Positions 1 through 64,000 of a DNA stretch of 64,000 nucleotides are shown here, piece after piece; within the stretch, counting starts at the first letter, position 1; every line of letters begins with the position of its first letter. The DNA is from an archaeon. GTDB lineage: Archaea; Thermoproteota; Nitrososphaeria; Nitrososphaerales; Gagatemarchaeaceae. A program made the translations under genes and the position numbers. The notes beneath the pieces were generated by a model. It did no database searches and was not told the DNA's origin. It was given only the letters and a program-made list of their open reading frames with translations. The DNA lies in the NCBI GenBank assembly GCA_021819105.1, contig JAKASK010000003.1, positions 1 through 64,000 of the forward strand. Reading direction: 5' to 3'.

Positions 1-129
1 GTTCGGGTAAGACATATTCAATGCGCTGCGTATTGACTTCTCAACCACACTTCCAATCTTGTATCCGTTGTAAACGACAATCACAATAGCCACTTGTGGA
101 GACTGTTCCAAATGACTACCCAACTCCAT
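1..129 (-). CDS. Glycosyltransferase family 2, N-terminal fragment cut by the window edge
   Basis: Reading the minus strand from an ATG at 129 gives 43 uninterrupted codons to the window edge. They hold the GT2 opening pattern: a hydrophobic beta strand followed by VVYNG, then the helix SVVEKSIRSALNMSYPN. This is the start of the GT-A nucleotide-sugar-binding fold. The enzyme would transfer a sugar from a nucleotide-sugar donor during surface glycan assembly. A TATA-like GAAATAG at about 149-155 lies about 26 nt upstream, which fits a leaderless transcript from this ATG. An in-frame stop at 148-150 rules out a much longer N-terminus. The catalytic part is outside the window, so the substrate is unknown. 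Confidence 0.75.
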   Translation of the reverse strand, partial: MELGSHLEQSPQVAIVIVVYNGYKIGSVVEKSIRSALNMSYPN

Positions 130-695
130 CCATGACCAAGACGCGGACTATTTCATGATTCAAAGTCATACAATGGGATTGGTCTTCCCTCCTGCAGTTT
201 TAAGGGGACCGGTTTAGTCTTGACAAATTCAATCCGGCCGAATGAGGAGTTCATGACCTGGGCCGAGAGAAGATTCTGTTCCGGGCGTTAGGATTTCGTG
301 TGAGATGGCTCAGCATACTCTCGGGACTGGCACAGCGTCAAGCCTACTCAGAAGATCACCCAAAGTGTGATGGGGATGCTTGATGCCTCCTTGTGGAGAC
401 CAGTAGCCTTTTCCTCTGAGACGCTCATCGTCAATTCATTGACTCGATGGCTGCGCTGTCAGACTCCACAGGTTGGAACTTCTTCATTGCAGTGACAAGG
501 GCAGGTTCAGAGCCCGAAACTCACAAGAGCACTTCCCTGTCGCTTCAGAGGAAGACCTCACCCGCATGCACTTGAATTGTCATGCCTCCGCAAGCGACCC
601 TCAGCGCGGATAGAAGAGACGTGAACCTACGCCACCGGAATCAGCCTTGGCGAATCGAACCTCTCAAAGCCTGGGTGCTTCCACTATCGAGAACC
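130..695. other. Gene-free stretch between the GT2 fragment and the broken methyltransferase
   Basis: No open frame here resembles a known protein and I see no RNA gene or repeat. The left end should hold the promoter of the minus-strand GT2. A plus-strand frame open from 582 continues into the methyltransferase remnant, but its first ~38 codons look non-coding. The base composition is lower in GC than most of the window, as in the neighbouring decaying genes. Confidence 0.5.
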
Positions 696-1444
696 TTGAC
701 AAAAGCAAAAAAGGGAAACCGCTTCTTGGCACGAGTCAAGTTAGTTGCAGAACATCCAAGACTTGGCCTTGCCTGGGCCTCTGGGTTGGGAACAATTGAG
801 CGGCAGAGGTTTTACTGGGTGGACGAGGCGAGTAGTGCTGAATCCGCGTATAGGAAACGGGACACTGGCGAGACTGACATGAATTGTTTTATCAGGGAGC
901 TCGCAGGAGTTCGTATGTCAGGCCACGATGAGTAATACTTCAAACATACTTCCTGATGAGGCACCCCAGACCTAACGTGTCAGTGGAAACTGGTGTTGCA
1001 TACGGTGTTTCGTCTATGTTCATTCTCTCAGCATTGGCACGGAACAACTATGGGCGCCTAGTCTCCATTGACAGGGAATACGAAAACTTCACGAGGGACG
1101 ATGGTGAGCGGTGGGGGGCTATCTCCAAGCCTAAGATAGGTTCGTTTGTAGATGAAAACCTGCGAAAACGCCGAACTTTGGTGGTTGAAGATTCCCGCGC
1201 CGCTATGCCCAGAATCTTGAAGGAAAGCCCTCAAATCGACCTTTTCGTGCATGACAGTGCGCATAACTACGAGACTATGCTGGAGTTCGAAACCACCTGG
1301 GAAAACGTTAAGCCAGGAGGCGTGCTGGTTTCTGATGACGCCGATTGGTCGGGTGCATTTGCAGACTTCTGCGAATCTAAGTCACTTGAGCCAGTGCATA
1401 TTGTTGCAAGCAGGGTAGCAGCAGTTGTCAAAGTGAGCAAGTGA
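696..1444 (+). pseudogene. Class I SAM-dependent methyltransferase (Methyltransf_24-like) with an apparent frameshift near 932
   Basis: The second half (956-1444) carries a SAM-binding glycine region, VETGVAYGVSS, followed by SIDREY (strand beta2 acidic end), FVHDSAHNYETM and VKPGGVLVSDDADW. This is typical of small methyltransferases found in glycan and secondary-metabolite clusters. That frame has a stop at 929-931, only 9 codons before its first ATG, so the domain lacks its normal N-terminus. The preceding frame, open from a TTG at 696 to a stop at 933-935, gives a family-like N-terminal segment (HPRLGLAWASG, TIERQRFYW). Joining the two needs one extra base near 930-935. I infer a one-base deletion in the genome or the assembly. 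The target of methylation is unknown. Confidence 0.55.
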
Positions 1445-1568
1445 ATTTGTGGAGTAAACTTGTGCTCGCTTGGCAGCGAATTGCTTATTCTAGCTTTGTA
1501 CCGGAGCGTGAAGAGGGGCCCGGACAATGAATATGAATCAGTCAATTCAACTGGTCTTTCACAGTTTG

Positions 1569-2834
1569 TTAATCTCTTGGATTGAGGGGTGAGACCAGTT
1601 TTGCGGCGACGGCTTCCAGGGCTCCTCTCCATGAACCAGCGATTGTCTTGCGAGACTGAACGTAGGCTGCCCACCTGCCTACAAGATATTCTCGCCCATG
1701 GTCATACAAATCTCTTTTCTTCTCTCTAAATCGCTCCTCTACCTCTGACATGTCGAATGATCCTGGTGGGTTCGGTTTCTCCGACAGACTCTCGTACAGC
1801 GCTTGCAAACGACTGACTGTATCCTTTGGCTGACAGTTCACAAGCACTTTTTCTTGGCCCCGGGCCCCTAGCGCAAGGCGGAGTCCTGGGTTTTCCAGCA
1901 AGTGCACTATGGCAGCTGCCCATCCTTCGTCCGACTGGGCGACAAGTCCATTAATCCTGTTATCAACAAGGTCGGCTTGGGCGTTGCATTCCCATGGAGT
2001 AGAGTTAGTAACCACCGGCCGGGCGAGGGCCATTGCCTCTGCTATTGCTATGCCGAAGGTCTCACCTACAACCGTGTATGATGCGTAGATGTCCAATGCC
2101 GCAATGTGCTGATACAGCCTTGCATCGTCATTAGGGAAGGAACCAACATCAAAAACATTCCTTGACAAGCCCCTCCTGTCAAGTGCCTGTTTGAAATCGG
2201 GTGGGAGTCCACCTAGAGCAAGGAACTTGAATCTCGGCACCTTTCGTTTGAGAGCCCCTAAACAACTCAGAAACCTTTTGTTGTACCTGGTACCGTACGG
2301 GTTGGAAGCCATACCTAGAAGAAGACCATCATCCGCACCAAACTCGGCCCTTATCGCATCAACATGTTTTGAATCCACCTTGGAAAGCCTCTCCAAATCT
2401 ACCGGGTTCCCTATGACAGAAAAATTGCCAAGCGCCCCTCTGGCAAGTCTTGCCCTCCTTATGAGAGTGCGCAACAAGAATTCAGATACCACTACATGGC
2501 GGCGGATGGAAGCAGATTCGTTGTCCCAAACTGCAAATTGCAACGTCTCGACGGACATGTCGCGTCTTGCCGAGACCAGCGACGACACCATTTCTCTCGG
2601 AACCCCCGGCCGGTTCAAGTGGATCACGTCCGGGTCATACGACTTTAAGGAGTCGAGCAGCAGTCCAATATCCCCTGAACAAACCGCAAATAGCCTCTCG
2701 TCGAGTGGGCCAACTTTGGTATCTCCCAGAGCAAAGACCTTCATTTGAAGGGTTGAATTCGAAGCCATTCGCACCACTTCGTGTATCTTCCTTTCGGTGG
2801 GGTAGATGTCTCCCACACAGTATGCAACTCTCAA
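1569..2834 (-). CDS. Glycosyltransferase family 4 (GT-B fold)
   Basis: This is a retaining GT-B glycosyltransferase that would add a sugar to a glycan intermediate on the cytoplasmic side. The C-terminal donor domain shows LGMASNPYGTRYNKR, a LALGGLPPDF strand and the GT4 E-x7-E motif in GETFGIAIAEAMALARPVV, followed by NGLVAQSDEGWAAAI. The N-terminal domain is short and ends in VVVSEFLLRTLIRR. I chose the TTG at 2834 (MRVAYCVGDIY) because a TATA-like TTAAAATAT at 2857-2865 is centred about 26 nt upstream; an ATG at 2858 lies inside that box. It is transcribed alone and faces the next gene divergently. The sugar specificity cannot be read from the sequence. Confidence 0.85.
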   Translation of the reverse strand: MRVAYCVGDIYPTERKIHEVVRMASNSTLQMKVFALGDTKVGPLDERLFAVCSGDIGLLLDSLKSYDPDVIHLNRPGVPREMVSSLVSARRDMSVETLQFAVWDNESASIRRHVVVSEFLLRTLIRRARLARGALGNFSVIGNPVDLERLSKVDSKHVDAIRAEFGADDGLLLGMASNPYGTRYNKRFLSCLGALKRKVPRFKFLALGGLPPDFKQALDRRGLSRNVFDVGSFPNDDARLYQHIAALDIYASYTVVGETFGIAIAEAMALARPVVTNSTPWECNAQADLVDNRINGLVAQSDEGWAAAIVHLLENPGLRLALGARGQEKVLVNCQPKDTVSRLQALYESLSEKPNPPGSFDMSEVEERFREKKRDLYDHGREYLVGRWAAYVQSRKTIAGSWRGALEAVAAKLVSPLNPRD

Positions 2835-3147
2835 GCAGAGACTCGCCCCATACTCCATATTTTAAGAGAGTTGGCATCCAACAGAATCTTGAACCTCGGT
2901 TGGGTTCGTGCTTGTTTCTGATAGGTAGATGGGCCTCTGGTAAAGCATCATTTCCCTTCGATCGTCTTGGCTTTCGAAGAAGAGCACGCTGCCCAGCGCT
3001 TCTCTCTGAGCAGAGAATCGAATCTCCATGTGCAGACCAGTCAGGAGCCACCCAGAGGAACCCGCCTTGTCCGAGAATCGAATCATGAGAATGTGATGGG
3101 TCCTGACTCGCGCTTCTTAAATGACACCCCAATGCACGTGGCACCTC
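2835..3147. promoter_or_regulatory. Divergent promoter region between two glycosyltransferases
   Basis: There are two TATA-like boxes: TTAAAATAT at 2857-2865 reading left and CTTAAATG at 3116-3123 reading right. Each is centred about 26 nt from the chosen TTG starts at 2834 and 3148. Between them a 74-codon minus-strand frame (2862-3086) resembles nothing I know, and I do not call it a gene. Confidence 0.5.
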
Positions 3148-4164
3148 TTGAAAGTATGTCTTGTGACCAATGGGTTGGGACTAGTAGAGACGTGGATGAA
3201 TCAGGGCTTTAGAGACCTATTTGGAGACAGGAACACCACACTGCTGCTGACAAGACCAGGGCAGTCAAACGATGTGGTCGATGCAATTGACGAAAACGAC
3301 CTCATCTTGCTTTTCAGAGGCGCTTTGATGGGATTTGATGAACAAAGCGCGAGTAGGGTCTTTCGCAAGGCTGTCACGGGATCATCAATACTTGCAATGG
3401 TTGATTCTTCAGATGATGTGATGATACACAGGAGTGTTCTTAATGACGCTGTGAAGGTTTACTTCAAGATAGAGTTCCTGAATGGGATTTACTCCCCGCG
3501 TGACCTGTATTATGCCCACCTTAGCTACTTGTCGTTCAAGCACACTCCTCAGCTACTTAGTATTCCGGAAACGTTGCTTGTGCGTGTGAGAGAGAAGATT
3601 CGGGGCTTCGCTTCCACCTATATTGAAGAGCGGGAATTTTCGCCTACGAACAACAAAAGCATTAGCGTTTCTTTCCTTGCTAACATCTATGAGTCAGAAA
3701 ACTGGAGGCAATCTCTGTCTCTGATTGAAACGGTTAAGAATCGAGTCCAGATCGCGAGAGATTTAGCAAATTTCCCAGCGGCCCTAGTACGCCTGGGACC
3801 CAAGCATCGGAGCGGCTTTCCCCATCTACAGTACTTACAGTTGATTTCAAGTTCACTTTGCTCCGTCAGTGCGCTGGGAGCTGGAAGGTTGATTCAAAGT
3901 ACTGTTCGGTATTGGGAAATACCTTACTCGGGAACCGTCTTGGTTTCCGAGTATCCTCACAGAGTCACCACGCCCATTCTTCGAGAAGGCAGATTTGTAC
4001 ACTACTTTCGGAACTCGAAAGAGCTGAATCAGATAGTTGGTGCGGTACTCAAAGACCCTGACGAATGCATGAAGGCGGGGAGGTTGGCCAGAGACTATGT
4101 AACTAGGCATCACAGTCCGCGCGCAAGAGCGGAGGCGATGGTAGCTAACATTCTTTCCTTATGA
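3148..4164 (+). CDS. CgeB/YkvP-like glycosyltransferase
   Basis: The protein has 338 residues. The C-terminal part follows the Glyco_trans_1_2 (CgeB-like) pattern: a short donor-site region with IPYSGTVLVSEYPHR, then GRFVHYFRNSKELNQIVGAVLKDPDECMKAGRLARDYVTRHHS, which is the usual terminal helix. It probably transfers a sugar to a surface glycan. The TTG at 3148 gives MKVCLVTNGLG, a clean first beta strand. A TATA-like box at 3116-3123 is placed for a leaderless start there, while the upstream ATG at 3121 overlaps the box. Its low-GC composition matches the neighbouring glycan genes. No partner is obvious; the next gene on the right is a minus-strand pseudogene. Confidence 0.7.
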   Translation: MKVCLVTNGLGLVETWMNQGFRDLFGDRNTTLLLTRPGQSNDVVDAIDENDLILLFRGALMGFDEQSASRVFRKAVTGSSILAMVDSSDDVMIHRSVLNDAVKVYFKIEFLNGIYSPRDLYYAHLSYLSFKHTPQLLSIPETLLVRVREKIRGFASTYIEEREFSPTNNKSISVSFLANIYESENWRQSLSLIETVKNRVQIARDLANFPAALVRLGPKHRSGFPHLQYLQLISSSLCSVSALGAGRLIQSTVRYWEIPYSGTVLVSEYPHRVTTPILREGRFVHYFRNSKELNQIVGAVLKDPDECMKAGRLARDYVTRHHSPRARAEAMVANILSL

Positions 4165-4202
4165 AATCGGATGGCCCTAAGCAATGTCAAGTAACTGATT
4201 CC

Positions 4203-4447
4203 TCACCTTCGATGGAATGACTTTGCTTCACTGCAGACAGTCTGAATCTCGTCGTCTCGTAACTCCGGAAACATCGGCAAAGACAAGACTTTTTGACTCG
4301 CTTCTTCTGTAACTGGAAGATCGCGTCCCCTCTTCAGCCTGGTTCTGTACGACTCTTGGCGATGAACTGGGACGGGGTAGTGTATCAGGCTTTGGATTCC
4401 TGCCGTGGCCAGGTATCTCATGAGATCATCGCGCTGGGTACTCTTGA
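4203..4447 (-). pseudogene. C-terminal remnant of a DegT/DnrJ/EryC1/StrS aminotransferase
   Basis: Only the last ~75 residues survive. They match the end of the PLP-dependent sugar aminotransferase family: QRDDLMRYL, then GIQSLIHYPVPVHRQESY, and LPVTEEASQKVLSLPMFPEL before the final helix. The PLP lysine and the whole large domain are missing. An in-frame TAG at about 4448-4450 closes the frame upstream, exactly where the oxidoreductase remnant begins. In intact clusters these enzymes aminate keto-sugar nucleotides, often next to a WbpB-like dehydrogenase, and that is the gene fused upstream here. It cannot be functional. Confidence 0.8.
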
Positions 4448-4924
4448 TCTATTCGGGCCCTAACCAAGACCTGCCCTAGACCATAGCGGAGTTTGCCTAG
4501 CCGGTATTTTACGGTCAATTTTCACAAATAACGAACGCGCAGTTTGTGACAGCAGATATGACCTATCATCAAGACTCCGTCGACTTCCCGTGACAGAATG
4601 GCCAAATCGACAGTTTCCTCGTGACTTTGATAGGGGCTTTTCGACTAGGACATTCTTACCCGCGACCGGACAAGATTTCGCAATCTGGTAATGCGTAGAA
4701 GCAGGGGTCGCTATAATCACAGCCTCTGTCTTGGGGTCGGCGAGGACTGAGTCTAGTTTCGAATCGAACTGCACCCATCTTGTGTCTGGAAATCGGCGGC
4801 CCGTATCTCCGTCACAGACGATGCGTAGGTTGCCAAGTCTCGAACACGACAAGACTTGGGCATACTTCATCCCCCAGTACCCAAGCCCAACTAGTCCAAC
4901 GCCAGCTAACTTCAATAAACACAC
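4448..4924 (-). pseudogene. Gfo/Idh/MocA oxidoreductase remnant (WbpB-like), frameshifted and truncated
   Basis: The N-terminal Rossmann domain is clear: GVGLVGLGYWGMKYA, EAVIIATPASTHYQIA and the conserved VEKPLSKS with the catalytic-region lysine. Family sequence then continues in another frame: EETVDLAILSREVDGVLMIGH, followed by CCHKLRVRYL, an in-frame TGA at about 4526, and then KLRYGLGQVLVRARIDQE. The gene therefore has one frameshift near 4620, one stop, and loses its C-terminal half at about 4448, where a DegT aminotransferase remnant begins. The intact pair probably made an amino-sugar nucleotide. The start is either GTG 4924 or TTG 4915; the latter is better placed for the TATA-like GCTAAAAGG near 4930-4938. 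Confidence 0.8.
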
Positions 4925-4979
4925 TTCCTTTTAGCTGACAATGGCGATTCAAGGGACACGCATAGGTGACATCTGCATC

Positions 4980-6123
4980 CTAGACAGCAGCCGCCATTAG
5001 GTTGGAATACTCCTTTGCAAGCCTCTTCCAGTCGTACCTCGCCACACTTTGGTATACCCGGTTCCCATACTCTCTTCTCAACGTGGAGTCGCTTAGCAGG
5101 AGCTCAATGCAGGTTGCAAGCACTCGTTCATTCCCTGGCGGGAAGAGCAGACCGTTCGAACCAAGCGCCTCGACCGAAGAACCTATGGCAGAAGCAACGA
5201 TGGGCAGTCTGCTGGCCATCGCCTCCAAAAGTGCTAGCGAAAGTCCTTCGTAGAGGCTTGGGTGAACAAATACATCGCAGCGCTGGTAGAGTGACAACAA
5301 CTTCTCCCTAGAGAGCGGAGGTAGAATCACAATCCGATTTTCAAGTTGGAGCTCCCTTATCAATTCGCTGAAGCCGCGGTACGAAGAGGTAGTCCCTGGG
5401 CCAGTTACCACGAGCCCAAACCTCTGACTTTTGACTTTGTGGAGAGCGCGAAGCAAAGTCCCCAGACCTTTGCGGGGTGAGGAACCTCCAACATACAACA
5501 TCAACGTATCTGCCGCCAAACCAATCTCGAATTCCTGATGTGCTGGAGTGCTATCAAACTCATTCAGATCTATACCGTTCTGTATGACATTAACGCGGGT
5601 GGCATTAACTGAATAATAGGACACCACTTCACGCTTGAGAGTATTGCTCACTGCGATTACCCTGTCTGAAAGGTGGATAGCTTGTCTCTCCAGGCTCCTT
5701 GTCAGGGGAGTCAACAATGAAGCACTGTCGCTCGCCCTCGCGAGGCCTTCTTCAGTCCCATTAAGAGTGATGCTCAGCCGCAAGCGACCTACCGACTTCC
5801 TGATTAGGTTGACAACCGGCGACAGATGTACATGTTGGATGTCAACCATCATATCCTTCTCTTTATGCAGAATACTCCGTAGGTAGTGATAGGCTTGCAC
5901 ATTGAAGGCCAGGACATTGGGGATGGGCACCGGAGGAATCAAGGGAAGGTGCGGGACGCCCGTATTCACTATCAAGACTTTGGTGTTCGGGACCTATTTC
6001 TCCGGAGCGAGTGAGGATTGTCACATCATGGCCAAGATTTGCCAGCTCTCTAGACAAATAGTAGACGCGGTTTCCGACCCCCGAGGTTCTGTTTGAGACG
6101 TACGACACAAGAGTTACCCGCAT
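4980..6123 (-). pseudogene. GT4 glycosyltransferase split by an apparent one-base frameshift near 5987
   Basis: The first frame (ATG 6123) gives a standard GT4 opening: MRVTLVSYVSN, then SGVGNRVYYLSRELANLGHDVTILTRSGEIGP. The rest is in another frame, continuing without a gap as NTKVLIVNTGVPHLPLIPPVP. It includes the acceptor domain (VDIQHVHLSP), VIAVSNTLKREVV, the donor domain start MLYVGGSSPRKGLGTLLRAL and the E-x7-E motif in EGLSLALLEAMASRLPIVA. Removing one G near 5985-5990 restores one ORF of about 380 residues. Either the gene is recently inactivated, or there is an assembly error, or the two halves are made by frameshifting. I favour the first two because two other genes in the first 6 kb are also damaged. 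Confidence 0.75.
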
Positions 6124-6129
6124 TCTTGC

Positions 6130-6327
6130 TCAACCCATTCTAGGAATGAGGTACCTTCTTTGAAGTTTGACCACTGAAAGATTGACCCGAATTCTTTCGA
6201 CTTCGGGAGATGGACATGGCGCGACACCCAATTCGACACCACGGGCTTGGTTCCGCAACTTTTTGGCTACAAGTCCCCATCCAAGCCTAATTATGGAGTG
6301 GGCTGCCAAGTTCCATAGGAGGGACAT
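6130..6327 (-). other. Unidentified small ORF, possibly the end of a decayed gene
   Basis: These 65 codons end 6 nt before the downstream GT4 start. The protein is mildly hydrophobic at the front (LLWNLAAHSIIRLGWGLVA) and basic later, and I recognise no family. The same frame continues upstream past a TGA at about 6333 to an ATG at 6420, giving 28 more codons. It may be the remnant of a longer gene. Given the surrounding decay, I would not assume it makes a protein. Confidence 0.3.
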
Positions 6328-6366
6328 ATCGTCTCACTGTAGCCAGACGTTGGTCAGGCCGCCCAT

Positions 6367-6373
6367 CTTATAA
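6367..6373 (+). promoter_or_regulatory. TATA-like box for the ABC-2 permease
   Basis: CTTATAA is centred at about 6370. An archaeal start about 26 nt downstream falls at about 6396, just before the TTG at 6401, so this promoter favours TTG over the ATG at 6419. Confidence 0.55.
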
Positions 6374-6400
6374 GCAGAGGAAAGGTCCTCATAAGTTCCG

Positions 6401-7216
6401 TTGGCTCCAAAGGCACTCATGGTGAGAGCGATTTATCAACAGTCGATTGCGTTCGCCCGGAAAGACCTGGAGATCACATTCAGATTCAAGGTGAGCGCAC
6501 TAACTACCATCTTTGTGCCGGCCTTGATAAACTTCGGACTCTTCGGGACGGTGTTCTTCGGTTTCCTTCGATTCGGGAGCCAGAATACCTCTGGGGTGAA
6601 CGTAGAGAATTTTGTAGCATTTACAATGATGGGCGCGCTCTTTACAACTCTGTTCAACCAAGGACAAGGAGCCTTTTCAACGCGATTTGCCAACGAAAAG
6701 TACTGGCAGACGACACCGGTCATCCTTGCATCGCCGCTGAGCAGATGGGCCATTCTCTTAGGCACTGCTGTATCAGAGCTGCTGAAATTCGCTGTGGTTG
6801 CCAGTGTGTTTCTGACGGCAGCTTTGATAGCTTTCCCGACCTCGATGCCAGCAGTCGCATTCACTTTGGTGTTATTGGTCGTCCTCTATGTGATGGTCTC
6901 TGGGGTGTCTCTGATACGAGGGGCTCTATTCCTCATTGACGAGAACCTCGACCCAGTGATCAACTACTTCCTTCTTGGCACCGCGTACCTCAGCTGTTTC
7001 TACTACCCCGCTTCCTTCATCCCTTCGTTTCTGCAGTGGATCGCGTACATCAACCCAGTGTACTTCGTGGTGTCCCTGGCAAGGAACACGTGGTTCGGGT
7101 CACCAGTCAACTTGGCGTATGTGGTCGCGTCGCTAGGGGTGACCCTGCTGAGCATATCGGTCGGAATCCTGGCATTCAATCGCATTTGGCGTAACTACGA
7201 TGTGACAGGGTACTAA
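6401..7216 (+). CDS. ABC-2 type transporter permease (polysaccharide/drug exporter family)
   Basis: This is the integral membrane subunit of an ABC-2 exporter with about six membrane helices. It has a cytoplasmic N-terminal helix (ARKDLEITFRFKVS) before the first span (ALTTIFVPALINFGLFGTVF), and the conserved late segment FYYPASFIPSFLQWIAYINPVYFVVSLAR, typical of ABC2_membrane proteins. In this setting it may export a lipid-linked glycan. Its likely ATPase lies immediately downstream on the opposite strand, with the two stops overlapping (7213-7216). The start is TTG 6401, chosen by promoter spacing; ATG 6419 is the alternative. A drug or ion efflux role cannot be excluded. Confidence 0.8.
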   Translation: MAPKALMVRAIYQQSIAFARKDLEITFRFKVSALTTIFVPALINFGLFGTVFFGFLRFGSQNTSGVNVENFVAFTMMGALFTTLFNQGQGAFSTRFANEKYWQTTPVILASPLSRWAILLGTAVSELLKFAVVASVFLTAALIAFPTSMPAVAFTLVLLVVLYVMVSGVSLIRGALFLIDENLDPVINYFLLGTAYLSCFYYPASFIPSFLQWIAYINPVYFVVSLARNTWFGSPVNLAYVVASLGVTLLSISVGILAFNRIWRNYDVTGY

Positions 7217-8148
7217 GGTTCTAACGCCTGTGATCCGCTCGCCACCATGGAAGCGAAGAAGTCGTCCAACGTGGGGCCCGCTGCCTCGATCTGAATTACT
7301 CCAAACTTGGAGAGGTCCCTGACGAGCGATGGCATCATGTTGGTCTCTATGGTAACGGTGACAAGACCAACACTGTTGACCAGTGCTCCGTAATGTTCCA
7401 CTGCGAACTGAGCTCCCTGAGGGTCCGAGAGACGCACGGACAGTGTAGTCCTAATCTTCAACTGCGACAGGAGACTGTTAGGCTCGCCATACGCTACCAG
7501 AGTCCCATTCATGACGAATGCGGCCTTGTCAGCCATGTGCATCGCCTCAAACATGTTGTGAGTAGTGAGCAGCACAGTCTTCCCGCTCTTCGCTACGAGT
7601 CCCCTGAGCGTTTCCGAAGATACCGGGTCCAGGCCCATGGTGAATTCATCTAATATGAGGAACTGAGGGTCGTGTAGCAGGGCTCGGGCAAGCGATATCT
7701 TCATTTTTGTGCCTGTCGAATAGGACTCGATATACTCGTGGAGGACGTCATCTATTCCTACCGCGACGGCTACCTCCCTGATCCTCTCAGTTGGATGCTG
7801 AATGCCGTAAACCTTGGCGAAGAATTCTAGGTAGGCATACCCTCTCATCCTATAGTAAACGAGGGTTGGCCCGAGTACGATGCCAGTCAGCTTGGAAGAG
7901 CTGTATACGTTACCTGTGATATCCAAACCGTCGAGAAAAGCGTGACCTGACGTTGGCTTGGTAATGCCGCCTGCTATCTTGCAGATGGTCGATTTGCCTG
8001 CTCCATTGGGCCCAAGCAGCGCCAGCGTCTCGCCTTTGGGAATCGAAAAGGACACCCCTCGAAGTGCACGTACTTGGCGCCTCTTCGGGCGCAGTAGGCC
8101 ACCTACATTCAGCGCGTAGGTCTTTGACACTTCCTCAAACCGAAGCAT
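7213..8148 (-). CDS. ABC transporter ATP-binding protein (ABC-2 partner)
   Basis: This is the nucleotide-binding subunit. Walker A GPNGAGKST is at residues 46-54. The ABC signature is variant (YSTGTKMKISLARAL), followed by Walker B FLILDEF, the D-loop MGLDP and the H-loop LLTTHN. The variant signature and the extension after the first strand (LLRPKRRQ) resemble exporters of the ABC-2/Wzt group, but there is no long C-terminal carbohydrate-binding domain; about 310 residues is a plain NBD with a short tail. It converges on the permease and shares four bases with it, so the two subunits must be made from separate promoters. Start ATG 8148 is preferred; TTG 8157 is the alternative. Confidence 0.85.
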   Translation of the reverse strand: MLRFEEVSKTYALNVGGLLRPKRRQVRALRGVSFSIPKGETLALLGPNGAGKSTICKIAGGITKPTSGHAFLDGLDITGNVYSSSKLTGIVLGPTLVYYRMRGYAYLEFFAKVYGIQHPTERIREVAVAVGIDDVLHEYIESYSTGTKMKISLARALLHDPQFLILDEFTMGLDPVSSETLRGLVAKSGKTVLLTTHNMFEAMHMADKAAFVMNGTLVAYGEPNSLLSQLKIRTTLSVRLSDPQGAQFAVEHYGALVNSVGLVTVTIETNMMPSLVRDLSKFGVIQIEAAGPTLDDFFASMVASGSQALEP

Positions 8149-8230
8149 GTCTCTCAATCCTCACCTAATCCCGTTCACGAGCACTGACTCTAGTCTCGTG
8201 CTTGAGAACTTGACATTTTCAACATTGTTG

Positions 8231-9547
8231 TTACTGGCCAATGCAGCCCTCTTCCTTTGACAGGACCAATGAAATCCACTGGTCCCTGATGACAGCCCAT
8301 GAGAATCTCTCTAGAATCGACTGTCTTGCATTGTGTCCAATTCTAGCGCGGAGATCGCCGTCACCACTCAAGAGTTCTATCGACTTACAGAATGAGTCTG
8401 GATTGCCCTCTACGAGGACCCCGTTAACCATGTTGTGGATGGCCGCGCGCACGTCACGACTGTTAAGCGCGATGACTGGCTTCCCCAACGCCATCTCTTG
8501 TAAGATAGTCAGGGACAGGTCAGGGTGAGGTGCCAGGAAGAAGTCACAGCTACTCATAATCTGAGGAAGGACACTTCGCCTTGCCGTCCCTTGTAGCTCT
8601 ACGTTCGACATCCCTGCCAAACCCCCCGAAGGGAATCCGTCGCCAACAATGAGGAACTTCGCCTGCACATCTAATTCTGGGGCTCTCCTTAGGATTTCTA
8701 AGAGGAGGCCGGACCCCTTTTCGGGTGCAATTCGACCGAAGTATCCAACGACTATCCCTGGGTGACCCTCGACGGACTTGATGCCAGGGTCGAACTCGGT
8801 GGTATCAACGCCGGCCGAGATCACCTGTATCTTCTTTGGCGGAACACCGAGAGATATCATCCCCGTCCGTATTGCCTCGCTTTGCGCACGAACCGAATTG
8901 CTGACCTTGCAAGCCAACAGCCCAGTGGTCACGTTCCACAGTCTGCTGCCCGGGGTTGGAGCAAATCCTGGTGGGATGTACCACGGATATGGGTTCCCCT
9001 CCGAGAACACGGTCCTTCTTCCCATCAACCGCGCAGCGAAAGCGGCAAGCAGACCCGACGACTTGTCACTGAAGACCACGGTGGTTCCACGGTACCTCGT
9101 GAGCCCCACTGCCCTAATCATTGCGAGAAAGGCGAAAACGAGCCCGGTCGCTGCGCTCGCCAGAATCTCGAGCCGATTCCCGAATCGGCCTGACATTGAT
9201 GGGTACCTGACGTAGCAGATGCGAACGCTTCCCACCCTGGTCTCCTTCTTGTATGGGGGATAATACGGCGAGAGAATGGTGACGTGCACCTTCTCTGAAA
9301 GCAACAGGGCTACGTTCAGGTCAATTTCCTGTATCCCGGCGGGGACGTTCCTTGTGCTCTTGATTTCGGTCAGAGAGGGAGTCACAATGACAACACTGGT
9401 ACCCCGACAGGCGACGTGTGACAGGTCAGAACCACCTTGTGAACTCCCGTCTGCTCCCGCCCCGTCCCTCGGCTCGCCCATGTGGCCGTTGTCAGGCAAG
9501 CGCACGTGCACTGAGCTGCCGATTATCGAACAGCCTTCGAGAATCAT
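8231..9547 (-). CDS. Glycosyltransferase family 4 (GT-B fold)
   Basis: This is a 438-residue GT4 enzyme. The first Rossmann strand appears only at about residue 50 (SVVIVTPSL), so the N-terminal ~45 residues are either an unusual extension or a mis-chosen start. The acceptor domain has VTILSPYYPPYKKE and a hydrophobic membrane-associated helix (LASAATGLVFAFLAMIRAVG). The donor domain has GIVVGYFGRIAPEKGSGLLLE and FLIVGDGFP. The E-x7-E motif is altered: PDLSLTILQEMALGKPVIA keeps the second Glu position but not the first. It follows another GT4 by 6 nt and is probably co-transcribed with it. Its product and donor are unknown. Confidence 0.85.
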   Translation of the reverse strand: MILEGCSIIGSSVHVRLPDNGHMGEPRDGAGADGSSQGGSDLSHVACRGTSVVIVTPSLTEIKSTRNVPAGIQEIDLNVALLLSEKVHVTILSPYYPPYKKETRVGSVRICYVRYPSMSGRFGNRLEILASAATGLVFAFLAMIRAVGLTRYRGTTVVFSDKSSGLLAAFAARLMGRRTVFSEGNPYPWYIPPGFAPTPGSRLWNVTTGLLACKVSNSVRAQSEAIRTGMISLGVPPKKIQVISAGVDTTEFDPGIKSVEGHPGIVVGYFGRIAPEKGSGLLLEILRRAPELDVQAKFLIVGDGFPSGGLAGMSNVELQGTARRSVLPQIMSSCDFFLAPHPDLSLTILQEMALGKPVIALNSRDVRAAIHNMVNGVLVEGNPDSFCKSIELLSGDGDLRARIGHNARQSILERFSWAVIRDQWISLVLSKEEGCIGQ

Positions 9548-9553
9548 CTAGGC

Positions 9554-10705
9554 TTATCGCCCCCTGGAGACTCTGCTTTCAATCGCTTCTATCACAGCCG
9601 ACGCGGTCCTCTTCCAGGTGAACAGTGCTGCTCGTTCTTTGCCCCGACGCCCCAGGTCGGCGCGCAGACCTGGGTCAGAGAGCAGCCTGAGGGCTGCGGC
9701 TTCTATCTCATCAAGCTTACCGGGTTCGACTAGAATCCCACAGTCGCCAACTACCTCGGGAATGCTCGCAGAGGCGAACGCCACCACCGGTTTGCCCGCA
9801 GACATCGCCTCAAGAAACACGAGCCCGAATCCTTCAACTGTGCTGAGCGAGATGAAAAGGTCGCACGCGGAGTAGTAGTCCGGAAGTGATGCGTCTCCCA
9901 CCTGGCCCTCCACGTAGACCTTGCCTTCAAGCCCAAGGGAAGCGACTTCAAGCTCGACTTCATTCTCAAGGGGGCCTGTGCCCACCAGGACCAACTTCGC
10001 CTGAGGCAGGCGACGCGCAACTCTTTTGAAAACGGCCAAGAGTCCAAGCACCCCCTTTGTTCGGGTCAGATTCCCTACATAGAGTAGAACCTGGCCGGGC
10101 CCGAATCGTGACCGCAAGTCTTCTGGATGGCCCGCGCCAAACTCTCCGGACACTCCTTCAGGTACTGTTACCACCTTGTCAGAACTCAATCCGAAGCGTG
10201 AGACGAAGGACAATGAAGAGTACCGCGAAGGCGTAACGTAGACATCGGCCTTCGAAAGTTCGGAGTATAGGTGGCCAAAAGGATGCGTAAAGAGATTCGA
10301 GACTGAACGGAACGGTTGAACGTGATGGAAAATCGTCGCAGTCCCCCTCCTGCACCTGGTGAAGCTCGAATACGGGTAAGGAAGATTGTAGAGAACATAG
10401 TCAAACGGCCTGGCTCTTCGGAGGTATCTCCAAGCACCGAAGCCGAGGCTCAGGAAGTCAAGCTGCCCAATACTTCCTGGTCTCCCGAGCAGGGACCGCG
10501 TGTCTTTGAATCGCCTGATTTCGACCCCGTTGTGCGAATCTTGTTCGTTTCCGCCGTTCCAGTAGGTCGTGAGGACCTCCACTTCGAAGCCGAGGTCCTT
10601 GAGCCCACCACAGATTCCTTCGGTGTACCTTTCAATGCCTGTGTATACTCCCCGCCGAGGGTAGGGAAAAACGGGGCTAACAATTGCCACTCGGTTTCCT
10701 TTCAA
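9554..10705 (-). CDS. Glycosyltransferase family 4 (GT-B fold)
   Basis: This is a full-length GT4 enzyme of 383 residues. The N-terminal domain opens with VAIVSPVFPYPRRGVYTGIERYTEGICGGL. The donor domain has LLYVGNLTRTKGVLGLLAVFKRV, LVLVGTGPLENEV and the intact E-x7-E in EGFGLVFLEAMSAGKPVVA, followed by GILVEPGKLDEIEAAALRLL. This is the pattern of mannosyl- or glucosyl-transferases acting on polyprenyl-linked oligosaccharides, but no specificity can be claimed. It starts with TTG (MKGNRVAIVS). It lies 124 nt downstream of the asparagine synthetase and 6 nt before the next GT4, so it leads or continues a minus-strand operon. Confidence 0.9.
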   Translation of the reverse strand: MKGNRVAIVSPVFPYPRRGVYTGIERYTEGICGGLKDLGFEVEVLTTYWNGGNEQDSHNGVEIRRFKDTRSLLGRPGSIGQLDFLSLGFGAWRYLRRARPFDYVLYNLPYPYSSFTRCRRGTATIFHHVQPFRSVSNLFTHPFGHLYSELSKADVYVTPSRYSSLSFVSRFGLSSDKVVTVPEGVSGEFGAGHPEDLRSRFGPGQVLLYVGNLTRTKGVLGLLAVFKRVARRLPQAKLVLVGTGPLENEVELEVASLGLEGKVYVEGQVGDASLPDYYSACDLFISLSTVEGFGLVFLEAMSAGKPVVAFASASIPEVVGDCGILVEPGKLDEIEAAALRLLSDPGLRADLGRRGKERAALFTWKRTASAVIEAIESRVSRGR

Positions 10706-10829
10706 AGGAGATTCGCCAATCCCGCTACCCAGTGCGTAACTCGGATTTGGCAGCCTCTGCCTGAAGGAGTCAGCTCAGTTGGTATCATTCGACCCATTCT
10801 GAAACACCGGCACTATACAATCCCCGCCC

Positions 10830-12608
10830 CTAAGCAAGCACGCTTTGCTTCCAGAGCTTTAGGACAGCCAGCCCGAAGTAGCGAACCACAGACCTGTAGT
10901 CGTTTCCATGTTGACTAACCGTGAGGGGCACATCGACCGTTTCATGCAAGTCTTTGGACCATTCGCTCAGGGGGATGGTGAAGCCACCCTTCTTCCGATA
11001 GATTGCTCTTTTTGGCAGAAGGTACCTTTCGACAGCTGCTTTCTTCAAGAGCCATTTGCCGCGTTTGTATGAATCGGGGATCCTTGCCACGGCTTCAACG
11101 AATCTGAAGTCCAGCATCGGAGACCGAAGCTCAAGGCTGCTTGCCATACTCATCTGGTCATCCTTGGCCAGAAAGTCGTTCGCCAGCTGCTGTTCAAAGC
11201 CCAGACGGGCTATTCGCCTCTGAGGGGGAAGGCCCGATTGGGCGACCAGGGTGTCTTCAAACACCTTCCGCGTGTCTGGGCAAGGGGCTCCCAGGATAGC
11301 AGACACTTCGCCTCGGGTGAAGTGGGCGAACCGCAGAGCGACCTGCTGTTCAAAACGAAGCGAGCCGTATTGATTCCGTTCATACCATTCGAGGGCCCCC
11401 ACGTCCCCAACGCCAGCCGTTCTAAGAACCGCCCTTGCTGGAGTCCTGATGAGGCTTGGAAGCTTGAAGTAACGGTTCATGCCGCCGTTGAACCAAGGAT
11501 ACCCGAAGAAATTCTCGTCTCCGCCCTCTCCTGTCAGAGCGACCGTGACGTGCTCTTTGACCTTCTTGCTTAAGAACCATGTCGGAACTATGGAAGGGTC
11601 GCCGATAGGTTCGTCGAGAGATGAAACTATCTCAGGCATGGATCGTAGAATGTCCGGAGATAAAATGAATTCTCTATGATCCAGGTCCAGATTTGAGGCT
11701 ACAAGTGCCGCGAAACCAGTCTCGGAACCGGGGCTGTCGAACCCAAGAGCGAACGTCTTCAGTTTGGCACCCATCATTGACAGCGAAGCACAGACTACGC
11801 TCGAGTCAACACCGCCGCTCAGGAAAGCACCCACCGGGACATCCGCAGAGAGCCTCAGCTTGACTGCTTCATTCAAGGAACTCTCAAGAAGGGAGAGGGC
11901 AGCTTCTTCACTCATCGAACTGTCGACTGCAGAAAGGTTCAACTCCCAGAACCGCCGCCCCCGGACCTCCCCCGACTTCAGGTCAAAGGTCAACATGTGA
12001 CCAGGGAGGAGCCGTCGTATCCCTTCCACCATCGATTCCTCGAGCGGGTTGTACAGATATGTGAGATAGTGCGCGACCGCCCTTTGGTTAAGTCTGACTT
12101 CGAAGTCTGCCGAAATAAGAGCTCGGAGCGATGAAGCGAACCTCAGGACGGTCTCTCCGCCGTCATGCCTCGTATAGTAATACAATGGCTTCTTGCCCAC
12201 TCTATCGCGCGCGAGAATCAGAGTTTGCTTTTTCATGTCGTAGAGTGCGAAGGCGAAGAACCCCCTCAAGTCATCAACGAGAGCCTCCGCCTTTTCTTCG
12301 TAGAGATGAACGATGGTCTCGGTATCACTTGTGGTGTAGAACTTGTGCCCTCTCTGCACAAGTTGTTCCCGAAGTTCCTTGTAGTTGTAGATTTCACCGT
12401 TGAAGACTACCCATACGTCGCCTGCCTCGTTGTGGATAGGCTGGTCCCCTCTCACGAGGTCTATGACCCGCAGCCTCCTCACCCCAAGGCTGACTGCGGC
12501 ATCTTCGTAGGTGCCTTCGGAGTCCGGCCCTCGATGGATCATCTTATCGAGGTAGCACTTGAGGAGTTCTCGGTCCGGGGGGCCGGTGAAACCTGCGATG
12601 CCGCACAA
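10830..12608 (-). CDS. asnB: Asparagine synthetase (glutamine-hydrolysing), AsnB type
   Basis: This enzyme makes asparagine from aspartate, ATP and glutamine, or amidates another carboxylate. The N-terminal Ntn amidotransferase domain starts MCGIAGF, with Cys2 as nucleophile after Met removal, and includes MIHRGPDSEG and FNGEIYNY. The synthetase domain has the pyrophosphate-loop motif SGGVDSS at residues 264-270 and LTGEGGDENFFGYPWF. At 592 residues it is full length. It sits inside a run of glycosyltransferases, directly after a GT4 gene that ends at 12610. AsnB homologues in glycan clusters often amidate sugar acids such as hexuronates, so a glycan role is plausible but unproven. Confidence 0.92.
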   Translation of the reverse strand: MCGIAGFTGPPDRELLKCYLDKMIHRGPDSEGTYEDAAVSLGVRRLRVIDLVRGDQPIHNEAGDVWVVFNGEIYNYKELREQLVQRGHKFYTTSDTETIVHLYEEKAEALVDDLRGFFAFALYDMKKQTLILARDRVGKKPLYYYTRHDGGETVLRFASSLRALISADFEVRLNQRAVAHYLTYLYNPLEESMVEGIRRLLPGHMLTFDLKSGEVRGRRFWELNLSAVDSSMSEEAALSLLESSLNEAVKLRLSADVPVGAFLSGGVDSSVVCASLSMMGAKLKTFALGFDSPGSETGFAALVASNLDLDHREFILSPDILRSMPEIVSSLDEPIGDPSIVPTWFLSKKVKEHVTVALTGEGGDENFFGYPWFNGGMNRYFKLPSLIRTPARAVLRTAGVGDVGALEWYERNQYGSLRFEQQVALRFAHFTRGEVSAILGAPCPDTRKVFEDTLVAQSGLPPQRRIARLGFEQQLANDFLAKDDQMSMASSLELRSPMLDFRFVEAVARIPDSYKRGKWLLKKAAVERYLLPKRAIYRKKGGFTIPLSEWSKDLHETVDVPLTVSQHGNDYRSVVRYFGLAVLKLWKQSVLA

Positions 12609-12609
12609 C

Positions 12610-13767
12610 TTAGGTTAGTCCCTGATAGAGTTTGGCGTAGGCGGGAATCACCTTGTCCCAACTGAACAATCCGAGGGCCTTTGCCCTGATCTTCTTGCCG
12701 AAGTCTCTACGCAAGTCCACATCAGCCAGAAGCAGGTTGACTGCTCGTGCTAGTTCGAGGGGACTGTCATTTGCTTTCAGTATGATGCCATTCTCTCCAT
12801 CGTCAATCAGGTCAGGCACAACTCCGACGCGGGTGCTTATGACCGGCAGACCATACGCAGCTGCATCAAGAATGGTCTGACCGAAGTTCTCATAGAGCGA
12901 GGTGTAAACGAAGATGTCCGAGTTGCGGTAAGCTTCCTGCAAGGCCTCCCCTCTCAGCTCTCCTGTAAACTCGACGTTCTTCAAACCTAGACTACTGGAG
13001 AGCGCCTTCAGTTCTGGCATGACGCCAGCTCTTACCCTCGAACTCCTCACCCCTTCCCCTCCTACAATTTTGAGACGTAGCCGCGGATGGGTCTTGCTGA
13101 GCATGGAGAACGCCCGAAGGAGGAGAGGCAGATTCCTGTCCCGCGTTATTCTTCCCACGAACAACAAACTTTGGTCCCTCTGGTCCGGCTCGACTTCGGC
13201 ACGGCCCCTGTCTTCCACTCCCACTGGAATCTTAACGATCTTGTCTGACCTGCCCTTCAGAAAAGCGGCGACCTCGTTTTCTTCCAGTGAAGAATTGACT
13301 ACTATCGCGTCCGATCTTGATAGCATCTGAAGGCCGCGCCCACGGTCATACGCCCAATAAGGGAGCTTTGCCGAGACGCCCGTGACCATCGATGCGTATC
13401 CACTGGCCATCCCGTGCATTGATATCACGAAAGGCTTGCGCTGCCGACGAGCATACTCGAAGGCCACTTCAGTCTGATAGCTCCGGTAACCGTGCGCGTG
13501 AACCAGGTCGGGCTCGAAGGCTGAAAGCCGATTTCGCAAGTCGGGGGTGTAGAGGTACTGCATGTATTTCATGGCAATCGGGACCCGTTCTATACGAACC
13601 CCGTCGAGATTGTCCTCTCTGGGTGAGTGCTCGGACTTGAAAGTCGTTGTGAAAATCTTCGTGGTCCAAGTAGACTTCATCAGCCCTTTCGATATGATAA
13701 ACGCCTGATTAGCTGGGCCTGTAACATGAGGATAGAAAGATGTGATGGTCCTTGCAACTCGGGGCAT
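12610..13767 (-). CDS. Glycosyltransferase family 4 (GT-B fold)
   Basis: This is a 385-residue GT4 protein. The acceptor domain includes DLVHAHGYRSYQTEVAFEYARR and FVISMHGMASGYA. The donor domain includes SLLFVGRITRDRNLPLLLRAF and LKIVGGEG. The E-x7-E site reads ENFGQTILDAAAYGLPVIS, with Asp replacing the second Glu, a known conservative variation. It ends one base before the asnB ATG, so translation of the two is probably linked. It starts at ATG 13767. The transferred sugar and linkage are unknown. Confidence 0.9.
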   Translation of the reverse strand: MPRVARTITSFYPHVTGPANQAFIISKGLMKSTWTTKIFTTTFKSEHSPREDNLDGVRIERVPIAMKYMQYLYTPDLRNRLSAFEPDLVHAHGYRSYQTEVAFEYARRQRKPFVISMHGMASGYASMVTGVSAKLPYWAYDRGRGLQMLSRSDAIVVNSSLEENEVAAFLKGRSDKIVKIPVGVEDRGRAEVEPDQRDQSLLFVGRITRDRNLPLLLRAFSMLSKTHPRLRLKIVGGEGVRSSRVRAGVMPELKALSSSLGLKNVEFTGELRGEALQEAYRNSDIFVYTSLYENFGQTILDAAAYGLPVISTRVGVVPDLIDDGENGIILKANDSPLELARAVNLLLADVDLRRDFGKKIRAKALGLFSWDKVIPAYAKLYQGLT

Positions 13768-13863
13768 CCGATTATTCGCTTACCTGTACACTATCCAGTG
13801 TGCACAGTCTAAATCGACGAAGAGCACGAACAAGAGGGACGCTGCGGTGCTGGATGAACAGTT

Positions 13864-15777
13864 TCACTCGAACGCAGTCGAGGCAGGTGCCGACAGCAGC
13901 ATCGTCCCAAACACCCCGCCGCTCGAATAGACCAAATCGTTTGTCGAAGTCAGATTTGAGACGTAAACCAGGACCTCGTCCGGGTTTCCATTCACGCCTA
14001 GACGCTGGAATGAAGACAAGGCGTACACAAGATAAGTCCCGGCGGTATAGTTGCTCAAGGACAATGTAGAACTACTCAACGGCAGATTCCACTCGTCAAG
14101 GATTGTGTAACCGTAATACGCCCACGGACTAGTGATTCCGTCAGACGCCACGGACGAAGACGGAGGCAGAGCGGCGAACAAGGACTTCGCGGCAATCTGC
14201 TGGGAGGTTCCCAACATCGGAACGTAGAGAGGGAAACCCGATTTCCCGAAGTAGAGATTGTCACCAGGAGCCACGACAGACGCGAAGAAACCAACGCTTA
14301 GCAGCACCACCAGTGCCAAGACCAGTACCCTTGAAGCACTCAGGCGCGTGAACACCGCACCCAGACAGAGGACCCCGGCGACCGGGACGAAACCACTCAA
14401 CGCGGTTTCGGCCAGTCCCCTTCCCACCACCAGTTGTGAAAGCGATAGGGCGGCGAATGCGGCGGGATAGATCGCAAGGAAGAGCCCTCTTCTGGAGCTC
14501 CCTTCGATCAGTGACTGGCCCAGGTAGAAAGCAACGAAAACGACTGGGAGCACGAGGGGAAGGTAGTAGATGAAGTAATACGGCATGTACGGAGCAGATA
14601 GCTGTGCTATGTGGGCGTAGGGGTATCCAGAGTTGCTCACGAAGTTCTCCACCAGAAGAGTGAACGCCGACTGGGCGACATATAGGAGATAGGTGAGGAC
14701 GGCAGCCAAGTACAACAGAATCAGGATCCTGTTGCCAGGCAAGAGAGTCTTGGCAGAAACGCGCTCCACCAACAGCGTGGCTAATAGACCCACAGCGATC
14801 AGAATTGCTCCGGTAGGGTGGAACAGGAGCGTTCCGACCCCCAGGACAATCACGGAAAGGAACACGGCGGCACGGTTGTCTCTATGAGCGATCAGGAGTG
14901 AAAGGGAGAACAGGCCCAGAGTTGTGGCGAAGGCCAGCGGAGTGATGACGTAGCTGGTGAAGACAGTTGTCATGACCACCGCCACGGCAGAAATCAGTGA
15001 GGCCTTCTCGCCGACGTATCGCCTCACGATGAAATAGAACGCGAACATGAGGAGAGCCTCGATGGCGCTGCCGAGTACCAAGTACCAGAGCTGGAACGGA
15101 ACCGCCAGGCCACTGCTGATCACGACGGCGTTGTAGATGTAGAAAAGGGGGAACCCGAAGTATGTCGCAAGTACGTTGAGGTGTCCGTTGGCGAGAAGGC
15201 TGTGTATAATCGAATAGTGGTAGTAGGGGTCCCACCAGCGGGGCAGGAAGCTAACGAAGAACATCGAGGACAGCGAGTAGAAGCCGAGCAAGTACGATTC
15301 AAACAGGTTGACGACCCTCCATTTGCGAAGTTTGGCCTCGCCAGAGAACGAGAACCGCGCTAGAAGGACGGCGAACATCCCCGTTAGCCCGATGAAATAA
15401 CCCAGTGTTTCGTAGTATACGCTGTCATAGAGAAACACCACCGATGCACAGAACATGAACACGAAGATGAGATGAGAGAGGAGGTCCAGCACGGTAGTCT
15501 TCCCAGCTTCGTAAGGGTGTGTATCGACGCTTGGTCCCTGTCCTCCTGGGGCCCGGAGTCGCCGAGTCGAGAAGTACATCCTGACCCCCAGGAAGACCAT
15601 CAGGAAGGAAAGCGAGAGGAAGAAGAAGACCTGGTTGAACTCGATGAAGGCTCGATACCCATAGTAGACAGACAGTGCGAAAGATGCCAGTTCCAGTCCA
15701 TGGAACAGCCAGCCGAGGTAAGGCAATTTCGTGCTCACGGTTTCCGCCCGGTCACCCGCTTCATTTTGGGGTGGCAA
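13864..15777 (-). CDS. Large multi-pass membrane protein, GT-C-like
   Basis: The protein has 637 residues with roughly 13 or more predicted membrane segments, beginning LELASFALSVYYGYRAF. A first-loop motif, FLPRWWDPYYHYSIIHSLLANGH, resembles the acidic D-x-x-x-H loops of GT-C glycosyltransferases and oligosaccharyltransferase-like proteins. The C-terminal ~130 residues form an exported Ser/Tyr-rich domain (SSSVASDGITSPWAYYGYTILDEW). It probably transfers or polymerises sugars using a polyprenyl-phosphate donor on the outer face. A TATA-like CTTTATGTG at 15795-15803 fits a leaderless TTG start at 15777. Without the full family pattern, a transporter role remains possible. Confidence 0.65.
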   Translation of the reverse strand: MPPQNEAGDRAETVSTKLPYLGWLFHGLELASFALSVYYGYRAFIEFNQVFFFLSLSFLMVFLGVRMYFSTRRLRAPGGQGPSVDTHPYEAGKTTVLDLLSHLIFVFMFCASVVFLYDSVYYETLGYFIGLTGMFAVLLARFSFSGEAKLRKWRVVNLFESYLLGFYSLSSMFFVSFLPRWWDPYYHYSIIHSLLANGHLNVLATYFGFPLFYIYNAVVISSGLAVPFQLWYLVLGSAIEALLMFAFYFIVRRYVGEKASLISAVAVVMTTVFTSYVITPLAFATTLGLFSLSLLIAHRDNRAAVFLSVIVLGVGTLLFHPTGAILIAVGLLATLLVERVSAKTLLPGNRILILLYLAAVLTYLLYVAQSAFTLLVENFVSNSGYPYAHIAQLSAPYMPYYFIYYLPLVLPVVFVAFYLGQSLIEGSSRRGLFLAIYPAAFAALSLSQLVVGRGLAETALSGFVPVAGVLCLGAVFTRLSASRVLVLALVVLLSVGFFASVVAPGDNLYFGKSGFPLYVPMLGTSQQIAAKSLFAALPPSSSVASDGITSPWAYYGYTILDEWNLPLSSSTLSLSNYTAGTYLVYALSSFQRLGVNGNPDEVLVYVSNLTSTNDLVYSSGGVFGTMLLSAPASTAFE

Positions 15778-15818
15778 GTCTTACAGTGTACTCCACATAA
15801 AGGAGGGCGTTGCCCGGT

Positions 15819-16997
15819 CTAGTCTCCGATGACAGAAGAGTAGACTTCGGATTCCCTGGCCGCGTCTTTCTCCCAGTCCAGGGAGCTCAGAGCAAGAGAC
15901 CTCGCCCCCTTTCCAATGCGGTCCCTCATAACCGCGTCTGTGAACAGCTCCCCCATCGCTTCGGAAAGCGCCTGAACCCTCCCTTTCGGCACCACGACGC
16001 CTGTTTCCCCGTCGGAAACGACCTCCAGGAAGCTGGGGACGTCGCTCACAATGACGGGCTTCCCCATGGCAAGGCCCCGATGCAACGGGCCGCTCTGCGA
16101 AGCTCCGAGGTAGGGAAAGACCAAGACGTCAGCCGCGGCGAGAGCGCTCGGCAGGAGGCTCCAAGGGACGTAGCCCGTTGTCACAACCTCCCTTTCGAGT
16201 CCTAAAAGGTCCCTCAGCTTGCTCAGTGACTTCGCATATCGGATGTCAGCGGTCGTTCGTGTTCCTCCCGCGATGACCAACCTGAAGTCCGCCGAGGGGA
16301 ACCTCTTCTTCAGGCGGCCGAAGGCCCGCAGGAGGACATCTTGGCCCTTCCCTTGACCTACGAACCCTGGTTGCATGAACGTGAACGGTCCTTTCAGGAG
16401 CCGATAGTGCGCTAGAAAACGCTCGGGAGAGACTTCGGGACTGAACCTTTGAGTGTCCACCCCGTGATGGAGGACGACGACCTTGTTCGGGTTTACGAAC
16501 GGGAGCGAACGAACCGAACGGGCGACTGACTGCGAGAGGGTGATTATCACCCGCGCTCTAGAGTAGAGTGGTATCAGGAACGGGAGGGTGTGGAACTGCC
16601 TGAGCCCTGGAGCGTCGTGAGCGGTCACCACAAGGGCGAGCCTCTTTTTCAGGAAGAAGGGGAAGGTGAGGAAAGCCCGCGGATAGATGAAAGTCGTGCT
16701 CTGGACGTGCAATACCCGAGGGTTTCGCCTGTTCGCGGCCTTTGCGACCTTCCAGCCGAAGTCCCTCATGGACAGCTCGTTGTAGAGGGGAAACGGACGA
16801 ACGCCAGATCCGCTACTGTGGGAACCGACATCTTCCTTGAAGGTCAGCAGTGCATACCTCTTCGGGTCATGCGCCGAAAGATGTCCCATCAACTCCTCGG
16901 TGTAGTCGGCGACGCCGTCCTTCCGCGGGGGGAAGGTCGAAAGCATCAGTACTTCGGGATTCGTTGGATTCTCGGAAGTAGTGCCCTGTGCCTTCAA
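15819..16997 (-). CDS. Glycosyltransferase family 4 (GT-B fold)
   Basis: This is a GT4 enzyme of about 390 residues. The N-terminal strand is VLMLSTFPPRKDGVADYTEELM, typical of the subgroup annotated as mannosyltransferases. The donor domain has FTFMQPGFVGQGKGQDVLLRAFGRL and LVIAGGTR. The usual E-x7-E is replaced by SGPLHRGLAMGKPVIVSDVPSFLE, so the first acidic residue is missing, which is common in this subgroup. The start may be 16997 or an internal ATG near 16946 that begins just before MLSTFPP. It is the last gene of a run that begins with the carbamoyltransferase, with a 12-nt gap after the DUF1616-like gene. Confidence 0.85.
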   Translation of the reverse strand: MKAQGTTSENPTNPEVLMLSTFPPRKDGVADYTEELMGHLSAHDPKRYALLTFKEDVGSHSSGSGVRPFPLYNELSMRDFGWKVAKAANRRNPRVLHVQSTTFIYPRAFLTFPFFLKKRLALVVTAHDAPGLRQFHTLPFLIPLYSRARVIITLSQSVARSVRSLPFVNPNKVVVLHHGVDTQRFSPEVSPERFLAHYRLLKGPFTFMQPGFVGQGKGQDVLLRAFGRLKKRFPSADFRLVIAGGTRTTADIRYAKSLSKLRDLLGLEREVVTTGYVPWSLLPSALAAADVLVFPYLGASQSGPLHRGLAMGKPVIVSDVPSFLEVVSDGETGVVVPKGRVQALSEAMGELFTDAVMRDRIGKGARSLALSSLDWEKDAARESEVYSSVIGD

Positions 16998-17009
16998 CAG
17001 TTGTCCCCG

Positions 17010-17624
17010 CTACGCTCGTCTCGTCATGTTGAAGTAGATCTGGAGCCAAGCGCCTTCCGTCTTGCCGTTGCTCGTCCAACCGAAGCCCATTTGGTTGGAG
17101 GACGGGCTCAAGGACCAGAGTTCGAAGATGAGCTTCAGAGGCCCCCCCTGTGGAGGCACAGGAAGGGTTGTTGTGTAGGCTCTTCCGTCGATGGAGATCC
17201 CGATTGAATCCGTCCCCCCCTGGCTGGTCAGAGAAGTGATGGTCCAGGCGAAGGGGAGCGTCCAGTTCTGGTTCGTGTCAAGCACCTGATAGTACGATGC
17301 GACCTCCGTCCCGTTCGAAGGCGCCCCCAGCGCACCGTTGGGCAAGATGGTCCCTGAGTCCCCTAACTTGACCACGACCCCTACCAGCTGGGAGGAAGTG
17401 AACCGGTTGCCCACTGTCAGCGTCCAGTTCTCCACCTGGTTCACCACCATGGTGTTGTTGTGGGCGAAGTAGTCTCCCTCCGTTCCGTTGTTGCCGAGGA
17501 CGTAGAACTGGAAGAAGCTGTCCGTCGGCCTGGGGGTGGTCAGGAGGTACACCCCGGTAGAAAGCACCATCAGGAAGACCGCCAGCAGGGCGAGGAATCT
17601 CCACCACCTACGGCTGACGGCCAT
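17010..17624 (-). CDS. DUF1616-like exported C-terminal domain, separate protein
   Basis: The protein has 204 residues with one N-terminal membrane anchor (WRFLALLAVFLMVLSTGVYLLT) and an extracytoplasmic beta-rich domain. Its opening, DSFFQFYVLGNNGTEGDYF, then VNQVENWTLTVGN, matches the C-terminal half of DUF1616 proteins (the FTEFYLLG...YP region). In most archaea this half is fused to a membrane domain; here the membrane half is encoded two genes upstream (18127-18720). Its ATG directly abuts the stop of the preceding gene. DUF1616 genes are often near archaeosortase or surface-glycan genes, and the molecular function is unknown. Confidence 0.65.
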   Translation of the reverse strand: MAVSRRWWRFLALLAVFLMVLSTGVYLLTTPRPTDSFFQFYVLGNNGTEGDYFAHNNTMVVNQVENWTLTVGNRFTSSQLVGVVVKLGDSGTILPNGALGAPSNGTEVASYYQVLDTNQNWTLPFAWTITSLTSQGGTDSIGISIDGRAYTTTLPVPPQGGPLKLIFELWSLSPSSNQMGFGWTSNGKTEGAWLQIYFNMTRRA

Positions 17625-18101
17625 CTACTGGCCCTTCCTTTCGCGGGCTCTGACGGTCATTTTCATCTTGTTCCGTCTGCCTCGCCCCTCCATCCCTTCG
17701 ATAAGCGCAAGCGAGATGAACGCCGCCGCGACAGAAACCGGGACCACAGCGGCATACTCGGCGGTGACCGCGATCGAGCGGTTCGAGCCAGCCGAAGATG
17801 CGGCAGCCGTGGCGTTGGCGAGGACATCTGCGGCGATGGCGTCAGCGGCCTGGAGGGATTGGGAAGAGCCGTTCCCCGCCGAGAGGATGCCGAGGGCCCG
17901 GTTCAGGTCGCCTGTCCATGCAGAGACCTGGGCAGGGTTGACTCCCCGCAACTGGGAGCTCTGGACAGCTTCCTCGGCTCCGATCATCGTCGGCGGGAGC
18001 GCAAGGCCTCCCGCGACCTGCGAGGTCGACGAAACGACGACAGGGACGACGAGGAGGAGCGCTGCGGTTGCCATTGCCAGGACAGCCAGCTTCGACGCCA
18101 A
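17625..18101 (-). CDS. Small bitopic membrane protein between two DUF1616 halves
   Basis: The protein has 158 residues, with a signal-anchor-like N-terminus (LAVLAMATAALLLVVPVVVSS), an Ala/Ser-rich external segment, a second membrane helix near residue 115-135 (AAVVPVSVAAAFISLALI) and a very basic cytoplasmic tail (GRGRRNKMKMTVRARERKG). I know no family. It is sandwiched without gaps between the two DUF1616-like genes, so it is likely a third subunit of the same membrane complex. It starts with TTG at 18101. Confidence 0.6.
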   Translation of the reverse strand: MASKLAVLAMATAALLLVVPVVVSSTSQVAGGLALPPTMIGAEEAVQSSQLRGVNPAQVSAWTGDLNRALGILSAGNGSSQSLQAADAIAADVLANATAAASSAGSNRSIAVTAEYAAVVPVSVAAAFISLALIEGMEGRGRRNKMKMTVRARERKGQ

Positions 18102-18126
18102 AGATCTTCGTTCCTGCTGAAGGAGC

Positions 18127-18720
18127 CTATGCGTGCGTCCGGTGCCCGTCCGGCGATTTCGCGCTTCTGCGTCGTCTCACCACGCCCAGCAGGGCGAAGA
18201 GGACGACATACCCCGTCACCCCCACGGTGACCGCGAAAGCGTTGAGCCCCAGAGGGGTGATGTTGAACGCCAACCCGATGAATGAGACTATGACGACGCT
18301 CAAGACCACAGAGTAGGTGGCCCTCTCAGGACCGCTGAACTCGCGGCGCGTGAAAAGCGCCTGCACCGTGACGTACCCGGGGACGAAGGCGAGCATGGAG
18401 AGGACCACGACCCACCTCGCGATGATGGCAGGGAAGGAGGTCAGATAGACGGAGAAGGGGATGCTGAGAACCGCGAAGGCGACCGAGGCATAGAACCAGG
18501 CGTTGTGCCCGGCTGGCCGCATGTAGGCCGCCCACGAGCCCGACGGCGTCGGCGGGGCGTCCAGCTCGACCTCGCCCCCGTCTTCGAGGGTGTCGATGAT
18601 GCTCAGAAACCGCTCCTCGGAAAGGTCGGGCCAGACCTCGCGGGCTTTGGCGTAGACACCCCCGACGGTCGAGGGACCATTCGCGGTGATGAGCTTCAGG
18701 ATCTCGCTGCTTTGGCTCAT
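18127..18720 (-). CDS. DUF1616-like membrane protein with N-terminal winged-helix-like domain
   Basis: The protein has 197 residues. The first ~60 form a helix-turn-helix-like domain (ILKLITANGPSTVGGVYAKA, then FLSIIDTLEDGGEVEL). Four membrane segments follow (SVAFAVLSIPFSVYLTSF; WVVVLSMLAFVPGYVTVQALF; SVVLSVVIVSFIGLAF; VTVGVTGYVVLFALLGVV). The segment PGYVTVQALF with F-x-G-x-ERATYSVVLS is the hallmark of the DUF1616 N-terminal half. The matching exported half is a separate protein at 17010-17624. It lies 8 nt downstream of the carbamoyltransferase in one operon. Confidence 0.7.
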   Translation of the reverse strand: MSQSSEILKLITANGPSTVGGVYAKAREVWPDLSEERFLSIIDTLEDGGEVELDAPPTPSGSWAAYMRPAGHNAWFYASVAFAVLSIPFSVYLTSFPAIIARWVVVLSMLAFVPGYVTVQALFTRREFSGPERATYSVVLSVVIVSFIGLAFNITPLGLNAFAVTVGVTGYVVLFALLGVVRRRRSAKSPDGHRTHA

Positions 18721-18728
18721 TGGCGACT

Positions 18729-20435
18729 TCAGTTCCTTTGCAGGAGGTATTCCCCGATTGCAAGTGCGTCCAGCTTCGAGCTCTGGAACGTCCAGATGGC
18801 CATTTCGGGGGTCCCCGCTATCGGATACCCGTGGAGGTTGAAGCTGGTGTTGAGCACCCCGCCTACCCCGCTCGCCGAGTCGAACGATTCCACCACGTGC
18901 CTATACCCCTCGTTCCAGTGGTTCAGGGTCTGCGGCCTGCAGGTCAGGTCCTGTGGGTGGATGGCGGCGGCGATGTCCGACCGCCTTTCTGTGGTGTCGA
19001 AGGACGTTATCATGTACCTCGCGGGGACCGGGTCGACGAGGTAGTCCGCCATCCTCTCCTCGAGCATGGACGGCGCGAAGGGCATCCAAAAGTCCCGCTG
19101 CTTGATCGCTGAGTTGATGCGCCTCACCACGTCGTAGCGCCTCGGGTCAGCGAGGATGCTCCTGTTCCCCAGGGCCCTGGGCCCCCACTCGACCCTCCCG
19201 CTGAACCGGGCGACGACCTTCCCCTTCCCGAGGAGGTCGCCCACGGTCCCGTCAATGTCCGCGTGTTTCTCGAAGGACAGTCCGCCCGTCTTGGCGAGGG
19301 CAGCCTGAATCTCCTCGTCCGCGTATTCGGGCCCGTGGTAGATCCCCTCCACCGGCGCGGCGACGGCCTCGACCCCCTCCCTGACGCAGAAGTCGTGATA
19401 GACCTGGAGGGCCGCCCCTACCGGCGTGCCGTCGTCCCCGGCCGCGGGATAGAAGAACGCCCCCTCGACCCCGCTCATCCTCATCACTTTTGCGTTGGCC
19501 TTCACGTTCAGGACGTTTCCGCCTGCGAAGGCGACCTTGTGGACGCCTGTCTTTTCAATCGCGTTTGCGACCCATTTGCACACGAGGTCCTCGTAGTGCT
19601 CCTGGCAGGCAGCCGCGACGTTGTCGAACCTCTCACCGGCAAGGAGCCTCTGGAGCCCACCCTGCATCCCCTTGAGGTATGAGCCGAAGGTGTTCTGGAA
19701 CTCGAGCGGGTTGGCGGGGTTGATTCGAACTATCTTCTTCATCTTGTCGACGCAGTATTCAGGTTTGCCATATGGGGCCAGACCCATTGTCTTCCATTCG
19801 TGATCCCAGGGTTTCATCCCCAGATACCGGGTTATCTCGCTGTAGTACGAGTTGCCGATCGAATCGTAGAACGTCGACCAGGCGATCCTGTTGATGTCTC
19901 CCTTCTCCGCCACGCTCACGGTCGACGAGACCCCGTCCCCCGCGCCGTCGCAGGTCATCACGAGCACGGGCTCGTCGTATCCCCACGGCGCTGACCTGTA
20001 GGCGCAGGAGGCATGGGTGAGGTGGTGCTCGACGAACGAGACCTCTTTGTCCCCGATGCCGAGAGAGGCGAAGATCGCCTTGAGCTCGTCGATGTTGCGG
20101 GAGCGCTGGAGCAGCCCGACATAGAACTTCACGAACGACTTGCCGTGCAGGTAGGGCGCCAGCTTCTCGAACAAGCGCACCCTGAACGGATACTCCTCGA
20201 GAGGGGAGTAGACCCTGTTGAGGCTGACAATGGCAATCGCGTCGGTCTCTGAGGGGTGTATCTTCGCTATCTTGTAGACCTCTGGGACTGACAGCTTCGG
20301 CGCGCCGCTGTGGTGCTTGATGTTGGTCAGCCTCTCCTCCTGCACCGCCGCGACCACCTTCCCGTCCCTGACCAGGGCGGCCCCGCAGTCGTGGCCGTCG
20401 TTGACCCCGAGGACTGTTATCGGCCTGTGAGGCAA
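18729..20435 (-). CDS. Carbamoyltransferase, NodU/CmcH family
   Basis: This enzyme transfers carbamoyl from carbamoyl phosphate to a hydroxyl, usually of a sugar, through an O-carbamoyl-adenylate. At 568 residues it has both domains. The Kae1-like N-terminal part has VLGVNDGHDCGAALVRDG and the metal-binding HHLTHASCAYRSAPW, then VMTCDGAGDG and KTMGLAPYG. The YrdC-like C-terminal part has FSGRVEWGPRALGNRSILADPR and VLNTSFNLHGYPIAGTPEMA. It starts with TTG and is the first gene of the run ending at 15819, suggesting carbamoylation of the surface glycan built by neighbouring enzymes. The acceptor is unknown. Confidence 0.92.
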   Translation of the reverse strand: MPHRPITVLGVNDGHDCGAALVRDGKVVAAVQEERLTNIKHHSGAPKLSVPEVYKIAKIHPSETDAIAIVSLNRVYSPLEEYPFRVRLFEKLAPYLHGKSFVKFYVGLLQRSRNIDELKAIFASLGIGDKEVSFVEHHLTHASCAYRSAPWGYDEPVLVMTCDGAGDGVSSTVSVAEKGDINRIAWSTFYDSIGNSYYSEITRYLGMKPWDHEWKTMGLAPYGKPEYCVDKMKKIVRINPANPLEFQNTFGSYLKGMQGGLQRLLAGERFDNVAAACQEHYEDLVCKWVANAIEKTGVHKVAFAGGNVLNVKANAKVMRMSGVEGAFFYPAAGDDGTPVGAALQVYHDFCVREGVEAVAAPVEGIYHGPEYADEEIQAALAKTGGLSFEKHADIDGTVGDLLGKGKVVARFSGRVEWGPRALGNRSILADPRRYDVVRRINSAIKQRDFWMPFAPSMLEERMADYLVDPVPARYMITSFDTTERRSDIAAAIHPQDLTCRPQTLNHWNEGYRHVVESFDSASGVGGVLNTSFNLHGYPIAGTPEMAIWTFQSSKLDALAIGEYLLQRN

Positions 20436-20473
20436 GTGCCTGACCTACCTGGATGCGCCCTTCAGAGCACGAT

Positions 20474-20914
20474 TCAATGTATGCACGTGGCCAGCCCGTC
20501 GAAGCCGGAGTCGAAGCTCATTATCCTTTCAATGCCCCGCCTCTCCATATGGACGAGGGAAACGCAGTCTGTGAAGCTAAGCGGTTTCTTCCCGAGGCTC
20601 TGAAACTTCTCCCAGGAGTCATGGAACTCCGCAGCACCCGTGAACAGTTTTTCCACCCTCGGAGACTCCAATGCGAGCCTGCCCACGCCGAGGGCCTCCT
20701 GGGATGTCACCTTGACCCCTTCCTCGAGTATGAGAGAGGCGACGAAGCGCTCGACCTCGTCCCTCCTCTCCTTGTCCAGCTTGACCGTCAGAGACACGGG
20801 CGCCAAGAACATCTCTCTACTCTTGTTCTTCTCTACTAGTGCCCTGCTATGGGCAGGAGGGGGGACTGAAAGCGTCCATGCGTCTGTTGAAGCGGGAAGG
20901 AAGTGCTGTCGCAT
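20474..20914 (-). CDS. PIN-domain nuclease (VapC-like), N-terminus doubtful
   Basis: The C-terminal half matches PIN ribonucleases: LSFTDCVSLVHMERRGIERIMSFDSGFD supplies the third and fourth acidic positions, and HSRALVEKNKS with VTSQEALG supply the middle. The expected first strand with its catalytic Asp near residue 5 is absent in this frame. In the +1 frame, just before a run of cytosines near 20859-20864, the strand MDAFSPPLLP looks like that start. The gene may therefore be frameshifted. No antitoxin gene is visible next to it. The toxin partner, if any, is missing or the gene is an orphan. Confidence 0.5.
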   Translation of the reverse strand: MRQHFLPASTDAWTLSVPPPAHSRALVEKNKSREMFLAPVSLTVKLDKERRDEVERFVASLILEEGVKVTSQEALGVGRLALESPRVEKLFTGAAEFHDSWEKFQSLGKKPLSFTDCVSLVHMERRGIERIMSFDSGFDGLATCIH

Positions 20915-20956
20915 CTAGGTCTCGGGCTGGATGGTACTGCGTCGGCCAGGCGTCGG

Positions 20957-22009
20957 TCATTTCCGGCCTAGAGGGCGACGTATGGCGGGGGCTGGCCCCC
21001 GCGAGGCCTTGTGCCAGTCTATCGTCCTAGTCAGCCCTTCCTCCAGGTCGACCTTCGGCACCCATCCGAGGAGCTCCTTCGCTCTGCTGATGTCGAGGGC
21101 CCTGCTGAACGGCCCTTCGGGCTTCGACCTGTCGTAGATGACCTTCGAAGGCCTGTGACCGCTTATCCTGAGGATCCTCTCGGCCACGTCTTTGATTGTG
21201 TACCTCTTGTCCCATCCGAGGTTCACCGCGGTCCCGTCGGTTATCTTCTCGGCGGCGAGTATCGACCCTGCGGCGATGTCATCGACGTAGGTGAACCCAC
21301 GCTCCTGCAGCCCAGACCCCCACACCACGTATGGGTCCGTGCGGTCGAGGGCCTTCTCCACCAGGGCGGCGATGGCGTGGGAGCCGTCGAGCTCCCCGGG
21401 CCCGTAGACGGTGAGGTAGCGGGCGGCGCTCGTCTTCAGCCCCTTCTCGCTGTGGAACGCGAGGAGCTGCATCTCCCCCATGAGCTTGGCGAACCCGTAG
21501 AGGTTGTCAGCGCTCTTCCAACCCTCCCCTGTGGAGAGTATGTCGGATTCCTTCAGGAGGTACCCGGGCCTGTTGATGGAGTCGGGGTAGACGCAGGCGC
21601 TGGAAGAGAAGTGCACCCTGTCGACCCCCGCCTCGTAGCTTGCGCTGATGACGTTGTGGTCGATGGAGAGCATAGCTGAGCAGTCTGCCTGCCTGGTGTC
21701 GACGAACTCGCGCCCCCCGAAGACCGCCCCGAGGTGGAAGACGACGTCGTACCCCTTCGCCACCCTCCTGAACCCGAGCCTGTCTGACTCGAGGTCGACG
21801 AGCGACAGGTCGGCCTTCTTGATGCCGTTCTTGGCGTAGACTCTGTCCAGTCGGGCCAGCTTCGCCTTCCAGGTGTCCGAGGGCGCGTTCCCCTGGGGCT
21901 TGTCCACGGCCGTCACCTGGGCTCCGGCCCTCAAGAGGCGGTCCGCGATGTTGCTCCCGATGAACCCAGCCCCGCCGGTGACGATGACCTTGCTCCTTGA
22001 CCACTTCAT
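20957..22009 (-). CDS. NAD-dependent sugar epimerase/dehydratase, GDP-mannose 3,5-epimerase-like
   Basis: This is an extended SDR enzyme acting on a nucleotide sugar. The NAD-binding motif GGAGFIGSNIADRLL is followed by a VDKPQGN loop, VVFHLGAVFGG, the SSSACVYP strand with its catalytic Ser, and the YGFAKLMGE active-site Tyr/Lys. The SSACVYP form and the later ERGFTYVDDIAAG resemble GDP-mannose 3,5-epimerase more than UDP-galactose epimerases. C-terminal R-KPEGPFSRALDISRAKELLGW is standard. It ends a minus-strand operon that also holds a CDP-paratose-epimerase-like gene. The exact sugar is not determined. Confidence 0.85.
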   Translation of the reverse strand: MKWSRSKVIVTGGAGFIGSNIADRLLRAGAQVTAVDKPQGNAPSDTWKAKLARLDRVYAKNGIKKADLSLVDLESDRLGFRRVAKGYDVVFHLGAVFGGREFVDTRQADCSAMLSIDHNVISASYEAGVDRVHFSSSACVYPDSINRPGYLLKESDILSTGEGWKSADNLYGFAKLMGEMQLLAFHSEKGLKTSAARYLTVYGPGELDGSHAIAALVEKALDRTDPYVVWGSGLQERGFTYVDDIAAGSILAAEKITDGTAVNLGWDKRYTIKDVAERILRISGHRPSKVIYDRSKPEGPFSRALDISRAKELLGWVPKVDLEEGLTRTIDWHKASRGPAPAIRRPLGRK

Positions 22010-22024
22010 ATCTAGTCTTGCCCC

Positions 22025-23209
22025 TCAGTTGAACGCGGCCGAGAGTGACGTTTTTAACGATTCTTCGGAGAACTGTTCCTCGGCAAGGCGGAGCGCGTTC
22101 GCCGCGAGCCTCTGCGAAAGCTGCGGGTCCGACGCGAGCGATCTGATTGCGGCGACGAGCCCGTCCACGTCCCCGTTTCTGACCGCTATGCCGCAGCTGT
22201 TTTTCCCGATCAGCTCGGCAGGGTACCCTCCCCCCACGTAGACCATGGGCTTCCCGCTCCAGAGACACTCCACGAACTTGATGGGGAAAGATACGTCCGG
22301 TATCCTCTCCGGAGCCATGGGGAGCACCAGGGCCCCGCTGCCTGCGATGAGCGCCTCCAACTCGCTCCGCGCCATCCTCCTGCCCACGAACTCCAAGTTG
22401 GGGACTCCCCTGGACTCCTCAAGGACCTCCTTCAGCGACTCCCCGTCTCCCTTTACCATGAACCTGACGCCGCTCCCAGCCAGTCCCTTGGCCGCATCGA
22501 CCAGCGGGCCGAAGTCGTAGTTCTTCCCGACGTTCCCGTAGTACAGGACGGTGTACGGATAGTTGGCGGGCCCGGAGGGCAGGGGGTTCGAGACGTTTGG
22601 TACCGCCATCGTCTTTGCTCCGGGGACGCCGTAGCTGGAGGACAGGACCCTCCTCTGGCCGCTGGTCAGGACGGTGACCCTGTCGCTGGTCCTGTAGGCG
22701 AACAGGGCGAAGAGCCTCGCGAGCCCGAAGAACAGCGAGCCCGGGTCGGCATGCCCCGTGTTCGCCATGGCTTCCGGCCAAATGTCGGTTATGTCAGAAG
22801 TCAACCTGGACCCCCAGAAGAGCCTGTGGACGAGGGCGGTGTAGGTGGAGAAGACCCGCTGGCTGAAGGCCCAGACGCAAGGGGCCCTGCCGTATGAGAC
22901 GGTGAGCGGGATCGAGCCGAGGCAGAACCAGAAGTACTGGATCATGCGGGCGGCAAGCCCGGAGTGCGGGATCGAGGGCATCCTGAGCCTCACCACCCTG
23001 AGCCCGGGCGAGTCTTCCACTGACACGAGTTCCTTCTGCACAACCGCGCCGGAAGGATAGTGCGGCGCCCCGGCTATCAGAACCACGCTCTTCCCCAGCG
23101 AGGCGAACGCTGAAAGCGCCCTTCGCAGCCGCGTCACGTCACCGTTGATGTCTGGCTCCCAGTACTGGGAGATGATGCAGACGTCGAAAGGACCGCGAGT
23201 CGACCGCAT
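22025..23209 (-). CDS. Glycosyltransferase family 4, WbuB-like
   Basis: The N-terminal pattern VCIISQYWEPDINGDVTRLRRAL with APHYPSGAV, and the central SDITDIWPEAM, are typical of WbuB/WcaI-like GT4 enzymes, which transfer N-acetyl-fucosamine or related sugars. The donor domain has VLYYGNVGKNYDFGPLVDAAK, FMVKGDGESLKEV and PDVSFPIKFVECLWSGKPMVYVGGG. It lies between two sugar epimerase genes. I chose ATG 23209, 7 nt after the epimerase stop; a TTG at 23233 would overlap that gene. Confidence 0.88.
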   Translation of the reverse strand: MRSTRGPFDVCIISQYWEPDINGDVTRLRRALSAFASLGKSVVLIAGAPHYPSGAVVQKELVSVEDSPGLRVVRLRMPSIPHSGLAARMIQYFWFCLGSIPLTVSYGRAPCVWAFSQRVFSTYTALVHRLFWGSRLTSDITDIWPEAMANTGHADPGSLFFGLARLFALFAYRTSDRVTVLTSGQRRVLSSSYGVPGAKTMAVPNVSNPLPSGPANYPYTVLYYGNVGKNYDFGPLVDAAKGLAGSGVRFMVKGDGESLKEVLEESRGVPNLEFVGRRMARSELEALIAGSGALVLPMAPERIPDVSFPIKFVECLWSGKPMVYVGGGYPAELIGKNSCGIAVRNGDVDGLVAAIRSLASDPQLSQRLAANALRLAEEQFSEESLKTSLSAAFN

Positions 23210-23216
23210 TCCTGTA

Positions 23217-24269
23217 TCAAGGACCGGTCGCAAAGATGCCCCTGTTGTCGTACGCCCATCTGTGGAGTCTCGTTACCCCCTCGGCCGGAACAGTCTTTGG
23301 TTTCCACCCCAAAGCGGACTGCGCCTTCCTGATGTCGCTGACGTACACCTTCTGGTCTGCCTCCCGCCAGTCTGACCACTTCGTCTGCACCTCACAGCCT
23401 GGGAGTTTCCTGATGATATCGAGCAGCTCCAGCAGCGAGAGCGTGTTCTCGGCCCCGCCGCCGACGTTGAACACCTCGCCCGTCCGTTTCTTGGAGAGCG
23501 CCAGCTCCATGGCGTCCACGAGGTCCCCTACGTAGAGCACGTCGCGGACCTGCTTCCCGTCCCCGTAGACCGTGATCGGGCGTCCGGTCAGAGAGGCTAT
23601 GACGAACCACGCCACCCACCCCTGGTCTTCCACCCCGAACTGCCTCTCCCCGTAGATGCAGCTCATCCTGAAGACCGACGCCGACAGCCCGTAGGAGTGC
23701 GCGTACTCCTGGACGTAGAGGTCCCCGGCCAGCTTCGAGGCCCCATAGGGCGAGTGCCCCGCGAGGTCCACCGGGAACGCCTCGGGGATGCCCTCCGCGT
23801 ACCTGGGGTCGTCGAAGGCGTACCTCCCGGAGGACTCTTTGAGCTTCACCCCGTTGACGTTCTCTCCGTAGACCTTGTTCGTAGAGGTGAACAGGACGGC
23901 CGCGTCGTTCTCGCGCGCCGCCTCCATCACGTTGAACGTCCCCAGGGCGTTCACTTCGAAGTCCCGCCGAGGGTCGGCGAGGGATGCGGTCACCGCTACC
24001 TGCCCGGCGATGTGGTAGATGGTCTTGGCTCCCCTGGCAGCGCGGCCGACGGCCTCGGGCGAACGGACGTCGCCGTTTACGAAGCTCAGCTTCCCCTTCT
24101 TCCCCTTCAGGAACTCGAGGTTGTAGGCGTCCGTAGACCTTCGCCCCTTCCCAAGGACCCCCGACCTGGAGAGGTCGTCGAAGACCACCACGTCGTCCCC
24201 CTTCTCCAGGCACCGCTCGGCCACGTGCGACCCAACGAAGCCGGCACCCCCGGTCACGAGGACCTTCAT
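23217..24269 (-). CDS. NAD-dependent epimerase, CDP-paratose 2-epimerase-like
   Basis: This extended SDR has GGAGFVGSHVAERCL for NAD binding, VAVTASLADPRRDFEVNALGTFNV, the STNKVYG strand, and HSPYGASKLAGDLYVQEYA with catalytic Tyr and Lys. FRMSCIYGERQFGVEDQGWVAWF followed by YGDGKQVRDVLYVGDL is characteristic of the CDP-paratose/tyvelose 2-epimerase (RfbE) branch. The enzyme probably interconverts C2 or C4 epimers of a nucleotide (deoxy)sugar. Its ATG overlaps the stop of the upstream GT2 gene by four bases, so they are co-translated. The real substrate may differ from CDP-paratose. Confidence 0.88.
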   Translation of the reverse strand: MKVLVTGGAGFVGSHVAERCLEKGDDVVVFDDLSRSGVLGKGRRSTDAYNLEFLKGKKGKLSFVNGDVRSPEAVGRAARGAKTIYHIAGQVAVTASLADPRRDFEVNALGTFNVMEAARENDAAVLFTSTNKVYGENVNGVKLKESSGRYAFDDPRYAEGIPEAFPVDLAGHSPYGASKLAGDLYVQEYAHSYGLSASVFRMSCIYGERQFGVEDQGWVAWFVIASLTGRPITVYGDGKQVRDVLYVGDLVDAMELALSKKRTGEVFNVGGGAENTLSLLELLDIIRKLPGCEVQTKWSDWREADQKVYVSDIRKAQSALGWKPKTVPAEGVTRLHRWAYDNRGIFATGP

Positions 24270-25153
24270 CCGTGCCTGAGCCTCACTGCGAGGTTGTTCA
24301 TGGCGTAGAGGAGCATCGCCCCGACGGCGAGCACCAGGCCGACGAAGATGAGTCCTATCGAAGCGAGCGCCAGCGGGACGCTGAAGAAGTGGGAGTTAGA
24401 GTACAGCGCCAGGAGGTCCGCGCCGAAGAGGGCGCCTGCGACGAGCAGGAAGAGGCTGGGCACCCCCAGGTAGAGGAGGGGGCTCCTCTCGGTGACGGTA
24501 CGGATGATAGTCAGCAGCACGTACACCCCCTGCCTCCCCGCGCCGTAGGTGGAGGTGTCCTCCCCGTAGGCCACCCCGACCGGTATCTCCTCCACCCTCA
24601 GCCCCTTGGCGAACGCGTCCACGATAATCTGCGAGTCCACCCCTATCCCGTGCTCCGCGACCCTGATGGCGTCGATGGCCTTCCGCGAGTAGGCCCTGAA
24701 CCCGCTCTGCGAGTCCGCGAGCTTGGCCCCGGAGGCAGCGTTGGTGGCGCCCGTGAGCAGGGCGTTCCCGGCCTTCCTGTGGCCGGGCATCCCGTCTCCT
24801 ATCTCCCGCGCGCCGCTGACCAGGTCCGCCTTGCCCGCCTCTATCGGCGCGACGAGGCGTGGGATCTCGTCGGGGTCGTGCTGGCCGTCACCGTCGAGGG
24901 TGACGACGATCGACGCCCCGAGGTTCTTGGCCGCCCTGAAGAGGTCGCTCAGGGCCACCCCCTTGCCCAGGTTGCTGTCATGCCTGATCACCTCGGCGCC
25001 CAGCTTCTCTGCTATCCGCGCTGTGAGGTCCTTGGACCCGTCGTCGCAGACGACCACCCTGTCGACGTGCGGCAAAGTCTTGACGATGACAGACGCGATG
25101 TGCGCCTCCTCGTTGTAGCATGGGATGCAGGCGACTATCCTCTGGCCCTCCAT
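24266..25153 (-). CDS. GT2, dolichyl-phosphate mannose synthase-like
   Basis: The first ~200 residues form a DPM1-type GT-A domain: VACIPCYNEEAHIASVIV, VVVCDDGSKD, the DXD-type VVTLDGDGQHDPDEIPRL, SGAREI, and DSQSGFRAYSRKAI. Two membrane helices follow (LGVPSLFLLVAGALFGADLLAL; LALASIGLIFVGLVLAVGAMLLY). It would load a sugar from a nucleotide donor onto dolichyl phosphate, producing the lipid donor used by GT-C enzymes outside the membrane. It begins one base after the CPBP gene ends and overlaps the following epimerase, so it lies in the same operon. Confidence 0.9.
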   Translation of the reverse strand: MEGQRIVACIPCYNEEAHIASVIVKTLPHVDRVVVCDDGSKDLTARIAEKLGAEVIRHDSNLGKGVALSDLFRAAKNLGASIVVTLDGDGQHDPDEIPRLVAPIEAGKADLVSGAREIGDGMPGHRKAGNALLTGATNAASGAKLADSQSGFRAYSRKAIDAIRVAEHGIGVDSQIIVDAFAKGLRVEEIPVGVAYGEDTSTYGAGRQGVYVLLTIIRTVTERSPLLYLGVPSLFLLVAGALFGADLLALYSNSHFFSVPLALASIGLIFVGLVLAVGAMLLYAMNNLAVRLRHG

Positions 25154-26146
25154 CTACACTATCCCCAGGAGGAACAGCACGATGTTGTCCAGCCCGTGGG
25201 CGACGATGGGCCCAAGCAGGCTGTCGGTGCGGTAGGCGAAGTACCCGAAGACGACCCCTGCGGAGTAGGCGAAGATGACCTCCAACGGGCTGAACCACCC
25301 GAGGTGCATCTGGCCGAATATCACGGAGGAGAAGCAGATGGCCTGCCAGGGGGGCATCATCTGCCCCAGGGACCCCATCAGGACCCCCCTGAACAGCAGC
25401 TCCTCGGTCACTGCGACGAAGACCACCATGACGACGCTGAGGTAGAGCAGGTTCTCGAAGAGGTTGGATGTCCCAAGGATCGAACCCGGATGCAGGATGA
25501 AGTGCTCCACCACCCCCATCAGGGTGCCGATGCCTACGCCTGCGCCGAGGACCAGGGCCAAGTTCCCCTTCCCCCGGACCAGCCTGACCTCCCTCGCAGA
25601 GACCTTCCTGAAGGTGAGGTAGGCGATGGTCCCGGTGAGTACCAGCGCGTAGACCACCGGGATGTAGCTGGCGACGTTGAAGTATCCGAGGGGGAACGGC
25701 GCGACCACGACCCTGGTGGCGAAGACCAGCGCCATCGCCTCGACCGATATCCTGGCGGCCCTGTTCCCATTGGCGACCACGGGGGCGATCAGCGGGAGCG
25801 TGATCATGGAGACGAGGGCCACGGTCAGCCCTGCGCTCGAGTAGACGCTGTCAAGGAGGAGCTCCTCGGCGAGGACCAGGGCAGCCAGCCCGGCGAAGAG
25901 GACCTTCGGGCTGACCAGGGGGCGCGGGGCGAGGGCGGCGGCCTCGGGGGCTCCCTTGTACCCGTCGGGGCTCCCCACTATGAACCCGGCAGAAATGCCT
26001 GTGAAGACGATCGCCGAGGCCACGTACAGGCCGTAGTCGAACCCGAGGAGCCTTGAGAGGACCGCGTAGGCGCCGAGGGATGCGATGGCGATGCCAGACC
26101 CTGTGAACAGGGTGCCGGAGAAGAGCCCGGTGGGGGACTTCAGCAA
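25154..26146 (-). CDS. CPBP family intramembrane metalloprotease (CaaX protease/Rce1-like)
   Basis: This multi-pass membrane protein of about 330 residues has the three CPBP motifs: VAVTEELLFRGVLMG (EExxxR), FSSVIFGQMHLGWF (the second motif with His) and IVAHGLDNIVLF (HxxxN-type). Such proteins cleave within the membrane, or anchor and process surface proteins; some are bacteriocin-immunity related. The N-terminal extension possible from 26242 overlaps the upstream gene and reads as non-coding; TTG 26146 (MLKSPTGLF) is the most likely start. It is second in a minus-strand operon ahead of glycan genes. The substrate is unknown. Confidence 0.8.
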   Translation of the reverse strand: MLKSPTGLFSGTLFTGSGIAIASLGAYAVLSRLLGFDYGLYVASAIVFTGISAGFIVGSPDGYKGAPEAAALAPRPLVSPKVLFAGLAALVLAEELLLDSVYSSAGLTVALVSMITLPLIAPVVANGNRAARISVEAMALVFATRVVVAPFPLGYFNVASYIPVVYALVLTGTIAYLTFRKVSAREVRLVRGKGNLALVLGAGVGIGTLMGVVEHFILHPGSILGTSNLFENLLYLSVVMVVFVAVTEELLFRGVLMGSLGQMMPPWQAICFSSVIFGQMHLGWFSPLEVIFAYSAGVVFGYFAYRTDSLLGPIVAHGLDNIVLFLLGIV

Positions 26147-26163
26147 ACGCGTTCGGTGGCCGT

Positions 26164-26583
26164 CTAGTGGATTATGGCGAGTATCCTCACGGCCACGATG
26201 GCCGAGAAGAGGACTACCATGATCAGGGCAACGGGCTTCCACCCGTTCCTGAACTCTGCGATGACCGGCCTCACGTGTCCGTAGGCAGGGTCAGACAGCT
26301 CGGTGAAGACCAAGACTCCGATTGCGGAGAGGCTGACGAGGACCTGGCCGAGTGTGAGAGCGTCCGAGTAGGAGAGGGCTATCGACGTCGCGAACCCCTG
26401 CGACTGCAGGACGGTAGCGCCGAGCACCGACGAGCCGAGGTTGCTCGACCCTAGGAGTAGCGCGGACATCATGCCGAGGCCCAGCACCGAAGACAGACCG
26501 AGGGGCGCTATGGCGACCGGCAGGAGCGAGACGCTGAGTCCGCCGAAAACCACCGTCAGTAGAATCTTAAAGTTACGTTCCAT
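26164..26583 (-). CDS. Small four-helix membrane protein
   Basis: The protein has about 139 residues and four hydrophobic segments (KILLTVVFGGLSVSLLPVAI; SVLGLGMMSALLLGSSNLG; LGQVLVSLSAIGVLVF; VALIMVVLFSAIVAVRILA). I know no family. ATG 26583 is chosen because the TATA-like TTATAA at 26614-26619 predicts transcription from about 26590. It heads the operon that continues with the CPBP protease 17 nt downstream. Confidence 0.6.
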   Translation of the reverse strand: MERNFKILLTVVFGGLSVSLLPVAIAPLGLSSVLGLGMMSALLLGSSNLGSSVLGATVLQSQGFATSIALSYSDALTLGQVLVSLSAIGVLVFTELSDPAYGHVRPVIAEFRNGWKPVALIMVVLFSAIVAVRILAIIH

Positions 26584-26613
26584 TCTGCTCACCATTGTAG
26601 AAAACACGTCGCC

Positions 26614-26619
26614 TTATAA
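26614..26619 (-). promoter_or_regulatory. TATA-like box heading the 26.6-21.0 kb operon
   Basis: On the minus strand TTATAA is centred at about 26616, giving a predicted transcript start near 26590 and a leader of about 7 nt before ATG 26583. No comparable box is seen between the downstream genes, most of which abut or overlap. Confidence 0.5.
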
Positions 26620-26691
26620 CTCTTCCACTCCAGGGTGCACTTCTTCGGCGATCGCCCGACAGTCCGACGGCGCCGTTTTCCCCTACCTCTG

Positions 26692-27141
26692 TCACTTCCG
26701 GGCCCTCCCGAGGTCCCCGAGGAACCTGGCGTACTCCAGGTCGTTCCTCCAGGCCTTCGCCCCTTGGTTCCCCCAGGCGACCGCGGCGGCGGAGAAGGCC
26801 CAGGCGACCTTCGCCCCGTGGGCGAGCCTGGCGTAGGCGCCGTCTCCGGCCTCCTTCAGTTTCTTGAGGACGCCGACCAGGGCCCTGAGCAGCGCGGGGC
26901 TGTCGAGGCGGACCCTGAGTCGAAGCGCGAGCCCGAGGAACCCTCTCTCCATGCGGCCTATCCTGAACCAGGCACCTGATCTCCTTGAAGTCTGTATCTC
27001 CTTCGTGAGGACTTGCCTCAGCTTTTTCGCGGCGTATGTTTCTGCCGCTAGTGGGGTGTCGATGTGGGTGCGCGAGCGCGCCCTGGTGATTTTGCCTGGC
27101 TCGGGCGGGGTAAACCGCCGGAGAAGATTTCCTACGGACAA
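26692..27141 (-). CDS. Basic alpha-helical hypothetical protein
   Basis: The protein has 149 residues, is very basic (many Arg/Lys), and is helical in its second half: RMERGFLGLALRLRVRLD, LLRALVGVLKKLKEAGDG, VAWAFSAAAVAWGNQGAKAW. I do not recognise the family. The longer open frame upstream overlaps the next gene and looks non-coding. The TTG at 27141 is supported by the TATA-like ATAAATAT at 27166-27173, which predicts a leaderless start at about 27143. It is probably transcribed alone. Confidence 0.55.
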   Translation of the reverse strand: MSVGNLLRRFTPPEPGKITRARSRTHIDTPLAAETYAAKKLRQVLTKEIQTSRRSGAWFRIGRMERGFLGLALRLRVRLDSPALLRALVGVLKKLKEAGDGAYARLAHGAKVAWAFSAAAVAWGNQGAKAWRNDLEYARFLGDLGRARK

Positions 27142-27165
27142 CCTGTCAACACGGTCACTTGCATG

Positions 27166-27173
27166 ATATTTAT
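27166..27173 (-). promoter_or_regulatory. TATA-like box for the basic hypothetical protein
   Basis: ATAAATAT on the minus strand, centred at about 27169, predicts transcription from about 27143, two bases from TTG 27141. Confidence 0.5.
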
Positions 27174-27221
27174 GGGTGTTCTTGCAGATTTTCCATTTGC
27201 CATGGGAGCCTCCCCGCGCCC

Positions 27222-28043
27222 CTAGACGTAGAGCACAGCCGCGGCTCCGGCGAAGACGACCGGGGCGGCGCCGGTGACGGTGGCCGCGAAGTCGTAGCTG
27301 GTGGCATTGCCGTCCGTCGCCTGCCACGTGACCAGGTCCCCGTAAATGGAGCCGTCGCAGACCGAGTAGTGCGAGTAGAAGAAGGGTAAGCTCGGGGAGA
27401 TGCCCGTCGGGTCCGTCGAGAAGAAGGCCTGGGTCTGGCCCACGGCGATGACCTCGCTGGGTAGGGTCCCGAGGGTCACCGGAGCTAGGGTGAGGTTGCC
27501 GGTGCACGCGGTGCAGTACCCGCTGGTCCCGGCGTGCTGCAGGCTGCCGGAGTTGTTCGCGAACCAGTCCTGGGCGGTGAAGTGGATGCACCCCGTGGTC
27601 CCCCCCTGGACTTCGAAGGTGACTACCACGAGCCCGGTCGAAGACGGCACGAAGTACCCTACGGCGCTGCAGATCACCGGGTTCGTCGGGGCGCAGGACT
27701 GGACCACGACGGTGACGTTGACCCCCATGCTGTCCGAGAAGCCGAGGGCGGGGGAGGCGCCGCCGTTGTCCTCGTAGGTCATGCTCAGGGTGACGACGTC
27801 GCCGGCGGCGACGGTGCCCGTGAAGGTGGACGTCGAGTTGTAGCCGCCCTGGCAGGTCGCGGCTGAGGTGGCCACGTCGCAGAAGCCTACTACTGACTGC
27901 AGGAGCTCAGGGTCGTACTTGCGGTGCTGCCTGTGGGGGTTGTACCGCTTCGCGACGACGGGGGACGAGGTCAGGAGGAGGACCACCGCCACCAACGCCA
28001 GCGTCGCGAGCAGCCCCTTCCTTCCCCCCGCTGGTTGTCGCAC
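27222..28043 (-). CDS. Secreted or anchored beta-rich surface protein
   Basis: The protein has 273 residues with an N-terminal signal (LLATLALVAVVLLLTSSPVVA), then a Thr/Ser/Gly-rich exported domain with several Cys pairs (FCDVATSAATCQGG; SCAPTNPVICSAVG; GYCTACTG) and many N-x-S/T glycosylation sequons. The C-terminus is hydrophobic (APVVFAGAAAVLYV) and could be a membrane-associated tail. I know no specific family; the layout resembles archaeal surface proteins. The GTG start at 28043 is supported by a TATA-like TATATT at 28066-28071. It faces a winged-helix gene divergently across a perfect palindrome. Confidence 0.7.
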   Translation of the reverse strand: MRQPAGGRKGLLATLALVAVVLLLTSSPVVAKRYNPHRQHRKYDPELLQSVVGFCDVATSAATCQGGYNSTSTFTGTVAAGDVVTLSMTYEDNGGASPALGFSDSMGVNVTVVVQSCAPTNPVICSAVGYFVPSSTGLVVVTFEVQGGTTGCIHFTAQDWFANNSGSLQHAGTSGYCTACTGNLTLAPVTLGTLPSEVIAVGQTQAFFSTDPTGISPSLPFFYSHYSVCDGSIYGDLVTWQATDGNATSYDFAATVTGAAPVVFAGAAAVLYV

Positions 28044-28065
28044 GGGCTACGGTGCGCCCTCCCCT

Positions 28066-28071
28066 AATATA
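28066..28071 (-). promoter_or_regulatory. TATA-like box for the surface protein
   Basis: TATATT on the minus strand, centred 26 nt before GTG 28043, indicates a leaderless transcript. The palindrome at 28102-28122 lies about 31 bp upstream of this box. Confidence 0.5.
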
Positions 28072-28101
28072 CCGCAGCGGAAACGAGATTATTGATTTCA
28101 A

Positions 28102-28122
28102 ACATGTAATGGCATTACATGT
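28102..28122. promoter_or_regulatory. Perfect inverted repeat, candidate operator
   Basis: The half-sites ACATGTAATG (28102-28111) and CATTACATGT (28113-28122) are exact reverse complements around a single G. The repeat lies in the divergent region between the surface protein (start 28043) and the winged-helix protein (start 28228), upstream of both TATA-like boxes. This is the expected place for a dimeric regulator, possibly the adjacent winged-helix protein. Confidence 0.6.
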
Positions 28123-28156
28123 CCGCCCCTGGGACAATGTGGGGTCCGCCCTCCCG

Positions 28157-28163
28157 CTTATAG
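28157..28163 (+). promoter_or_regulatory. TATA-like box for the winged-helix gene
   Basis: CTTATAG is centred at about 28160, predicting a transcript from about 28186. The coding start at 28228 would then have a leader of about 42 nt that holds a 10-codon ORF (28193-28225). Confidence 0.45.
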
Positions 28164-28227
28164 CGAGCGCCCCCCGCCGGCCTGCCCCGGGCATGCACGG
28201 ACCCACTCCCCTCGGGGGTGCGTAAGG

Positions 28228-28878
28228 ATGGCGTTCAGGGCCGAGCGGCGCCCCGGCCACGGGAGGAGGTCGAAGCTGGACATCGTGGGGGACGTGCTCA
28301 GGGTGGTGTCCGAAGGGTCGGAGAGGCCCACCAACGTCATGTTCAGGGCCAACCTCACCTGGCCGCTGACTCTGGCGTACATCGAGCTCCTTCTGAGGCA
28401 CAAGCTGCTCAGCACTGAAGAGGTGGGGAGCAAGTCGGTCTACCGCATCACCCCCAAGGGCTCGGAGCTGCTCCGCTCCTTCGTCCGGCTGGAGGAGGAC
28501 GCGGCCGAGCTGGAGCTCGACAGGTTCGACTCGGCGCTGGTGGCCAACCTCATGTCGAAGCCCAAGGCGAAGTCAGGAGCCGTCTCGCTCGGCGAGATCA
28601 GGAGGGCGATGGCCGCCAAAGGGTACGCGGAGGCGGAGCCGACGGTCCGGGGTCTGTCGGGGACGACCCACAGCTTCGACCTGCTGCTCGAAGACGGCGG
28701 CGGGAGGAGGGTCGGATATTTCGTGGTCGACAGGGCGGCGATCGGGGACGTGATCAGGGCCTTCATCATCCAGAACGACTCGGAGCTCCAAGTCAAGCTC
28801 GTCAGCAGGAACCCGCCGGACGAGGACGCGGATGCCCTGTCGAAGTCATACAGGGTGGAATTGGCCACCGTCGGCTAG
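28228..28878 (+). CDS. Winged helix-turn-helix DNA-binding protein
   Basis: The protein has 216 residues. The N-terminal domain (about residues 13-75) follows an archaeal wHTH pattern: SKLDIVGDVLRVVSEGSERP, TNVMFRANLTWPLTLAYIEL, LLRHKLLSTEEVGSKSVYRIT with the KGSELLRSF wing and dimer helix. The C-terminal ~110 residues are alpha/beta and unknown (GEIRRAMAAKGYAEAEPTV; FDLLLEDGGGRRVGYFVVD), possibly a sensor or nuclease-like fold. It probably acts as a transcription factor; a perfect palindrome lies 106 bp upstream. The downstream RHH gene has its own promoter. Confidence 0.75.
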   Translation: MAFRAERRPGHGRRSKLDIVGDVLRVVSEGSERPTNVMFRANLTWPLTLAYIELLLRHKLLSTEEVGSKSVYRITPKGSELLRSFVRLEEDAAELELDRFDSALVANLMSKPKAKSGAVSLGEIRRAMAAKGYAEAEPTVRGLSGTTHSFDLLLEDGGGRRVGYFVVDRAAIGDVIRAFIIQNDSELQVKLVSRNPPDEDADALSKSYRVELATVG

Positions 28879-28893
28879 AGGGGCTCGAATCGC

Positions 28894-28911
28894 TTAATTA
28901 CCTGTAATTAA
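28894..28911 (+). promoter_or_regulatory. Inverted repeat overlapping the RHH promoter
   Basis: TTAATTAC (28894-28901) and GTAATTAA (28904-28911) are exact reverse complements separated by CT. The left arm is centred about 25 nt upstream of GTG 28922, so it doubles as the TATA element. A protein bound here would block the RHH/sulfate-activation genes; autorepression by the RHH protein is the simplest guess. Confidence 0.55.
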
Positions 28912-28921
28912 ACCGCGGGCC

Positions 28922-29140
28922 GTGGCGAAATACACTACCGTCTCCATCCCACGCGCGCTCCACGAGCGGATACAGAAGCTCATAGCCGCGAAGGATGGAT
29001 TCAAGTCGGTTTCAGACTACGTGACCTACGTCCTCAGGGAGATCGTGGAGATGCACGAGACAGAGCGCACCCCCGACCCCTTCACCAGCGAGGACGTCGA
29101 GAAGATCAAGGAGCGCCTGAAGGCGCTGGGCTACATCTAG
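28922..29140 (+). CDS. Ribbon-helix-helix (CopG/Arc-type) protein
   Basis: The protein has 72 residues. The N-terminal strand YTTVSIPRALHERIQKLI and helix SVSDYVTYVLREIVEM are the RHH fold that inserts a beta ribbon into the DNA major groove as a dimer. The C-terminal tail ends KIKERLKALGYI. A paralogue with the same ending (LRDLGYS) sits at 39423-39653, also beside a COG3379-like phosphohydrolase gene. The GTG start fits the TATA/palindrome at 28894-28911. ATP sulfurylase begins 11 nt downstream, so this is probably the regulator of that operon. Confidence 0.8.
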   Translation: MAKYTTVSIPRALHERIQKLIAAKDGFKSVSDYVTYVLREIVEMHETERTPDPFTSEDVEKIKERLKALGYI

Positions 29141-29151
29141 GGGAGAGCGGC

Positions 29152-30285
29152 TTGGCGTCCAGACCCCACGGAGGCAGGCTCACCCAGGCGGAGCTGCTCA
29201 AGCCGGACCCTGAAGCGACCAGGGGCCTGGGCGAGAACCCCTCGGTCCGGGTGACGGCGGACACAGCAGCCACGGTCCTGAACTTGGCCACGGGAGTGCT
29301 CAGCCCCCTCACCGGGTTCATGGACAAGGAGGACTGCGAGAGCGTCCTTGACGGCAAGCGCCTGGCGGACGACACGCCCTGGACCATCCCGGTGCTGCTG
29401 CGGGTGGAAGAGGGGACGGTCCCGCGCAAGGGGCCGGTCACCCTGGTCGGACCTGACGGGCCGGTCGGGGAGCTGGAGGTGGAGGGGACGTTCAGGGTCC
29501 CGAGGGAGTACGCAAAGAAGGTGTTCGGGACCGAGGACCCGGCGCACCCAGGGGTGGCGAGGGCCATGGCCGCGCCTGAGACGGCGGCGGCGGGGAAGGT
29601 GACGGCCGCGGTGCTGAGGCCGACCCCATTCGACGGCGTCACGCTCTACCCGAAAGAGACCAGGGTCCTCTTCGGGGAGAAGGGGTGGAAGGACGTGATA
29701 GGGTTTCAAACCAGGAACGCCCCCCACATTGGGCACGAGTACGTCCAGAAGATGGCGCTGCTCGGGGCCGACGGGCTGTTCATCAACCCCGTGCTGGGGA
29801 GGAAGAAGCCGGGGGACTTCACGGACGAGGTGATAGTCGAGGCGTACAGGGCCCTCATCAGGCACTACTACCCCAGGGACTCGGCGGTCATGAGCGTGCT
29901 GCACTACGACATGCAGTACGCGGGGCCCAGGGAGGCGATAATGCACGCTATCATCCGCAAGAACTTCGGGTGCACGAAGATAGCCATAGGGAGGGACCAC
30001 GCGGGGGTCGGGAGCTACTACGGCCCCTACGCGGCCCAGGAGATATTCAAGGAGTTCCCCGACCTGGGGATCGAGATGGTCCCGATGCGCGAGTTCTACT
30101 ATTGCAGCAGGTGCGGAGGGATGGCAAACGACCGCATATGCCCCCACCCCGAGTCGGAGAGGCTGACCTTCAGCGGGACGAAGCTGAGGGCGATGTTCCA
30201 AGCAGGCGAGGCGCCCCCCAAGGAGTTCATGCGCGAAGAAGTCTCCCGGGTGATCATGGGGAGCAAGAACCCGTTCGTGGAGTAG
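29152..30285 (+). CDS. sat: Sulfate adenylyltransferase (ATP sulfurylase)
   Basis: This enzyme catalyses ATP + sulfate to adenosine 5'-phosphosulfate (APS) + pyrophosphate. At 377 residues it is the single-function archaeal/bacterial form. Motifs are QTRNAPHIGH (186-195, ATP/sulfate site), the GRDHAGVG loop (280-287) and the zinc site Cys318, Cys321, Cys330 with His332 (CSRCGG, ICPH), as in thermophile enzymes. It starts with TTG, 11 nt after an RHH gene. Downstream come a COG3379-like enzyme and APS kinase, so the cluster makes PAPS. No APS or PAPS reductase is in the window, which argues for sulfation rather than sulfate reduction here. Confidence 0.95.
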   Translation: MASRPHGGRLTQAELLKPDPEATRGLGENPSVRVTADTAATVLNLATGVLSPLTGFMDKEDCESVLDGKRLADDTPWTIPVLLRVEEGTVPRKGPVTLVGPDGPVGELEVEGTFRVPREYAKKVFGTEDPAHPGVARAMAAPETAAAGKVTAAVLRPTPFDGVTLYPKETRVLFGEKGWKDVIGFQTRNAPHIGHEYVQKMALLGADGLFINPVLGRKKPGDFTDEVIVEAYRALIRHYYPRDSAVMSVLHYDMQYAGPREAIMHAIIRKNFGCTKIAIGRDHAGVGSYYGPYAAQEIFKEFPDLGIEMVPMREFYYCSRCGGMANDRICPHPESERLTFSGTKLRAMFQAGEAPPKEFMREEVSRVIMGSKNPFVE

Positions 30286-30343
30286 CGTTGGCCATGTCCG
30301 ATGCGCAGCTTTCCGCCCGGGACCGGCCCGGGGAGGGGTCAGA

Positions 30344-31747
30344 TTGACGAAGAGAGCGGCCGTGATAGGGTTGGACTCGGTCCCCCCCGAGCTCCTCTTC
30401 GACAAACTGCTCGACAGGCTCCCCAACTTCAGGCGGATGGCGGAGCGGGGGCTAAGGGGGAGGCTGAGGACCTGCGACCCACCCATCACCGTCCCCGCCT
30501 GGATGGTGATGATGACCGGCAGGAACCCTGGGGAGCTCGGCATCTACGGCTTCAGGCACAGACGCGGAGCTTCCTACGTCGACGGCTACATCGTCAACTC
30601 AAACCACGTGAACGCCCCGACGGTCTGGGATGTCCTGGCTGAGCACGGGAAGAGGGCGACGGTCCTCGGGGTCCCGCCCGGCTACCCGCCGAAGGGCAAG
30701 CCGAACCTCAGCCTCGTCTCCTGCTTCCTGACCCCCTCCCAGGAGAAGCCCTTCGCCTACCCGGCAGAGCTGAAGGAGGAGGTGCTGGAGGCTGCCGGTG
30801 GGAAGTACGTCTTCGACGTCACGTTCCGGACCGACGACAGGGCGGCGCTGAAGAAGGAGCTGTTCGAGATGACCGAGAAGAGGTTCGACGTGGCGGAGCG
30901 GCTCGCCAAGGACCCCTGGGACTTCTTCATGATGCACGAGATAGGCTTCGACAGGCTGCACCACGCCTTCTGGAAGTTCTTCGACAGCGCACACCCCAAG
31001 CACGTCCCGGGGAACGGGTACGAGCAGATCGACCTCGAGTACTACTCGATGGTGGACGGGAGGGTCGGGAGGCTGGTGGAGCTCTTCGGCGAGGACTGCG
31101 CCACGATGGTGATGTCGGACCACGGGTCCAAGGCGATGAAGGGGGCCTTCGCGGTCAACCAGTGGCTGGAGGAGCAGGGGTACCTCAAGCTGAAGACAAG
31201 GCCGGCGAAGCAGACAGACATCGTGGAGGCGGACGTGGACTGGGCCAGCACAAAGGCCTGGGGGTGGGGCGGGTACTACGCGCGGATCTTCTTCAACGTG
31301 AAAGGGAGGGAGGCCCAGGGGGTGGTCGAGCCCGGGGAGCTGGAGGCGGAGAAGGCGCTGCTCAGGAAGAAGATCATTGGGATAAGGGACGACCGGGGGG
31401 CTCCGATGGAGAACCGGGTCTTCGAGCCAGAGGAGCTCTACGGAACCGCGGTGGGGGACAAGCCTGACTTCGTCGTCTACTTCGGAGACCTCGACTGGAG
31501 GTCTGCGGGGACCCTGGGACACGGCTCCAACTACCTCGCGGAGAACGACACCGGGCCGGACGACTCCGTGCACTCCATGGACGGGGTGTTCCTGATGCAG
31601 GTCCCCGGGCGCGACCTGGGCGGGAGGGTGCTGGAGGGACTGAGGGCGCAGGACATGGGCGCCACCCTGCTCGAAACCTACGGGCTGGGCTACGGGGCGG
31701 GACGGGGGAGCCGCGGTGTGCGCGAGATAGTGGAGGCGTGCAGATGA
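30344..31747 (+). CDS. AP-superfamily phosphohydrolase/phosphodiesterase (COG3379-like)
   Basis: The protein has 467 residues with alkaline-phosphatase-superfamily metal ligands: AVIGLDSVPPELL at the N-terminus (Asp), the nucleophile region DPPITVPAWMVMMTGRNPGE with Thr as likely nucleophile, EIGFDRLHHAFW (Asp and His) and VMSDHGS. It lacks the Cys-x-Pro-x-Arg motif of sulfatases. Family members hydrolyse phosphate mono- or diesters; the substrate is unknown. It sits between sat and APS kinase and overlaps the kinase start, so it may act on a nucleotide such as PAP, on APS, or on a sulfated or phosphorylated glycan intermediate. These roles are inference. TTG start. Confidence 0.85.
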   Translation: MTKRAAVIGLDSVPPELLFDKLLDRLPNFRRMAERGLRGRLRTCDPPITVPAWMVMMTGRNPGELGIYGFRHRRGASYVDGYIVNSNHVNAPTVWDVLAEHGKRATVLGVPPGYPPKGKPNLSLVSCFLTPSQEKPFAYPAELKEEVLEAAGGKYVFDVTFRTDDRAALKKELFEMTEKRFDVAERLAKDPWDFFMMHEIGFDRLHHAFWKFFDSAHPKHVPGNGYEQIDLEYYSMVDGRVGRLVELFGEDCATMVMSDHGSKAMKGAFAVNQWLEEQGYLKLKTRPAKQTDIVEADVDWASTKAWGWGGYYARIFFNVKGREAQGVVEPGELEAEKALLRKKIIGIRDDRGAPMENRVFEPEELYGTAVGDKPDFVVYFGDLDWRSAGTLGHGSNYLAENDTGPDDSVHSMDGVFLMQVPGRDLGGRVLEGLRAQDMGATLLETYGLGYGAGRGSRGVREIVEACR

Positions 31748-32298
31748 GGGGACGGACAGAAGAGGGGCCTGAGGGGTTCGCGGTGTGGATGACCGGGCTC
31801 CCCGCGTCGGGGAAGTCGACCCTGGCGAAGCTCCTCGAGGGGTCCCTTCGGAGCGACCTCGGGAGGTACGCCGAGGTGCTGGACGGCGACGAAGTGAGGA
31901 AGGGGCTGTCCCGGGACCTGGGGCTCTCCAGGGAGGACAGGGAGGAGCACGCCCGGAGGGTGTCCTATGTGGCGAAGGTGCTGGCGAGGAACGGCGTTGT
32001 GGCGATAGTCGCGCTCATCTCCCCCTACCGTAGGTCCAGGGCCGAGGCCAGGGAGACGGTGGGCGCTGAGAGGTTCGTGGAGGTCTACGTCAGGGCCCCA
32101 CTCTCCGTCTGCGAGCGGAGGGACCCGAAGGGGCTGTACGCCAAAGCGAGCAGGGGCGAGATAGACAACATGACCGGGGTCCAGCACCCCTACGAGGAGC
32201 CCGAGCACCCTGACCTGGTGGTGGACACGTCGGCGTCCACCCCGGAGGAGAGCCTGGGCGAGCTCCTCGAGGGGCTCCGAAGGCTTGGGAAGCTGTAG
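31744..32298 (+). CDS. cysC: Adenylylsulfate kinase (APS kinase)
   Basis: This enzyme phosphorylates APS to 3'-phosphoadenosine 5'-phosphosulfate (PAPS), the universal sulfuryl donor. The P-loop GLPASGKST is at residues 18-26. DGDEVRKGLSRDLGLSREDREEH is the APS-binding segment, followed by VALISPYR and CERRDPKGLYAKA. The final VDTSASTPEES matches the family. ATG 31744 is chosen over GTG 31738; both overlap the end of the phosphohydrolase gene, so they are co-translated. Together with sat it completes PAPS synthesis. Confidence 0.93.
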   Translation: MRGRTEEGPEGFAVWMTGLPASGKSTLAKLLEGSLRSDLGRYAEVLDGDEVRKGLSRDLGLSREDREEHARRVSYVAKVLARNGVVAIVALISPYRRSRAEARETVGAERFVEVYVRAPLSVCERRDPKGLYAKASRGEIDNMTGVQHPYEEPEHPDLVVDTSASTPEESLGELLEGLRRLGKL

Positions 32299-32536
32299 GT
32301 CCCGTTCAGGGACAAGACGCGGGAACGCCTCGAAGGAAGGGGTGGTGGCCGCCGCGCTGGAGAAGGTGAAGAGGGAAGGGGAAACCTGCAGGCGCATCCT
32401 CACGGACGGGGAATCTGCGGCCATCGTAAAAGCGACGGTCCACTGAAAGCGCACCTGCGCGGGGCGAACCCCTGGCCCTAGCCCCCGACTCGACGGGGCC
32501 GGAGGAGAGTCTGCGGGGGCTTCTGGCCCTGGCATG

Positions 32537-32544
32537 CTTTTTAG
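32537..32544 (+). promoter_or_regulatory. TATA-like box for the FG-GAP protein
   Basis: CTTTTTAG is centred about 28 nt before TTG 32569. The rest of the 270-bp gap after cysC shows no gene I recognise. Confidence 0.45.
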
Positions 32545-32568
32545 CTGCTCTACCTCGACGGCCCAGGG

Positions 32569-33915
32569 TTGCGGAGCCGCCACTTCCTCCCTGCGGTCTT
32601 CGTGCTGCTACTGATCCTCATGGTGTCGTTCGCTTCTTTCCTGGCCTTCGGCACGCCCGCCGGTGGTACCGCGACCTCGCCCGCCACAGGAGTCGATGCC
32701 TCGAAGGGGAGCCCGGTGACCAACCCAGAGCCCCAGCCGTCAGGCTTCTTCGGCTGGTCGGTCGCCACCGCCCCGGGGAACATCGGGGTCGTAGGAGAGT
32801 ACAACGCCACCGAGGGCGGGTTCGTCGGCGCCGGGGCGGCGTTCACCTTCATCCATCAGCCGAACTCCACCGTCTACCAGCTGGGCCTGACCCTGGTCAG
32901 CCCCAACGGCCGTCCCGGCGGGAACTTTGGTTGGTCCGTCGCGATAGGCGCCAGCGCCCGGGTTGGAAACTCCTCGACCCCCTTCAGGGTGGTGGGGGCA
33001 ATCGCAGTGGGAGCACCGGGCGAGACAGTGGACGGGATGGGTGGAGCCGGACGGGTCTACGTGTTCAACGCCACCACTGGGAGGCTCATTTCGACGCTGG
33101 TGAGCCCGGAGGCGCAGGCCGGCGGGGGGTTCGGCTGGTCCGTCACGGTGAGCGGCAGCATAGTCGTCGTCGGGGCTCCGAACGAGACCGAGAACGGCAT
33201 CGTCGGTGCCGGCCGCGCGTACTCGTTCAACGGCGAATCGGGGCTCCTGATCAGGACCTTCGCGAGCCCGAACGCCCAGGCCGGGGGGCACTTCGGGTAC
33301 TCCGTGGGGATGAGCGACAACAACGTCCTGAACACGTCAAGGGTGGCAGTAGGGGCCCCCGGCGAGGCGGTCGGGGGGGTGGAGGAAGCGGGGAGGGCGT
33401 ACGTGTTCGGAGCGCTGAGCGGCGGGCTCATCGCCCAGCTCGAGAGCCCGAACGTCCAGCAGGGCGGCATCTTCGGGTGCTCGGTCTCGGTGACCCTGAA
33501 CATAACCGCGGTCGGCGCACCGGGCGAAGCTTCCGCAGGGCTGGCTCAGGCCGGCAGGGCATACGGGTTCTGGGCGGACACGGGGGGACTCCTCTACAAC
33601 GTCTCGAGCCCGGGGGCCCAGCAGGGCGGTCGCTTCGGGTGGTCGGTATGGCTCAGCGAGCAGACCCTGGCCGTCGGAGCCCCCGGGGAAGCGGCCGCGG
33701 GGCTCGCGGGCGCAGGCGGGGCCTACACCTTCTCGGACATGAACGGCACCCTGGTGAAGGCCTACCAGAGCCGGGCTGCCTCGGCCGGGGGCGCGTTCGG
33801 CACCGCGGTCTCCGTGGTCCAGGGCCCTGTGCGCTTCGTGGGCTACATACTGTACGTGGGAGCCCCGAGAGAGGAGAGCTCCGGGAACGAGTCTGCGGGC
33901 AACGCCTACGCCTGA
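32569..33915 (+). CDS. Secreted FG-GAP-repeat beta-propeller protein
   Basis: The protein has 448 residues with a signal sequence or anchor (FLPAVFVLLLILMVSFASFLAF). About seven repeats of roughly 50-60 residues follow, each with a core such as FGWSVA, then a VGAP or PGE turn, GRAYVF and GQLLSPNAQAGG. These are FG-GAP/integrin-alpha-type propeller blades, which usually bind ligands or calcium at the cell surface. There is no C-terminal anchor, so it is secreted or held by its N-terminus. Leaderless TTG start. The next gene is a flippase, in a plus-strand surface-glycan block. Confidence 0.8.
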   Translation: MRSRHFLPAVFVLLLILMVSFASFLAFGTPAGGTATSPATGVDASKGSPVTNPEPQPSGFFGWSVATAPGNIGVVGEYNATEGGFVGAGAAFTFIHQPNSTVYQLGLTLVSPNGRPGGNFGWSVAIGASARVGNSSTPFRVVGAIAVGAPGETVDGMGGAGRVYVFNATTGRLISTLVSPEAQAGGGFGWSVTVSGSIVVVGAPNETENGIVGAGRAYSFNGESGLLIRTFASPNAQAGGHFGYSVGMSDNNVLNTSRVAVGAPGEAVGGVEEAGRAYVFGALSGGLIAQLESPNVQQGGIFGCSVSVTLNITAVGAPGEASAGLAQAGRAYGFWADTGGLLYNVSSPGAQQGGRFGWSVWLSEQTLAVGAPGEAAAGLAGAGGAYTFSDMNGTLVKAYQSRAASAGGAFGTAVSVVQGPVRFVGYILYVGAPREESSGNESAGNAYA

Positions 33916-33965
33916 CGCCTCCCCTGACGAAAGGCCCGCAGAGGAGGGCCCCATCGGAGAACCGA

Positions 33966-33972
33966 GAAATAG
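33966..33972 (+). promoter_or_regulatory. TATA-like box for the flippase
   Basis: GAAATAG centred at about 33969 predicts transcription from about 33995, next to TTG 33999. It supports this internal start rather than a longer reading frame that runs through the FG-GAP gene. Confidence 0.45.
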
Positions 33973-33998
33973 CCTCGTGGAAGGGGCAAGACGACGAT

Positions 33999-35573
33999 TT
34001 GTACACTGGGAGGGCGGCTGCCCGGGGGAGCCTCCTGCTCCTGGTCGGGAACTTCCTCGCTGCCGCAGGGGCCATCCTCGCTCAGGCGCTCATCGGGAGG
34101 CTGCTGGGGCCGGACGAATTCGGGCTCTTCTCCCTGGCCGTGGTGTCGGCCAGCATCTTCCAGCTCCTGGTGGGGATGGGGGCCGGGGTCGCGGCCACGA
34201 GGTTCGTGGCGGCCTTCGTCTCGTCCGGCGACCTCGACCGGGCGAGGGAGTTCACGGGGAACGCGACCGCCCTCACGCTGCTCACCGGGGTGGGCATCGC
34301 CGCCTTCTGCTACCTGGCCGCTCCTGCCATCGCCCAGGGCATCTTCAATCGCCCGGAGCTCGCCCCATACGTCAGGATAGCGGCCTTCGCCATAGCCGGC
34401 CAGGGGGTCCTCCAGGGGACCATCGCCGCCGCCATCGGGTGGAACGCCATGGGGTTGGCGTCCATTTCGACGGTGGCGCAGGCGTTCGGCAGGGCGGCGG
34501 TGGCTCCGGCGCTCATCCTCGTAGGGGGGACGGCCGGCGCGGTCGCAGGCCACTCGCTGTCGTGGATCTTCCCGGCTGTCCTTTTCACCGGGATCCTCTT
34601 CCGCTCGCCTGTCAGGAGCCGGCTCTCCCTGAGGAACTTCACCTCTGACGTGAGGCAGATGGTCAGCTACGGATTCCCGGCCTTCCTCGCGAACGCGCTG
34701 AACGGGCTCGGGCCCTACTACGTGTCCGCCGTCCTCTCTGTGATAGGGACAGAGACGCTGGTGGGGTACTATCAGGCCGCCTGGAACTTCACCGTCCCGG
34801 TCACCCTGCTGTCGGGGGCGGTCACCATGGCCAACTTCCCTGCCTTCGCCATGCTCAACCGCGGGGATGGGGACCCGCTGAAAGCGTTCAGGCTGTCGGT
34901 GAAGTATCTCAGCTACGCAGCCGTCCCTCTGATACTCTTCACCGCGGGGGCAGCGTCCAACCTGATGTTCGTCTTCTACGGGAGGTACTTCGCCGGCGGA
35001 GTCCAGTTCATCGTCCTGCTCGCGCTTACGAACCTCCCCATAGTCGTCGGGTTCAACGTCTTCCCGTCCTACCTGAACGGGGTGGACAGGACGAAGGCGA
35101 CCCTGGCGATGATATCCGCAGAGGCAGCCGCGGTATTCGTCCTCGCCCCGCTCCTCGGGGGGTACCTTGGGCTGGGGGTCCCCGGGCTCGCGCTGGCGAT
35201 CTTCTGCTCCAACGTGGTGTCCACCGCCGTCGGACTGGCGCTCGTGGGGGTCAGGCGGGGGTCTCCGGTAGACCTGAAGTCCGGAGGCCTGATGGTCGCG
35301 TCGTCCCTTGTGGCCCTCGGGGCGGTCCTTGCCTTCCCGGCTCTCCCGGGGAACCTCATCCCCCTCCTGCTGAAGATGGCCGCTTTTTCGGCCGTCTACC
35401 TCACGGCGACGGCGGCCCTGGGAGCGCTCACCCCGGAGGACCTGGAGGTGATCGACGGGCTCCTGGCGGAGATGAGGCCGGTCAGGCGGCTCGCCGCCCA
35501 GGTCTTCCGATATTACGCGGCGGTGTACGCGGCGGCGAGGGGGCGCGGTTCTGGGCGTGGCGAGCCTGCATGA
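33999..35573 (+). CDS. Oligosaccharide flippase (MOP/Wzx-type, polysaccharide biosynthesis protein)
   Basis: The protein has about 524 residues with about 14 membrane helices. It begins ARGSLLLLVGNFLAAAGAILAQALIGRLLGPDEFGLFSLA, the classic start of polysaccharide-biosynthesis flippases (MOP superfamily). Further MOP-like segments are VSYGFPAFLANALNGLGPYYVSAVL and LLALTNLPIVVGFNVFPSYLNGVDRTK. It would turn lipid-linked oligosaccharides from the inside to the outside of the membrane. The C-terminal extension is basic (RGRGSGRGEPA). TTG 33999 is preferred over longer readings because earlier codons overlap the previous gene. Confidence 0.88.
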   Translation: MYTGRAAARGSLLLLVGNFLAAAGAILAQALIGRLLGPDEFGLFSLAVVSASIFQLLVGMGAGVAATRFVAAFVSSGDLDRAREFTGNATALTLLTGVGIAAFCYLAAPAIAQGIFNRPELAPYVRIAAFAIAGQGVLQGTIAAAIGWNAMGLASISTVAQAFGRAAVAPALILVGGTAGAVAGHSLSWIFPAVLFTGILFRSPVRSRLSLRNFTSDVRQMVSYGFPAFLANALNGLGPYYVSAVLSVIGTETLVGYYQAAWNFTVPVTLLSGAVTMANFPAFAMLNRGDGDPLKAFRLSVKYLSYAAVPLILFTAGAASNLMFVFYGRYFAGGVQFIVLLALTNLPIVVGFNVFPSYLNGVDRTKATLAMISAEAAAVFVLAPLLGGYLGLGVPGLALAIFCSNVVSTAVGLALVGVRRGSPVDLKSGGLMVASSLVALGAVLAFPALPGNLIPLLLKMAAFSAVYLTATAALGALTPEDLEVIDGLLAEMRPVRRLAAQVFRYYAAVYAAARGRGSGRGEPA

Positions 35574-35638
35574 CCTCCAGAAACTAACGCTTTTGTAAGA
35601 TTCGCGAAAGCCGCGGTGGTGGGAAGGTCCTCAGGAGG

Positions 35639-37786
35639 GTGAGCGAAGCGGCGCAGGCCGCGGCGCCGATTGATGGGGGCGCCAAACGCGACCGGGCGGA
35701 AGGGATGCCCCTGAGAGTCTACAGGTGGGCGATGGCCCACGACAGGGTCGCCGCGCTCGTCCTCTACTCGGCAGCCACCGCCGCCTTCTTCTGGCCGCTG
35801 CTCTTCAACTTCTTCGCCTGGATCCCTATGGGGTACTTCGCCCCCCTCGAGACAGCCGACGGCTACCACTTCCTCTGGAACTTCTGGTGGGTCCCCCAGA
35901 GTCTCCTCTCCGGCCACGGCATCTACTTCACCAACCTGATGTTCTATCCCCAGGGGACGTCGCTGGTGCTCCAGACCCTCGACGCCGCGGACGCGGTCCT
36001 CTCCTACCCGGTCCAGGCGGTCGCGGGGGTCGTGGCAGCTTACAATTCGGTGCTCATCGCATCCACGGTCGCCTGCGCCCTGGCCATGTACCTCTACATG
36101 AGGCCCTACGCGGGGAGGTCGGGCGCGTTCCTCTCAGGGATCGTATTCAGCTTCTTCCCGCAGCGCATGTCCCAGCTCCTCGCGGGGCACCCCAACCTGT
36201 CCAGCCTCGAGTGGTTCCCGCTCTTGCTGGTCTGCCTGAGGAACGCCGAAGGCAAGAAGCGCTACGCGCTCGGCGCAGGAGTGTGCCTCGCCCTCATCGC
36301 CTACACCGAGCTGGAGCTCCTCGTCATGGCGGCGATGCTCCTGGTCCTCTACATGGTCTACAGGCTGGCCGATGGAGGGCTCCGCGGACTGAGGAGCTGG
36401 GCCGTCCCCATGGCGGTCGCCATCGGGACAGGCGCCGTCCTCGCCTCCCCCTTCCTCGTCCCGGCCGCGCTGGCTGCGAACTCCCGGGGGGTCGCTCTGG
36501 AGTACCTCAGACTGTCGGGCATCAACAACGCCGCCAACCCGCTGCTGCTCCTCATCCCTTCCCCCACGTCCTGGTTCCTGTCCCAGCCATTCCTGGGATA
36601 CTACTCCGGCCTCTCCGGGGGGCCGTCCCAGTGGCCCGTCTACATCGGGTGGTCTGTCCTCGCCCTGTCCGCCCTTGGGGGGTACCTCGGGAGGGGGAGG
36701 CTCAGGTACTTCTTCGTCCTCGTCGGCGCCGTGTCGCTGCTCCTGTCCCTCGGCCCCGGCTACGGCGCCCTGTCGGAACCCTACAGGCTGGTGTTCGAGG
36801 ACATCACGTTCCTCCATCCGTTCAGGACCCCGGCGAGGCTTACGATCGAACTGATGTTCGCGATGGCAGCCCTGGCCGGGATGGGGACGGCGGCTGTCCT
36901 GCGTCCGGTCGGGAAGAGGTGGGGGCCCAGGTGGAGGCAGGTGGCGGCACTGGCAATCGTCGGGCTCGTGGCGCTCGAATACGCGCCTGCCGTGGCGCTC
37001 CAGAGCACCCAAATCCCTGCGTGGACCAGCATAATCGCCAACGACAAGGGCAACTTTTCGGTCCTCACCCTCCCGGCCGGGAGCCCGCCTGTGCAGTACT
37101 CGCTCTATTATCAGTCCGCCTTCGACAAGCCCCTTGTCGAGGGGAAGCTCTCCCAGGTGGCCGACAGCCTCCCTGCCTACGCCGGCAGCATGCCCTACCT
37201 TTCGCTCCTGGTCTCCCCCTACCTTTCCGTGGCCTCCGGAGACGTGTTCGCTCAGAAGGCGTCCGACGCGAACCTGTCCCTGCTGGTGCTGTCGATGTAT
37301 CGCATCAAGTACGTCGTCGTCAACGACGCGTATCTCTCCCCGGGGAGCTATTTTATACTGACCAACGCCCTCCTCGGATCGCTCGGACGGCCGGTCTACA
37401 ACGACTACGAGTACCAGGTCTACAGGCTGGACAGCTTCGTCACCCCGCAGGCGGTCGCCCAGGAGTACGGGACCACTGACCTTGTGCTCCCCTCCAACGG
37501 GTGGGAGACGCCATACTACGGGGCCAGGAACGTCACCCAGTCGAGCGCCCTCCTGGTGTACTCCACCGTGGGCTCCGACTACGACCTCAACATCGGTGCC
37601 GCCCCGGGCCTCCGATGGTGCGCCGGGAGCATGAACGCGACATTCGCCGCCGTCTGCTCGACCGGGGACCAGTCGGGGACCGCCCTCCTCCCAGGGCTGC
37701 AGATGGTGGCAGGGTGGAACGTGTTGAACCTCACACTCTCAGCCAGCACCGCCGTCGTCGACAGGGTGCAGCTGGTGAGGAGCTAG
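35639..37786 (+). CDS. Large membrane protein, GT-C-like with exported C-terminal domain
   Basis: The protein has 715 residues. After a cytoplasmic N-terminus there are about 11 membrane helices. The first loop has an acidic site (ETADGYHFLWNFWWVPQSLLSGHGIYFTNLMF) typical of GT-C glycosyltransferases. The last ~230 residues are outside the membrane, with many N-x-S/T sequons. It probably uses a polyprenyl-phosphate sugar to extend or transfer glycans outside the cell. GTG start with an AGGAGG sequence directly before it, unusual in this window. Four nt separate it from the next phosphohydrolase gene, so they form an operon. The exact family is not certain. Confidence 0.65.
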   Translation: MSEAAQAAAPIDGGAKRDRAEGMPLRVYRWAMAHDRVAALVLYSAATAAFFWPLLFNFFAWIPMGYFAPLETADGYHFLWNFWWVPQSLLSGHGIYFTNLMFYPQGTSLVLQTLDAADAVLSYPVQAVAGVVAAYNSVLIASTVACALAMYLYMRPYAGRSGAFLSGIVFSFFPQRMSQLLAGHPNLSSLEWFPLLLVCLRNAEGKKRYALGAGVCLALIAYTELELLVMAAMLLVLYMVYRLADGGLRGLRSWAVPMAVAIGTGAVLASPFLVPAALAANSRGVALEYLRLSGINNAANPLLLLIPSPTSWFLSQPFLGYYSGLSGGPSQWPVYIGWSVLALSALGGYLGRGRLRYFFVLVGAVSLLLSLGPGYGALSEPYRLVFEDITFLHPFRTPARLTIELMFAMAALAGMGTAAVLRPVGKRWGPRWRQVAALAIVGLVALEYAPAVALQSTQIPAWTSIIANDKGNFSVLTLPAGSPPVQYSLYYQSAFDKPLVEGKLSQVADSLPAYAGSMPYLSLLVSPYLSVASGDVFAQKASDANLSLLVLSMYRIKYVVVNDAYLSPGSYFILTNALLGSLGRPVYNDYEYQVYRLDSFVTPQAVAQEYGTTDLVLPSNGWETPYYGARNVTQSSALLVYSTVGSDYDLNIGAAPGLRWCAGSMNATFAAVCSTGDQSGTALLPGLQMVAGWNVLNLTLSASTAVVDRVQLVRS

Positions 37787-37790
37787 AGCG

Positions 37791-39413
37791 ATGGCAGGTC
37801 CGGGGGGACGCCACCCCCTCCTCGTGTTAGGCCTCGACGGCGCCACCTTCGACCTCGCGCGGCCGCTCATGGGCGCCGGGAAGATGCCCAACCTCTCTGC
37901 CCTGGCCGCGGCCGGGGGGAGTTGCGTGCTCGAATCGTCGTCTCCGCCCCTATCCCCCATCGCCTGGACCACCTTCGTGACAGGGTGCAACCCTGGGGTC
38001 CACGGGATCTTCGACTTCGCCCACAGGCGCGAGGGGACCTACGACTTCGTCCCGTACACGTCGGCAGACAGGAGGGCCCTGGCGCTCTGGGAGTTCCTCG
38101 CGGAGCGGGGGTTCAGGTCCTGCGTCGTGAACGTCCCCCTGACCTATCCCGCGTCGGCGGTCGAGGGGGTCATGCTGAGCGGCTTCCCAACCCCCAGGGC
38201 GGAAGACCGGTCCTCCTACCCTCCCGGGCTGATGGGACGGCTCCACGGGGAGCTGGGAGGGTTCGACTTCGCGAAGCCGAAGGCTCTGGTGAATGAGGGA
38301 GGAGAGGCGGAGCTCTGCGCCCAGATACGGGCACGGACGGACGACGAGGTCCGCGTGCTGGAGCGCCTGCTGAAGGACCGGTACGACTTCGTGATGGCGG
38401 TCTTCGACGGGCCCGACGTCGCCGGCCACCTGCTCTGGAAGCACATCGACCCAGGGCACCCCGGCCACGACCCGAAGCGGGAGGCGGAGGTGAGAGGGCT
38501 CATGGAGGGGGTCTACCAGGACATGGATTCCGCGCTGGGGCGGGTGTCGAAGGCCATGGGCCCGGACGCCAACGTGATAGTCGCGTCGGACCACGGCTTC
38601 GGCCCGGTATACCACGGAGTCTACATGTACAGCTGGCTCAAGGACGGAGGGTACCTGAAGTTCCGCCGCAGCGTCCCCACGGCCCTGCGGAGGGGCGCAA
38701 ACAGGGTAGGGGTCAACACGTTGGGGCTCCTCAGGCTAGCTCGCCGGCTGGGGCTGGTGAGGGGGGTCGAAGCCGCCTACTCTTCGAACTCTCTGGCCAT
38801 CGGGCTGGCCAGGAAGCTCTCGCTCTCCTTCGCCGACGTCGACTGGAAGATGACCAGGGCCTACCCCTTCGGGAACTACGGCCAGATCTTCGTCAACCTG
38901 AAGGGGCGAGAACCGGAGGGGGTCGTGGAGCAGGGGGCGGAGTACGAGGAGCTGGTGTCGGGCCTCTGCGAGCGGATACGGATGATCGAGGACCCGGCCA
39001 CCGGCAGGAAGGTCTTCGACGTGGCCGTCCCCGCCCACCTGGGCTACCGGGGGCCAGCGCAGGGTTCGGGACCGGACGTCGTGTTCTACGACTCGAAGGA
39101 AGAGTACGTCGGGCACCGGCTGTTCGAGTTCGGCGCGGACCAGCTCATCGGCCCCCACCCTGTCTACTCGGGGCACCACAAGAAGGATGGGATGCTGGTG
39201 GCGGCGGGCCCTTCGATAGCGAAGGGGTGGACCTCCCTGTCCGCCGGTGTGGCGGACATGGCGCCAACCTGCATGGCCCTCCTTGGCCTCGCCCCGCCGC
39301 CGGGGCTGGACGGGAGGACGATCGAAGGCCTGATACAAGGGCGCTCCGTGGGCATGAGGGACGCCGTGGCCGAGCGGGTTAGAACCCTTAAAGCCGCTGG
39401 AAGGCTCCCGTAG
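37791..39413 (+). CDS. AP-superfamily phosphohydrolase/phosphodiesterase (COG3379-like), second copy
   Basis: The protein has 540 residues with the AP-superfamily metal-site pattern: VLGLDGATFDLARPLM, SPPLSPIAWTTFVTGCNPGVHGIFDF, MAVFDGPDVAGHLLWKHID and VIVASDHGFGP. At the nucleophile position a Ser appears where the paralogue at 30344 and most family members have Thr. The long segment 270-360 (RRGANRVGVNTLGLLRLARR) is an insertion also seen in larger COG3379 proteins. The substrate is unknown. It is co-transcribed with the GT-C-like gene, which suggests trimming or transferring phosphoryl groups on surface glycans. An RHH gene follows after 9 nt. Confidence 0.85.
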   Translation: MAGPGGRHPLLVLGLDGATFDLARPLMGAGKMPNLSALAAAGGSCVLESSSPPLSPIAWTTFVTGCNPGVHGIFDFAHRREGTYDFVPYTSADRRALALWEFLAERGFRSCVVNVPLTYPASAVEGVMLSGFPTPRAEDRSSYPPGLMGRLHGELGGFDFAKPKALVNEGGEAELCAQIRARTDDEVRVLERLLKDRYDFVMAVFDGPDVAGHLLWKHIDPGHPGHDPKREAEVRGLMEGVYQDMDSALGRVSKAMGPDANVIVASDHGFGPVYHGVYMYSWLKDGGYLKFRRSVPTALRRGANRVGVNTLGLLRLARRLGLVRGVEAAYSSNSLAIGLARKLSLSFADVDWKMTRAYPFGNYGQIFVNLKGREPEGVVEQGAEYEELVSGLCERIRMIEDPATGRKVFDVAVPAHLGYRGPAQGSGPDVVFYDSKEEYVGHRLFEFGADQLIGPHPVYSGHHKKDGMLVAAGPSIAKGWTSLSAGVADMAPTCMALLGLAPPPGLDGRTIEGLIQGRSVGMRDAVAERVRTLKAAGRLP

Positions 39414-39422
39414 TCCTGCTTC

Positions 39423-39653
39423 TTGAACGGAGAACGCCCGGACGACGGGACGATGGTCTCCATCCCGCGGAGGCTCTACGACAGGGTCAGAGAAGAGGTC
39501 GAGAAGAGCGGGGGCTCCTTCGCCACCCCCGACGAGTACATCGCGTTCGTGCTGGACGAGGTTTTCGGGCGCGGGCGCGAAAAGGAGCAAGGGCTGAGCA
39601 AAGGCGAGGAGGACCAGGTCAACAGGCACCTCAGGGACCTCGGCTACTCCTGA
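39423..39653 (+). CDS. Ribbon-helix-helix protein, paralogue of 28922
   Basis: The protein has 76 residues: TMVSIPRRLYDRVREEVEKSG, then DEYIAFVLDEVFGRG, the RHH fold, and a tail ending VNRHLRDLGYS. The same domain order and C-terminal LGY ending occur in the RHH protein next to sat. Each paralogue is beside a COG3379-like gene, here downstream and there upstream. It starts with TTG, 9 nt after the phosphohydrolase. It probably regulates its own operon. Confidence 0.75.
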   Translation: MNGERPDDGTMVSIPRRLYDRVREEVEKSGGSFATPDEYIAFVLDEVFGRGREKEQGLSKGEEDQVNRHLRDLGYS

Positions 39654-39770
39654 CTGACCGGGGAGAGAGAGTCCCCACCTCGAGCTGCGCTACTCCCCAC
39701 GGCTCCTGGTGGCTGCGCGGTCCGGCTAGGACATCGACGCCGGCTTCGAAGTTCCCTGGAACGTTAGGGC

Positions 39771-39784
39771 ATAAATTAAATAGA
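39771..39784 (+). promoter_or_regulatory. AT-rich TATA region for the Asp-box surface protein
   Basis: ATAAATTAAATAG stands out from GC-rich flanks, with its 3' half centred about 27-30 nt before ATG 39811. A leaderless transcript is expected. This strongest-looking TATA region drives the largest gene in the window. Confidence 0.55.
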
Positions 39785-39810
39785 ATCGTCTGGAAATCTG
39801 TCGCCCGCGG

Positions 39811-42800
39811 ATGCGCCCTCTCCCCAAGGGAAGAGTCGTAGTCCTCCTGTTGATTCTCATTCTTTCATCGCCCCTGGTCGCGTCGGCCAGAATCGCTGGC
39901 CCCTCTGCCCCCACGGCCGGCGGGCCGGGGTCAGCCTCGCATGCGCTTCCTGCCGACCCCCCGTCCATTAGAGTCGCTGGCCAAGGACGGGCCCCCGAGG
40001 TCGAGCCGGCGGCTTCAGGCGGCAGCTTCTACTCGACGTCGTTCCCCACGGCAGACTCGGGCTCACCGACGGAGACGCCGGGCTACGCTGGTATCCCAGT
40101 CGTTGGTGGGGCCTCTGTTCCCGCAGGCGCTCCGAACGTCCAGCTGTCGCAGGACCCTCAGAAGACTCCCATGTTCCCGGGCGCCCGGTCGCAGCCGAGC
40201 GTCGTGACCCCGTGGCTGGCGATAGGGCCGGAGCCGATCTCCACCTCCACGATCACCCAAAACGGCAAGCCCTTCAACTGGGGCGACGCCCCCTTCTCAG
40301 GCAGGGTGAACGCCATCGCCGTAAACGGCTCGAACTCAGACGATGTCTACGTCGGCACGGCGACCGGGGGGCTTTGGAAGTCCACGGATGCTGGGACCAC
40401 CTGGCAGCGGCTCGACCTCGGAGTGGCGAGCCCCGCCATAGGAACGATTGTCATAACCCAGGACGGGGGGACCATCTACGTAGGCACGGGGGACCCCGAG
40501 TATCCCAACGGGTTCGGGGCCGTAGGGAGCGGGGTGCTCGAGTCCACCGACGGCGGGGCGACCTGGTCGGTCCTGGGCGGGAGCACGTTCGAGAGCGTGG
40601 CCGTCTCGGGCGTCCTCGTGAACCCTTCCAACCCGGACGAGATGATGGTGTCCACAACCGCCTCGGGGTGCTGCGGCATCGGTCAGACCTCGGTCTCTCC
40701 GCCTTCGAACCCTGGGATCTTTCTCTCTACAGACGGGGGAGCGTCCTGGACCCAGCTCCTGCAGGGGAGCCTGGGGGTCGCAGACATGAGCCTCGTCGAA
40801 GACTCGGGCTCGGGGGGGACGTCGTACCTCCCGGTCGCAGGAGACTTCCAGGGGGTCCTTTGGGCCTACCTCACCCCCGCTTACACCAGCGGGGGGACGG
40901 AGTCGACCTGGTCCGGGGGGACCTGGTACAACCTCGCCTCCAACAACGACCCCAACTGCCTGGCGCAAGGGAACATGGAGTGCAGGGTGGCCACCAGCTT
41001 TTCTCCCGCCGTCCCGGGGGGAGTCTTCGCCGTCTTCGGCACCGCCGGGGGTCAGATGGCCGCGATCCTGGAGTGCGCCCTGTCCACCGGGAGCTGCGTG
41101 GCGATGAGCATCCCCCAGCCGGCCACAGCCCAGGGCGGGAGCACCGTACCTCCCTGCGGGACGAATGGCCAGTCTGGCTACGACCTGTTCATCGCCGTCG
41201 ACCCGGCCAACGCGAACCTGATGTACGTCGCCTGCACCACCCTGTTCAGGTCCACGGACGGGGGTTACAGCTGGCAGCCCCTGGGCGGCTACGTCCAGGG
41301 TTCGCAGCTGCACCCCGACTTCCACGCCTTCGCCTTGTCACCTGACGGCACCGTCTACGTAGGGGACGACGGAGGCATCTGGAGCTCGACCAACGAAGGG
41401 AGCGGGTGGACCAACCTCAACTCCGGCCTATCGACAATCGAGTTCTACAGCATCGCGGTATCGGCTTCGGGAGAGATGCTCGGCGGGAGCCAGGACAACG
41501 GGTGCGAGATGTCTGACTACTCGACCGGGTGGGACAACATAGCCACCGGGGACGGCGGGTGGGTCGGGTTCGCCCCAGGCAACCCCGACACGGTGTATTG
41601 CTTGGCTGACGGCGAGCCTCTTGTCTCGAATGACGGCGGGAGTACCTGGAACGTAGGGAACGGGTACACCCCGCAGCTGGCCAGCCGGTGCGGGACCGCC
41701 CTGTACGAGCCCATCGCCCAGGACCCCAACAACCCCGGGACCCTCTACTTCGCCTCCTACCAGTGCCTCCTCAAGACGACCGACTACATGCAGGACTGGG
41801 CCGTCGTGGCCGAGGACACCGACCGCATCACGGCGCTCTCGGTGGCGCCTTCCGACAGCAACACGATCTGGCTCGGCGACGCAGCCGGGGGCGTCTACGA
41901 ATCCACGGACGGGGGTTACAATTGGAGCAACAACATGCTCGGCTCCGGCCCATCCGCAGCGATCACCTCCATAGTGGTGAACCCCTCGGACCCGAACGAC
42001 GCCGTGGCCTCGGCGGCCACCTACCTGCAGCCGTCAATCTACGAGAGCAGGGACGGGAGCGTATCCCAGTTCCCGACTGGGGGCCTACCGTATTCGAGCG
42101 TAGACGTGCTCGACTTCTTCGGCTCTGACTTCTACGCGGGGACCGACAGCGGTGGGGTGTACTACCTCCCGGCGTCGGGGAGCTCCGCCTGGAGCCCGGT
42201 CGGCCAGGCCCCGACCACGGCCCCGGTCTACAGCCTCGCCTACGCCAACGACCACCTCTACGTTGGGACCTACGGCAGCGGGGCCTACGTCGTGTGCATG
42301 GACTGCGTCCCGACGACGTTCAGTTATGGGGTCAGCGGAGGGACGGGATATTCATCCCCGGACGTGAACTTCACCTACGCCGGGTGGGCGGCGCAAGCCC
42401 CCCTCACTACCGTTCCATCGCCATACTACATGGACCCCGGCTCGAATTGGCAGGTCGCCCAGGTCCTTCCAGGGTCTGACGGCTCCCAGAGGTGGACCAC
42501 TTCGGGCGCGGTGAGCGGAGCGGCAGGCTCGTCGCCGGTCGCCCTCGAATACTACCAGCAGTACAGCCTCCAGCTCAGCCTCTCGGTGGCTGGGGGCGGG
42601 AATCCGTCATCGGGGACCTTGGTAGCCCAGGAGTTCGGCCAGCAGTCCTCGGCCAGCGTGAACTTTGGCCAGAGCGGGTGGTGGGTCGACGCGGGCTCCA
42701 CCTGGTCGCTGGCCCCGGTGAACGGCACCGCAGGAGAGAGGTGGGCGGCCACGCCATCCTCGGGGACCCTGAGCCAGGAGACCAGCGCGTCCGCGACCTA

Positions 42801-43434
42801 CAACCACCAGTACTACGTCGGGCTGACGGTCGCCCAGGGGTCAGGAGAGGTTTCCAACGCGACCGGGTGGTATGACGTGGGGACCACGGTCCAGCTCGGC
42901 GCCACGGCCAGCATCGGGTGGGCCTTCGGCGCATGGGCAGGGAGCGGGACGTCCTCTTACTCGGGTAACGTGACGTCCACGACGTTGACCGTCGGTTCCC
43001 CGATATCAGAGGGAGCAGACTTCTATCCCGGGCTGACGCTGTTATCCGGCTCGTCCGGCTCCGTGAGCTACTCCTACGGGAGCCAAACGGGATCAGTGGC
43101 GGGAGGAAAGAGCGAAGTGATATATGTCCCGCTCGGGACGACGGTCGACGTGGCGGCCAACCCCTCGTCCCTATTCTACCAGTTCAACGGGTGGACGGGA
43201 CTTGCGCCGGGGTCGGGTGGGAAGGCATCCGTCGATGCGTCGGCGCCCATGGACATTCAAGCTAACTTCGGGTACGACTACGCTACCATCGGCGGGACCG
43301 TTGCCGGGGTCGCCATAGCCGCGGTGGCGGTAATGTATCTTATGAAGAGGCGGTCGGCGCTGCCCCCTCCCCCTCCGGGCTATGTGGCTGGGCCCCCGCC
43401 GCCTCCAGGGGCCGCGGAAGGGAGCGGAAGTTGA
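39811..43434 (+). CDS. Giant surface protein with Asp-box (BNR/sortilin-like) propeller and C-terminal anchor
   Basis: The protein has 1207 residues. A signal peptide (VVVLLLILILSSPLVASA) is followed by a Pro/Ser/Thr-rich stretch. A large beta-propeller region (about 140-830) has repeated Asp-box motifs: STDAGTTWQRL, STDGGATWSVL, STDGGASWTQL, STDGGYSWQPL, STNEGSGWTNL, SNDGGSTWNVG, STDGGYNWSN. Beta-sandwich or InlB-type repeats follow (about 850-1150; e.g. YDVGTTVQLGATASIGWAFGAWAGSG). One membrane helix near 1165-1185 (TVAGVAIAAVAVMYLMKR) ends in a short Pro-rich cytoplasmic tail. It is probably a cell-surface binding or glycan-active protein like VPS10/GH74-type propellers. No glycosidase residues can be assigned. 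Confidence 0.85.
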   Translation: MRPLPKGRVVVLLLILILSSPLVASARIAGPSAPTAGGPGSASHALPADPPSIRVAGQGRAPEVEPAASGGSFYSTSFPTADSGSPTETPGYAGIPVVGGASVPAGAPNVQLSQDPQKTPMFPGARSQPSVVTPWLAIGPEPISTSTITQNGKPFNWGDAPFSGRVNAIAVNGSNSDDVYVGTATGGLWKSTDAGTTWQRLDLGVASPAIGTIVITQDGGTIYVGTGDPEYPNGFGAVGSGVLESTDGGATWSVLGGSTFESVAVSGVLVNPSNPDEMMVSTTASGCCGIGQTSVSPPSNPGIFLSTDGGASWTQLLQGSLGVADMSLVEDSGSGGTSYLPVAGDFQGVLWAYLTPAYTSGGTESTWSGGTWYNLASNNDPNCLAQGNMECRVATSFSPAVPGGVFAVFGTAGGQMAAILECALSTGSCVAMSIPQPATAQGGSTVPPCGTNGQSGYDLFIAVDPANANLMYVACTTLFRSTDGGYSWQPLGGYVQGSQLHPDFHAFALSPDGTVYVGDDGGIWSSTNEGSGWTNLNSGLSTIEFYSIAVSASGEMLGGSQDNGCEMSDYSTGWDNIATGDGGWVGFAPGNPDTVYCLADGEPLVSNDGGSTWNVGNGYTPQLASRCGTALYEPIAQDPNNPGTLYFASYQCLLKTTDYMQDWAVVAEDTDRITALSVAPSDSNTIWLGDAAGGVYESTDGGYNWSNNMLGSGPSAAITSIVVNPSDPNDAVASAATYLQPSIYESRDGSVSQFPTGGLPYSSVDVLDFFGSDFYAGTDSGGVYYLPASGSSAWSPVGQAPTTAPVYSLAYANDHLYVGTYGSGAYVVCMDCVPTTFSYGVSGGTGYSSPDVNFTYAGWAAQAPLTTVPSPYYMDPGSNWQVAQVLPGSDGSQRWTTSGAVSGAAGSSPVALEYYQQYSLQLSLSVAGGGNPSSGTLVAQEFGQQSSASVNFGQSGWWVDAGSTWSLAPVNGTAGERWAATPSSGTLSQETSASATYNHQYYVGLTVAQGSGEVSNATGWYDVGTTVQLGATASIGWAFGAWAGSGTSSYSGNVTSTTLTVGSPISEGADFYPGLTLLSGSSGSVSYSYGSQTGSVAGGKSEVIYVPLGTTVDVAANPSSLFYQFNGWTGLAPGSGGKASVDASAPMDIQANFGYDYATIGGTVAGVAIAAVAVMYLMKRRSALPPPPPGYVAGPPPPPGAAEGSGS

Positions 43435-43838
43435 GCATCTCCAGGTCAGGGCTGAACGGGAAGCTGGTCTACAACCCCGACGGGGGGCTCATCGGCGAAG
43501 TGGTGGACACGGCCTTCGTGCTGGGCTCGAACGACTTCTCCCTTGTCGTGAGGGTGAACCACGGGATCAGCATAGAAGTCGGATGGGACAAGATAGGGGC
43601 AGGGAAGGACATACTGATAACGAAGGAGAACATCGACCCGTCGACGGCAAAGCAGGTCGCTGCAGCGCCGGCCGTCCAGCCGGCTCAGGAGTCCTCGGGC
43701 TCGAGGCTGAGGCTGGGCATCCCGAAGATCCTGCCGGCGGGACAGAAGAAGACGGTCTGCCCCAGCTGCGGCAGGGATGCCACCTGGATCAAGCAGTACA
43801 GCCGCTGGTACTGCGAATCAGAGAAGAAGTACATCTAG
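43431..43838 (+). CDS. PRC-barrel domain protein with C-terminal zinc ribbon
   Basis: The protein has 135 residues. Residues 8-70 form a PRC-barrel-like domain (GKLVYNPDGGLIGEVVDTAFVLG; VVRVNHGISIEVGWDKIGAGKDILI), a fold used for RNA- or cytoskeleton-related interactions. The C-terminus is a half zinc ribbon, TVCPSCGRDATWIKQYSRWYC. Its TTG start overlaps the stop of the giant surface protein (43431-43434), so translation is coupled; a cytoplasmic partner for that protein's tail is a reasonable guess. I know no exact function. Confidence 0.7.
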   Translation: MSISRSGLNGKLVYNPDGGLIGEVVDTAFVLGSNDFSLVVRVNHGISIEVGWDKIGAGKDILITKENIDPSTAKQVAAAPAVQPAQESSGSRLRLGIPKILPAGQKKTVCPSCGRDATWIKQYSRWYCESEKKYI

Positions 43839-43963
43839 CCGAGCGTTTCCTCTCCGAGGGAGCCGGGGTGCCGGCGGTCATCTGATGAAACTGACGTCGA
43901 CCCCCCGCGCTTTCACGCCCGGCCGAGGGGATTTAACACCCCGCGGCGGTGCCGGTGGCAGCG

Positions 43964-44908
43964 ATGTGGGACCTCCTGTACGCCGTCGACGCCTCATCCA
44001 GCATGGCAGACACCCACAGGTCCCCCAGGGGGACCAGCTTCGTCAAGATGGACCTGGTCAGGGAGACCATCGCCGGGCTCCTCGGCGGGGGCGAACTCCC
44101 CTTCGGGAGCAGGCTGGGGGTGATGACCTTCCAGGCGCCCACCCGCCTGGGGGGGATGTTCTTGAAGGGAGGGGAAGAGATGACCAGGATGGTGGTACCC
44201 CTGACGGACCTCGACGACCTGACGAAGGAAGGGATGAAGGAGAAGATGGATGCCATACGGGTGAGCGGGGCGACCCCTTCCGGATTAGCGATCGAGGAGG
44301 GACTCAGGCAGCTCTACGCTGGGAACGACGGGCCCGTCAGGCGGATAAAGAAGGTGGTGATGATAACCGACGAGAGGTCCAACGTGGGGCCCAGGCCGGA
44401 GAATGTGGTGGGGGACGAAGTGGCCCAGAAGGCGATAGTCGACGTGATCGCCATCGGGGGGAAGATCAACAGGGAGACCCTGGAGAAGGTCGCGGCCAGG
44501 ACGGGGGGGAAGTTCATGATAGTGGAGAGCGCAGAGGAGCTCCTGGCAGCCATGAAGCCGAGGATAGACGTGAGGGGGCTTGGGGTGGACGCCGGGCTGC
44601 TCGACGACGTGGGAAAGGCGGAGCAGGGACTGCTGGCGGGGAGGGCCCTCGGGGAGGGGTCGATGCAGTACAGGCAGGCGCTGGACAGGGCGAGGGAGGT
44701 GAGGGCCAGGGCCAACAAGCGGCTGATGGAGGTCCTGATGGTGAGGGCCCAGGCCGACGCGGACGTGAAGATGCTGGTGTCGCAGCTGCAGAAGGGGATG
44801 ACCATGGCCGAGTACGCCCGGAGGGTGTGGCCACGGGCGGCTGAGCTGGACCAGGCGGAGAAGGTCGAGAAGGAGCTCAGGGCTGCGATGGAGCGGCTGG
44901 CGGCCTAG
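43964..44908 (+). CDS. VWA-domain protein
   Basis: The protein has about 314 residues. The von Willebrand factor A domain (about 1-190) starts WDLLYAVDASSSMAD, with the MIDAS metal motif D-x-S-x-S, then SGATPSGLAIEEGL (the MIDAS Thr) and KKVVMITDERSNV. The C-terminal half is a long charged helical region (EQGLLAGRALGEGSMQYRQAL; AEYARRVWPRAAELDQAEKV), probably coiled coil. Such proteins act in metal-dependent protein complexes. ATG 43964 is chosen because TATA-like ATTTAAC at 43931-43937 predicts a start at about 43960. It overlaps the convergent surface-protein gene by 4 bases. Confidence 0.82.
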   Translation: MWDLLYAVDASSSMADTHRSPRGTSFVKMDLVRETIAGLLGGGELPFGSRLGVMTFQAPTRLGGMFLKGGEEMTRMVVPLTDLDDLTKEGMKEKMDAIRVSGATPSGLAIEEGLRQLYAGNDGPVRRIKKVVMITDERSNVGPRPENVVGDEVAQKAIVDVIAIGGKINRETLEKVAARTGGKFMIVESAEELLAAMKPRIDVRGLGVDAGLLDDVGKAEQGLLAGRALGEGSMQYRQALDRAREVRARANKRLMEVLMVRAQADADVKMLVSQLQKGMTMAEYARRVWPRAAELDQAEKVEKELRAAMERLAA

Positions 44909-46341
44909 GGCACGGCCAGCTTCGGACGGACGTTCTTCCTGGCGATGAGGTAGCCCGCCAGGACCGCCGCGGTCAGGAGGGCGAGCCCCAGGGGTGCGAT
45001 GGGGAACTCGGGTATCCCGCCGAGCCCGGACGACGACCCGGTCGTCTTGCCCGAAGTGGTGGACGCAGACCCTCCGGTGAACGCCATGGGGGACAGGGAC
45101 CGGCCCGACACGTTGGTCCAACTGGCCGAGGTGGAGGTCTGCGAGGAGGGCGCAGGGACCCCGGACGGCAGCGTTAAGGCGACGCCCCCGCTGGTCTGGA
45201 CCGTGATGTTGACCGGCGTGGTGCCCAGGGAGCTGAAGAAGCCTGACTCGTCGAAGCCGCCGTTGGAGATGGTCACCGTGGGTCGCAGGGTGAGCCCGCT
45301 CATGCTGAACTGGGTCGTGACCACGCCGCTGGCGTCCTGGCTGACTGAGCCGCTGGTCGTGAGTCCGGTGATGTCGACCGAGGTGCTGTTGAAGAACGCC
45401 CGCTGGGCGGCGGTGAGGTTCCCAGACGCCGGGGAGGACGCGGCCTCGGCCCTCAGTATGGCGTCGAGGTTGAAGTTGGCGGGCCCGGTGACCGTGGCGT
45501 CGAAGGTGAAGGACCCGTTCGAATAGCCGAAGCTGTAGGTGTACCCGGTGACGGCGGAGTCGATGGCGTCGTAGAGGGTCGCGTTGGAGCTGCAGCTGGT
45601 GAGGTTGCTGTGCGCACAGTAGTAGGCCGCCTCGGCGCCAGGGAGGGCGGTGAAGTTACCGGCGAGCTCGATGTCCACGTTGATGGCGGCCGAGGAGCTC
45701 CCGTAGTTGGGGGTGATGGAGAAGCCCGTCACAGTCACGTTCGCGGCGGCATACACTGGGTTGCTCGTGATGAGCCCGTTGATGTAGGTCCGGTTCAGCT
45801 GCGCCTGGTAGAGCGACACGTACTGTGACACGTTGCTCTGGGTCACGTCCACCGTCTGGCCGGAGACGGTGTAGGTGCCATAGACGATGGTGACGGTCCC
45901 GGTGGCGTCCAGGGAGGACTTCGTCCCGTTGTAGTTGAGCGAAAGAGTGTCGTCGGGGCTGCCTATCCCCGGCGCCCCGTTGAACGTAATGGTCCCCTGG
46001 GACTGGTCGTTCGCGAAGGTCCCATGGCCCGAGAGGGAGCCGGTCACGTTGATCCGGTTCAGGTAGGCGGAGGGGACTGTCGCCGTCAGGTGCTCGGTCG
46101 CGACCGACTGGCCGCCGGAGGTGGCGACGCTGGCGCTGAACTGGACGTTCGGGACGGTGTTCGGGGGTGATGTCGTCGTGTTCGAGGTTTGCACGGCGAC
46201 GCTGAGCGAGCCGTCGGGGTTTACGGTGACGGTGAGGGAGCTGCTCCCGGAACCCTGGCCCACAGCTGCCATGGGAACGGCGGAAAGGGCGAGCAGCGCG
46301 GCGCCCAGGAGGGCAAGGGACACTTGGAATCTCAAACGCAC
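44905..46341 (-). CDS. Secreted protein with PEFP-type C-terminal anchor (candidate archaeosortase substrate)
   Basis: The protein has about 478 residues with a signal peptide (QVSLALLGAALLALSAVPMAA), a long Thr/Ser/Gly-rich beta-sheet exported region with many N-x-S/T sequons, and a C-terminal tripartite signal: GGIPEFPIAPLGLALLTAAVL, then basic RKNVRPK. PEFP followed by a membrane helix and basic tail is the pattern of archaeal PEF-CTERM-like sorting signals. No archaeosortase gene is in the window. GTG 46341 is preferred because a TATA-like TAAATAT at 46360-46366 lies upstream, although its spacing (about 22 nt) is short and TTG 46335 also fits. Confidence 0.75.
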   Translation of the reverse strand: MRLRFQVSLALLGAALLALSAVPMAAVGQGSGSSSLTVTVNPDGSLSVAVQTSNTTTSPPNTVPNVQFSASVATSGGQSVATEHLTATVPSAYLNRINVTGSLSGHGTFANDQSQGTITFNGAPGIGSPDDTLSLNYNGTKSSLDATGTVTIVYGTYTVSGQTVDVTQSNVSQYVSLYQAQLNRTYINGLITSNPVYAAANVTVTGFSITPNYGSSSAAINVDIELAGNFTALPGAEAAYYCAHSNLTSCSSNATLYDAIDSAVTGYTYSFGYSNGSFTFDATVTGPANFNLDAILRAEAASSPASGNLTAAQRAFFNSTSVDITGLTTSGSVSQDASGVVTTQFSMSGLTLRPTVTISNGGFDESGFFSSLGTTPVNITVQTSGGVALTLPSGVPAPSSQTSTSASWTNVSGRSLSPMAFTGGSASTTSGKTTGSSSGLGGIPEFPIAPLGLALLTAAVLAGYLIARKNVRPKLAVP

Positions 46342-46497
46342 TGGCATCGTTCCGCTTGGATATTTACGCATTGTCCGCAGGTCTGGTGTCCTGTCGCTCT
46401 ATGGGCGAACATCGCGCTCTGGACTGCGAAGCGGACTGCATTGGGCGGCTCCCTGACCCCGGCTGACCGCTCGATCCTGTCCTGGACCCGACCCACG

Positions 46498-46505
46498 CTT
46501 ATTAG
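46498..46505 (+). promoter_or_regulatory. TATA-like box for the MacB-type operon
   Basis: CTTATTAG centred at about 46501 predicts transcription from about 46528, at GTG 46529 (leaderless). It is the only clear promoter for the three overlapping genes that follow. Confidence 0.5.
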
Positions 46506-46528
46506 GGGTCTGGCCCCCCTGCGAGCTC

Positions 46529-47650
46529 GTGGCGCTGGCCTCCCTGGGCTTCCGCAACTCGTTCAGGAAGCCGCTTCGGACCTTCCTGTCAGTAGCTGGC
46601 ATAGCGCTCTGCATCGTCCTCATGCTCACCGTCGTCGCCGTGTCCGACAGGTACACAACTGTGGTTGACCAGAGCTACACGGTCTACAAGGCTGACCTCC
46701 TCGTGGTGTCCCGGGGAGCCCTGCTCCTCGGGGGGCTCCCCCTCGGGGCTGTGGTCTCTCAGGGGGTCGCGTCTCAGGTGGCCGGGGTGAGGGGGGTGGA
46801 GTCGGCCACGCCGCTGCTGGTGGTGGTGGACGTGAAGGAGCTGGTGCCGTCGAACATCACCATCGGCGTCCCCATCCAGAACTTCTCGATGTTCGCGGAG
46901 GCGACCCCCCTGAGCCTCCAGGGGAGTTACCCCTCGTCTGCAGACCAGGTGGTGGTGGGGAACTACCTCGCGTCCACCGAGGGGCTCCGGGTCGGCTCGA
47001 CCCTGGAGAACGGAGGGGCTGCGCTCACGGTGAGCGGCATACTCGTCACGTCGAACGTGGTCCTGAGCAACGCGGTCGTCATGCCCCTGCAGACCGCCCA
47101 GGCGGAGCTGGGGTACTACGACCTTGTCTCGGCGGTCCTGGTAGACACCCAGGGGAACGCGTCCCAGGTGGCGTCGAATATCATGGCGTCGGTCCCCGGG
47201 GTGGGGGCGATCCCCTACGGGCAGAGCCAGGCGATCACCGCTCCCCTCCTCTCGTCTGTGGGGACCTTCGACGTCGCCATGGGGGCCCTCGCCGCGGCCC
47301 TGGCCGTCCTCTTCGTGACCGTGATCGTCAGCGTGAACATACTTGAGGAGAGGGACGAGCTCTCGACCATGGTGGCCATGGGGGCTTCGACCGGGTCTGT
47401 GCTGAAGGTGGCCCTGGCAGAGACTTCGCTGGTGACCCTGCTGGGGGCGGCCCTGGGGGTCGTCGCCTCGGCGGGGGCGACGGCGTTCGTGTTCGAGAGG
47501 TACGCAGGGGTCACGGTGCAGTTCACCCCCTCGGGGATATCGGCCCTCCTCCCCGGATGGGTGACCCTGCTGGCCGTGCTCGGACTCCTGGCGGTGGGGA
47601 TGGGGGTGGGGCTCGCGAGCGCCGTGGGAGCCGTGAGGAGGGCGGGATGA
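46529..47650 (+). CDS. ABC transporter permease, MacB/FtsX family
   Basis: The protein has 373 residues. An N-terminal membrane helix (RTFLSVAGIALCIVLMLTVVAVS) precedes a large extracytoplasmic domain (about 40-245, with MacB_PCD-like VESATPLLVVVDV and VVVGNYLASTEGLRVGSTL). Three C-terminal helices follow, with FtsX features (VAMGALAAALAVLFVTVIVSVNILEERDELSTMVAMGAS). It exports substrates or transmits force across the membrane rather than forming a simple channel. GTG leaderless start. Its TGA overlaps the ATPase ATG (ATGA at 47647-47650). Confidence 0.88.
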   Translation: MALASLGFRNSFRKPLRTFLSVAGIALCIVLMLTVVAVSDRYTTVVDQSYTVYKADLLVVSRGALLLGGLPLGAVVSQGVASQVAGVRGVESATPLLVVVDVKELVPSNITIGVPIQNFSMFAEATPLSLQGSYPSSADQVVVGNYLASTEGLRVGSTLENGGAALTVSGILVTSNVVLSNAVVMPLQTAQAELGYYDLVSAVLVDTQGNASQVASNIMASVPGVGAIPYGQSQAITAPLLSSVGTFDVAMGALAAALAVLFVTVIVSVNILEERDELSTMVAMGASTGSVLKVALAETSLVTLLGAALGVVASAGATAFVFERYAGVTVQFTPSGISALLPGWVTLLAVLGLLAVGMGVGLASAVGAVRRAG

Positions 47651-48327
47651 GCGGAGGGGTCGCCAGGCTGGACTCGGCCACCCTGGTCTACGGGGCGGGG
47701 GAAAGGAGGGTCACGGCGGTGTCCGGGGCGACCGTCGAAGTGGCCGGGGGGAAGGTCGTCGGGATCGTCGGACCGTCGGGGTCGGGGAAGACCACGCTGA
47801 TGAGCATGCTCGGGACCCTGCTGCTCCCCACGTCGGGTGCTGCTTACTTCGACGGAAGGGACGTGTCCACCCTCTCGGTGGCCCAGAGGAGAGCGCTGAG
47901 GCTCGGGAGGGTCGGGTTCGTGTTCCAGCAGCTGAGGCTCATGCAGAAGCTGTCGGCCCTGGAGAACGTGCGGCTCCCGCTGGTCCTGGCCGGGAGGGAG
48001 GACGGGGAACGGCTCCGGAGGGCCTCTGAGCTGGTGAAGGCTGTGGGGCTCGAGGGGAAGGAGGGACGAAGGCCAGGGGAGCTCAGCGTCGGGGAGCAGC
48101 AGAGGGTGGCGGTCGCCAGGGCGCTTGTGAACAGCCCGGCGCTTGTGCTCGCCGACGAGCCGACGAGCCAGCTCGACTCGGCCTCGGGGCAGAGCGTCCT
48201 GGAGCTGCTCGAGGGGCTCTGCGCCGAGATAGGTGCCGCCGTCGTGATCTCGACCCACGACCAGAAGATGAGGGAGCGCCTCGGGGAGGTGTACGAGATG
48301 CGCGACGGGGTACTTTCGCAGGGATGA
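47647..48327 (+). CDS. ABC transporter ATP-binding protein, LolD/MacB type
   Basis: The protein has 226 residues. Walker A GPSGSGKTT is at 42-50, the Q-loop FVFQQLRLMQKLSALENVRLP, the signature LSVGEQQRVAVARAL, Walker B LVLADEPTSQLD and the H-loop VVISTHD. The compact length and ENVRLP motif are typical of the LolD/MacB/FtsE group. It starts at ATG 47647, inside the permease stop, and overlaps the next gene by four bases, so the three genes make one machine. Confidence 0.92.
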   Translation: MSGGVARLDSATLVYGAGERRVTAVSGATVEVAGGKVVGIVGPSGSGKTTLMSMLGTLLLPTSGAAYFDGRDVSTLSVAQRRALRLGRVGFVFQQLRLMQKLSALENVRLPLVLAGREDGERLRRASELVKAVGLEGKEGRRPGELSVGEQQRVAVARALVNSPALVLADEPTSQLDSASGQSVLELLEGLCAEIGAAVVISTHDQKMRERLGEVYEMRDGVLSQG

Positions 48328-49322
48328 AGCCGAAGTGGCTGGGGGCCGCATGCGCGGTCCTCCTGGTCGCAGGTGTGGTCTCCATGGCGGTCCCGGCGGC
48401 GTCGCTGGCTTCGGGGCTCAGGATGTCCACCGGCAGGGCGACGAACATCGCGGGCTACGCGGTGGCGGTCCCCGTCCTGATATCCAACCACGGGTTCCTG
48501 GGGATCGGAGACATCAGGCTGCGCATGGTGGTCCTGGAAGGGGGGACGGTGGTCTTTTCGAGGGACGTCGGCCCCCTCGCCATAGCCCCAGGCGGGAGCG
48601 TGAGCTTCGAGGCCGTGCTCCTCAATGGTACCGCCAAGCAGCCGGTAGGTAACCTGAGCTGGGAGGTGACCGGGAGCGCGGTCGTCGGCGGGTTCCTGCC
48701 GGTGGGGATGACTGTGACCGAGGGGAGGGCCCCGGCGACAGCTGGCCCTGCGGTCTACGGCGACGCCGCCCTGCAGGCCGGGGCGGCAGCCCTGGCAGCG
48801 GCGGCTGCTTCCGCCGGAGACGAGGAGCCAGCGGTGAAGGGAGGCCGGGGGCCGCTGAGAGGCAGGGCCAGGGCGGCCGTGGGTGTGGGGGCGGGGGCGC
48901 TGGTGCTGCTCGTCCTCGTCGCCGGGCCGAGGCTCGCGGGGCCCTGGGTTGGAGGCGTCGCTTCGCAGGCTGCCGGCCAGGGGACCACCCTCGGCCTGAG
49001 CTCGAGCCTCGCCGACTTCGCGCTCGGGGCCCCCTACGCGGCCATGGTCGCCGTCGTGGCCTGCATAGAGGGGGTGCTGAAGGGAGCGGGCTTGGGCCCG
49101 GCGGCTGGGGGCGCCCTCAAAGCCGCGGAGGGAGCGGTCCTCGCCCTGCTGTTCTACCTGCTCTTGGGGGGCGGGGTCCCCACGGTCGACGCGACCGTCG
49201 CGGGGTTCGCGGCGGACTTCGCCGTCGGGCTCACCCTGACCCTGGCGCTCTTCGAGGCGGCCGCGGTGGTGCGCGCGGTCGAGGGGACCCTCGAGGTGCT
49301 GGGGTCGAGACGGGGAGCCTGA
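48324..49322 (+). CDS. Membrane protein, third component of the MacB-type operon
   Basis: The protein has 332 residues. A signal-anchor helix (LGAACAVLLVAGVVSMAVPAASL) is followed by an extracytoplasmic Ig- or fibronectin-like domain (about 30-135: YAVAVPVLISNHGFLGIGDIRL), an Ala-rich acidic linker and three further hydrophobic segments (VGVGAGALVLLVLVAGPRL; PYAAMVAVVACIEGVL; AVLALLFYLLLGG). I know no family. By overlap with the ATPase gene it is likely a periplasmic-side partner, analogous in position to MacA-type adaptors. Confidence 0.6.
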   Translation: MKPKWLGAACAVLLVAGVVSMAVPAASLASGLRMSTGRATNIAGYAVAVPVLISNHGFLGIGDIRLRMVVLEGGTVVFSRDVGPLAIAPGGSVSFEAVLLNGTAKQPVGNLSWEVTGSAVVGGFLPVGMTVTEGRAPATAGPAVYGDAALQAGAAALAAAAASAGDEEPAVKGGRGPLRGRARAAVGVGAGALVLLVLVAGPRLAGPWVGGVASQAAGQGTTLGLSSSLADFALGAPYAAMVAVVACIEGVLKGAGLGPAAGGALKAAEGAVLALLFYLLLGGGVPTVDATVAGFAADFAVGLTLTLALFEAAAVVRAVEGTLEVLGSRRGA

Positions 49323-49331
49323 CGAAAATTG

Positions 49332-49338
49332 CTTATAG
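49332..49338 (+). promoter_or_regulatory. TATA-like box for the actin-like gene
   Basis: CTTATAG centred at about 49335 predicts a start at about 49361, 3 nt before TTG 49364. It separates this two-gene unit from the ABC operon upstream. Confidence 0.55.
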
Positions 49339-49363
49339 ACCGAGGGAGCAGTGGCAGTGAGAG

Positions 49364-50638
49364 TTGCCCGCTCCAAAGGAGCTCTCCGTCTTCGGCGAGG
49401 ACTACGGTACTTCGGAGCTGAAGTTCGGCCCGGCGACCCTGGGCAACGTCCCGGACGTAATCGAGAACCGGGGCTACTTCCCCGACACCAGGTCGTCGAT
49501 GGTGAGGATGACAGGCGGGGCGGACAAGAAGCTGCTGGTGGTCGGCCCCGACGTGTCCAACTTCGTCGAGGCGAAGCGCGACATAGCCGAGAGGATGGTC
49601 TATCCGATGCGGAGCGGGGTCATCGACAGGGACGACGACAGGTCCTGGTCGGTGGTGAAGGAGCTGACGAGGTACGCCCTCCTCAGGCACGTGCCTGAGA
49701 ACCCTGAGTTCGACGGCGTGAAGGCAGTGGCAGCGCTTTCGGCCGCCGCCCCGAGGTACATGTACGACAGGCTCTTCGAAATCCACAGGGAGATCAACCA
49801 GGAGGAGGGGAGGAAGCTGGTCAAGGCGTTGTCCATCATCCCTCAGCCCTTCGCCGTCGCCATATCGCAGAAGGTCCTCGCCTGCACTGTGCTCGAGGCA
49901 GGCCATGGCAACGCGCAGATCGCACCCGTGAGCAGCGGCATGATCTTCAACGCGCTCATCACCCTGAACCGCGGCGGGGGGGACTGCGACCTCGTCGCCG
50001 CCGAGATACTGCGCGACGCCGGCTACGGGGACCTGGCTCGTGAGCCGAAGTTGGTCAAGCTGTTCAAGGAGTCGCTGGGGCTCGTCCCGAAGAGCCTGAA
50101 GCAGGTGATGGCGGACAAGAACAACCCGAAGTATGGGGCGGTGTTCAGGGTCCCCAACACCCGGATATCCATCGACCTGGACAAGAGCAGCTGGCAGCGG
50201 TTCCTGATAGGGGAGTACTTCTTCGACCCGTCCAACGAATACTACTCGTCCTACTACAGGCGCGGGTTCCCCAAGCCGGCCGACTCCTACTCGGAGGGGA
50301 AGGTGGTCGCAGGGACCACCGACCTGGCCGAAGTGATCATCCAGTCGGTCCAGAAGTGCAGCTTCGAGATCCAGCCGGCGCTCTACAGGTCGATTTTCCT
50401 GTCGGGGGGCGGCTTCTCCTGGAAGGTCCCCCAGGGGATGGAGAGCTACGCCGTCGACTCTTCTACGAAGCTGAAGGCGATGCTGGAGGAGAAGGGGATC
50501 CAGGGGGCGAACGTCACCCTCACCAAGCACCCGGTCTACAACGTCTGGCAAGGGTGCGTCGCCTACGGGCTCTACATCCCGGACGACTTCACCTGGGACT
50601 GGGACGAGCGAGAAGGCTGGCAGTACCTCGACCGGTAG
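49364..50638 (+). CDS. Actin-like ATPase (crenactin-related)
   Basis: The protein has 424 residues with the three actin-fold nucleotide motifs: phosphate 1 GEDYGTSELKFGP (11-23), phosphate 2 LEAGHGNAQIAP (177-188, with Glu where actins have Asp) and the adenosine loop IFLSGGGFSWKVP (344-356). This combination is found in actin/crenactin/MreB-family filaments, not in sugar kinases or Hsp70. It would form dynamic or scaffold filaments in the cytoplasm. TTG leaderless start. The next gene, 7 nt away, encodes a membrane protein with a coiled-coil tail and is the likely partner. No arcadin genes are recognisable nearby, and a ParM- or segregation-like role cannot be excluded. Confidence 0.85.
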   Translation: MPAPKELSVFGEDYGTSELKFGPATLGNVPDVIENRGYFPDTRSSMVRMTGGADKKLLVVGPDVSNFVEAKRDIAERMVYPMRSGVIDRDDDRSWSVVKELTRYALLRHVPENPEFDGVKAVAALSAAAPRYMYDRLFEIHREINQEEGRKLVKALSIIPQPFAVAISQKVLACTVLEAGHGNAQIAPVSSGMIFNALITLNRGGGDCDLVAAEILRDAGYGDLAREPKLVKLFKESLGLVPKSLKQVMADKNNPKYGAVFRVPNTRISIDLDKSSWQRFLIGEYFFDPSNEYYSSYYRRGFPKPADSYSEGKVVAGTTDLAEVIIQSVQKCSFEIQPALYRSIFLSGGGFSWKVPQGMESYAVDSSTKLKAMLEEKGIQGANVTLTKHPVYNVWQGCVAYGLYIPDDFTWDWDEREGWQYLDR

Positions 50639-50645
50639 CCTCGCC

Positions 50646-51542
50646 ATGACTTTCGACGAGATCGAAAGGCGGAGGGCCGCCCTGCTCGCGCACCCCAAGG
50701 TGAGGAAGAGCGGCGGCCGGGTCCTCTTCGCAATCTTTCTGATCGTCAACGCCGCCCTGATCTACCTGGTCGCCGCCCCCTACGCGGGGCTCGTCGCCAA
50801 CGACTTCGCGCTGACGGCGGGGGTCGGCGCCCTCGGTGGGCTCTTCCTGCTCGCGCTCAGGTACAGAAGCTACAGGAAGGCGCGCGGCGCCTCGGCGTCC
50901 CTCTCCCTGGCCTTCCTCGACGTGCTCGCCTGGGTGGGCGTCGTCGGCGTCCTGGTCTGGAGCTTCGTCTTCCCTGCCCTGAGGGCGTTCCCTGCGGGAA
51001 CCCTGCTGTACCTGTTCTACCTCCCCCAGTTCCCCATAGGGGTCTACTCCCTCACCTTCGTCTGGGCGATGCTGATAGTCCTCAGGGTGGTCCTGCAGCC
51101 CTTCACCAAGCCCCCGGCCGAGAAGGTGTACGCCGACATCGAGGCGTCGCTGCGCAAGCTGACCGAGACGGTGAACCAGGTCGGCCAGAGGCCGAAGGGG
51201 CCCGACCAGAAGCCGGACCCGGCCCTCGCCGACAAGGTCAGTTCGATAATGTCGGAGATCACGGCGGTGAGGAGGGAGCTCTCGACCATCAAGACGGCGG
51301 CGCCCCCCGCCTACGCCGCCGCCCCCGAAGCATCGAGCGTGAGGGTGATGGCGCCACAGGCGAGGCAAGCGCCGGGTCCCAGGCAGGAGGTCGCGGTGAT
51401 CAGGGCCGACACAGGGCCGAGGCCGCGGAGGGACACCGGGGTCGCAGTCCCCGAGTCCGCTGTAGACAACCCGTGGCTGGGGGTCCTGGGCAAGAGGGGG
51501 ACCAAGCGCCAGCAGGGGTCCGCCAAGGCAGAGAACGAGTAA
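50646..51542 (+). CDS. Membrane protein with coiled-coil and Pro/Arg-rich tail, actin-gene partner
   Basis: The protein has 298 residues. After a short cytoplasmic N-terminus (TFDEIERRRAALLAHPKVRKSG) there are about four membrane helices (LFAIFLIVNAALIYLVAAPY; ALTAGVGALGGLFLLAL; LAFLDVLAWVGVVGVLVWSFV; VYSLTFVWAMLIVLRVVL). Residues ~165-225 form a heptad-rich cytoplasmic segment (DIEASLRKLTETVNQVGQ; DKVSSIMSEITAVRRELSTI), and an unstructured Arg/Pro-rich tail ends in NPWLGVLGKRGTKR. I know no family. It is 7 nt downstream of the actin-like gene, so a role anchoring or nucleating filaments at the membrane is the natural hypothesis. Confidence 0.7.
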   Translation: MTFDEIERRRAALLAHPKVRKSGGRVLFAIFLIVNAALIYLVAAPYAGLVANDFALTAGVGALGGLFLLALRYRSYRKARGASASLSLAFLDVLAWVGVVGVLVWSFVFPALRAFPAGTLLYLFYLPQFPIGVYSLTFVWAMLIVLRVVLQPFTKPPAEKVYADIEASLRKLTETVNQVGQRPKGPDQKPDPALADKVSSIMSEITAVRRELSTIKTAAPPAYAAAPEASSVRVMAPQARQAPGPRQEVAVIRADTGPRPRRDTGVAVPESAVDNPWLGVLGKRGTKRQQGSAKAENE

Positions 51543-51641
51543 AGGGACAACACGGTGGATTCGGGGGCGGTCGGCTGGTCGCTGGCTCCGCGCAGCGGCG
51601 CCGCCAACGCTTAAGTCCGGACGGCGCTCCTTGCGCTGCCG

Positions 51642-52508
51642 ATGGGGAACCTGACCCCCTGGGTCAAGCTTGTCCGCTTCGAGGAGTACGGCCCCCTCTT
51701 CGTCTTCTGCGGCCTGGTCGGGGCGGTCTACGCCGGGGTCGGGTCGGCCGCCGGCCTAGCGGGGCTGACGGCCTTCATCGCGTGCTTCTCGGCCTCGGCC
51801 TTCGTGCTGAACGACATCGCCGACAGGCACGAAGACGCGTCTGCCCCTGCGAGCAGGAACCCGCTGGCGACGGGGGAACTGGGCCTCGGCTCCGGGACCG
51901 CCCTCTTCGCCCTCCTTGCCGCGGGGTCCGTGGGGTCGCTTTACTTTGTGCCAGCCCCGGCGCGCTACGCGGCGCCGCTCGTCTACGGGCTCTACTGGGG
52001 CTACAGCTGGGGGCCGGGGTTCAAGTCGAGGCCCGGCCTCGACGTGGTCGTGCACGGCTCCGTCCCTGCGCTCTTCGTCCTCATGGGGTACGCGCTCTAT
52101 GCCCCACTGTCGGCGGGGGCGGCGGTGGTCTCGGGGGCCGTGTTCTGCTTCGCAGCGATGTCCGGAGTCCTTCAGGGGGTGAGGGACCTCGAGAAGGACT
52201 CGGCGACGCGGCGGTCGACCCCCCTCGCCCTGGGCTCGGGTCGCTCCGTGGACCTGGCTGTCGGGTTGATGGGGTCGGGGGCGCTGCTCTATGGATGCGC
52301 GGTCCTGACAGGGTACCTGCCTCCGATCATGGCCGCCCTGGTCCCGTTCTCGTCCGCCCTCATCCTCCCGCTCCTCCGGCTGAGGTCAGGGAGGACAGGG
52401 CCCGAGGAGACGATCAGGGTCGTCAGGTCCCGGGGGATGGCCCTCGCCGCCGGGGCGCTCTGCCTCTACCTGCTGTGGGCGGCCAACCTGGTCCCCCTGG
52501 TTTTGTAA
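51642..52508 (+). CDS. UbiA family prenyltransferase
   Basis: This is a multi-pass membrane enzyme of 288 residues that attaches a prenyl chain to an acceptor. The first Asp-rich motif is NDIADRHED (about 58-66) and the second is VRDLEKDSATR (about 181-191). An early FEEYGPLFVFCGL and the PASRNPLATGEL segment are family features. It could be geranylgeranylglyceryl-phosphate- or menaquinone-pathway related, or act on a heme precursor; subfamily not resolved. ATG 51642 follows the TATA-like GCTTAAGT at 51609-51616 and looks leaderless. Confidence 0.85.
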   Translation: MGNLTPWVKLVRFEEYGPLFVFCGLVGAVYAGVGSAAGLAGLTAFIACFSASAFVLNDIADRHEDASAPASRNPLATGELGLGSGTALFALLAAGSVGSLYFVPAPARYAAPLVYGLYWGYSWGPGFKSRPGLDVVVHGSVPALFVLMGYALYAPLSAGAAVVSGAVFCFAAMSGVLQGVRDLEKDSATRRSTPLALGSGRSVDLAVGLMGSGALLYGCAVLTGYLPPIMAALVPFSSALILPLLRLRSGRTGPEETIRVVRSRGMALAAGALCLYLLWAANLVPLVL

Positions 52509-52658
52509 TAACCTCCGTTAGAATCTGTAAGGGTATTCCGGTCACTACGTGCAGCTAGACCCAGGCGGCTGTCCCTGGGCGGCACCCGCAGGGCCGGCCT
52601 GAAGCTGGGAGCGGAGAATGGGGCCACGGCGCCGGCGGTCGTAGAGATATTGCATAGG

Positions 52659-52666
52659 TTCTTAAG
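52659..52666 (+). promoter_or_regulatory. TATA-like box for the small membrane protein
   Basis: TTCTTAAG is centred 26 nt before ATG 52688, a leaderless arrangement. Confidence 0.45.
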
Positions 52667-52687
52667 CGGGGGAAGAGACGCGACCCC

Positions 52688-52996
52688 ATGGTCAGTTTCC
52701 TCCTGCCTGACCTCTCTACCACGTTCCTGGTGGCGGCCATCGTCCCCCTCATCATCGGCTTCATAGTCGGGATCATAGTGAGGAGCGCCCTGAAGATCGG
52801 GATCGCGCTGGCGGTCTTGGTCATACTCCTCATCGCCGTGGGCATCATCTCCCCCAACCAGGTACTGACGCCGCTGCTTTCGTTCGTGAAGTCAGGCAGC
52901 AGCCTCACCACCTACGCCCAGAGGGTCGCAGGGTATCTCCCCTACTCGTCCCTCACCTTCCTGATAGGGCTCGCGATAGGCCTGCTCAAGGGCTGA
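52688..52996 (+). CDS. Small hydrophobic membrane protein
   Basis: The protein has 102 residues and three hydrophobic segments (TTFLVAAIVPLIIGFIVGIIV; IGIALAVLVILLIAVGII; SSLTFLIGLAIGLLKG) with a mid-loop GSSLTTYAQRVAGYL. It resembles FUN14-like or other archaeal small membrane proteins only in general layout. Leaderless ATG start. It has no obvious operon partner. Confidence 0.6.
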   Translation: MVSFLLPDLSTTFLVAAIVPLIIGFIVGIIVRSALKIGIALAVLVILLIAVGIISPNQVLTPLLSFVKSGSSLTTYAQRVAGYLPYSSLTFLIGLAIGLLKG

Positions 52997-53070
52997 AGCC
53001 AGAGACCTGACCCGTAGTCGGTCTGTCCCTGGAGGCGGGGGAGCCCGCATCCGGATGCCTGCGCGGCTCT

Positions 53071-53091
53071 TATATATTGCGACCATATTGC
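53071..53091 (+). promoter_or_regulatory. TATA-like box with tandem ATATTGC repeats, RHH/protease promoter
   Basis: TATATA at 53071-53076 is placed 26 nt before ATG 53098. Two copies of ATATTGC follow at 53074-53080 and 53085-53091, 11 bp apart (one helical turn). Tandem sites one turn apart are the usual RHH operator layout, so the adjacent RHH protein probably autoregulates here. Confidence 0.55.
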
Positions 53092-53097
53092 CATTAT

Positions 53098-53418
53098 ATG
53101 TTGGTGAACGTCACCTTCTCCCTCCCCGAAGACACCGTCCGGCGGCTCAGGAAGGCAGCGCAGGCCCAGGGTAAAGGACGCAAGGGCGCCATTTCCGAGA
53201 TGGTCGGGGCGGCCATAGAAGAGCACCTGGCGATGGTCGAGGCCAGGGTCACCGGGGAGCAGTTCCGTGCTGTGAAAGACGGCAGGGAACTGGCGAGGGC
53301 GCCGTCGCTCAGGAAGCTCGCTGCCGAGCTGAGGGCACTGGGGGTCGACCCGCGGGATGTCATCGTCCTCGGCACCACCCCGCTGGAGCCTGTAGTCAGG
53401 ACAGGGCTCAGGGGATAA
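53098..53418 (+). CDS. RHH-type protein, candidate antitoxin-like regulator
   Basis: The protein has 106 residues. The N-terminal VNVTFSLPEDTVRRLRKAAQAQGKG and AISEMVGAAIEEHLAMVEA form a ribbon-helix-helix DNA-binding domain. The C-terminal half (FRAVKDGRELARAPSLRKLAAELRALGVDPRDVIVLG) is unusual and could bind a partner. ATG 53098 matches the TATA box exactly. A retropepsin-like gene starts 5 nt downstream, so the pair is co-transcribed, a layout like a toxin-antitoxin module. Confidence 0.7.
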   Translation: MLVNVTFSLPEDTVRRLRKAAQAQGKGRKGAISEMVGAAIEEHLAMVEARVTGEQFRAVKDGRELARAPSLRKLAAELRALGVDPRDVIVLGTTPLEPVVRTGLRG

Positions 53419-53423
53419 TCTGC

Positions 53424-53816
53424 TTGAGCGGGCTCCTCGGGCTCGAGCCTGTGGTCCGGTTGAGGCTGGAGAACCACCTTCTCGGCAGGCGCTACCCGGC
53501 GGACGGCTTCGTCCAGGGTGTCATCGACACCGGATACCAGGGTTTCATCGCGGTCCCGGCCGAAGTCTTCGCTTCGCTCTCGTTGCACCTTCTCAAGAAG
53601 GCGAGCAGAGAACTGCGGCTCGCCGACGGCAGGGGCCTGAAGAGCGAGTCGGCCCTGGCGACGGCCCGCGTCGCGGGGCTCGAAGTGGAGGTGGACGGCC
53701 CCGTCGAGACGATACCCGGCCTCGCAGAAGTCCTCGTCGGGACCCGGTTCCTGTCCCGGTTCAGGCTCGAGCTCGACTACTGCCTTCAGAGAGCGTCATT
53801 GGCTGCCTGCGGGTAG
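53424..53816 (+). CDS. Clan AA (retropepsin-like) aspartic protease
   Basis: The protein has 130 residues. The catalytic triad region VIDTGYQGFIAVP has Asp35-Thr-Gly, followed by a hydrophobic LRLADGRGLKSESAL flap-like segment and the C-terminal VLVGTRFLSRFRLELDY, which corresponds to the retropepsin G-x-x-hydrophobic L-x-x-F/Y strand. It works as a dimer in known members. Substrates of archaeal examples are unknown. It starts with TTG, 5 nt after the RHH gene, and overlaps the convergent zinc-ribbon gene at its end by 31 bases. Confidence 0.8.
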   Translation: MSGLLGLEPVVRLRLENHLLGRRYPADGFVQGVIDTGYQGFIAVPAEVFASLSLHLLKKASRELRLADGRGLKSESALATARVAGLEVEVDGPVETIPGLAEVLVGTRFLSRFRLELDYCLQRASLAACG

Positions 53817-54091
53817 CTCCCCCCGGGGGACGCACGGTCAACCTTCGCCCCACGGATGTCGAAGGTCGACCACTCCTTGCAGAGCGGACACTGCAGGTAT
53901 CTGTCCTTGCCCAGCCTGAAGGCGCTGAACGACGCCCCTGGGACCCACTTGTAGTCGAAGGACCTGCCGCACTTCGGACAGGTGAGGGACGAGGTGTAGT
54001 GGTAGCGGGACCTGAGCGCCAGAGAGTAGACGACGAAGACGGAGCCGAGTATGAGGATGGGAAGGCCTACGAACAGGCCGAGGTTCACCAT
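53786..54091 (-). CDS. Membrane-anchored zinc-ribbon protein
   Basis: The protein has 101 residues with one N-terminal membrane helix (LFVGLPILILGSVFVVYSLAL) and a cytoplasmic or exported zinc ribbon with paired C-x2-C knuckles, TCPKCGRSFDYKW and QCPLCKEWSTFD. Its 3' end overlaps the protease gene by 31 bases. Known similar proteins are uncharacterised; a role in protein or RNA binding near the membrane is only a guess. Confidence 0.65.
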   Translation of the reverse strand: MVNLGLFVGLPILILGSVFVVYSLALRSRYHYTSSLTCPKCGRSFDYKWVPGASFSAFRLGKDRYLQCPLCKEWSTFDIRGAKVDRASPGGSYPQAANDAL

Positions 54092-54110
54092 GGGCGGCTC
54101 TCGCTCCCTC

Positions 54111-54377
54111 CTATCCGATCAGCCAGGCTTTCGGCGGGCCCTGACCCCCGGCGCAGTCGACCACACCGGTGACCCTGCGGAGGAAGGATGGGCACGCGAA
54201 GCAGACCAGGAACGCGACCTCCTTCTCAACGATGGGGCAGTCCACGCTCTCCTTCTTCATCCTGGCGATGGCCTTGGCGCCCGCCGTCCCCTTGAGCTCT
54301 TCGGAGACGGCCTTGGGGACCTTCCTGGGCTTGGTGGAGCCGTAGATCTTAACCTTGAACTTGGTATCCTGCGACAC
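54111..54377 (-). CDS. Small hypothetical protein with conserved-looking Cys pattern
   Basis: The protein has 88 residues, is basic at the front, and has a Cys-rich end: DCPIVEKEVAFLVCFACPSF, then VVDCAGGQGPP. The GTG start at 54377 is supported by TATA-like TTTTAT at 54402-54407. I know no family. The cysteines could bind a metal or a Fe-S cluster. Confidence 0.5.
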   Translation of the reverse strand: MSQDTKFKVKIYGSTKPRKVPKAVSEELKGTAGAKAIARMKKESVDCPIVEKEVAFLVCFACPSFLRRVTGVVDCAGGQGPPKAWLIG

Positions 54378-54439
54378 GAAGCCTCCCGTCCTTTGGACTG
54401 GATAAAAGCCTGAGGGTATGGGTCGGCCGCTCGTCCCCG

Positions 54440-55804
54440 TCAGGCCGGCGCACCTGAGCCAGCCGACGGCGCGGGGCCGCGCCCAGTCATCCTCAGGGCG
54501 ACGGTCAGCAGGCAGGCGAGCCCGAAGGAGACGAAGTAGGAGAAGTCGGCCCCGCCGAAGAGGTAGGCCAGGGAGCCGAATGGGAAACCCAGGCTCAGAG
54601 CCGGGACCATGTATGGCACGGAGACGAGGACGGCGGCGAAGTACGCCGTGAACGCCTTCCAGTCCCAGCCGAGGGGGTTCGCCACCTTCCCCACGTCCGT
54701 CCTCCGGATGACGAAGTAGTCCACCAGCACCACCCCCAGCCAGGGGGTTATCCAGTAGTCGAGGACGAGGAGGAAGCTCTCGAAGTTGTCAACGAAGTTG
54801 TATCCGCCGTACAGGGAGAGCGCGAGCCCGACGGCGCCGCCGGCCAGGACGGCTACCCACCTCTTCGCCCTGACGTCCAGGACGAGGGCAGAGAGGGAGT
54901 TGGTGTAGATGTTCAGGGCGTTGGCCGCCACCGCCCCGAGCAGGACCGCGGCTATTGCGAACGGGCCGAAGGAGCCGGTTATGTGGTAGAGCCCCTCGAA
55001 CAGGTTCGCGGTTGGCGCGAGGGTCCCGACTGCAGCGCCGATCACCTCCACCGCGAAGGACGCCATGGCGCCCCCTGCCGTCGCGAAGAGCGCCACCCTC
55101 TTCGCAGAGGTCCCCTCGGGGAGGTACCTGCTGTAGTCCGAGGCGTAGGGGGACCAGCTCATTATGTAGGAGAACGAGGAGGCGAGCACCACCCCCACGG
55201 CCCCGACGTCCACCCCCGAGTAGGCGGGTATCGCGAACTGGAGCTCCCCCCTGTTCGCGCCCAGCGCGGCGACGAAGACCCCGAGGAAGAGGACGCCCAG
55301 CGCCACCGCCATGTACTTCTCGAAAAGGTGGATGAAGTCGTGGCCGAAGACCGCTATCAGGACCTGGGCTGCCACCAGGACCGAGGCGACGACGTAGTAG
55401 TTGAGCCCAGGCCAGACCACCTGGAGGGCGTAGACCCCGAGGATGGTGTTGACTGTGAACCAGCCCACCGTGCTCAGCCAGTTCAGCCCCCCGAACAGGT
55501 AGTTCCCCCGCCTTCCGAAGGACGCCCTTGAGGACATCATCTGGGGGAACCCGAGCCTTGGGCCCATGGCGGCCGAGAGCCCGAGGACAGCCCCGCCCAG
55601 GACGTTTCCCAGGAGCAGGACCGGGAGCGCCTGTGAGACGGTCAGCCCGAAGCTCTCCACGGAGAGCACCCCGACGACGTAGTCGGCGATGGTCAGGTTC
55701 GCCGCGAACCAGAGGGTGAAGACCCTCCCTGGGGAGCCGTGCCTTGACTCGGTGGAGGTGTGTTCGATGCCTACTTTCTCCACACCGGCCGGCCTGTCAG
55801 GCAT
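54440..55804 (-). CDS. NCS1-family permease (cytosine/purine/hydantoin-like)
   Basis: The protein has about 454 residues with about 12 membrane helices. It has RVFTLWFAANLTIADYVVGVLS, then GPRLGFPQMMSSRASFGRRGNYL (the NCS1 loop), SWSPYASDYSRYLP and LDYWITPWLGVVLVDYFVIRR. These transport nucleobases, allantoin or related compounds with Na+ or H+. Substrate choice cannot be read. The ATG at 55804 is supported by TATA-like CTTAGAT at 55828-55834. A longer N-terminus from 55879 is less likely. Confidence 0.85.
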   Translation of the reverse strand: MPDRPAGVEKVGIEHTSTESRHGSPGRVFTLWFAANLTIADYVVGVLSVESFGLTVSQALPVLLLGNVLGGAVLGLSAAMGPRLGFPQMMSSRASFGRRGNYLFGGLNWLSTVGWFTVNTILGVYALQVVWPGLNYYVVASVLVAAQVLIAVFGHDFIHLFEKYMAVALGVLFLGVFVAALGANRGELQFAIPAYSGVDVGAVGVVLASSFSYIMSWSPYASDYSRYLPEGTSAKRVALFATAGGAMASFAVEVIGAAVGTLAPTANLFEGLYHITGSFGPFAIAAVLLGAVAANALNIYTNSLSALVLDVRAKRWVAVLAGGAVGLALSLYGGYNFVDNFESFLLVLDYWITPWLGVVLVDYFVIRRTDVGKVANPLGWDWKAFTAYFAAVLVSVPYMVPALSLGFPFGSLAYLFGGADFSYFVSFGLACLLTVALRMTGRGPAPSAGSGAPA

Positions 55805-55892
55805 CGGTAAGGCGGAGGGACCCTGGCATCTAAGGGTTCCCGGGGGCGGGTCGGACGAGGCCGGCAGCGGCCGTCGCACCAGCCGAACGGGC

Positions 55893-56279
55893 CTAGGGGC
55901 CCGTTACGGACGCTGCAAGCTCGCTTATCTTCGCCCTGAGGGCGCTTCTCCCTGCCAGGGACGAGTACACGGCCAGGAGCTTCAGCTGGCGGACCACGTC
56001 TGACTCCGTCTCCTTCGTCAACCGGGACAGCTCCTCCTTCCCCCTCCCGGAGATGATGTAGCGCCTCACGTTCCCCTCGCGCTTGGGGAGCTCGTTGATG
56101 AGCCCCTTCTTCCGCAGTTCCCCCAGCATCAGATAGATGGAACCGGGGCCAGGGCTCCACTCCCCCGAAGTGGCCCTGCTGATCTGCTTCGCGAGGTCTG
56201 TCCCGGATAGGGAGGACTCCGAGAGCATCTTCAGGGCCGCGAGGCGGAGGACGCCCTTGGGGACGCTAATGACGGGCAT
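55893..56279 (-). CDS. PadR-family transcriptional regulator
   Basis: The protein has 128 residues. The winged-helix domain has VLRLAALKMLSESSLSGTDLAKQI, SPGPGSIYLMLGELRKKGLINEL and KREGNVRRYIISGRGKEEL, the PadR pattern with the wing YxLT-type strand. The C-terminal helices (RQLKLLAVYSSLAGRSALRA) are for dimerisation. Members repress neighbouring genes until a small ligand binds. It is divergent from the isoaspartyl peptidase gene, across a near-palindrome at 56308-56324, so it likely controls both. Confidence 0.82.
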   Translation of the reverse strand: MPVISVPKGVLRLAALKMLSESSLSGTDLAKQISRATSGEWSPGPGSIYLMLGELRKKGLINELPKREGNVRRYIISGRGKEELSRLTKETESDVVRQLKLLAVYSSLAGRSALRAKISELAASVTGP

Positions 56280-56301
56280 GCACGACAGTCCGCGACACTG
56301 G

Positions 56302-57255
56302 TTGCCATATCAAAAGTTTTCATACGCTCCGCGAACGAGGACTGGAGAGACGCCTCTGAAACACTCGATAATCGTCCACGGGGGAGCGGGGAGCGGCAAG
56401 TACGGCGCGGGAGACGCGCGGTTCAGGGGACTCCTCAGGGCCGTCGACGAGGGGGTCTCTGCGATGAAGAAGGGGTCGGGGCTGGACGGGGCCCTGGCTG
56501 CGGTGACCTTCATGGAGGAGTCGGGGCTGTTCAACTGCGGCAGGGGGGCCTGCCTGACCGCCGAGGGAAAGGTCGAGCTCGACGCCGCGGTGATGACCGC
56601 GAAGGGGGCGGCCGGCGCCGGGGTGGGGGACGTGACCTGCACGTATCATCCAGCTTCGCTCGCGAGGTGGGTGATGGAGAACACCGAGCACGTCCTCATC
56701 GTGGGGGAGAGGGCGAAGGGCTACGCGAGGCTCGCCGGGCTGAAAACAGGACGTTTGCGCCCGTCGCCGGCGGCCAAGACGAAGTTCGAAGCCCTCGTGA
56801 GGGGCGGGCGCCACGCCGAGGCGGTCGCTCTGGCCAGGAGGCTCGATGGAGGCGGGACGGTCGGGGCGGTGGCCCTCGGCTCGGACGGGTCTCCCGCCGC
56901 GGCGGTGAGCACGGGCGGCATGTGGATGAAACTCCCGGGGAGGGTCGGGGACTCGGCGATACTCGGGGCAGGGATCTTCGCGGAGCCTGGGCTCGGCGCC
57001 GCCTGCGCCACCGGCGTTGGGGAGGAGATCATCAGGTGCGCACTTTCAATGAGGGCGTGCCAGCTCATGCGGGGGGCAGACGCGGCGGCAGGCGCCAGAG
57101 GGGCGATCGAGCACATCTCGAGGTCGAGGGGAAAGGGGACCGCGGGGATAATCACGATCGATGCCGGGGGGAGGGTGGCCGCCTCCTACAACACCGAGGC
57201 CATGGGGAGGGCCTGGTGGGACCCGGCCAAGGGGAGGGCCACTGCCGCCGTTTGA
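56302..57255 (+). CDS. Isoaspartyl peptidase/L-asparaginase, Ntn hydrolase family
   Basis: This enzyme hydrolyses isoaspartyl peptides or asparagine. The N-terminal alpha-chain has IIVHGGAGSGKYG, LDGALAAVTFMEESGLFNCGRG and AAVMTAKGAAGAG. The autocleavage site reads DGGGTVGAVALGSDG with Thr as the new N-terminal nucleophile, followed by AAVSTGGMWMKLPGRVGDSAILGAG and CATGVGEEIIRC. The C-terminus is RAWW. The first canonical start is TTG 56302; CTG 56356 (just before HSIIVHGG) would give a more usual length and fits promoter placement better. Its divergent PadR neighbour probably regulates it. Confidence 0.85.
   Translation: MPYQKFSYAPRTRTGETPLKHSIIVHGGAGSGKYGAGDARFRGLLRAVDEGVSAMKKGSGLDGALAAVTFMEESGLFNCGRGACLTAEGKVELDAAVMTAKGAAGAGVGDVTCTYHPASLARWVMENTEHVLIVGERAKGYARLAGLKTGRLRPSPAAKTKFEALVRGGRHAEAVALARRLDGGGTVGAVALGSDGSPAAAVSTGGMWMKLPGRVGDSAILGAGIFAEPGLGAACATGVGEEIIRCALSMRACQLMRGADAAAGARGAIEHISRSRGKGTAGIITIDAGGRVAASYNTEAMGRAWWDPAKGRATAAV
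56308..56324. promoter_or_regulatory. Near-palindrome, candidate PadR operator
   Basis: TAT-n-AAAA-G-TTTT-n-ATA: the AT-rich arms are exact reverse complements with one mismatched position in each arm. It lies 29 bp from the PadR ATG, in the divergent region. This is the expected place for a dimeric winged-helix repressor. Confidence 0.45.
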
Positions 57256-57306
57256 TTCGACGCCTTCGACTCGCTTAACTACCTCCGGCGCCCCATAAAT
57301 GCCCAG

Positions 57307-57792
57307 TTGAAGCCCCGGACCCCCCGCGGCATCTGGGCCCTCAGGGTCGTCACGGTGACAGTCGCCCTCGCCGTGGTCGTTGTCGCGGCCACGGTCGCGT
57401 ACTCTGCCTATGAGGACTACTCCGGGTTCAGGTCGGGGCTCTCCGCGGGGAACAAGATGGTCGTCGGGAACGCGGTCTACGACCAGGCGACGGGCGCGGA
57501 GACAATCTCCTTCAACGTCACCGTCCCCAACCGGGGGCTCTACCCGCTCAACGTCTCGATATCGTGCTCTTCGGCCAGCCCGAGCGTCCAGTGCAGGAAC
57601 GCGACCTCTGACATCCTTCCCGGCCAGCAGGGGGTGCTGCACTTCAGCATGACGGTCGCCGACGTCCAACAGTTCCTTGGCTCGGCGGACCGCCAGATCA
57701 ACGGGACAGTGGCCATGACCCTGGCGCCCTTCGCGAGCCTGTCGGTGGGAGTGAACTTCACCAGCTTCGTCAGACTTCCGGGAGGGGCCTGA
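57307..57792 (+). CDS. Bitopic exported protein (LEA/Ig-like fold)
   Basis: The protein has 161 residues with one N-terminal membrane helix (WALRVVTVTVALAVVVVAATVAYSA) and an extracytoplasmic beta-sandwich domain of ~115 residues (SFNVTVPNRGLYPLNVSISC, VMTLAPFASLSVGVNF), with two Cys (SC, QC) that could form a disulfide. I know no precise family; its layout resembles the archaeal LEA-like domain. TTG 57307 follows a TATA-like CGCTTAACTA at 57273-57281. A second membrane protein gene follows after 16 nt. Confidence 0.6.
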   Translation: MKPRTPRGIWALRVVTVTVALAVVVVAATVAYSAYEDYSGFRSGLSAGNKMVVGNAVYDQATGAETISFNVTVPNRGLYPLNVSISCSSASPSVQCRNATSDILPGQQGVLHFSMTVADVQQFLGSADRQINGTVAMTLAPFASLSVGVNFTSFVRLPGGA

Positions 57793-57808
57793 GCTGTCCT
57801 TCGGCCAG

Positions 57809-58288
57809 GTGGTGACCATGCGGAAGCGGGTAATCGCCGCCCTCTGGGCGCTCGCGATCAACCTGGTCCTCTGGGTCGTCGTCCCATACTACCTCGGGGT
57901 CTTCCTCGTCAGGTACGTCCCGGCCACGCCGCTTGCGGTCCCGTCCTTCGTCTACGAGTTCGGGGTCCTGTTCACCGCCCTGGACGTCGGCGCGGCCTTC
58001 TTCCAGGGGATGGCGGTCTCCGTCCCGTTCCTTTCGGGCGCAGCGCTGCTCAGCGCCGTCTACCTCTGGCTCGTGACCGACGGCGGGGACCTGCACGTCA
58101 CGACTTCGGGGCTCTCCATCGGCCTGAGCTTCCAGCTCCTTGTCTACCTCTTCGTCCTCCCTTCGCTCTGGGCTGCGGCCAGGGCCCCCCTGTCCTATCT
58201 CATATGGAAGCGGGCGGCGGGGGGCGAACCCATCCACGGCGCAGGGGAGGTGGCCGGGGGATCACCTAGGGAGGGAGCCCGACCTTGA
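57809..58288 (+). CDS. Membrane protein of unknown function
   Basis: The protein has 159 residues and about four hydrophobic segments (VIAALWALAINLVLWVVVPYYLG; VLFTALDVGAAFFQGMAVSV; FLSGAALLSAVYLWLV; LSFQLLVYLFVLPSLWAA). The start is GTG 57809 or ATG 57818 (MRKRVIAALW). It is 16 nt after the exported-protein gene, so probably the same transcript, and it overlaps the convergent cyclase gene by 23 bases. I know no family. Confidence 0.6.
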   Translation: MVTMRKRVIAALWALAINLVLWVVVPYYLGVFLVRYVPATPLAVPSFVYEFGVLFTALDVGAAFFQGMAVSVPFLSGAALLSAVYLWLVTDGGDLHVTTSGLSIGLSFQLLVYLFVLPSLWAAARAPLSYLIWKRAAGGEPIHGAGEVAGGSPREGARP

Positions 58289-60191
58289 CGCAGAAGTCCT
58301 TGAAGCGGGGGTCCGCGCGGATCGGCGCGAAGGCGGGGTCGACCTTGATGCTTGCGTACCCGGAGTGCCTCTCCGCCATCTTCATGAGCTCCTCGTAGGC
58401 GGCGTCCATTTCGCCCAACTCCCCCCTGATCATGACGACGGCGTTGCTGTAGACGGACTTGGTGGGGTCGGCTAGCTTGCGCAGCGATTCTTCCGCCTGC
58501 GCCCTGTCCCCCTTCTTGGCCGCGAGCCACCCTTTGTAGATCTCGAATTCCGGGTCCCCCGGCTCGAGAGCCTCGGCGGCGCGGAGCGACTCATCGGCCT
58601 TCGCGAAGTCCCCGTTCTGCGTGTAGGTTACCGCGAGCATGGCCAGGGGCGCTGCGGACTTGGGGTGGAGCACCCTGAGCTTCTCCAGCAACTCGAGGGC
58701 CTCGGCCGTCTTCCCGTCCATGCGGAGCGCCTGCGCGAGGGTGACTCCGGCCCCCGCGGAGAGGGGGTCGAGGGAGTATGCCTTCCTGAAGGCGGCGGTC
58801 CCTTCTTCGGGCATGCCGAAGGCCATGTAGTTCGTGCCCAGCAGGTCGTAGGCGACGGCGAGGTTGGGGTTCAGCTCGATGGCCCGCTGCAGCTCGGCCC
58901 TCGCCTCCTCGAACCTGTCCATGGCTGTGTGCACGTCCGCCATTGCCACGTGAGCCTCGGCGAGTTCCGGCGCCAGCTCCACCGCCTTCTCCGCGGCCCG
59001 CTCTGCCAGGTCGATGATGTGCCGCCCGTCGGGCTCGATGGGCACCAGGTTCCAGAGCGCGCGGACGAGGCCGGCGTAGGCCCTCGCGAAAGACGGGTCT
59101 TTCTTTATCACCTCCTCGAACAGCCTGCGGGCCTCCCTGAGGGTCGAGGGCGTCGACTCGCCTAGGAAGTGCGTCGCCTTCAGGTACATGGTGTACGCCT
59201 CCGAGCCGACCTTGGGCTCGGACTCGGCCTCCCCTACGGCGAGGAGCTTGAGCTTGAGGGCGCTGGCGACGTTCTGGGCCACCGAGCTCTGGACCTCGAA
59301 GATGTCGTCCAGGTCCCTGTCGTAGCTCTCGGCCCAGAGATTCCCCTCGGTGCTGGCGTTGATCAACTGGGCCGTGACCCTTATCCTGTTCCCCGCCTTC
59401 CTCACGCTCCCCTCCAGGAGGGTGCCGACCTTCAGCTCCCTCCCGATCTCCGATGCGTTCTTCTCCTTCTTCTTGTAGTTCATGGCGGAAGTCCTGGCGA
59501 TCACTTCGAGCCCCTGGACGAAGGAGACCTTCGTGATCAGCTCCTCCGTGAGGCCGTCGGCGAAGTACTCGTCGTTGGGGTCCGGGCTCAGGCTCACGAA
59601 CGGTAGGACGGCGATGCGGCGGGGGTCCAGCCTGACCCCTTCGGGGGCCCCCTCCTTTCTCTCCCAGGGCATCACCAATCTGAAGACCTCGCTCTGCCCC
59701 TCGACGTTCTTCAGGGTTTTGGGGCCCAGCGACACCAGTGGAAGGTCGAACTTGTTGCGCACCTGGTCGTAGACCTGCCTGGAGATGCAGACGCCTTCAG
59801 GCTCGGCGAGCGGCTGGATCCTCGAGGAGATGTTGACCGCGTCCCCGAAGACGTCGCCTCCCTTGTGTATCACGTCCCCCAGGTGGATGCCTATCCTGAG
59901 CCGGATCTTCCCCTCCTCGGTGGCCGCTTCGTTGTAGCCATGCAGCCTCGACTGTATCTCGGCCGCGCACCTGAGCGCGTCCAGGGCGCTGTCGAACTCG
60001 ACCAGGAACGAGTCCCCGATGGTCTTCACCTCGCGGCCGTTGAACTCGGGGAAGTAGGGGCGGAGTATTGCGTTGTGCGTCTCGAGGAGCGCCATGGCCC
60101 GGGCTTCGCTGGCCTGTGTGGACGCCGTGAAGCCCACGATGTCCGTAAACATGATCGCCGCCAGCCTCCTCCCCTCCTGCTCCCCCGGCAC
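58266..60191 (-). CDS. Class III nucleotide cyclase with TolB-like and TPR regions
   Basis: The protein has about 641 residues. Residues ~8-165 are a class III adenylate/guanylate cyclase domain: AAIMFTDIVGFTAS (first metal Asp), KTIGDSFLVEF (substrate Lys and second metal Asp), and DVFGDAVNISSRI with the Asn and Arg of catalysis. Residues ~185-310 form a TolB/FlgO-like domain (RIAVLPFVSLSPDPNDEYFADGL; LLEGSVRKAGNRIRVTAQLI). Many TPR repeats fill ~330-620 (AEAHVAMADVHTAMDRFEEA; AYDLLGTNYMAFGMPEEG). It would make a cyclic nucleotide in response to a protein partner. The GTG at 60191 fits the TATA-like GTTTAATG at 60215-60222; GTG 60206 is the alternative. Confidence 0.85.
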   Translation of the reverse strand: MPGEQEGRRLAAIMFTDIVGFTASTQASEARAMALLETHNAILRPYFPEFNGREVKTIGDSFLVEFDSALDALRCAAEIQSRLHGYNEAATEEGKIRLRIGIHLGDVIHKGGDVFGDAVNISSRIQPLAEPEGVCISRQVYDQVRNKFDLPLVSLGPKTLKNVEGQSEVFRLVMPWERKEGAPEGVRLDPRRIAVLPFVSLSPDPNDEYFADGLTEELITKVSFVQGLEVIARTSAMNYKKKEKNASEIGRELKVGTLLEGSVRKAGNRIRVTAQLINASTEGNLWAESYDRDLDDIFEVQSSVAQNVASALKLKLLAVGEAESEPKVGSEAYTMYLKATHFLGESTPSTLREARRLFEEVIKKDPSFARAYAGLVRALWNLVPIEPDGRHIIDLAERAAEKAVELAPELAEAHVAMADVHTAMDRFEEARAELQRAIELNPNLAVAYDLLGTNYMAFGMPEEGTAAFRKAYSLDPLSAGAGVTLAQALRMDGKTAEALELLEKLRVLHPKSAAPLAMLAVTYTQNGDFAKADESLRAAEALEPGDPEFEIYKGWLAAKKGDRAQAEESLRKLADPTKSVYSNAVVMIRGELGEMDAAYEELMKMAERHSGYASIKVDPAFAPIRADPRFKDFCVKVGLPP

Positions 60192-60248
60192 GGCCACCGA
60201 GGCCACCGGCTCCGCATTAAACGTATCACGCGGTTCGCCCAGATTCCG

Positions 60249-60255
60249 TTAAAAG
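60249..60255 (+). promoter_or_regulatory. TATA-like box for the DHH gene
   Basis: TTAAAAG centred at about 60252 predicts transcription at about 60278, two bases before TTG 60280. The cyclase promoter runs the other way on the same short stretch. Confidence 0.5.
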
Positions 60256-60279
60256 AGCGCGATATCGGTGGGGTCGTCG

Positions 60280-61236
60280 TTGAAATCATACTGCATAACC
60301 CACAGGAAGGACATCGACGGCCTCGCCTCGGGCTCCATGTCGGTCGCCGCCACCGGGGGGGAGCTGCTGCTTTCGGACTACGACGACATGGTCGACAACC
60401 TGAGGAAGGTCCCCGACGACGCGGAAAGGGTCGTGGTCACCGACCTGGGGGCCGACAGCGCCGACTTCGCCCAGTTCCTTGGGGAGATGCAGCGGGTCGC
60501 AAGGCACGCCAGGGTGACTTACATAGACCACCACTACATGTCAGACCCAGCGAAGAGGAAGCTGAGGAAGGCGGGGGTCCAGGTGGTCCACGACGTCCGC
60601 GAGTGCGCCAGCATGCTCACCTACAGGACGTTCAGGGACGTCCTCCCCGAGGGAGCGAGGCTCAACGCCCTGTGCGGGGCGGTCACGGACTACATGGACG
60701 ACTCCCCCATGGCGAGGAAGCTGATGGAGAAGGGGGACAGGCACTTCGTCCTCCTCGAGGCGACCATGCTCTCCCTCGCCCTCGGGAACCGGGCCGAGGA
60801 GGCCGGCTTCCCGGAGATGGTCGTTGCGGAGCTGGCAGCGATGAAGCTCCCGCACGAGATCGCCGGGGTCCCTGAGGCGGCGGTCAGGCAGCTTGGGAAG
60901 GAGGAGGCTCTGGGGGACGAGGTCAAGAAGGGAGGGAAGAAGCTCGGTCGCCTGGCCTACATGGTGACTTCGCAGTACTCGACAGGCAACGTGGCGAAGC
61001 TCCTCATCGGCGCCTTCGACGTCCCCGTGGGGGTGTCGATGAAGGAGAAGAACCCCGGGTGGTACGAGGTCAGCCTGAGGGGGACCAGCGAGTGCAAGGT
61101 CCACCTTGGGAGGACCATAGCGAAGGTCGCGGGGAGCCTCGGGGGGAGCGGAGGGGGCCACAGGAAGGCGGCGGGGTGCAGGGTCCCCACGTCGAGGGCC
61201 GACGAGATGCTGAAGGCGCTCTCGAAGAGGGTCTGA
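60280..61236 (+). CDS. DHH-family phosphoesterase (RecJ/DHHA1-like)
   Basis: The protein has about 318 residues. The N-terminal ITHRKDIDGLASGSM supplies metal-binding acids, VVTDLGADSADF another, and VTYIDHHYM is the DHH signature. The C-terminal DHHA1-like domain has YMVTSQYSTGNVAKLLI and GGSGGGHRKAAGCRV (the GGGH substrate motif). Family members cleave phosphodiesters, from single-stranded DNA/RNA to small nucleotides (pAp, c-di-AMP). The archaeal RecJ-like/GAN group is one possibility, oligonucleotide or PAP degradation another; the latter would suit the PAPS-making cluster but is far away. Leaderless TTG. Confidence 0.82.
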   Translation: MKSYCITHRKDIDGLASGSMSVAATGGELLLSDYDDMVDNLRKVPDDAERVVVTDLGADSADFAQFLGEMQRVARHARVTYIDHHYMSDPAKRKLRKAGVQVVHDVRECASMLTYRTFRDVLPEGARLNALCGAVTDYMDDSPMARKLMEKGDRHFVLLEATMLSLALGNRAEEAGFPEMVVAELAAMKLPHEIAGVPEAAVRQLGKEEALGDEVKKGGKKLGRLAYMVTSQYSTGNVAKLLIGAFDVPVGVSMKEKNPGWYEVSLRGTSECKVHLGRTIAKVAGSLGGSGGGHRKAAGCRVPTSRADEMLKALSKRV

Positions 61237-61271
61237 CGCCGGACGGGCGGCTGAAGCAGGGCACCGGGGAC

Positions 61272-61958
61272 CTACTGCGCCTTCTCGCACTTCACGACTA
61301 TGGCCCCGCCCATCTGCATCTCGTGGATCGAGGCAGGGCCCAGCCTGCGCACCAGGAGGCCGACCAGGTCGGAGTTGTGGAGCACCAGGTTGTAGGTGTC
61401 GAAGAGGGACCCGTAGCGGAGCCCTGACCTCCCGGTGGACGCGAGCCCGATGATCCCCGGCATGACCCGGAGGTACAAGGCGAGGGCGAGGGCCCTCAGA
61501 GGGTCGTCGGGCTTCCCAAGGTCGCAGAGCGCGAACTTCCCGCCCGGCTTCAGGACGCGCCTGAGCTGGGTCAGGGCGACGGGGAGGTCGTGGGCGTCCC
61601 TCACCGCGAAACCGGAGACAGCGCCGTCGAAGGCGCCTTCGCGGAAGGGGAGGTGCTCGAACACCCCCTGCACCGCGTTCGGGAAGCCTGAAGCCTTGAG
61701 CATGACCCTGGACGCGTCGAGAAGGACGGGGTCGGCCCCGGCCCTGGCCACCACCTTGGACATCGTCCCCGGCCCAGCACCGAGGTCCAGGACCAGGTCG
61801 CCCCTGGCTGCGGCGAACGCCACCGCCTCGGCCCTCATCCTCCGGTCCTGGAAGAGCGATATCCTGCTCGAGGCCTGCTCATAGGAGGGGACGATCTCCT
61901 GGAGCGAGTTTACGACATAGGCCCACTTGTGCTGCAGCCCGGGCCTCCGGTGACTCAA
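61272..61958 (-). CDS. UbiE/MenG-like class I SAM methyltransferase
   Basis: The protein has 228 residues. The SAM motif is LVLDLGAGPGTMSKVVARAG, with DPVLLDASRVML and FDGAVSGFAVRDAHDLPVAL (the UbiE-type FGLRN-like segment is FAVRD), then LRRVLKPGGKFALCDLGKP. The extended C-terminal ALALYLRVMPGIIGLAS, and TGRSGLRYGSLFDTYN resemble quinone-pathway enzymes. It probably methylates a demethylmenaquinone-like ring, but other lipid substrates are possible. The TTG start at 61958 fits a TATA-like TTGATAAG at 61986-61993. Confidence 0.78.
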   Translation of the reverse strand: MSHRRPGLQHKWAYVVNSLQEIVPSYEQASSRISLFQDRRMRAEAVAFAAARGDLVLDLGAGPGTMSKVVARAGADPVLLDASRVMLKASGFPNAVQGVFEHLPFREGAFDGAVSGFAVRDAHDLPVALTQLRRVLKPGGKFALCDLGKPDDPLRALALALYLRVMPGIIGLASTGRSGLRYGSLFDTYNLVLHNSDLVGLLVRRLGPASIHEMQMGGAIVVKCEKAQ

Positions 61959-62030
61959 TGCTGTCCGAGGAGCAGCCGCGGCGTTCTTATCAACTTCGCT
62001 GGCTCTTCTCCAAAGACCGAGCCGGTCCGG

Positions 62031-62891
62031 TCAGACCAGCACGTCGTACTTCTTCATCACGCCTGCCACGCTGTTGGCGACGTCCGACGCGGTGATGTGC
62101 ATCCCTGAGCGGCTTGCGGCCTCCACTCCGGCCGCCCCGTTGACGTAGGCCGCGGCGCAGGCGGCGTCGAAGGGGAGGACCCCCTTCGCGAGCAGCCCCG
62201 CGGTGACACCTGTGAGCACGTCCCCGGTCCCCCCGACGGTCATGGCGGGGGAGTGCATGCTGTTGAGCGCCAAACTCTCCCCGTCGGTGATGATGTCGGT
62301 GGGCCCCTTGAGCAGCACGGTGATCCCCGCCCTCTTGGCCTGGGCCAAGGCCATCTCGGCCTTCCCGGCGGTGTCGCCAGGGAGCTTGACGCCGAAGAGC
62401 CGCTCGAACTCCCCCGCGTGGGGGGTGACCACCGCCTTCGCGCCCCTGATCGCGGGGAGTATCTGAGGCCTGAGCGCGTCCGCGTCGACGACGAGGGACC
62501 GCCCGTCCCCCTTCAGCTGGTTGATGGCGTGGGCAAGGTCGCCGGGCCTCTGCTCCCCGAGCCCGGGGCCGACGGCGAAGGCGTCCACCTTGGGTACCCA
62601 TGCCATCAGCTTCGATATGTTCCCCCGGGTGAGCTTGGAGTCGGGCATGGGGACGACGATGAAGTCAGGCGAGAGGGCCCTCACCGCAGTCGCTATCGAA
62701 GCAGGGACCGCGATGTACACCAGGTCGACCCCGGACCTCATGGCCCCTGTCCCGCAGAGGAAAGGGGCTCCGTGGTAGAGCCTACTCCCCCCCACCACGC
62801 AGACGGTGCCGTTCGCCCTCTTGTGCGCGTCCTTCCGCCGGGGAGGGATGACCTTTGCGACCGTGTCAGCGTCGACGTTGATGGTGGTCAA
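62031..62891 (-). CDS. nnrD: ADP-dependent (S)-NAD(P)H-hydrate dehydratase
   Basis: This enzyme repairs NAD(P)H damaged by hydration, using ADP or ATP. The protein has 286 residues with YjeF C-terminal (ribokinase-like) features: GSRLYHGAPFLCGTGAMRSGVDLVYIAVP, DAFAVGPGLGEQRP, VVTPHAGEFERLFG, and GTGDVLTGVTAGLLAKG with the catalytic Asp. It lacks the N-terminal epimerase domain, as is common when nnrE is separate. It starts with TTG 9 nt after the HTH-PRTase gene, so they are co-transcribed. Confidence 0.92.
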   Translation of the reverse strand: MTTINVDADTVAKVIPPRRKDAHKRANGTVCVVGGSRLYHGAPFLCGTGAMRSGVDLVYIAVPASIATAVRALSPDFIVVPMPDSKLTRGNISKLMAWVPKVDAFAVGPGLGEQRPGDLAHAINQLKGDGRSLVVDADALRPQILPAIRGAKAVVTPHAGEFERLFGVKLPGDTAGKAEMALAQAKRAGITVLLKGPTDIITDGESLALNSMHSPAMTVGGTGDVLTGVTAGLLAKGVLPFDAACAAAYVNGAAGVEAASRSGMHITASDVANSVAGVMKKYDVLV

Positions 62892-62900
62892 TGGGCTAGC

Positions 62901-63641
62901 CTAGTAGTTGTAGCGCTTCTGCTTCGGTTCCAGGGTGACAAGCGACTCTATGGGGCAGGTCAGCCCGAGCCTCCCCTTCAGCTTCGGCATCGACTGGTCG
63001 ATGGACGCGATGGAGAACACACCCACTATCTTCGCCCTCGCCCGTTCGCACATCCTCGTGAGCGCCTCCAGGGTCGTCCCTGACCTCACCAGGTCGTCGA
63101 CTATGAGTATGTGCTCCCCCTTCTTCAGGGCCGACTTCGGCAGGTACAGGTACTTCACAGAGGAGGGCCCGTAGACGGCCTTCTGCTCGACGAACTCGTC
63201 CACCCCCAGGTCCCTCTCCCCCCTTACCACCGCCAGGTTGACGTTGAACTCCCCCGCGACCTCGGCGGCCAGCGGGACCCCGTCCACCTCCATGGTCATG
63301 ACCCGGTCGACGGACATGAGGCTGAACTCGCTGTAGACCACCTTGGCTATCTGCCTGAGGAGCCCCACATTGGAGACCACCTCGCTCACGTCGTAGGAAC
63401 CGTCCTCGCCCACCTTCACCGCGTCCATGATCATCTTCCTGAGGAGCTTCTCCCTGAAGGTCGCGATGAACTTCTCGGACCTCGTCGCGCTTGGGAGGAC
63501 GTGCCCCCGGACATACCTGCTGAGGATCGGGGCCGAAAGCCCGAGGACCGCCGAGAGCTCCTTGTAGCTGTAGCTCTTCTTCAGGGTGGCGAGCAGCTCC
63601 ACGGACGAGATGCGCGTCTTCACGTCTGCGACCCTGCTCAT
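62901..63641 (-). CDS. HTH-phosphoribosyltransferase transcription regulator (GfcR/PyrE-like)
   Basis: The protein has 246 residues. The N-terminal ~65 residues are a helix-turn-helix domain (VELLATLKKSYSYKELSAVLGLSAPILSRYVRGHVLP). The rest is a type I phosphoribosyltransferase fold with the PRPP loop ILIVDDLVRSGTTLEAL and the EVDGVPLAAEVA strand. This HTH-PRTase combination is known in archaea as the GfcR family, a regulator of sugar or purine metabolism, and here it probably senses a phosphoribosyl or sugar-phosphate ligand. ATG 63641. It is co-transcribed with nnrD. Confidence 0.85.
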   Translation of the reverse strand: MSRVADVKTRISSVELLATLKKSYSYKELSAVLGLSAPILSRYVRGHVLPSATRSEKFIATFREKLLRKMIMDAVKVGEDGSYDVSEVVSNVGLLRQIAKVVYSEFSLMSVDRVMTMEVDGVPLAAEVAGEFNVNLAVVRGERDLGVDEFVEQKAVYGPSSVKYLYLPKSALKKGEHILIVDDLVRSGTTLEALTRMCERARAKIVGVFSIASIDQSMPKLKGRLGLTCPIESLVTLEPKQKRYNY

Positions 63642-63710
63642 GCTTCCGCCTTCAGGGAGTTGCGGGATACGTGTAGATTAGTCTATCCCCTAGCGGCGAA
63701 AATTGCGTCC

Positions 63711-64000
63711 CTAGCCCGCCGCGGGGACGGCCCTGGGGCGACCGTCCAGGGCCCGGAGCTCCTTCATCAGAGCGAACCCGGCGGCCGAGGCGAGGAGCAG
63801 GGCGCCCAGCGCCTCGTAGACGGGGAGGATCCCGAAGGCGGCCACGAGGAGCCCCCCGGCGACTATCGCCGGCGGCCCCCCGACGAAGCTGAGGAGCCCG
63901 TCTATCGCGAAGTAACGGCCGCGCATGGGGGATGGGACGAGGTGCTGGGCGGAGGTGAGCCAGACGTTCCCGGCGAACCCCGTCCCCACCCCCATGACCA
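63711..64000 (-). CDS. MFS transporter, C-terminal part cut by the window edge
   Basis: The last ~96 residues are seen, and the frame continues past the right edge. It has GFAGNVWLTSAQHLVPSPMRGRYFAIDGLLSFVGGPPAIVAGGLLVAAFGI, the MFS loop-and-helix pattern with the RGR-type cytoplasmic motif, then VYEALGALLLASAAGFALM and a basic tail. It would be a secondary transporter; substrate unknown. Confidence 0.75.
   Translation of the reverse strand, partial: VMGVGTGFAGNVWLTSAQHLVPSPMRGRYFAIDGLLSFVGGPPAIVAGGLLVAAFGILPVYEALGALLLASAAGFALMKELRALDGRPRAVPAAG

Follow-up and report, generated by a model that had tools for sequence, protein, structure and literature searches.

An archaeal crenactin gene paired with a gene for a predicted four-helix membrane protein carrying an arcadin-2-type tail

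Introduction

Among the closest described relatives of the system reported here is the arcadin cluster, which consists of crenactin – an archaeal actin-like ATPase – and arcadin-1 to -4. For Pyrobaculum, the C-terminal 17 residues of arcadin-2 are reported to bind the hydrophobic groove of crenactin and to depolymerise its filaments (PMC5173319). Binding needs a tryptophan together with hydrophobic neighbours, competes with the D-loop, and has a Kd of ~31 nM for full-length arcadin-2 (PMC5173319), with both tail binding and filament depolymerisation having been demonstrated for Pyrobaculum only. A similar contact is described for ParM/ParR plasmid segregation, in which the C-terminal helix of the partner fills the hydrophobic groove of the actin-like filament protein (PMC5173319).

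One survey reports crenactin in Methanomethylicia but found no arcadin-related protein there (PMC9723716). Here, we analyse a 64,000-nucleotide stretch of archaeal DNA (contig JAKASK010000003.1 of assembly GCA_021819105.1, positions 1 to 64,000 of the forward strand; referred to as the window), in which a crenactin gene is followed by a gene for a predicted membrane protein, and compare it with crenactin loci in other archaea.

Results

The crenactin gene

The crenactin gene of the window (49364..50638, + strand) has a TTG start and encodes 424 residues. A sequence-only reading of this DNA had described it as a crenactin-type ATPase with all three nucleotide-binding motifs, and this is confirmed. 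NCBIfam NF053560 matches over its full length (E 1.3e-149, 498.7 bits, which is below the 630-bit equivalog cut-off, as is the score of most crenactins beyond Thermoproteales), and PDB 4cj7 (P. calidifontis crenactin) matches residues 9-421 (E 2e-94), with the catalytic glutamine conserved (Q161, at the position of Q164 in P. calidifontis). The phosphate-1 motif (D13-Y-G-T-S, 49400..49414, +; D13, G15, T16 and S17 are invariant in the crenactin alignment), the phosphate-2 motif (E178-A-G-H-G-N, 49895..49912, +) and the adenosine motif (S347-G-G-G, 50402..50413, +) are all present. A predicted TATA-like box (CTTATAGA, 49332..49339, +) lies ~27 nt upstream of the TTG codon; similar boxes at related loci lie at similar, not identical, distances, so that a leaderless reading of the promoter is plausible.

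The phosphate-2 nucleotide-binding loop is also the site of an intein, between N183 and T184, in the crenactins of three relatives, namely G022 (L064 9891-12758, –), G023 (L065 9208-12108, +) and G024 (L066 3410-4795, +, partial). The G022 intein matches Pfam Intein_splicing (3e-17) as well as LAGLIDADG, and none of the papers covered by one literature search describes a crenactin intein.

The downstream membrane protein

The second gene (50646..51542, +; 298 aa) begins 7 nt after crenactin, and both ORFs are where the sequence-only reading had placed them. That reading had also proposed a multi-pass membrane protein with a cytoplasmic segment, and the AF2 model – of modest overall confidence, with a mean pLDDT of 64 – agrees, predicting four TM helices (residues 22-47, 54-77, 82-112 and 133-154; 50709..51107, +; pLDDT mostly 76-90, with lower stretches) and two cytoplasmic helices (residues 159-181 and 192-217; 51120..51296, +; pLDDT 50-64). 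These are followed by an Ala/Pro/Arg-rich linker predicted to be disordered (residues 217-269; 51294..51452, +; pLDDT 31-42) and a terminal helix at 278-292. Loop charges are positive at the N-terminus, in loop 2-3 and after TM4, and this positive-inside pattern fits a predicted N-in/C-in topology.

Searches of Pfam, NCBIfam, PDB sequences and PDB folds gave no match to the membrane protein, bearing out the earlier remark that it matches no known family. Identity within the genus is 59-69%. Nine positions are invariant among 12 membrane proteins – Y76, D92, P110, R147, N275, P276, W277, L281 and R284 – and the last five of these fall within the C-terminal tail, where a 17-residue segment referred to as the NPW box (VPESAVDNPWLGVLGKR, residues 268-284; 51447..51497, +) forms a putative crenactin-binding tail of the arcadin-2 type.

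Relationship to arcadin-2

Profile-profile alignment of the membrane family with soluble arcadin-2 (hhalign) gives a probability of 95 and an E-value of 2.8e-8 over exactly 23 tail columns, and no homology to arcadin-2 in the membrane family outside this 23-residue tail. By this comparison the peptide with which arcadin-2 binds crenactin also forms the end of the membrane protein, which makes the earlier statement that no arcadin-like gene is recognisable at the locus wrong. The tail consensus of arcadin-2 is (D/N)N(P/E)WxxILxxR and the terminal helix of the membrane protein reads NPWxxVLxxR. The two proteins share further features: both genes adjoin crenactin, and both products are ordered as a body, a coiled segment, a disordered linker and a C-terminal helix with the tryptophan, the predicted disorder of residues 217-269 corresponding to the non-conserved and presumably unstructured linker of arcadin-2. 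They differ in that arcadin-2 is soluble and has a conserved N-terminal domain, whereas the membrane protein has four TM helices in its place. Judging by its tail, the membrane protein would work like arcadin-2, yet we do not call it an arcadin-2, because the soluble body is absent.

When crenactin and the membrane protein of a Methanomethylicus genome (L082) were modelled by AF2 as one chain by stop-codon read-through, crenactin folded well and the tail was disordered and undocked (pLDDT ~35), the prediction being effectively single-sequence there. No match to arcadin-4 (SMC-like) was obtained in six carriers of the window's crenactin clade (G000, G016, G009, G033, G044 and G155) with one single-sequence query, which a diverged copy could escape, and no arcadin-1 or arcadin-3 was noticed in the immediate neighbourhood of the crenactin pair.

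Distribution of the tail motif

Crenactin neighbourhoods were collected from ~30 families, and in nearly all of these loci a neighbour of crenactin ends in L-P-(S/D/E)-x3-(D/N)-N-P-W-x2-(I/V)-L-(S/A)-x-R. This extended motif occurs in 34 of 2655 ORFs, each of them a crenactin-linked protein or an orthologue of one, and nowhere in 20 shuffled sets. Soluble arcadin-2 proteins, 200-280 aa long, account for most of the carriers; in the relatives of the window the carrier is the 4-TM protein.

A six-frame search of 398 Thermoproteota genomes with the pattern P-x4-(D/N)-N-P-W-x2-(V/I/M)-L-x2-R found it in 64 of the 128 genomes with crenactin – a lower bound, since the pattern misses variants such as NEW – and in one of the 270 without (G381, 84% complete; Fisher p 1.4e-36). 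The reversed pattern has zero occurrences in the same 398 genomes. Several genomes contain multiple copies, from two to five. Among 31 motif sites that were inspected, chosen since most lie away from crenactin, 29 have the motif in frame and 0-9 residues from the C-terminus. In a six-frame translation of the window genome (G000; 914 kb, 65% complete), NPWxx(V/I/M)L is matched by the tail of the membrane protein and nowhere else, and the same is true of G016.

Carriers of the tail include helix-turn-helix proteins (HTH_23, Sigma70_r4), C2H2 zinc fingers, and MatP-like ribbon-helix-helix and MazE/AbrB-like proteins, the last two assignments resting on weak E-values. The tail thus behaves as a portable crenactin-associated motif. 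We lean towards the view that Thermoproteota use the NPW box as a movable actin-binding element at the C-terminus, borne on unrelated scaffolds (soluble arcadin-2, a KaiC-like ATPase, several kinds of DNA-binding protein and, in the window clade, the 4-TM protein), and that the same groove contact would connect crenactin filaments with DNA in certain archaea and with the membrane in others.

DNA-binding and other small proteins with an NPW box in crenactin genomes lie at loci L118-L124, L126-L130, L133-L140, L145 and L146. By inspection, a helix-turn-helix protein with an NPW tail stands beside ECF-type ABC transporter genes in five families (L120, L123, L124, L136 and L146), and this common context suggests that the helix-turn-helix carrier is a conserved chromosomal gene. 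In G044 and Maxine3 the NPW box is found on a KaiC-like ATPase encoded upstream of crenactin (L069 11206-13086, +, and L107 5834-7687, +, respectively), and a VWA gene follows crenactin.

Conservation of the gene pair

The crenactin and membrane genes are adjacent in 13 of the 14 genomes holding both (G008 and G009 are nearly identical at the locus, so are not independent), and the pair is thus conserved in relatives, a point on which the sequence-only reading had asked for a check. Within the family (46 genomes) crenactin is present in 11, the membrane protein in nine and both in eight (Fisher p 5e-6); a tenth match to the membrane protein, in G457 (63 residues, E 5e-4), was set aside. The two genes also lie side by side beyond the family (G058, L104, L106, L117 and two Methanomethylicus genomes), and the pair is found across Nitrososphaerales and Methanomethylicus. 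In the tree of 39 crenactins – which holds crenactins only, with no other actin families as outgroup – the ten membrane-type crenactins, two with a KaiC-like tail carrier and one without a carrier seen form one distinct clade with 100/100 support, separate from the soluble-arcadin-2 crenactins; the window crenactin belongs to this clade.

Three genomes of the family have crenactin alone. In G019 and G024 a contig end falls inside crenactin, and in G020 (L063 2002-2412, +) crenactin stops after ~125 residues, no membrane gene follows and the VWA gene is intact, so that its module is an apparent decaying copy. Conversely, in G013 the membrane gene is present and crenactin was not detected, but a contig end cuts the VWA gene of this genome, so that crenactin may lie in a gap. 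The one split case is G016, rated 100% complete, which has both genes at separate places, with UbiA still next to the membrane gene. In the window this UbiA-family prenyltransferase gene (51642-52508) lies downstream of the membrane gene, which it follows here and in five of the genus neighbourhoods examined, and it stays with the membrane gene where crenactin is elsewhere (G016 and G013).

The gene upstream of crenactin in the window (48324-49322; 332 aa) was considered as a further member of the system and excluded, because it is upstream of crenactin elsewhere only in G016 (49% identity). Genome G323 carries two copies of crenactin, of which one has a membrane-type partner and the other a soluble-type NPW tail (L131 = G323:C27; G323:C32); this may reflect either two systems in a single cell or a mixed bin.

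A VWA-domain protein as probable third member

The window also encodes a VWA-domain protein (43949..44908, +; Pfam VWA 4.8e-11) with a complete MIDAS (D14-x-S16-x-S18, T109, D141); over 12 sequences D14, S16, S18 and D141 are invariant and T109 is nearly so. A close orthologue (63-79% identity) is present in 10 of 10 crenactin-bearing members of the genus, and elsewhere in the genus only in G013 and G004, both cut at contig ends. Other genes intervene between the VWA gene and crenactin in the window. The two genes directly adjoin in G019, L104, L106 and the Methanomethylicus genomes; there the VWA gene comes first, crenactin second and the membrane protein third. Since a VWA-domain gene is the usual neighbour of crenactin in the membrane-type clade, the ancestral module was probably VWA, crenactin and membrane protein, and the VWA protein is probably a third member. 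The sequence-only reading had pictured a two-gene membrane-anchored system unlike described clusters; the difference from published arcadin clusters stands and the count of two genes is not supported, as the VWA gene is a conserved and probable further member.

A profile search did not find the window-type VWA protein beside soluble-arcadin-2 crenactins. Several of those loci have a conserved coiled protein of ~75 aa directly upstream of crenactin (L084 3622-3852, L091 8352-8567, L093 3776-3997 and L096 8498-8725), and three of these four match the VWA family profile weakly (E 3e-4 to 3e-3), a similarity that may reflect a generic coiled coil.

Discussion

We consider it likely that the two genes encode a variant of the crenactin/arcadin-2 system that is linked to the membrane, in which the tail docks in the groove of crenactin. 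The 4-TM protein would sit N-in/C-in in the cell membrane, and its cytoplasmic helices and flexible linker of ~50 residues would present a C-terminal amphipathic helix (NPWxxVLxxR). This helix could insert into the hydrophobic groove that lies between subdomains IA and IIA of crenactin, where arcadin-2 binds and where, in filaments, the adjacent subunit places its D-loop. In this way the protein would keep crenactin monomers, or the exposed end of a filament, at the membrane, with the VWA protein as a probable third partner. The AF2 read-through chain lends this reading no support, and the separation of the two genes in G016, the membrane gene without detected crenactin in G013 and the lack of homology to arcadin-2 beyond the tail count against it. 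We infer that the membrane protein binds crenactin, is located in the cell membrane and has a role with filaments there, and the 'membrane-anchored filament' of the sequence-only reading would be an interpretation of the same kind. Docking of the tail might serve to tether, cap, nucleate, depolymerise or sequester crenactin; by analogy, the arcadin-2 precedent favours bulk filament disassembly and the ParR precedent, at the same groove, favours end-binding.

The strongest alternative, which has a realistic chance of being correct although we do not favour it, makes the membrane protein a nucleator or processive end-binder bound to the membrane. Its tails, in clusters, would grip the grooves exposed at one end of the filament during subunit addition and promote filaments at the membrane instead of disassembling them, like ParR on ParM or WH2/formin on actin. 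For ParM, binding of ParR to the same groove is reported (PMC5173319), the tails could be brought together by the cytoplasmic helices, and DNA-binding proteins bear the same tail in a ParR-like architecture; however, the sole tail that has been tested, that of arcadin-2, depolymerises bulk filaments. Rather unlikely is a monomer buffer that works like arcadin-2 or thymosin beta-4 and sequesters crenactin close to the membrane, with the membrane location being incidental. It would agree with the reported ability of the arcadin-2 tail alone to sequester monomers at nanomolar affinity (PMC5173319), and with the retention of N275, P276, W277, L281 and R284, but it leaves unexplained why four conserved TM helices replace the soluble body across the whole clade.

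It is very improbable that the two genes are linked only as an operon, with the tail likeness being convergence or chance and the membrane protein acting otherwise, for example with the UbiA prenyltransferase: the membrane gene does stay with UbiA rather than crenactin in G016 and G013, and UbiA follows it in the window and in five of the genus neighbourhoods examined, but the 23-column match (E 2.8e-8), the zero matches in shuffled sets and the phylum-wide association of motif and crenactin argue against it. Least credible of all is an ordinary crenactin beside an unrelated membrane gene with no conserved association, which fits the patchy occurrence of crenactin in the family (11 of 46 genomes) but not the membrane gene in eight of those 11 (Fisher p 5e-6), the contig ends or truncation that affect the other three crenactins, or the same pairing in other families.

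Returning to the membrane-linked variant, the comparisons suggest that actin in the window lineage is held or controlled at the cell membrane. A membrane protein with a known crenactin-binding peptide is a concrete candidate for a link between crenactin and the membrane outside Thermoproteales. For the Methanomethylicia, the published survey (PMC9723716) is corrected, in that two Methanomethylicus genomes carry the arcadin-2 tail, on the membrane protein. Since the tail motif is short and C-terminal, candidate actin partners can be listed in any crenactin genome. A role of crenactin as a substitute for ESCRT-III division was considered and rejected; ESCRT-III-like genes are found throughout the genus whether or not crenactin is present, and it is therefore unlikely that crenactin has taken the place of the division machinery here.

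Comparison with known systems

The window locus resembles the arcadin cluster in that crenactin has an adjacent tail-bearing partner, and differs in that the neighbours of crenactin in the window clade are a VWA gene and the membrane protein. A search of the openly available crenactin/arcadin-2 literature yielded no account of an arcadin tail borne on a membrane protein.

ParR is a DNA-binding protein whereas the partner in the window is a predicted membrane protein, and it is the DNA-binding proteins ending in an NPW box that have a ParR-like layout. The eukaryotic groove binders WH2, thymosin beta-4 and cofilin likewise place a short helix in a hydrophobic groove, a portable binding mode that compares by analogy only, without sequence homology. 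If our view of it is correct, the portable NPW box would be an archaeal counterpart of ParM/ParR and of the WH2 proteins.

Follow-up and report, generated by a model that had tools for sequence, protein, structure and literature searches.

An archaeal gene predicted to encode a small ribbon-helix-helix (RHH) protein stands directly in front of a gene for a putative retropepsin-like aspartic protease, and the question that this locus raises is whether the two products work together and, if so, in what manner. The first-pass annotation of the window, by which is meant the whole stretch of 64,000 nucleotides that was analysed, had described an RHH protein with a distinct C-terminal half, followed by a DTG-type retropepsin of 130 residues, and had proposed that they form a toxin-antitoxin-like module. 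The parts themselves are as described: the upstream open reading frame has an N-terminal match to PF01402, and the downstream frame, separated from it by 5 nt, carries its motif in the context V-I-D-T-G-Y (Table 1). On comparative grounds both frames are real genes, because they are kept in 12 divergent homologous pairs, with identities of 27-49% for the partner and 34-50% for the protease, and because in each of the two genes third codon positions are the most divergent, as seen in the five pairs that were compared. In 8 of the 13 pairs the TTG start of the protease gene overlaps the TGA stop of the partner gene (TTGA); in the remaining five, the distance to the first residue of the matched protein is 5 nt (the window), 15, 28, 32 or 35 nt. 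A tRNA search of the window found none, and a sigma-70 and terminator scan of the window, of a kind ill-suited to archaea, returned nothing.

Table 1. Features of the gene pair and its upstream region, in positions of the window.
Feature	Position	Strand	Basis
Conserved promoter/candidate operator block	53065-53097	+	TATA-like TTATATA at 53070-53076; ATATTGC at 53074-53080 and 53085-53091
Partner gene, predicted RHH protein, 106 aa	53098-53418	+	ATG start; ORF, with homologues beside the protease in 13/13 genomes
Predicted RHH DNA-binding domain, about aa 1-50	53098-53247	+	PF01402 at aa 5-32; RHH_6 in homologues
DUF5678-like domain, about aa 54-92	53257-53373	+	hhalign and AF2 secondary structure
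C-terminal tail, PLEPVVRTGLRG region	53374-53415	+	G103 and R105 invariant in 13/13
Retropepsin-like aspartic protease, 130 aa	53424-53816	+	TTG start; TIGR03698 match
Predicted catalytic D35-T36-G37	53526-53534	+	D35 and G37 invariant in 13/13; T or S between
Invariant C120 and C129	53781-53810	+	13/13 window-type proteases; nine residues apart, near the C-terminus

The window protease matches the TIGR03698 clan AA model with an E-value of 3e-15 and a score of 56.4 bits, slightly below the curated threshold of 57.35, which is exceeded by six of its window-type relatives. Since the model also matches all 13 homologous proteases, with E-values of up to 1 and 3e-21 at best, the predicted clan AA assignment holds in its family context. 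Each of the 13 is a single-domain protein with D-T/S-G, the DSG form occurring in genomes G097 and G091; loss of the catalytic aspartate in homologues, which the first-pass annotation had named as one finding that would speak against its proposal, was not seen. The DTG is present in the window translation, from which the HEXXH motif is absent. The two invariant cysteines near the C-terminus could possibly form a disulfide or a metal site at the protease dimer interface. A PDB sequence search with the protease profile gave human-type retroviral-like protease 1 as its best match (E 0.017), and an AF2 model of the protease, built from a two-row alignment of the window and locus L001, was discarded at a pLDDT of 34.

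The first-pass annotation had suggested searching for the same pair in other archaeal genomes. At thresholds of E 0.001 for the protease and E 0.01 for the partner, a set of 101 genomes, comprising the window's own and 100 relatives, gives matches to the former in 18 genomes and to the latter in 13. These 13 are exactly the genomes with a protease match of E 1e-16 or lower, and every one of them (13 of 13) has the two genes side by side. The gene pair is therefore confirmed as real and co-inherited. The proteases of the five further genomes (best E 6e-6 to 1e-4) belong to other subfamilies. In four of these genomes (G008, G024, G029 and G060) the gene upstream of the protease is, by eye, RHH-like and DUF5678-like; in the fifth (G004) the protease lies so near the start of its contig that the upstream gene cannot be judged. 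Within the window's genus, the window-type pair occurs in 6 of 31 genomes. Distances among partners and among proteases correlate (r 0.83, reached in 0 of 5000 permutations), a result that common inheritance alone also gives.

Independent occurrence of the two genes in relatives, the other counter-finding that had been named at the outset, was encountered to a small extent. Among 300 genomes of the phylum, 38 match the partner alignment, of which the window, G105, G205 and a frame-broken copy in G171 do so over nearly the full length; a protease lies behind the partner in G105 and G171. In G205, which is distant and related at the level of the phylum, the full-length partner is followed by no recognisable protease in three frames, and G076 holds two extra protease fragments without a partner match.

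The N-terminal half of the partner is RHH-like. PF01402 (RHH_1) matches the window protein with an E-value of 8e-4 and 19.7 bits, just under the Pfam cut-off of 20.5, and RHH_6 matches 11 of the 13 homologous partners, with E-values of up to 10 and 1.4e-7 at best, so that the predicted RHH assignment holds in the context of the family. The best match of the partner profile in a PDB sequence search was the small RHH protein 2k6l (E 4e-4), over the RHH part only. A PDB fold search with the AF2 model of the partner found nothing at an E-value of 0.001 or below; this model, with a pLDDT of 63, was used solely for the secondary structure of the tail.

The C-terminal half provides the new part of the finding: judged by profile comparison, it is a divergent DUF5678 (PF18929) domain. 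When the 13 aligned partner tails were compared with 20 DUF5678 domains by hhalign, the match had a probability of 92.9%, an E-value of 3.7e-7 and a score of 35.1, while 100 column shuffles reached at most 12.25. The resemblance is nearly invisible to the plain PF18929 HMM, which matches 1 of the 13 partners (E 0.009) and gives no match to the window partner (P0001) at E up to 10. The AF2 model predicts strand-strand-helix-strand at aa 56-91, with mean pLDDT values of 71-82 in blocks over aa 51-90.

PF18929 itself has matches in 31 of the 101 genomes of the relatives' set and in 41 of the 300 phylum genomes. A census was taken of the 90 distinct DUF5678 genes above the Pfam cut-off (41 + 55 - 6 shared) in 60 archaeal genomes, in which near-identical copies were kept and two genes running off their contigs were scored as misses. 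A strict motif rule found a retropepsin behind 45 of the 90, against a background of 31 of 600 at random places in the protease-rich fetched loci. Because this rule missed obvious cases, a profile was adopted; trained partly on those 45 cases, it places a same-strand retropepsin ORF within 800 nt downstream of 63 of the 90 genes. Of these ORFs, 62 start within 200 nt, and the remaining one is 638 nt distant, with a second DUF5678 gene in between. The same profile found a retropepsin ORF in 0 of 300 random control segments of the window. An independent profile, made from the 13 window-type and 6 partnerless proteases, gave 24 of 90. Apart from the 2 genes that run off their contigs, 25 of the 90 have no protease-profile ORF downstream. 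DUF5678 is thus a frequent partner of archaeal retropepsins. In the common form of this association the DUF5678 partner has no recognised DNA-binding domain, which implies that the system is not built around the RHH domain.

Among DUF5678 genes with no protease behind them, those at loci L037, L040 and L150 encode products ending in LLTGQAGG or MMGMAGG, and at L150 the following gene is, by eye, ThiF/E1-like. The Gly-Gly end suggests a sulfur-carrier-like tail.

As the RHH protein has a DUF5678-like tail and DUF5678 is a frequent neighbour of retropepsins, this half of the partner is likely to be the protease-binding part, going beyond a merely possible substrate. Two further features concern its extreme C-terminus. 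The tail sequence LEPVVRTGLR resembles the N-terminal strand of the protease, LEPVVRLRLE. Since 10 of 300 shuffles match the resemblance seen over the 13 pairs, the mimicry is only suggestive, a lead. In addition, 42 of 82 distinct C-termini of DUF5678 partners end in two of I, L, V, F and M, where five control positions gave 3 to 12, which points to a possible interacting or degradation tail.

Sibling modules place the pair in a wider setting. DUF5678 exceeds the Pfam cut-off in sibling partners from G305, G254 and G096, and the N-terminus of the G254 protein matches the window-type alignment. The G096 protein combines VAPB_antitox (32.5 bits; cut-off 27.9) with DUF5678 (40.5 bits; cut-off 23.2), and behind it lies a gag-asp protease (41.2 bits; cut-off 28.2). 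The DTGF protease behind the G305 partner had no Pfam match at E 0.01. At six loci of the phylum, moreover, an RHH domain matching the window-type alignment carries a different tail and is followed by a PIN-like protein; the three of these that were checked against Pfam are all PIN proteins. One kind of RHH domain is thus found in two settings: in the first it has a different tail and a VapC-like toxin follows, in the second its tail is DUF5678-like and the neighbour is a retropepsin. On contig C1 of G096 the VapB-DUF5678 and retropepsin pair is found twice (L050 at 238006 and L224 at 257069), 19 kb apart, the two copies having the same partner C-terminus and the same spacing.

The region upstream of the pair bears on its regulation. 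The TATA-like box lies 22-28 nt before the partner ATG, a position that makes one leaderless transcript likely. The first-pass annotation had placed both genes under one promoter with tandem operator-like repeats. The repeats do exist, 11 nt apart, but their score is reached by 14 of 100 shuffles, and as a significant operator on their own they were rejected. What stands is the conserved block: of the 33 nt leading up to the ATG, 26 agree with G020 and 21 with G023, compared with 13 and 16, respectively, of the adjoining 57 nt upstream. Perfect inverted repeats of 9-10 bp surround the TATA region in G097, G076 and G091 (equalled in 1, 0 and 1 of 100 shuffles), three cases that come from related loci; of the other 10 upstream regions, the window's among them, none has an inverted repeat that reaches the 1% level.

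In the window the pair is flanked by a small membrane gene (52688-52996) and by a minus-strand gene (53786-54091), the reading frame of which overlaps the end of the protease gene. Both neighbours are found side by side, with no module between them, in G017 and G020. Neither module gene finds a match in G017; G020, like G023, carries the module in divergent orientation beside an actin-like gene. Such empty sites, together with a promoter block common to different contexts, indicate that the promoter and the two genes behave as one cassette. One viral scan with the protease alignment gave 10 pattern matches and no relative, and neither the protease nor a DUF5678 protein found a match in plasmids by tblastn.

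The actin-like genes vary among these genomes. That of G023 (L214:8238-11105) contains an in-frame insertion of about 530 residues, after EAGAGN and ending in VHN before Thr, which was judged by eye to be intein-like; the window homologue (49364-50638) is without it. In G020 the gene (L207:2002-2600) breaks off after about 125 residues beside the module, and a homologue of the membrane gene follows.

Taken together, these observations favour, at somewhat less than even confidence, a self-contained and autoregulated cassette of protease and partner, built like a type II toxin-antitoxin pair, in which inhibition and autorepression would be the most probable roles of the partner. The arrangement that characterises type II systems, adjacent and co-inherited genes with the DNA-binding partner first, is found in 13 of 13 pairs. 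Also counted in favour are the DUF5678 tail, the 63 of 90 in the census, the VapB fusion, the PIN loci, the TTGA overlaps, the promoter block and the empty site; counted against are the window partner without a DUF5678 match, the 25 of 90 genes without a protease, the 24 of 90 given by the independent profile, the many DUF5678 partners with no recognised DNA-binding domain, the lone partner of G205, the inverted repeats in only 3 of 13 and the absence of matches on plasmids and of relatives in the one viral scan. The toxin-antitoxin-like module of the first-pass annotation thus survives in part: adjacency, the invariant aspartate, the patchy distribution, the empty site, the promoter block and the RHH and VapB siblings speak for it, and G205 and G076 against it.

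A mechanism of the following kind would be consistent with the autoregulated cassette. Dimers of the RHH domain may bind the candidate operator, which overlaps the TATA-like box, and so repress the gene pair. The DUF5678-like domain and the tail may bind the cognate protease and hold it inactive. Retropepsins with one DTG per chain act as homodimers, and as each chain here has a single DTG, the protease would have to homodimerise. RHH proteins are dimers too, so that the two DUF5678 tails of one partner dimer could each meet a protease chain. The weak TTG start, which in most relatives overlaps the partner stop, may keep the protease below the level of its partner, and loss of the partner would then free the protease to cut proteins of the cell or of an invader.

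A rather unlikely alternative is a switch resembling ImmA/ImmR, in which the aspartic protease, once activated, would cut the linker or tail of the RHH-DUF5678 protein and derepress the operon or other genes, with no toxin involved. Such a switch would suit an operon that pairs a DNA-binding partner with a protease, the hydrophobic C-terminal ends could serve as its cleavage or docking sites, and zinc proteases offer a precedent, described in PMC2701414. Most DUF5678 partners of retropepsins, however, have no recognised DNA-binding domain, and cleavage of a repressor therefore cannot be the general function.

A stronger version of the favoured, inhibitory cassette would make these pairs a class of toxin-antitoxin systems with a retropepsin toxin, DUF5678 being a dedicated inhibitor repeatedly fused to RHH types or to VapB, and the tail a pseudo-substrate or a copy of the N-terminal strand that blocks the homodimer. 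We regard this as unlikely.

Less probable than the ImmA/ImmR-like switch is a role of the DUF5678 protein as a subunit that activates the protease or brings it its substrates, in housekeeping or stress proteolysis, with the RHH domain merely providing autoregulation. According to PMC11957791, the few bacterial A2 peptidases that have been characterised involve further, activating protein factors, and DUF5678 without DNA binding, the common form, would fit such a role. The patchy distribution (13 of 101 genomes), the movement as a cassette and the antitoxin-type N-termini nevertheless fit a conditional or selfish module better. Finally, RHH genes are common in archaea, but that the two genes are unrelated neighbours is very improbable, and chance adjacency was rejected by the 13 of 13 adjacency and by the 63 of 90 against 0 of 300, the correlation of distances, which common inheritance would equally produce, lying on the same side.

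Comparison with known systems shows where the autoregulated cassette would stand. Like type II toxin-antitoxin pairs with RHH or VapB antitoxins (VapBC), it has a DNA-binding partner followed at a short gap or overlap by an effector, a related RHH domain precedes PIN proteins, and a VapB-DUF5678 fusion exists; there, however, the effector is an RNase or a kinase, whereas here the putative effector is an aspartic protease. By profile, the window-type proteases, 13 of 13, belong to the same family as the TIGR03698/COG5550 clan AA (DTGF) proteases, many DTGA- or DTGS-type relatives of which, among the loci listed, have no such partner. According to PMC2642776, knowledge of COG3577 and COG5550 is scant, and one is placed in A. 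fulgidus. In the COG2856 pairs (ImmA/ImmR, IrrE), whose zinc proteases PMC2701414 treats as toxin-antitoxin-like partners, a DNA-binding protein likewise accompanies a protease, but there a zinc protease is joined to an Xre HTH protein and here an aspartic protease to RHH-DUF5678; that paper does not use the word retropepsin (0 times), and it has a single word that begins with "aspart". RimB and Rlo, prokaryotic retropepsin-like proteases described in PMC11957791 and PMC12239564, also lie beside partner genes, these being RimK/RimA or RloB/RloC in place of RHH-DUF5678.

In five relatives (G011, G012, G015, G021 and G027; loci L105, L106, L109, L114 and L118), retropepsin-like ORFs with DTGADRTTVD directly follow a gene that is, by eye, a RimK-like ATP-grasp gene, an arrangement reminiscent of RimB-RimK. 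Window-type proteases are also related to PADLOC PEPT_D, an aspartyl protease of type III operons of Sulfolobales: with E up to 1, PEPT_D matches 9 and PDLC01052 12 of the 13 homologous proteases. In the open-licence literature, nothing was found that links a retropepsin or clan AA aspartic protease to an antitoxin, nor on ribbon-helix-helix and aspartyl protease toxin pairs, nor on an aspartyl protease in type III CRISPR of Sulfolobales, and DUF5678 was found named there in one paper, on an unrelated plant disease.

If the autoregulated cassette is the correct reading, DUF5678 would gain a role, and aspartic proteases would join the effectors of antitoxin-like operons. The cassette would show how single-domain retropepsins may be controlled in archaea, and it would be a source of naturally occurring proteins that inhibit or activate retropepsins, the family to which HIV protease belongs.
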